From: Pseudomonadota bacterium | Lineage (GTDB): Bacteria > Bdellovibrionota > Bacteriovoracia > Bacteriovoracales > Bacteriovoracaceae | Reading direction: 5' to 3' | DNA: 12,108 nt | NCBI GenBank assembly: GCA_023432655.1 | Contig: JAEYUK010000016.1 | Location: 1-12,108 of the forward strand | In this document: positions 1 to 12,108 of the stretch, piece after piece | How the letters are laid out: each line of letters begins with the position of its first letter | How positions within the stretch are numbered: position 1 is the first letter of the stretch | Notes under the pieces: generated by a model | What the model saw: only the letters and a program-made list of their open reading frames with translations | What the model was told of the DNA's origin: nothing | Database searches by the model: none | Program-made: the position numbers and the translations under genes

Positions 1-2
1 TA

Positions 3-119
3 AGTTTTGATGATGTTTTTGGAATTAGAAAGTTGCCATCACAGATTGCATTAGATGAGCGGGAAGTGAACTTTGTGAAGCGTATTTATCCCTACTCTCG
101 ACAAAAAATTGCGGCTTAA
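3..119 (+). CDS. C-terminal end of an unidentified protein (partial)
   Basis: A reading frame enters from the left edge and stays open for 38 codons to a TAA at 117-119, where a strong terminator begins at once. The visible residues end in FVKRIYPYSRQKIAA. The fragment is charged, with no membrane segment or repeat. The stretch LDEREVNFVKRIYP is faintly reminiscent of the end of astacin-like (M12A) metallopeptidase domains, but no zinc-binding motif lies in view, so I assign no function. Support for coding comes from the open frame, normal composition and the terminator directly after the stop. Confidence 0.6.
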   Translation, partial: SFDDVFGIRKLPSQIALDEREVNFVKRIYPYSRQKIAA

Positions 120-121
120 AT

Positions 122-152
122 AAAAAATCCACCGGTAAAGGTGGAATTTTTT
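122..152 (+). terminator. Intrinsic terminator of the left-edge gene
   Basis: A perfect 6-bp stem TCCACC (128-133) / GGTGGA (140-145) with a GGTAAA loop is flanked by an A6 run and followed by ATTTTTT. It starts 3 nt after the stop codon of the left-edge gene. Confidence 0.85.
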
Positions 153-191
153 GAAGAAATTATCCTCAGTTAGCTGCGAACAATTTAAAAT

Positions 192-222
192 AAAAATGGC
201 CACCCTTAAGATGGCCATTTTT
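192..222. terminator. Second strong hairpin, bidirectional terminator
   Basis: A perfect 11-bp inverted repeat, AAAAATGGCCA (192-202) and TGGCCATTTTT (212-222), closes a 9-nt loop. The A-rich and T-rich arms let it work on both strands. It lies only 40 bp after the first terminator, so it either backs that one up or ends a minus-strand transcript coming from the right. The stop codon of a weak minus-strand mini-ORF (206-208) falls in the loop. Confidence 0.85.
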
Positions 223-307
223 CCGAGTCACTTTCCAAATCAGGTCCAACCTTTTTCTTCCCATGACCCAGTGAAATGATTCTACGAAGTTTGAAGACTT
301 GTGGCAT
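206..307 (-). CDS. Doubtful 33-residue mini-ORF
   Basis: A minus-strand frame opens with ATG at 307 (MPQVFKLRRIISLGHG...) and ends in TAA inside the loop of the 192-222 hairpin. The same frame stays open upstream to about position 375 and could use a TTG at 340. The product would be basic in its first half and acidic in its second, with no signal peptide. No good Shine-Dalgarno sequence precedes either start. I do not recognise it. It may be a small gene, the eroded end of a former gene, or chance. Confidence 0.2.
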   Translation of the reverse strand: MPQVFKLRRIISLGHGKKKVGPDLESDSEKWPS

Positions 308-331
308 CTCAATTAAACCTTTGGCCCAATT

Positions 332-359
332 TTGACTCAATTTGTTTTGTCGGTATTTG
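332..359 (+). promoter_or_regulatory. Possible promoter of the paralogous lipoprotein pair
   Basis: TTGACT at 332-337 matches the -35 consensus at five of six bases. It is followed after 16 bp by TATTTG (354-359), a weak -10. The start codon is 63 bp downstream of the -10. The -35 is good and the -10 poor, so this is tentative. Confidence 0.3.
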
Positions 360-421
360 CTAGATGCTTTCAGTCACTCCTAAAGTCATGAAGTTTTTTC
401 CCTGGCCGACGGAGGTGCTTC

Positions 422-1435
422 ATGGTCATCACACAAAGTTTGAGATTTTCTTTTCTCCTGGCCACTTTGATAAGTTGCGGTCCGGCCAAAGACATGCCCC
501 AATTTTATACAGAAGAATTAAGTCCAGTTTCCTACACATCTCAACTAGAAGTTCTCTTTGAAAAAGACCAAAAAGTTTTTTACCTCTTGCCACTGAGTGG
601 CTCGGTCACCAAAGAAAAAATACTATGGTCAGGATATGATTGGAGCGCACAAGAGGGGGGTATCAATCTACGCTGGAATGAACCTGAAAGGAGTTGGCAG
701 AATACGAACTCCCCCGGCTGGTTTGAAGCCTTGTTAATGACAACGGAACAATTAAAAACGCTTTCCCCTTCAGAGAAATATGATCTTCTTCTTGGCCAAT
801 ATCAATATCCGTTTAAAGAACTAGTCAGTAACACTCCCATTGAAAATCTCCGAAAAGGATGGATACTGGCAACTCTTCATCATAAAGAACCCACTGCTAA
901 AGAAGTAAGATCCAACGAGGGGATCAAGGTTCCCTTTGGGAGTTCAGACATTAAGGCCCTCCTAAGTTTTTATTATGCCCACAATTTTAAGCTCATGAAG
1001 GTTAAGGAGATCGGCGGAGCAAACAATGAACTTGATGCAGGCACATTTCACGCAGTCCTGGGCAATTCAATTGGTCTCAAAAATTCAAGTTTCCTCATGG
1101 GCAACCTACCGGTTAAAAGTTACGCTTCAAGGATTGAAGAAGAATTAGGTGCTATTGAAGGGGCCCCACAAGGAACAATTAAGACCATTAAAATAAGAGC
1201 TCGGGTTGTCAGTATTTCTCCTACCACCGAAAACTCGTGGGAAGGAATACTTGAGACTCCTGCCCAAAAAACTATCGCTGGGGAGTATTCCTATTACCTC
1301 TATCTAAATCAAGACAATGAAATCCTAAAAGGGAAATGGTTAAGTCCTGAGAGACCGATAAAGATTTGGGTCGCAGAAAAAAACAAAGACTTCCTTCCTC
1401 CCTTAGAACATTTAGGAAAGCTTCTCGATGACTAG
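422..1435 (+). CDS. Lipoprotein, degenerate paralogue of transglutaminase-elicitor family
   Basis: A 337-residue lipoprotein precursor. The start is fixed by GGAGGT at 411-416, 5 nt before ATG, and by a signal peptide ending in LIS-C19. It is a clear paralogue of the next gene: LPLSG / LPLKG, LSPSEKYDL (114-122), PFGSSDIKALLS (171-182), NNELD (201-205), FH (209-210), NSWE and a closing GKWLSPERP block align in order. Where the sister protein reads GLCHGW, this one reads NLRKGW (142-147), so Arg144 replaces the presumed catalytic Cys. The VWNHP segment and the preceding FVAD aspartate are missing, through a deletion of about nine residues. It keeps a full-length frame, so it looks like a maintained non-catalytic partner (pseudoenzyme) rather than a pseudogene. 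It overlaps the next gene by 8 bp, so the two are probably translated together. Family placement is from the sister gene; loss of activity is inferred. Confidence 0.8.
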   Translation: MVITQSLRFSFLLATLISCGPAKDMPQFYTEELSPVSYTSQLEVLFEKDQKVFYLLPLSGSVTKEKILWSGYDWSAQEGGINLRWNEPERSWQNTNSPGWFEALLMTTEQLKTLSPSEKYDLLLGQYQYPFKELVSNTPIENLRKGWILATLHHKEPTAKEVRSNEGIKVPFGSSDIKALLSFYYAHNFKLMKVKEIGGANNELDAGTFHAVLGNSIGLKNSSFLMGNLPVKSYASRIEEELGAIEGAPQGTIKTIKIRARVVSISPTTENSWEGILETPAQKTIAGEYSYYLYLNQDNEILKGKWLSPERPIKIWVAEKNKDFLPPLEHLGKLLDD

Positions 1436-2468
1436 AATCATTCTTTCGCTTCTCCTACTATGGGGATGCGGTAAGCCCATCGAAGAGAAAGAAAAAAAAT
1501 CATCATCGCTTCTCATTAGTGAAGTCCACGAGAAAAAAATTTTAAAGATCCGAATGTCATTAAACTTTAACTATCTTCCACTGAAAGGAAGAATCACAGG
1601 TCAGTCGAAATTTTGGTCAGGAAACTCATGGAGACTCAACCGGGGGGCCATCAATTATCGTTGGAACTCTCCACTGAAAGAAACCATAGGCTATCTCTCT
1701 CCTTCCACCAGAGAAATTTTTTCCATGCCTCTGGAGAAATTAAAAGAACTGTCCCCCTCGGAGAAATATGACCTTTATAGGGGCCGCTACGACTTTCCAC
1801 TAAAGAACAGTATAGAATGGATCTCCCGAAGGGATGCGGAGGACTGGGAGGGACTTTGTCATGGTTGGGCGGGGGCAAGCCTCAATCACCCGGAGCCCAA
1901 ACCAAAAAATATGATGAATCCAGATGGGCTCCTTATCCCCTTCGGCTCTTCCGACATTAAGGCCCTCCTCTCCTATGCTTATTCAACTCTCATCCTGAGT
2001 GAAGAGGAATTTCTAGGCTTTCGTTGCGAAGATCCAAATAATGAAATTGATCATTGTCATGAAGATTTAAAGGCCAGTGACTTCCATGTGGCCCTGACCA
2101 ACCTGATTGGGCTCAGAGGAAGAAGTTTCGTGGCAGATCTTGAGCGCTATAAGGAGGTCTGGAATCATCCCATAACTTCCTATTCTTCAGAGATCCTGCA
2201 GAATATTAAAAACCGAAATTCACATAAAATCATTCTGAGAACAACACTGGCCTATCTAGATGTGATTGAGAAAAATTCCTGGGAACGACTGGATAATCCG
2301 AAGATGGAGAATCAAATAACTTTCGAATATGAGCTCACCCTGGACGAAAAAGGGAATATCACTGGGAGTAAATGGAGATCGAGAGAGAGACCTGACTTTT
2401 TATGGATCATTCCCGAAAGAGAGAATTTCGCAGGAGATCTAACAAAGATTCATGACTTATTAAACTAA
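1428..2468 (+). CDS. Transglutaminase-elicitor family lipoprotein (GP42-like)
   Basis: A 346-residue lipoprotein precursor with a short signal peptide ending in LWG-C14, followed by a Lys/Glu-rich linker (15-40). The body matches what I recall of the transglutaminase-elicitor family (Phytophthora GP42 and Vibrio homologues; Pfam TGase_elicitor). In order it has W140-E-G-L-C144-H-G-W with a candidate nucleophile Cys144, PFGSSDIKALLSY (171-183), NNEID (204-208), DFH (218-220) with candidate catalytic His220, FVAD (234-237), then EVWNHPITSY (243-252), and a C-terminal GSKWRSRERPDFLW block (313-326). GP42 carries the Pep-13 motif VWNQPVRGFKVYE at the corresponding place, and the Trp and Pro survive here. 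The family forms Gln-Lys crosslinks (acyl transfer from glutamine). As a lipoprotein this one would act in the periplasm or on the cell surface. Its ATG overlaps the stop of the upstream paralogue (ATGACTAG). The family call is good from motifs; catalytic activity is inferred. Confidence 0.78.
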   Translation: MTRIILSLLLLWGCGKPIEEKEKKSSSLLISEVHEKKILKIRMSLNFNYLPLKGRITGQSKFWSGNSWRLNRGAINYRWNSPLKETIGYLSPSTREIFSMPLEKLKELSPSEKYDLYRGRYDFPLKNSIEWISRRDAEDWEGLCHGWAGASLNHPEPKPKNMMNPDGLLIPFGSSDIKALLSYAYSTLILSEEEFLGFRCEDPNNEIDHCHEDLKASDFHVALTNLIGLRGRSFVADLERYKEVWNHPITSYSSEILQNIKNRNSHKIILRTTLAYLDVIEKNSWERLDNPKMENQITFEYELTLDEKGNITGSKWRSRERPDFLWIIPERENFAGDLTKIHDLLN

Positions 2469-2470
2469 AA

Positions 2471-2495
2471 GAGGGCCACAAGGGGCCCTCTTCTT
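2471..2495. terminator. Terminator between the lipoprotein pair and the small secreted peptide gene
   Basis: A GC-rich 7-bp stem GAGGGCC (2471-2477) / GGCCCTC (2484-2490) has a 6-nt loop. It is preceded by AAAA and followed by TTCTT. It sits between two convergent genes, and read on the minus strand the stem is followed by TTTT, so it probably serves both. Confidence 0.75.
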
Positions 2496-2507
2496 GGATT
2501 AGAAAAA

Positions 2508-2657
2508 CTATTCTTCCAACACACACTCATCCGTAGAATCCGGACCTGAAAGCGCATTTTCATTATTCACATCAGCTTGAGACACATCCACATGAAGTGC
2601 CAGGAGACCACCGATAGTCAGAAGAAGAAAATTTTTCCAAATTGATTTACGTTCCAT
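2508..2657 (-). CDS. Small secreted acidic peptide, 49 residues, single Cys
   Basis: A 49-codon minus-strand gene. Its start is strongly supported: GGAGG (complement of 2665-2669) lies 7 nt before ATG. The product opens MERKSIWKN, followed by a hydrophobic run FLLLTIGGLLALHVDV, then VSQA, a typical signal-peptidase I site. The predicted mature peptide is only 21 residues. It starts DVNNENALSG, is strongly acidic (eight Asp/Glu, no Lys/Arg) and has one cysteine near the end (DECVLEE). I do not recognise a family. It is monocistronic, convergent with the lipoprotein pair and shares their terminator. A lone Cys in an exported peptide suggests a disulphide-linked dimer, attachment to another protein, or metal binding, but none of this is shown. 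It may also be simply a small exported protein of unknown role. Confidence 0.7.
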   Translation of the reverse strand: MERKSIWKNFLLLTIGGLLALHVDVSQADVNNENALSGPDSTDECVLEE

Positions 2658-2738
2658 CCTAGAACCTCCAAGTTCAAGTCGTTCTTTGAGTTCAGTCTCT
2701 GCTCACCGTTACCTTTAGACAACCCTAACAGACAAAGC

Positions 2739-2884
2739 TTGAAGAAATTTGGAATGGAAGATAAAAAATTCGAGACTTAAAAAGGCCACTGATTAAATCG
2801 GTTCGATGACTCGCCCTGAGTAAAATTCATTCGAGAATAACTGCGATACCCATAAAAAAGGATCACCTTGGGTGATCCTTTTTT
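2739..2884 (+). ncRNA. Candidate small RNA ending in an orphan strong terminator
   Basis: No plus-strand gene ends near the very strong terminator at 2854-2884. Upstream, TTGAAG (2739-2744) and TAAAAA (2762-2767) are spaced 17 bp and could form a modest promoter. A transcript starting near 2774 would be about 110 nt and end in the terminator. No ORF with a ribosome binding site lies inside. Small local dyads (GATTAAATC, 2791-2799) are present. Both the promoter and the RNA are predictions. Confidence 0.25.
2854..2884. terminator. Perfect 14-bp terminator hairpin without an obvious gene
   Basis: AAAAAAGGATCACC (2854-2867) pairs perfectly with GGTGATCCTTTTTT (2871-2884) across a TTG loop. The arms make it a terminator on both strands. 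The nearest genes are the divergent small peptide gene (start 2657) and folA (minus strand, stop at 3069). It is therefore either the end of an uncharted plus-strand RNA or a distal second terminator for thyA-folA. Confidence 0.85.
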
Positions 2885-2952
2885 CCAGTATGCCCTCAGA
2901 AACTTGCCATAATCCTGAGATTTCAACCTCCGAGTCTGGCAGCTTTCATTTG

Positions 2953-2980
2953 CAAAAAGTATAAGTTTATAACCTTATAC
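2953..2980 (-). repeat. AT-rich 22-bp dyad, possible weak terminator on the minus strand
   Basis: GTATAAG (2959-2965) and CTTATAC (2974-2980) form a perfect inverted repeat around an 8-nt spacer. On the minus strand the hairpin is followed directly by TTTTTGC, so it may be a weak terminator downstream of folA. A DNA-binding operator is the alternative, but no start codon lies nearby. Confidence 0.35.
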
Positions 2981-3000
2981 CCCTGGTGAATAGAATTCTA

Positions 3001-3031
3001 ACAAAGCACTCCTCCAGAAGGAAGAGTGCTT
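3001..3031 (-). terminator. Terminator of thyA-folA
   Basis: AAGCACTC (3004-3011) pairs with GAGTGCTT (3024-3031). One mismatch and a further 3-bp inner stem close a tetraloop. On the minus strand the stem ends in CTTTGTTA, 38 bp after the folA stop. Confidence 0.65.
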
Positions 3032-3068
3032 ATTCTAAATCTTATAGCAAGGAAGTTGAGTGTTGTGT

Positions 3069-3560
3069 TTACTTACGATCTAAGATCATGAAAGTAAAAT
3101 CGTGATCATTGTCTGCGTTTTGAGAAAAATGCTGTTCGGAGACTTTTTTCCAATTTTTAAGAGACAAAGTTGGAAAATAAACATCTCCCTTAATATCCCC
3201 TTTAACTTCTGTCAGATAAATTCTATCTACTAATGAAAGAGCGTATTTAAAAATTTTCTCTCCCCCAATGATAAAGAGCTCAGTCTCCCCATTTCTTTCG
3301 GCCTGCTTAATGGCGCGAAAAATAGAATTGAACCAAAACACATTACTTAGGTTTGCCTGGGGCGTGTTAGAGATGACCAAACTCATTCTGCCAGGCAGAG
3401 GCTTACCAATGGATTCGAACGTTTTTCTTCCCATCAAGATATGATGACCCATAGTGAGCTTTTTAAAATTTTGAAGATCATCTTTCAGGTGCCAGGGAAG
3501 AGTATTATTAATCCCAATCACATTGTTATCACTCTTGGCCACAATAAATGAAATTCTCAT
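3069..3560 (-). CDS. folA: Dihydrofolate reductase
   Basis: The enzyme reduces dihydrofolate to tetrahydrofolate with NADPH in the cytoplasm, regenerating the cofactor that thymidylate synthase oxidises. It is 163 residues, the usual bacterial length. It starts MRISFIVAKSDNNVIG, has LPWHLKDDL (21-29) with Asp28 at the catalytic acid position, GRKTFESIGKPLPGR (44-58) for NADPH binding and IIGGEKIF (97-104). I chose the ATG at 3560 over in-frame starts upstream because only it gives the canonical N-terminus. The upstream extension reads through thyA in another frame. The ATG follows the thyA stop after one nucleotide, so the two are probably translationally coupled; its own Shine-Dalgarno (GGCGG) is weak. 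Assignment is secure. Confidence 0.97.
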   Translation of the reverse strand: MRISFIVAKSDNNVIGINNTLPWHLKDDLQNFKKLTMGHHILMGRKTFESIGKPLPGRMSLVISNTPQANLSNVFWFNSIFRAIKQAERNGETELFIIGGEKIFKYALSLVDRIYLTEVKGDIKGDVYFPTLSLKNWKKVSEQHFSQNADNDHDFTFMILDRK

Positions 3561-3561
3561 G

Positions 3562-4356
3562 TTACACCGCCACAGGAGCTTTAATATGAGGATGAGACTG
3601 GTAGTTAACCAGCTCAAAGTCTTCATATTTAAAACTGAATATGTCTTTAACATCCGGGTTAATTTTTATCTGTGCCAGCGGATATGGCTCTCTTTTTAAT
3701 TGTTCCTGTGTTTGTTCAAGATGATTAACATAAAGATGAGCGTCGCCGAAGGTGTGGACAAAATCCCCGACCCCTAATCCGCAAACCTGAGCAATCATGT
3801 GAGTCAGAAGAGCATAACTTGCAATATTAAACGGCACTCCTAGAAAAATATCGGCCGAACGCTGATAAAGCTGACAAGATAATTTATTATCTGCCACATA
3901 AAACTGAAACATCGTGTGACAAGGAGGGAGCGCCATTTTATCAACATCGGAAACATTCCAGGCCGAAACAATGAGGCGCCTGGAGTCCGGATTTTTTTTA
4001 ATCATCTCTATCAAGTTGGTGATCTGGTCAACGGTTCTTCCGTCATGAGTTTTCCAACTGCGCCACTGAACACCATAGACTGGACCTAAATTTCCATTTT
4101 CATCGGCCCACTCGTTCCAGATTGAGACCCCGTTATCTTTAAGATATTTAATATTTGAATCCCCTTGCAGGAACCAAAGAAGTTCATGAATAATCGATTT
4201 CATATGGCACTTCTTAGTAGTGACCAGAGGGAAACCTTCATTCAAATTAAAGCGCATTTGATGGCCAAAAACAGAGATCGTACCCGTACCGGTGCGGTCT
4301 TCTTTTTTAACCCCTTCACTTAAAACTCGCTTCATGAGTTCGTGATACTGCTTCAT
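3562..4356 (-). CDS. thyA: Thymidylate synthase
   Basis: Classical folate-dependent thymidylate synthase: dUMP plus methylene-tetrahydrofolate gives dTMP plus dihydrofolate, in the cytoplasm. At 264 residues it is the same length as E. coli ThyA, and key positions keep the same numbers. They are Arg21 (EDRTGTG), Arg126-Arg127 (DSRRLIV), nucleophile Cys146 ([12 protein letters not shown]), Arg166-Ser167-Ala168-Asp169 (YQRSAD) and Asn177 (FNIASY). The protein ends in APVAV, as is common. GGAGG (complement of 4361-4365) lies 4 nt before ATG. It is the first gene of a thyA-folA operon. Nothing suggests the alternative ThyX route nearby. Confidence 0.98.
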
Positions 4357-4391
4357 TCGGCCTCCAATATATGTATGCTGATCCTAGAAAA

Positions 4392-4421
4392 ATCTTACCA
4401 GACATACTAAGGCTTGTTCAA
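4392..4421 (-). promoter_or_regulatory. Possible thyA-folA promoter
   Basis: On the minus strand TTGAAC (4421-4416) and TAAGAT (4397-4392) are separated by 18 bp, each matching its consensus at four of six bases. The -10 ends 35 bp before the thyA start codon, leaving room for the ribosome binding site. Confidence 0.35.
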
Positions 4422-4450
4422 CACATGCCTCGCTGCCAATTTTTTGACAA

Positions 4451-4813
4451 TTATTCCTGAAGGCGTCTGAAGAGCAAGATTTCCTTCGTTTTGAGTTCTT
4501 TAATGGAAAAATTCGACGAATTTAACTCGATTATTTGGTGATTTCGGTAAAGAGACCGGTTTTGGTTACTAAGAATAAAAAAGATTTCTCCAGAAACACC
4601 CCAAATCCCTCCGCTTTTCACCTTTCCGTTCAAATCTTTTTCCTGGTAATCCCCAGCTGGTGACAACACTAAGAGAGACTTCTTGCCTAACCATTTACCT
4701 ACGAGAAGCGAGCGGTGCTCATTTTCCATTCTAGTCGCTTCCGGATCATTGTATTGAACCGATGGCCTATGAGCACAACTGAAAAAGAGAAGACTTAAAA
4801 AAATATATTTCAT
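4451..4813 (-). CDS. Small lipoprotein with a lipocalin-like domain
   Basis: A 120-residue lipoprotein precursor: MKYIFLSLLFFSC, with Cys13 as the lipid-attachment residue, then a short linker and a compact beta-rich region. The pattern LVGKWLG (37-43), SPAGDY (51-56), SGGIWGVSGEIFFI (67-80), IIELNSSNFSIKEL (94-107) and a closing RR resembles small lipocalin-like or calycin domains (a GxW entry strand, then alternating strands). No catalytic residues stand out. Family placement is by pattern only. No Shine-Dalgarno sequence precedes the ATG; a near-consensus promoter places the transcription start at or next to the ATG (separate entry). The start codon is only 29 bp from the divergent NamZ-like gene. 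Confidence 0.75.
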   Translation of the reverse strand: MKYIFLSLLFFSCAHRPSVQYNDPEATRMENEHRSLLVGKWLGKKSLLVLSPAGDYQEKDLNGKVKSGGIWGVSGEIFFILSNQNRSLYRNHQIIELNSSNFSIKELKTKEILLFRRLQE

Positions 4814-4820
4814 AAACTAA

Positions 4821-4849
4821 ATCATATTTTCAGGAGAATCTTATGTCGA
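4821..4849 (-). promoter_or_regulatory. Near-consensus promoter that would give a leaderless mRNA
   Basis: On the minus strand TCGACA (4849-4844, five of six) and TATGAT (4826-4821, five of six) are exactly 17 bp apart. Only 7 nt separate the -10 from the ATG of the 4813 lipoprotein gene, so transcription should begin at or within a base or two of the start codon. The -35 box overlaps the start codon of the divergent gene at 4843, and that gene's Shine-Dalgarno sits in the spacer. Confidence 0.5.
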
Positions 4850-6033
4850 TAGTTACAACAGGTTTGGAGCGTATCCTTACAGAAAAGAATTTGCAGGAAA
4901 AGTTTAAGGGGAATATTGCTTACCTTTGTCATAGTGCTTCTGTCACCAAAGACCTGGAGCATGGGCTTCTGGCCATCCAGCGTGTTTTTGGAAAACAACT
5001 CACCAAAATATTTGGCCCTCAACACGGATTCGTGACAGATGTTCAGGATAATATGGTTGAATCGAATCACTATGTTCATCCCTATTTTAAGTTACCCGTT
5101 TACTCTCTTTATTCGGAAACCCGTATCCCAACTGATGAAATGCTGGAAGGACTTGATCATATTTTTGTCGACCTCCAGGACGTTGGAACAAGAATTTATA
5201 CTTACATCTACACCATGACTCTCCTCATGGAGGCCTGTCAGAAAAAAGGCATTGAAGTTGTTATTCTTGATCGTCCGAATCCTATTAATGCCGACACTCT
5301 TGAAGGCAACATTCTGGATTTAAATTATGCTTCTTTTGTTGGTCGCCATCCCATTCCTGTTCGTCACGGAATGACTATGGGTGAAGTGGCCAGAATGCAT
5401 CAGAAATACTGGGGCGGTAAAGACTGCAAACTAACAGTGATCGAAATGAAAGGCTATGACCGCAAAATGAGCTATGAAGACACCAAACTTCCATGGGTCC
5501 TCCCTAGTCCTAATCTTGCTACCATTGAAGCGGCCTATACCTTTGTAGGAACAGTCCTCTATGAAGGGACTAACATCTCCGAAGGCCGTGGTACAACCCG
5601 TTCTCTGGAAATTATAGGTCATCCTCAAATTGAAGCCTTTGGTTTTCATGAAAAGTTAAAACCTGTTTTAGAAAAGGCAAAACTTCAAGGATTTGTTCTA
5701 AGACCTCTGGTCTTTCTTCCTACTTTCCAAAAACATATGGGTAAACCTTGCGGCGGTTATCAGATTCACGTCACAGACAGAAAAACTTTTGAGCCATGGC
5801 GCCTGTGCCAATACTTACTCCGTGAAATGTATCATGAATTAGGTTCTGATTTTAAATGGAAAGAACCACCCTATGAGTATGAGTTCCATAAGGTACCAGT
5901 GGATCTTATTAATGGTACTGACGAACTTCGCCACTGGGTTGAAAAACGTGGAAGCGAGGAAGAGTATCAGGCGATCATGAGAAAAAATCAGGAAGAGTTC
6001 CAGGAGCAAAGGAAATCGATCCTGATATACTAA
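4843..6033 (+). CDS. DUF1343 / NamZ-like exo-N-acetylmuramidase
   Basis: A 396-residue member of the YbbC/DUF1343 family. Characterised members (NamZ, GH171) remove MurNAc from the non-reducing end of peptidoglycan fragments. Family motifs seen: FGPQHGF (57-63), SLYSETRIPT (88-97) with Glu92 as my candidate catalytic acid, DLQDVGTRIYTYIYT (110-124), LDRPNPI (142-148), VRHGMTMGE (173-181), PSPNL (221-225) and EGTNISEGRGTT (241-252). The start is set by AGGAG at 4832-4836, 6 nt before ATG. No signal peptide or lipobox is present, so the enzyme appears cytoplasmic, whereas B. subtilis NamZ is secreted. In a predator it could process muropeptides taken up from prey, but that is speculation. Its TAA overlaps the stop codon of the convergent gene. 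The family is secure; the exact substrate is inferred. Confidence 0.9.
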   Translation: MSIVTTGLERILTEKNLQEKFKGNIAYLCHSASVTKDLEHGLLAIQRVFGKQLTKIFGPQHGFVTDVQDNMVESNHYVHPYFKLPVYSLYSETRIPTDEMLEGLDHIFVDLQDVGTRIYTYIYTMTLLMEACQKKGIEVVILDRPNPINADTLEGNILDLNYASFVGRHPIPVRHGMTMGEVARMHQKYWGGKDCKLTVIEMKGYDRKMSYEDTKLPWVLPSPNLATIEAAYTFVGTVLYEGTNISEGRGTTRSLEIIGHPQIEAFGFHEKLKPVLEKAKLQGFVLRPLVFLPTFQKHMGKPCGGYQIHVTDRKTFEPWRLCQYLLREMYHELGSDFKWKEPPYEYEFHKVPVDLINGTDELRHWVEKRGSEEEYQAIMRKNQEEFQEQRKSILIY

Positions 6034-7178
6034 GGGCCAATCGACTCCACAAAGCGTACTTTGCTTCCTTTCACTTGAAGCACCACTGCGGGTTTAACAG
6101 CATCTCTATTCTCATTGATAGAGATGCTCCCAGTGACTCCTTTAAAATCCTTCGTCAATTTAAGGGCCTCTCTAATCGCTTCTCCCTTAGTTGATTGGGC
6201 ACGCTCTATCGCCTCAAAAAGAATTCTTGCAGCATCATAACCAGATGCTGCTTGGGAATCAGGGAGTGTGTCGAATTTTTTTTGGTAGGTCTTTTTAAAG
6301 CTCTGAACTTCGGGTCTTGGATCTTCTAAGGTATAAAAACTAGAAAAGTAGGAACCATTAAGACTGTCTCCCGCGATCTCTAAGAGACTATCCGATTCCC
6401 AACCGTCTCCACCCATGAGGGGTAATTTCATACCTTTTTTTTGAACTTCTCGTCCGACGAGTGCCGCTTCGGCATAGTAGGCGGGTAAAAATATAAATTC
6501 AGCAGAGGTTTGTTTGATACGGAGTAACTGATTTTCGAAGACGACATCCCCCGACATATAAGTTTCTTCGGCCACAACTTTTCCGCCTAGAGATTCAAAA
6601 GTTTTCTTGAAATACTCAGCAAGACCTACAGAATAGTTTGACTCCCCATCATAAAGAATAGCGGCCCTCCTAAGCTTCAATGATTTATAAGCGAATTTCG
6701 CCATCACTTCTCCCTGAAAGGGATCGATGAAACAAACTCTGAAAATGTAGTCGCCGGTCTGAGTAACAAGTGGATTAGTTGCACTAGGAGTAACCATCGG
6801 GACGCGATACTTTTGCGCTACAGGAGCACTAATGAGAGAGCGGCTCGATGAAACTTCTCCTAGAAGGGCCACAACCTTATCAATCGTAATTAATTTTTCC
6901 ACAGAGGAGAGAGCGCCATCATTTGTTCCCACAGTATCATAGGTTTTTAGCTCTACCGGTTTTCCTAAAACTCCCCCCTTGGCATTGATTTCTTCAATCG
7001 CGAGTTCAATTCCATTTCGCGAAGAAAGTCCAAAGGTCGCCTCGTCACCAGTCAATGCGCCAAAAAAACCGATCACAATCTTATTGGGTTCTTGCACACA
7101 GCTTGCTGAAAAAAATACGACCAAAAATAAAATGAAACATGAAGTGAATTTCAAGAACGCTCCCTTAAGATTGAACAT
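6030..7178 (-). CDS. LivK-type ABC transporter substrate-binding lipoprotein
   Basis: A periplasmic-binding-protein type 1 receptor of the branched-chain amino acid family (Peripla_BP_6). It has a signal peptide ending FSAS-C27, then IVIGFFGALTGDEATFG, NGIELAIEEINAKGGVLGKPVEL, ALLGEVSSSRSL, VTPSATNP, the hinge region DPFQG, LMGGDGW and SGYDAARILFEAI, all typical and in order. Full length (382 residues). I start it at the ATG at 7178; a TTG at 7211 would add 11 residues before the signal peptide and has no better ribosome site. The Shine-Dalgarno is weak (AAGAGA). No permease or ATPase genes (livHMGF) are adjacent, so it is an orphan receptor or serves a system elsewhere. Ligand is unknown; an amino acid is the family norm. 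It is divergent from an amino-acid symporter. Confidence 0.92.
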   Translation of the reverse strand: MFNLKGAFLKFTSCFILFLVVFFSASCVQEPNKIVIGFFGALTGDEATFGLSSRNGIELAIEEINAKGGVLGKPVELKTYDTVGTNDGALSSVEKLITIDKVVALLGEVSSSRSLISAPVAQKYRVPMVTPSATNPLVTQTGDYIFRVCFIDPFQGEVMAKFAYKSLKLRRAAILYDGESNYSVGLAEYFKKTFESLGGKVVAEETYMSGDVVFENQLLRIKQTSAEFIFLPAYYAEAALVGREVQKKGMKLPLMGGDGWESDSLLEIAGDSLNGSYFSSFYTLEDPRPEVQSFKKTYQKKFDTLPDSQAASGYDAARILFEAIERAQSTKGEAIREALKLTKDFKGVTGSISINENRDAVKPAVVLQVKGSKVRFVESIGP

Positions 7179-7261
7179 AAGTTCTCTTTCTATTAGACAA
7201 TAAATATTCAATAGGGTGAAATAAAAATCTAATAGTAAGTATGACTTAAAGTAGGAGGTTT
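7179..7261. promoter_or_regulatory. Divergent intergenic region of two transport genes
   Basis: An 83-bp AT-rich spacer must hold the promoters of the LivK-type receptor (minus) and the symporter (plus). For the plus strand GTGAAA (7216-7221) and TATGAC (7240-7245), 18 bp apart, are a weak candidate. For the minus strand I see no convincing pair. AGGAGG at 7253-7258 is the symporter ribosome site, with a short 3-nt spacing to ATG. Confidence 0.4.
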
Positions 7262-8632
7262 ATGTTAGAAACCATAGAACAGCTAACGGGACAATTTGCA
7301 GGTATCGTCTGGGGCGTACCTTTAGTTTTAGCGTTGGTCGGATCGGGAATCTTTTTTACCATCTACTTTGGTTTTCCACAATTGCGTTTCTTTCGCCATG
7401 CTATTGAAATTATTTCTGGGAAATATGATAACCCTGATGACAAAGGTGAAATCTCTCACTTCCAGGCCCTCTGTTCAGCACTTTCAGCAACCGTCGGTTT
7501 AGGAAACATTGCCGGTGTTGCAGTGGCGATCTCTCTCGGTGGTCCAGGCGCCATTTTTTGGTTATGGGTCGCAGGTTTCATTGGCATGTGTACCAAATTC
7601 ACAGAAGTCATTCTTTCCATGAAATATCGTGATGTAGAAGCTAACGGAACCGTTCACGGCGGTCCCATGTTTGTCATCAAGAATGCTCTGTCTAAAAAGT
7701 TCTATCCCCTTGCCTGGATTTACGCCTTGTTTGTTGTTTTTTCATCCTTTGGAGCAGGTAACATGTTCCAGGCCAATCAAATGGCTTCAGTCATGAAGGC
7801 TTCCGCCGGCATTCCTGAATGGGCATCAGGGGCCATATTTTGTATAGGGGCTTCTCTCATTCTTATTGGTGGGATAAAACGCATCGGAAAAGTGACCGAA
7901 AAACTTGTGCCTATTATGGTGAGTGTTTATTTCATCGGGGCCTTAATCATTGTCGCCACTTTCATTGGCAAAGTTCCGCAGATATTTGTGGAAATTTTCA
8001 CAAGTGCTTTTGTAGGAACTGCTGCTGTTGGTGGTTTTGCTGGAGCAGCTTTCAAAGAAGTGATCATCATGGGAATCCGACGTGCGACTTTTTCTAACGA
8101 AGCTGGCATGGGATCGGCAGCGATGGCCCACTCTGCGGCCAAATCGACTCCTGCCCAGGAAGGAATAGTTGCGCTTTTAGAACCATTTATCGATACCATC
8201 GTAGTTTGTACCATCACGGCCCTTGCTATCCTTCTAACAGGGGTCTGGACCCATGAAGGCATTGCGGGTTCAGAGATGACAGCGGTGGCCTTTGAGACAG
8301 TTATGGGACCTATTGGCCGCTGGATAGTAACCCTTACCGTGACCTTGTTTGCCTTCTCAACAATCATTTCTTGGTCTTACTACGGTGAGCAGGGTATAAC
8401 CTTCATCATTGGTGCCAAATATATTCCCATTTACCGATGGGTTTTCATTGGATTTATTTTTGTCGGCTCTGTGGCGCAATTAAGTGTTGTGTTAAACGTA
8501 TCAGACGCTATGTATGGAATGCTTGCTATTCCAAACCTCTTTGCTTGCTACCTTCTCTTGCCAAAAGTTAAAGAAATTATGAATGACTATCAAAAGAAGC
8601 GGGCCACAGGCCAAATCGTTGCTTATAAATAA
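7262..8632 (+). CDS. Alanine/glycine:cation symporter (AGCS family)
   Basis: An inner-membrane sodium- or proton-coupled carrier for alanine or glycine (AlsT/DagA-type, Na_Ala_symp). At 456 residues it is full length with about ten hydrophobic segments. Diagnostic motifs: ATVGLGNIAGVAVAISLGGPG (split around 76-96), FWLWVAGFIGMCTKFTE (99-115), GTVHGGPMF (129-137), TFSNEAGMGSAAMAHSAAKS (276-295) and a WSYYGEQ segment (371-377). The start is fixed by AGGAGG just upstream. It carries its own terminator, so it is a single-gene unit, facing away from an amino-acid-type binding protein. Substrate among small neutral amino acids cannot be told from sequence. Confidence 0.95.
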   Translation: MLETIEQLTGQFAGIVWGVPLVLALVGSGIFFTIYFGFPQLRFFRHAIEIISGKYDNPDDKGEISHFQALCSALSATVGLGNIAGVAVAISLGGPGAIFWLWVAGFIGMCTKFTEVILSMKYRDVEANGTVHGGPMFVIKNALSKKFYPLAWIYALFVVFSSFGAGNMFQANQMASVMKASAGIPEWASGAIFCIGASLILIGGIKRIGKVTEKLVPIMVSVYFIGALIIVATFIGKVPQIFVEIFTSAFVGTAAVGGFAGAAFKEVIIMGIRRATFSNEAGMGSAAMAHSAAKSTPAQEGIVALLEPFIDTIVVCTITALAILLTGVWTHEGIAGSEMTAVAFETVMGPIGRWIVTLTVTLFAFSTIISWSYYGEQGITFIIGAKYIPIYRWVFIGFIFVGSVAQLSVVLNVSDAMYGMLAIPNLFACYLLLPKVKEIMNDYQKKRATGQIVAYK

Positions 8633-8638
8633 CTTCAC

Positions 8639-8673
8639 ATGGCCCCAATCTTTGGGGCCATTTAATTTTTTTT
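8639..8673 (+). terminator. Terminator of the symporter gene
   Basis: A perfect 9-bp stem ATGGCCCCA (8639-8647) / TGGGGCCAT (8653-8661) with a 5-nt loop is followed by TTTAATTTTTTTT. It begins 6 nt after the stop codon. Confidence 0.92.
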
Positions 8674-8677
8674 CAGT

Positions 8678-8683
8678 TAAAAT
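8678..8683 (+). promoter_or_regulatory. -10 box placed for a leaderless CNNM transcript
   Basis: TAAAAT matches the -10 consensus at five of six bases and ends 6 nt before the ATG at 8690, which has no Shine-Dalgarno. No good -35 lies 16-18 bp upstream, where the symporter terminator sits, so support is partial. Confidence 0.3.
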
Positions 8684-8689
8684 CCCGCT

Positions 8690-9730
8690 ATGCTCGACAT
8701 TTTAATCGTTATTATCTGCTTAATGATCAACGCCTTTTTTTCTGCTTATGAGATGGCCTTTGTCACTGTCTCCAAAGATGAAATTGAAGATCTCCAGGAA
8801 ACAAAGAAGTTAGTCTCTTCTTTACTTGCTCGTTTTAAGAAAAAACCTGAAAGAACTCTCTCCATCATTCAAATTGGTATTACTTTAGTTGGGGCCATTG
8901 CAGCGGCAGTGGGAGGGACAGGGGCCGTTGAATCTCTGGAGCCTTATCTGGTGAAGAACTACGGGATATCTAATTCCGCCGCGGAGGGGATTTCCGTTAC
9001 CATCGTCATTCTTCCTCTCACCTATTTTAGTGTTGTTTTTGGTGAATTATTACCTAAGACCATTGCCCTTAAGCACCCGGTGAGAGTTTTGATCCTTGGT
9101 ACAAATATTTTAAAACTTATCGACACCCTTCTCTCACCTATTGTGTCGGTGCTCGAAATCTCCACGAATTTTCTCTTAAAATTAATCGGTGTAAGTACGA
9201 CGGTAGAAGAAGAAGATAACTTTTCAAACATCATTGAAATCGGAACTCTTCCTGAATACCATCAAAAGTTTGTAGAAAACCTGGTTTCACTAAAAAATCA
9301 CAAAGTTTATAAATCAATGATTCCCTGGCAGAAAGTCGTCCATTTAAATTTCAGTGATAGTGAAGATGAAGTCAGGTCTAAAACCTCGGCTACTCCCCAT
9401 TCCCGTTTTCCAGTGATGGACGGAGACACCCTGGTTGGGATTTTAAATCTGAAAGAGCTGCCTTTAAAGAGCGAAAATATACCTTGGGAAGGAACTCTAA
9501 GCCCGGCATTTAAAGTCTCACCAAACGACAAAGTTCTTGATGCTTTCCTTAAAATGCAGGAAAAGCAAACTCACATTGCGGTGGTCCTCAATGATGAAGA
9601 AAAAGTATTAGGGATCATTACCATAGAAGATATTCTGGAAGAAATCGTAGGTGATATTTACGAACAAGTGAACTTTACTCGCACATCAAAAATGCTCTCA
9701 AATCGGGGAAAAATCAAAATAGGCCCTTAG
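8690..9730 (+). CDS. CNNM (DUF21) membrane protein with CBS pair, short form
   Basis: A 346-residue member of the CNNM/CorC/HlyC-like family, linked elsewhere to Mg or Co export and metal homeostasis. Residues 1-170 form the DUF21 membrane domain: helices at about 1-25, 58-78, 100-118 and 132-165, with NAFFSAYEMAF (14-24), QIGITLVGAIAAAVGG (61-76) and FGELLPKTIAL (117-127). Two CBS motifs follow: FPVMDGDTLVGIL (240-252) and IAVVLNDEEKVLGIITIEDILEEIVGD (split about 296-322). The chain ends about 24 residues later (KIKIGP), without the C-terminal CorC_HlyC domain that longer relatives have. There is no ribosome site before ATG and the mRNA may be leaderless. The stop overlaps the stop of the convergent gene. 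The ion handled is unknown. Confidence 0.88.
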   Translation: MLDILIVIICLMINAFFSAYEMAFVTVSKDEIEDLQETKKLVSSLLARFKKKPERTLSIIQIGITLVGAIAAAVGGTGAVESLEPYLVKNYGISNSAAEGISVTIVILPLTYFSVVFGELLPKTIALKHPVRVLILGTNILKLIDTLLSPIVSVLEISTNFLLKLIGVSTTVEEEDNFSNIIEIGTLPEYHQKFVENLVSLKNHKVYKSMIPWQKVVHLNFSDSEDEVRSKTSATPHSRFPVMDGDTLVGILNLKELPLKSENIPWEGTLSPAFKVSPNDKVLDAFLKMQEKQTHIAVVLNDEEKVLGIITIEDILEEIVGDIYEQVNFTRTSKMLSNRGKIKIGP

Positions 9731-10299
9731 ATACCCATGAAAACGAAGGGAGCATTCTCTTCGTTTTGGCGTTTAAAACCCTGTTCGTTATATTTTTCAC
9801 GGTATTTCTGGTAACTCTCCCAATTCTTTTTGCCATGGAGCTTTTCCAGTTTTTTGTGAAAATTTTCTTCCAGATCGATCAGTTTACGACGCTCTTCAAA
9901 AGTCAGTTCGCGCATCGAATCTTTCGGCCACATCTCGGCCGTCTGTTGGTAATACTCAAGTCTTAGCCGGTTATGCTCATTTACTTGTTCTTCTGACAAT
10001 CCAAGTTTTTGAATGAAATAATCCGTCCGATCATGCTCCATCTTCTCACCTGCTTCTTGAAACTCAGAAGGCATGAATTCAGATAGCTCACTTGGACCTT
10101 CTTCCTTCTTTTCTTCCTTGGAAGGTTTTGCAGGTAATGATGGTGGGATAAGTTTTTCCACTGAATGACTAGGTTGATTCTTTGAGTGAGTCTCAATAAT
10201 AATTTTTTCCAGAGGCGGTTTCTCCTCTTTCTTTGTCATAAGGAAGTAACTCAGGACCAAATTAAGGATGAGACTCAGACTCAATAATATCTTCATCAT
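9727..10299 (-). CDS. Unknown membrane-anchored, Pro/Lys/Glu-rich helical protein
   Basis: 190 residues. An N-terminal hydrophobic segment (about 3-21, LLSLSLILNLVLSYFL) with no clear cleavage site looks like an anchor. It is followed by a charged, proline-rich linker (22-90: KKEEKPPLEK, PPSLPAKPSKEEKKEEG) and a probable helical domain (91-175) with KLGLSEEQVNEHNRL and LTFEERRKLIDLEENFHKKLEKL. The helical part vaguely recalls Spy/CpxP-type periplasmic proteins, but the LTxxQ motifs are not convincing, so I assign no function. It begins at ATGATG, whose first ATG overlaps the hemB stop (ATGA). No Shine-Dalgarno is visible, so translation probably depends on coupling to hemB. The last codons contain a terminator hairpin. 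Confidence 0.75.
   Translation of the reverse strand: MMKILLSLSLILNLVLSYFLMTKKEEKPPLEKIIIETHSKNQPSHSVEKLIPPSLPAKPSKEEKKEEGPSELSEFMPSEFQEAGEKMEHDRTDYFIQKLGLSEEQVNEHNRLRLEYYQQTAEMWPKDSMRELTFEERRKLIDLEENFHKKLEKLHGKKNWESYQKYREKYNEQGFKRQNEENAPFVFMGI
9740..9767. terminator. Terminator hairpin embedded in a coding end
   Basis: A perfect 9-bp inverted repeat AAAACGAAG (9740-9748) / CTTCGTTTT (9759-9767) lies 9 bp after the CNNM stop codon. It is inside the last codons (about residues 178-187) of the convergent gene. A/T arms flank a short GC core, so it can stop the plus-strand transcript and possibly the minus-strand one. Confidence 0.6.
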
Positions 10300-11276
10300 T
10301 TGTTTAATAGGATCGCGGCTTCTTTAGCAAAATAAGTTAAAATGATATCGGCACCGGCCCGACGAAAACTCATGAGCGTTTCCAGAATCACTCGGTCATT
10401 ATCAAGCCAGCCATTCTGAACAGCGGCCTTAATCATGGCATACTCTCCGCTCACATTATAGGCCGCAATAGGAAGGGTACTAGTCTCTTTTAAGCGGTAA
10501 ATAATATCGAGATAAGGGAGTCCCGGTTTTACCATCAGAATGTCGGCACCTTCGGCTTCATCGAGCTGCGCTTCACGAACAGCTTCAAGTGAGTTGGCCG
10601 GATCCATTTGATAGGTCTTTTTATCTCCTTTTTTAGGAGCAGAACCTAAGGCATCTCTAAAAGGGCCATAAAAAGCCGATGCGTATTTGGCGGTGTAACT
10701 CATGATAAGAGTATTCTTAAAATTGTTTTGATCTAAAGCACGCCTAAGATACTCAACTCTTCCGTCCATCATATCAGATGGTCCAATGATGTCAGCTCCG
10801 GCCTTAGCACTACAAATGGTTTGCTTGGCCAAAACTTCCAGAGTTTCATCATTTAAGATCTCACCAGTTTTCGGATCAACAAGACCGTCGTGTCCAGCAG
10901 ATGAATAAGGATCAAGGGCCACGTCGGCCATGACCATCATGTCCGGCAGAGCTTCTTTCACTGCACTGATGGCCCGAGCGTTAATACCATCAGGATTATA
11001 AGATTCACGTGCATCAGGTGTTTTTAAACTCTCATCGATGGCCGGAAAAAGATCCACACATCTCACACCAAGGTCATAAAGGATCTTAGTTTCTTTTACT
11101 AATTCATCTATTGAAAGCCGGAATTGTCCCGGCATTGATGGCACAGGCACTTTCTGATTTTTACCGTCAATAACGAATAACGGCGCAATAAAGTGATCAG
11201 GAGATAAATGAGTTTCACGAATCATAGAGCGAATATGTTCGTGACGACGATTACGTCGTGGACGATGAAGCATCAT
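10296..11276 (-). CDS. hemB: Delta-aminolevulinic acid dehydratase (porphobilinogen synthase)
   Basis: A cytoplasmic enzyme of haem and tetrapyrrole synthesis that condenses two 5-aminolevulinate molecules into porphobilinogen. 326 residues, full length. Seen: PLFVIDG (32-38), MPGQFRLS (48-55), VDLFPAID (74-81), MADVALDPYSSAGHDG (116-131), SYTAKYASAFYGPFRDA (193-209) with Lys197 and ILMVKPGLPYLDI (246-258) with Lys250 as the two Schiff-base lysines, and AYNVSGEYAM (272-281). The metal-site loop is of the Asp/Ala type (D118, A120, D122) and lacks the three cysteines of zinc enzymes, so a magnesium-type or zinc-independent enzyme is expected. It starts at ATGATG, 2 nt after the sufE stop, with AAGG inside sufE as ribosome site. 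It is the second gene of a sufE-hemB-unknown operon. Confidence 0.97.
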   Translation of the reverse strand: MMLHRPRRNRRHEHIRSMIRETHLSPDHFIAPLFVIDGKNQKVPVPSMPGQFRLSIDELVKETKILYDLGVRCVDLFPAIDESLKTPDARESYNPDGINARAISAVKEALPDMMVMADVALDPYSSAGHDGLVDPKTGEILNDETLEVLAKQTICSAKAGADIIGPSDMMDGRVEYLRRALDQNNFKNTLIMSYTAKYASAFYGPFRDALGSAPKKGDKKTYQMDPANSLEAVREAQLDEAEGADILMVKPGLPYLDIIYRLKETSTLPIAAYNVSGEYAMIKAAVQNGWLDNDRVILETLMSFRRAGADIILTYFAKEAAILLNK

Positions 11277-11278
11277 AT

Positions 11279-11704
11279 TTAGGCCTTTTGCATGGATTTA
11301 AATACCAGGGCATACATTTGCATTTGTTTCATCATCGCCGCCAGACCGTTGGAGCGATTCATAGACAAGTGTTCCGTAATCCCGACTTCTTTTAAAAATT
11401 CTGGTTTAGTGGCGAGGATTTCATCGGGAGTGGCATCGGAATAAACACTCACAAGAAGACCGACAATACCTTTAACTAAAACCGCGTCTGAATCAGCATA
11501 AAAATAAACTCGGCCGTCTTTAAATTCCGGATATAACCAAACCTGACTTTGGCAGCCTTTGACTTTGTATTTATCCTCGCGCTTGTCTTCCGGATATGGG
11601 AGTAACTCGCGTCCCAAATGGATAAGTTCTTTATACCGGTCTTCCCAATCGTTAAATTTTAAAAATCGCTCCTTAACTTGAGCGGTTCTCTCTGTCATTT
11701 CCAC
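11279..11704 (-). CDS. sufE: SufE-type sulfur acceptor protein
   Basis: SufE takes persulfide sulfur from the cysteine desulfurase SufS and passes it to the Fe-S scaffold, in the cytoplasm. 141 residues, usual length. Motifs: FNDWEDRYKELIHLGRELLP (17-36) and VKGCQSQVW (48-56) with active-site Cys51, the same number as in E. coli SufE. Later ADSDAVLVKGIVGLLVSVYS matches the family core, and SMNRSNGLAAM (114-124) the family C-terminal motif. I choose the GTG at 11704 because AGGGA (complement of 11711-11715) lies 6 nt upstream; an ATG at 11698 would shorten it by two residues. No sufS, sufB, sufC or sufD is adjacent. It heads an operon with hemB. Confidence 0.95.
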   Translation of the reverse strand: MEMTERTAQVKERFLKFNDWEDRYKELIHLGRELLPYPEDKREDKYKVKGCQSQVWLYPEFKDGRVYFYADSDAVLVKGIVGLLVSVYSDATPDEILATKPEFLKEVGITEHLSMNRSNGLAAMMKQMQMYALVFKSMQKA

Positions 11705-11729
11705 GTAACTTCCCTTGCTTAGAGGCCCT

Positions 11730-11758
11730 AGTATGCTCCTATCCGCTTATTTCGTCAA
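11730..11758 (-). promoter_or_regulatory. Promoter of the sufE-hemB operon
   Basis: On the minus strand TTGACG (11758-11753, five of six) and CATACT (11735-11730, four of six) are exactly 17 bp apart. Transcription would start near 11723, giving a leader of about 20 nt that contains the ribosome site. Confidence 0.5.
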
Positions 11759-11780
11759 AAAACTCAATAAATTCCCGGTC

Positions 11781-11797
11781 AATTCCGAAATGGAATT
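11781..11797. repeat. Inverted repeat upstream of the GYF_2-like gene, possible operator
   Basis: AATTCC (11781-11786) and GGAATT (11792-11797) form a perfect dyad with a 5-nt spacer, and a further GGAATT occurs at 11803-11808. It lies between the divergent sufE promoter and the 11823 start. Regulator unknown. Confidence 0.3.
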
Positions 11798-11822
11798 AAG
11801 AAGGAATTAAAAAGAGTCGCTT

Positions 11823-12108
11823 ATGGCCACTTTCACTTTACAACCTCTCAGTGATGAAACCATCGATGCCATGGGAATCAATAACCATGATTTATGGTTA
11901 GTCCGCATCAACAAGACGGTCTTAGGGCCTTTCGAAACCGAGAGCCTCAGAAGTTACGCCCTTGAAAACGAAGAGTTATTTAATGATGCCCAGGCCAACC
12001 GTATGGATGAGCATCAATTTAAGCCTTTTTGGAATCATCCACAGTTTCAGCGAAGAAAGCCTTCCATCATAAGTTCAACTCAGCACCAAAGTCGATTCTG
12101 GCTTCTTT
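11823..12108 (+). CDS. N-terminus of a GYF_2-like domain protein (partial)
   Basis: The frame opens at ATG 11823 and runs off the right edge after 95 codons. Residues 24-73 (LWLVRINKTVLGPFETESLR..., then FKPFWNHPQFQRR) fit the GYF_2/DUF4339 pattern: an aromatic W-V-R strand, a GPF turn, a helix around SLRSYALENEEL, and a closing W. These small domains are usually protein-interaction modules at one end of larger membrane or regulatory proteins. The following residues RKPSIISSTQHQSR begin a polar linker. The ribosome site is weak (AAGAG, spacing about 7). The rest of the protein and its role are outside the window. Confidence 0.7.
   Translation, partial: MATFTLQPLSDETIDAMGINNHDLWLVRINKTVLGPFETESLRSYALENEELFNDAQANRMDEHQFKPFWNHPQFQRRKPSIISSTQHQSRFWLL

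Follow-up and report, generated by a model that had tools for sequence, protein, structure and literature searches.

A predicted GP42-family lipoprotein and its cysteine-less tandem paralogue in a relative of Bacteriovoracaceae

A tandem gene pair facing folA and thyA

The window, a 12,108-nucleotide stretch of DNA analysed at its full length, carries two overlapping genes on the forward strand, here called A and B. Gene A (422..1435) encodes a lipoprotein paralogue of 337 amino acids, with Cys144 replaced by Arg, and is predicted to be catalytically dead. Gene B (1428..2468) encodes a transglutaminase-like lipoprotein of 346 amino acids with intact active-site residues. An earlier sequence-only reading of this DNA had described B, and A was absent from it. 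The end of A and the start of B share 8 nt (ATGACTAG, 1428..1435, forward strand), and the same 8-nt overlap is found in the related loci L001–L003 and L089. A hairpin just 3' of B (2469..2493, forward strand, −19.8 kcal/mol, z −3.25) may mark the end of an operon; it has no clear T tract and is missing from the list of the terminator scan. Because the promoter scan of the window gave no promoter-like site upstream of A, we infer an A–B operon from the layout. Among named genomes, the nearest are metagenome assemblies of Bacteriovoracaceae (class Bacteriovoracia), and L001 is 84% identical to the window in B and 76% in A. The earlier suggestion of a predatory or free-living host fits this position close to Bacteriovoracaceae, in a class that also contains G105 (taken as Peredibacter starrii).

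In the window, G001, G002, G003, G087 and G085 the sequence itself shows A next to B. An A without the catalytic Cys accompanies a B with it in all of these except G085, where the locus has an A with the Cys, cut by the contig end, and a B-like gene. The locus of G105 has B without A, and at this site a gene of A's lineage stands without B in G083, G091 (Gly for Cys) and G097 (Ser for Cys), so neither gene is universally needed beside the other. Among the A-type proteins listed, 15 of 27 (the window's included) have a longest contig equal in length to that of a protein of a 60-row B clade, which is a hint of linkage only. None of eight long family frames (L092–L099) is an A–B fusion; each has one clear family domain, with the Cys in all of them.

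A and B face folA and thyA (3069-3653 and 3562-4356, reverse strand), which overlap in the mechanical ORF list; the start of folA is more likely a later ATG (MRISFIVAK), as in L002 and L003. A gene for a NamZ exo-N-acetylmuramidase (4843-6033) adjoins thyA, and this neighbourhood recurs in most of 49 loci. A search with thyA gave matches in 115 of 129 genomes. A transglutaminase gene was found at the folA–thyA site in 10 of the 49 loci, nine of which comprise the window and loci fetched for their transglutaminase hits. Among the loci fetched through thyA it is present in 1 of 40 (L111), about nine of the 40 being unscorable as they end within ~1 kb of folA. A tight link of transglutaminases to this site was rejected: the site is common to the A, B and G types defined below, and not general.

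Between B and folA lies an ORF of 49 amino acids (2508-2657, reverse strand) whose product begins with a hydrophobic stretch and closes with an acidic tail, its last residues being CVLEE. In tblastn searches it is conserved after folA in relatives both with and without a transglutaminase at the site. It was rejected as a part of the system, since L102 and L114 have it too and L107 has a weak match, and in none of these three was a transglutaminase found. A long protein is encoded on the same strand just upstream of A in L001 (178-3726), L002 (158-3304), L003 (14-3304) and L089 (9696-13301), with a lipoprotein-like start in L089; by eye, the 5' end of the window has the tail of a different ORF in its place. 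A Pfam scan of the long protein from L001, L003 and L089 gave nothing above the cut-off.

Family, predicted fold and lipid anchors of the two proteins

Profile, sequence and predicted fold all support the proposal of the sequence-only reading that B belongs to the GP42 family. In the profile search suggested there, B matches Pfam PF16683 (TGase_elicitor) with 87.1 bits against a cut-off of 25, and its E-value of 1.3e-24 means that the match is not due to chance. The five motifs first seen in ORF 1428-2468 are present in the order GLCHGW (C144), SSDIKALLSY (D176), DFH (H220), FVAD (D237) and VWNHP (residues 244–248), and they align in identical order with GP42 chain 3tw5_A (E 7.9e-14; 1e-31 with a 79-row profile). 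At the nucleophile position 3tw5 has a Ser, which we take to be the engineered C290S mutant. The nucleophile motif of B, WEGLCHGW (residues 140–147; 1845..1868, forward strand), has the CH motif of a nucleophile Cys followed by His (C144-H145), and its Pep-13-like VWNHP segment (2157..2171, forward strand) aligns with VWNQP of 3tw5. The predicted fold of B matches that of GP42, with 27% identity over the structural alignment. On these grounds B appears to be a new GP42-family member with a lipid anchor. The structure alignments took in 79 and 56 of 230 homologues listed (the best 120 of 985 and the best 120 of 320 proteins). Papain-like and other low-ranked folds in the structure-match lists were not taken as relatives beyond the shared core, and an NCBIfam search with A and B gave no match for either.

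Across 308 aligned columns protein A shares 34% identity with B, and it matches PF16683 with 31.9 bits (cut-off 25). Its AlphaFold2 (AF2) model has a pLDDT of 91.9, and the best PDB match of the model is 3tw5 (E 9.2e-15). In the alignment, the counterpart of the nucleophile motif is IENLRKGW (839..862, forward strand), in which Cys144 is replaced by Arg and the following His by Lys, and W140 and G142 are lost. The counterpart of VWNHP, FLMGNLP (1091..1111, forward strand), is marked by an 8-residue deletion and the loss of VW and of D237, where Gly is found instead; its Asn-x-Pro can still be aligned. The pair C200/C210 is likewise missing. With Arg-Lys in place of Cys-His, A has neither the nucleophile nor the CH motif; its predicted fold is homologous, but it is not classed as a GP42-family enzyme.

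Both proteins start with a putative lipobox, L16-I-S-C19 in A (467..478, forward strand) and L11-W-G-C14 in B (1458..1469, forward strand). The signal of B, LLLLWG-C14, fits the lipobox pattern with an unusual Trp at −2; its close relatives have ordinary lipoboxes (ILGC in L001, LSAC in L002 and L003). Among the 230 matches listed, a loose custom pattern, which reports a pattern match only, is found for the B-type in 75 of 89 proteins, for the A-type in 24 of 27, for the G-type in 7 of 7 and for the others in 8 of 107. Lipidation thus goes with this branch and not with the whole family, and the tethering of B as a lipoprotein, claimed earlier, is supported at the level of the lipobox pattern. 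Both A and B have Gly at +2, which by the E. coli rule directs a lipoprotein to the outer membrane.

Active-site residues and recurrent change of the catalytic cysteine

Residues were counted in 294 rows, which became 285 distinct sequences when nine rows repeating a listed protein were removed; near-copies occur in both sets. The distinct sequences comprise 93 B-type, 15 A-type with the Cys, 16 A-type without it, nine G-type (Cys to Gly) and 152 other. In both sets the class of others includes P0201 and L035, which the tree places in A's lineage, and P0090 and P0091 of the wider B clade. The Cys is kept in 93/93 B-type and 152/152 other sequences, and C144, H145, W245 and N246 are each present in 94/94 B-type rows, one of them a duplicate. 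For the 230 homologues listed, C144 is kept in 210, H220 in 230 and D237 in 228.

A-type proteins without the Cys have R, E, V, A or other residues in its place, or miss the motif, and share no common new nucleophile. In the 16 distinct sequences of this kind several site residues are mostly gone (W140 kept in 0, G142 in 2, R199 in 0, C200 in 6, C210 in 6, D213 in 4 and F324 in 4), and W63, W68, R78, W79, E112, K113, D115, D176, K178 and H220 are kept in 16/16. The G-type has lost C144 and H145 and kept the remaining tabulated site residues. The protein of L111 (3384-4496, reverse strand) has Ser for the catalytic Cys, with H145 and most site residues intact. Position 145 is Asn or Asp in all 15 A-type sequences with the Cys, and H145 is missing in 34 of the 260 distinct Cys-bearing sequences, so that not all of them carry the CH motif. 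W245 is found in 255/260 and N246 in 260/260 Cys-bearing sequences vs 1/16 and 5/16 of the Cys-less A-type; as both are mostly lost along with the Cys, the VWN segment follows the pattern of the active site. None of the 25 distinct Cys-less members has lost H220 or D176, and the retention of H220 without the Cys makes it behave like a structural residue.

The sequence-only reading had proposed a Cys144-His220-Asp triad, and this assignment is not supported. According to an excerpt of PMC10318531, the His of GP42 lies right after the Cys (the "CH" motif) and is paired with an Asn on β2 or with an Asp from a helix outside the core; the corresponding residues in B are C144 and H145, and N246 of B would be the β2 Asn of the active site. 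The Cys144-His220 pair was not adopted as the default on this ground and because His220 is kept in 25/25 distinct Cys-less relatives, so that its conservation does not depend on catalysis. His220 may act as the base in the 34 Cys-bearing sequences that have no H145.

Two trees were built. For a quick tree, 195 of 296 sequences (300–420 residues) were kept, after dropping Cys-bearing rows more than 72% and Cys-less rows more than 97% identical to a kept row, together with the window's stop-to-stop duplicates. A careful tree used 72 chosen rows, including all Cys-less rows of the 195-row set and L111, with the C144 and VWNHP columns removed. In the 72-row tree a single lineage of 37 rows (98/92), to which A belongs, contains all 25 Cys-less rows; its other 12 rows have the Cys. 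Four changes of the Cys are needed, the starred branches alone force four, and 0 of 200 bootstrap trees allow a single one. The quick tree gives three changes; the fourth comes from L111 (Cys to Ser), which is absent from that tree and belongs to A's lineage in the 72-row tree. The catalytic Cys has therefore changed recurrently within A's lineage. Since the Cys is universal outside this lineage in the 285-sequence set, the direction would be loss and not gain.

Between L002 and L003, ω is 0.125–0.146 for A and 0.061–0.063 for B; A is under constraint in this one pair, weaker than that on B. Between the window and L001, dN is 0.163 for A, about 0.10 for B and 0.016–0.019 for ThyA, and dS is saturated or not computable, so the estimate of selection on A comes from the L002–L003 pair.

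Interpretation and comparison with known systems

We believe, with moderate confidence, that A and B are a lipoprotein pair of an enzyme (B) and a non-catalytic partner (A). The two genes probably form a two-gene operon for outer-membrane-type lipoproteins on the same GP42/papain-like fold. B would be a working cysteine acyltransferase in which C144, at a helix N-terminus, acts as the nucleophile, with H145 and the VWN-strand residue N246 assisting, and would most likely form Gln-Lys (or amine) isopeptide bonds on the envelope or on neighbouring proteins. In A, the fold, the lipid anchor and the place of the gene appear conserved, whereas the nucleophile and some of the cleft are gone; A would most likely be a binding, targeting or regulatory partner, possibly in contact with B. 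The pairing is not obligatory, given the loci with A or B alone. We suggest more tentatively that A's lineage consists of lipid-anchored pseudo-transglutaminases, which repeatedly lost the nucleophile after becoming non-catalytic partners or receptors at the surface, where they may bind or position substrates for B or other paralogues.

Other explanations concern the chemistry of B and the fate of A. It is somewhat unlikely that B is a papain-like cysteine enzyme of a different chemistry, for example one that deamidates its substrate, hydrolyses amides or cleaves peptides; with papain-like enzymes in general it shares the core fold and a nucleophile Cys at the helix start, but it has the His right after the Cys, as GP42 does. 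The loss in A of the nucleophile, the CH-motif His and cleft residues, its faster evolution than B in the L002–L003 pair and the presence of B without A at the locus of G105 would all fit a decaying, functionless pseudogene of a duplicated enzyme. However, the open frame, the lipobox and the 8-nt overlap with B are kept in the window, L001, L002, L003 and L089, ω is 0.125–0.146 in L002–L003, the database matches listed include 13 Cys-less A-type proteins, 11 of them with a lipobox, and the fold-core residues are kept in 16/16 Cys-less A-type sequences, all of which make a pseudogene quite improbable. That A is still catalytic through a different nucleophile or chemistry would agree with H220 and D176 being kept in 25/25 distinct Cys-less members and with the Ser of L111 in a mostly intact site, but appears improbable as the A-type replacements (R, E, V, A and others) offer no common new nucleophile.

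The sequence-only reading had also likened VWNHP to Pep-13, the peptide of GP42 that plants recognise. The Trp and Pro of Pep-13 matter for elicitation, and both are indeed kept in VWNHP. We give hardly any weight to the idea that the segment is a Pep-13-like signal for perception by a plant or other host, since the family is spread over a phylum, Bdellovibrionota, that is not known to be plant-associated, and since W245 and N246 follow catalysis in the counts above. A catalytically important Asn of GP42 lies on β2 (excerpt of PMC10318531), and the resemblance is better explained by catalysis, as the pattern of N246 indicates. Taken as a whole, the earlier interpretation is partly supported.

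What is new in the pair is A, together with the repeated loss of the nucleophile in its lineage. This lineage offers natural dead-enzyme comparisons in which residues needed for catalysis can be told apart from structural ones and which bear on the unusual active site of GP42, and A and B form a testable pair of enzyme and partner. In the open-licence literature we found no tandem live/dead lipoprotein pair in the GP42 family. If the pseudo-transglutaminase reading is true, the family would here have its first known pairing of an enzyme with a pseudoenzyme, in a phylum to which bacterial predators belong and in which transglutaminases have greatly expanded. The same literature gave no paper on a transglutaminase in Peredibacter or Bacteriovorax and no data on catalytic activity of bacterial GP42-family members, and a review of the enzymes of predatory bacteria (PMC7174725) contains no occurrence of transglutaminase. 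As far as titles and excerpts show, the literature on transglutaminase and Bdellovibrio includes work on vasohibins as transglutaminase-like proteases, that related to PF16683 includes phage papers, and that on pseudoenzyme, transglutaminase, lipoprotein and bacteria gave one cancer-immunology title within the open-licence scope.

GP42 of Phytophthora sojae (PF16683, PDB 3tw5) is a cell-wall glycoprotein according to an excerpt of a 2016 review (PMC4915311), whereas B is a predicted bacterial lipoprotein whose Cys pair C200/C210 is not aligned to Cys in GP42, and A has no nucleophile. The same excerpt places GP42-type transglutaminases and homologues only in oomycetes and some Vibrio; the marine Vibrio proteins (Reiss et al. 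2011, as cited there) are, like A and B, bacterial GP42 homologues, and are compared here by description. In contrast to this restriction, the family is common and often multi-copy in Bdellovibrionota, where one branch is lipid-anchored and one lineage of paralogues was kept while its catalytic Cys changed several times. PF16683 matches, which are not always whole genes, occur in 207 of 368 genomes of the phylum (often several; 161 without a match), in 94 of 129 Bacteriovoracia genomes (up to 17 per genome, nine in G105; 35 without a match) and in 0 of 14 control genomes.

Closer at hand are the PKD-TGase-PPC lipoproteins of G062 and G063 (L086 357-3959 and L087 2191-5787), of the same genome class and Pfam family as A and B. 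L086 matches 3tw5 with 284 bits, far better than the proteins of the window, and by this nearness L086 and L087 could bear on the origin of the oomycete gene. Unlike A and B, they are single genes for proteins of about 1200 amino acids with a GP42-like domain and are multi-domain, L086, the one scanned, having PKD, TGase_elicitor and PPC domains.
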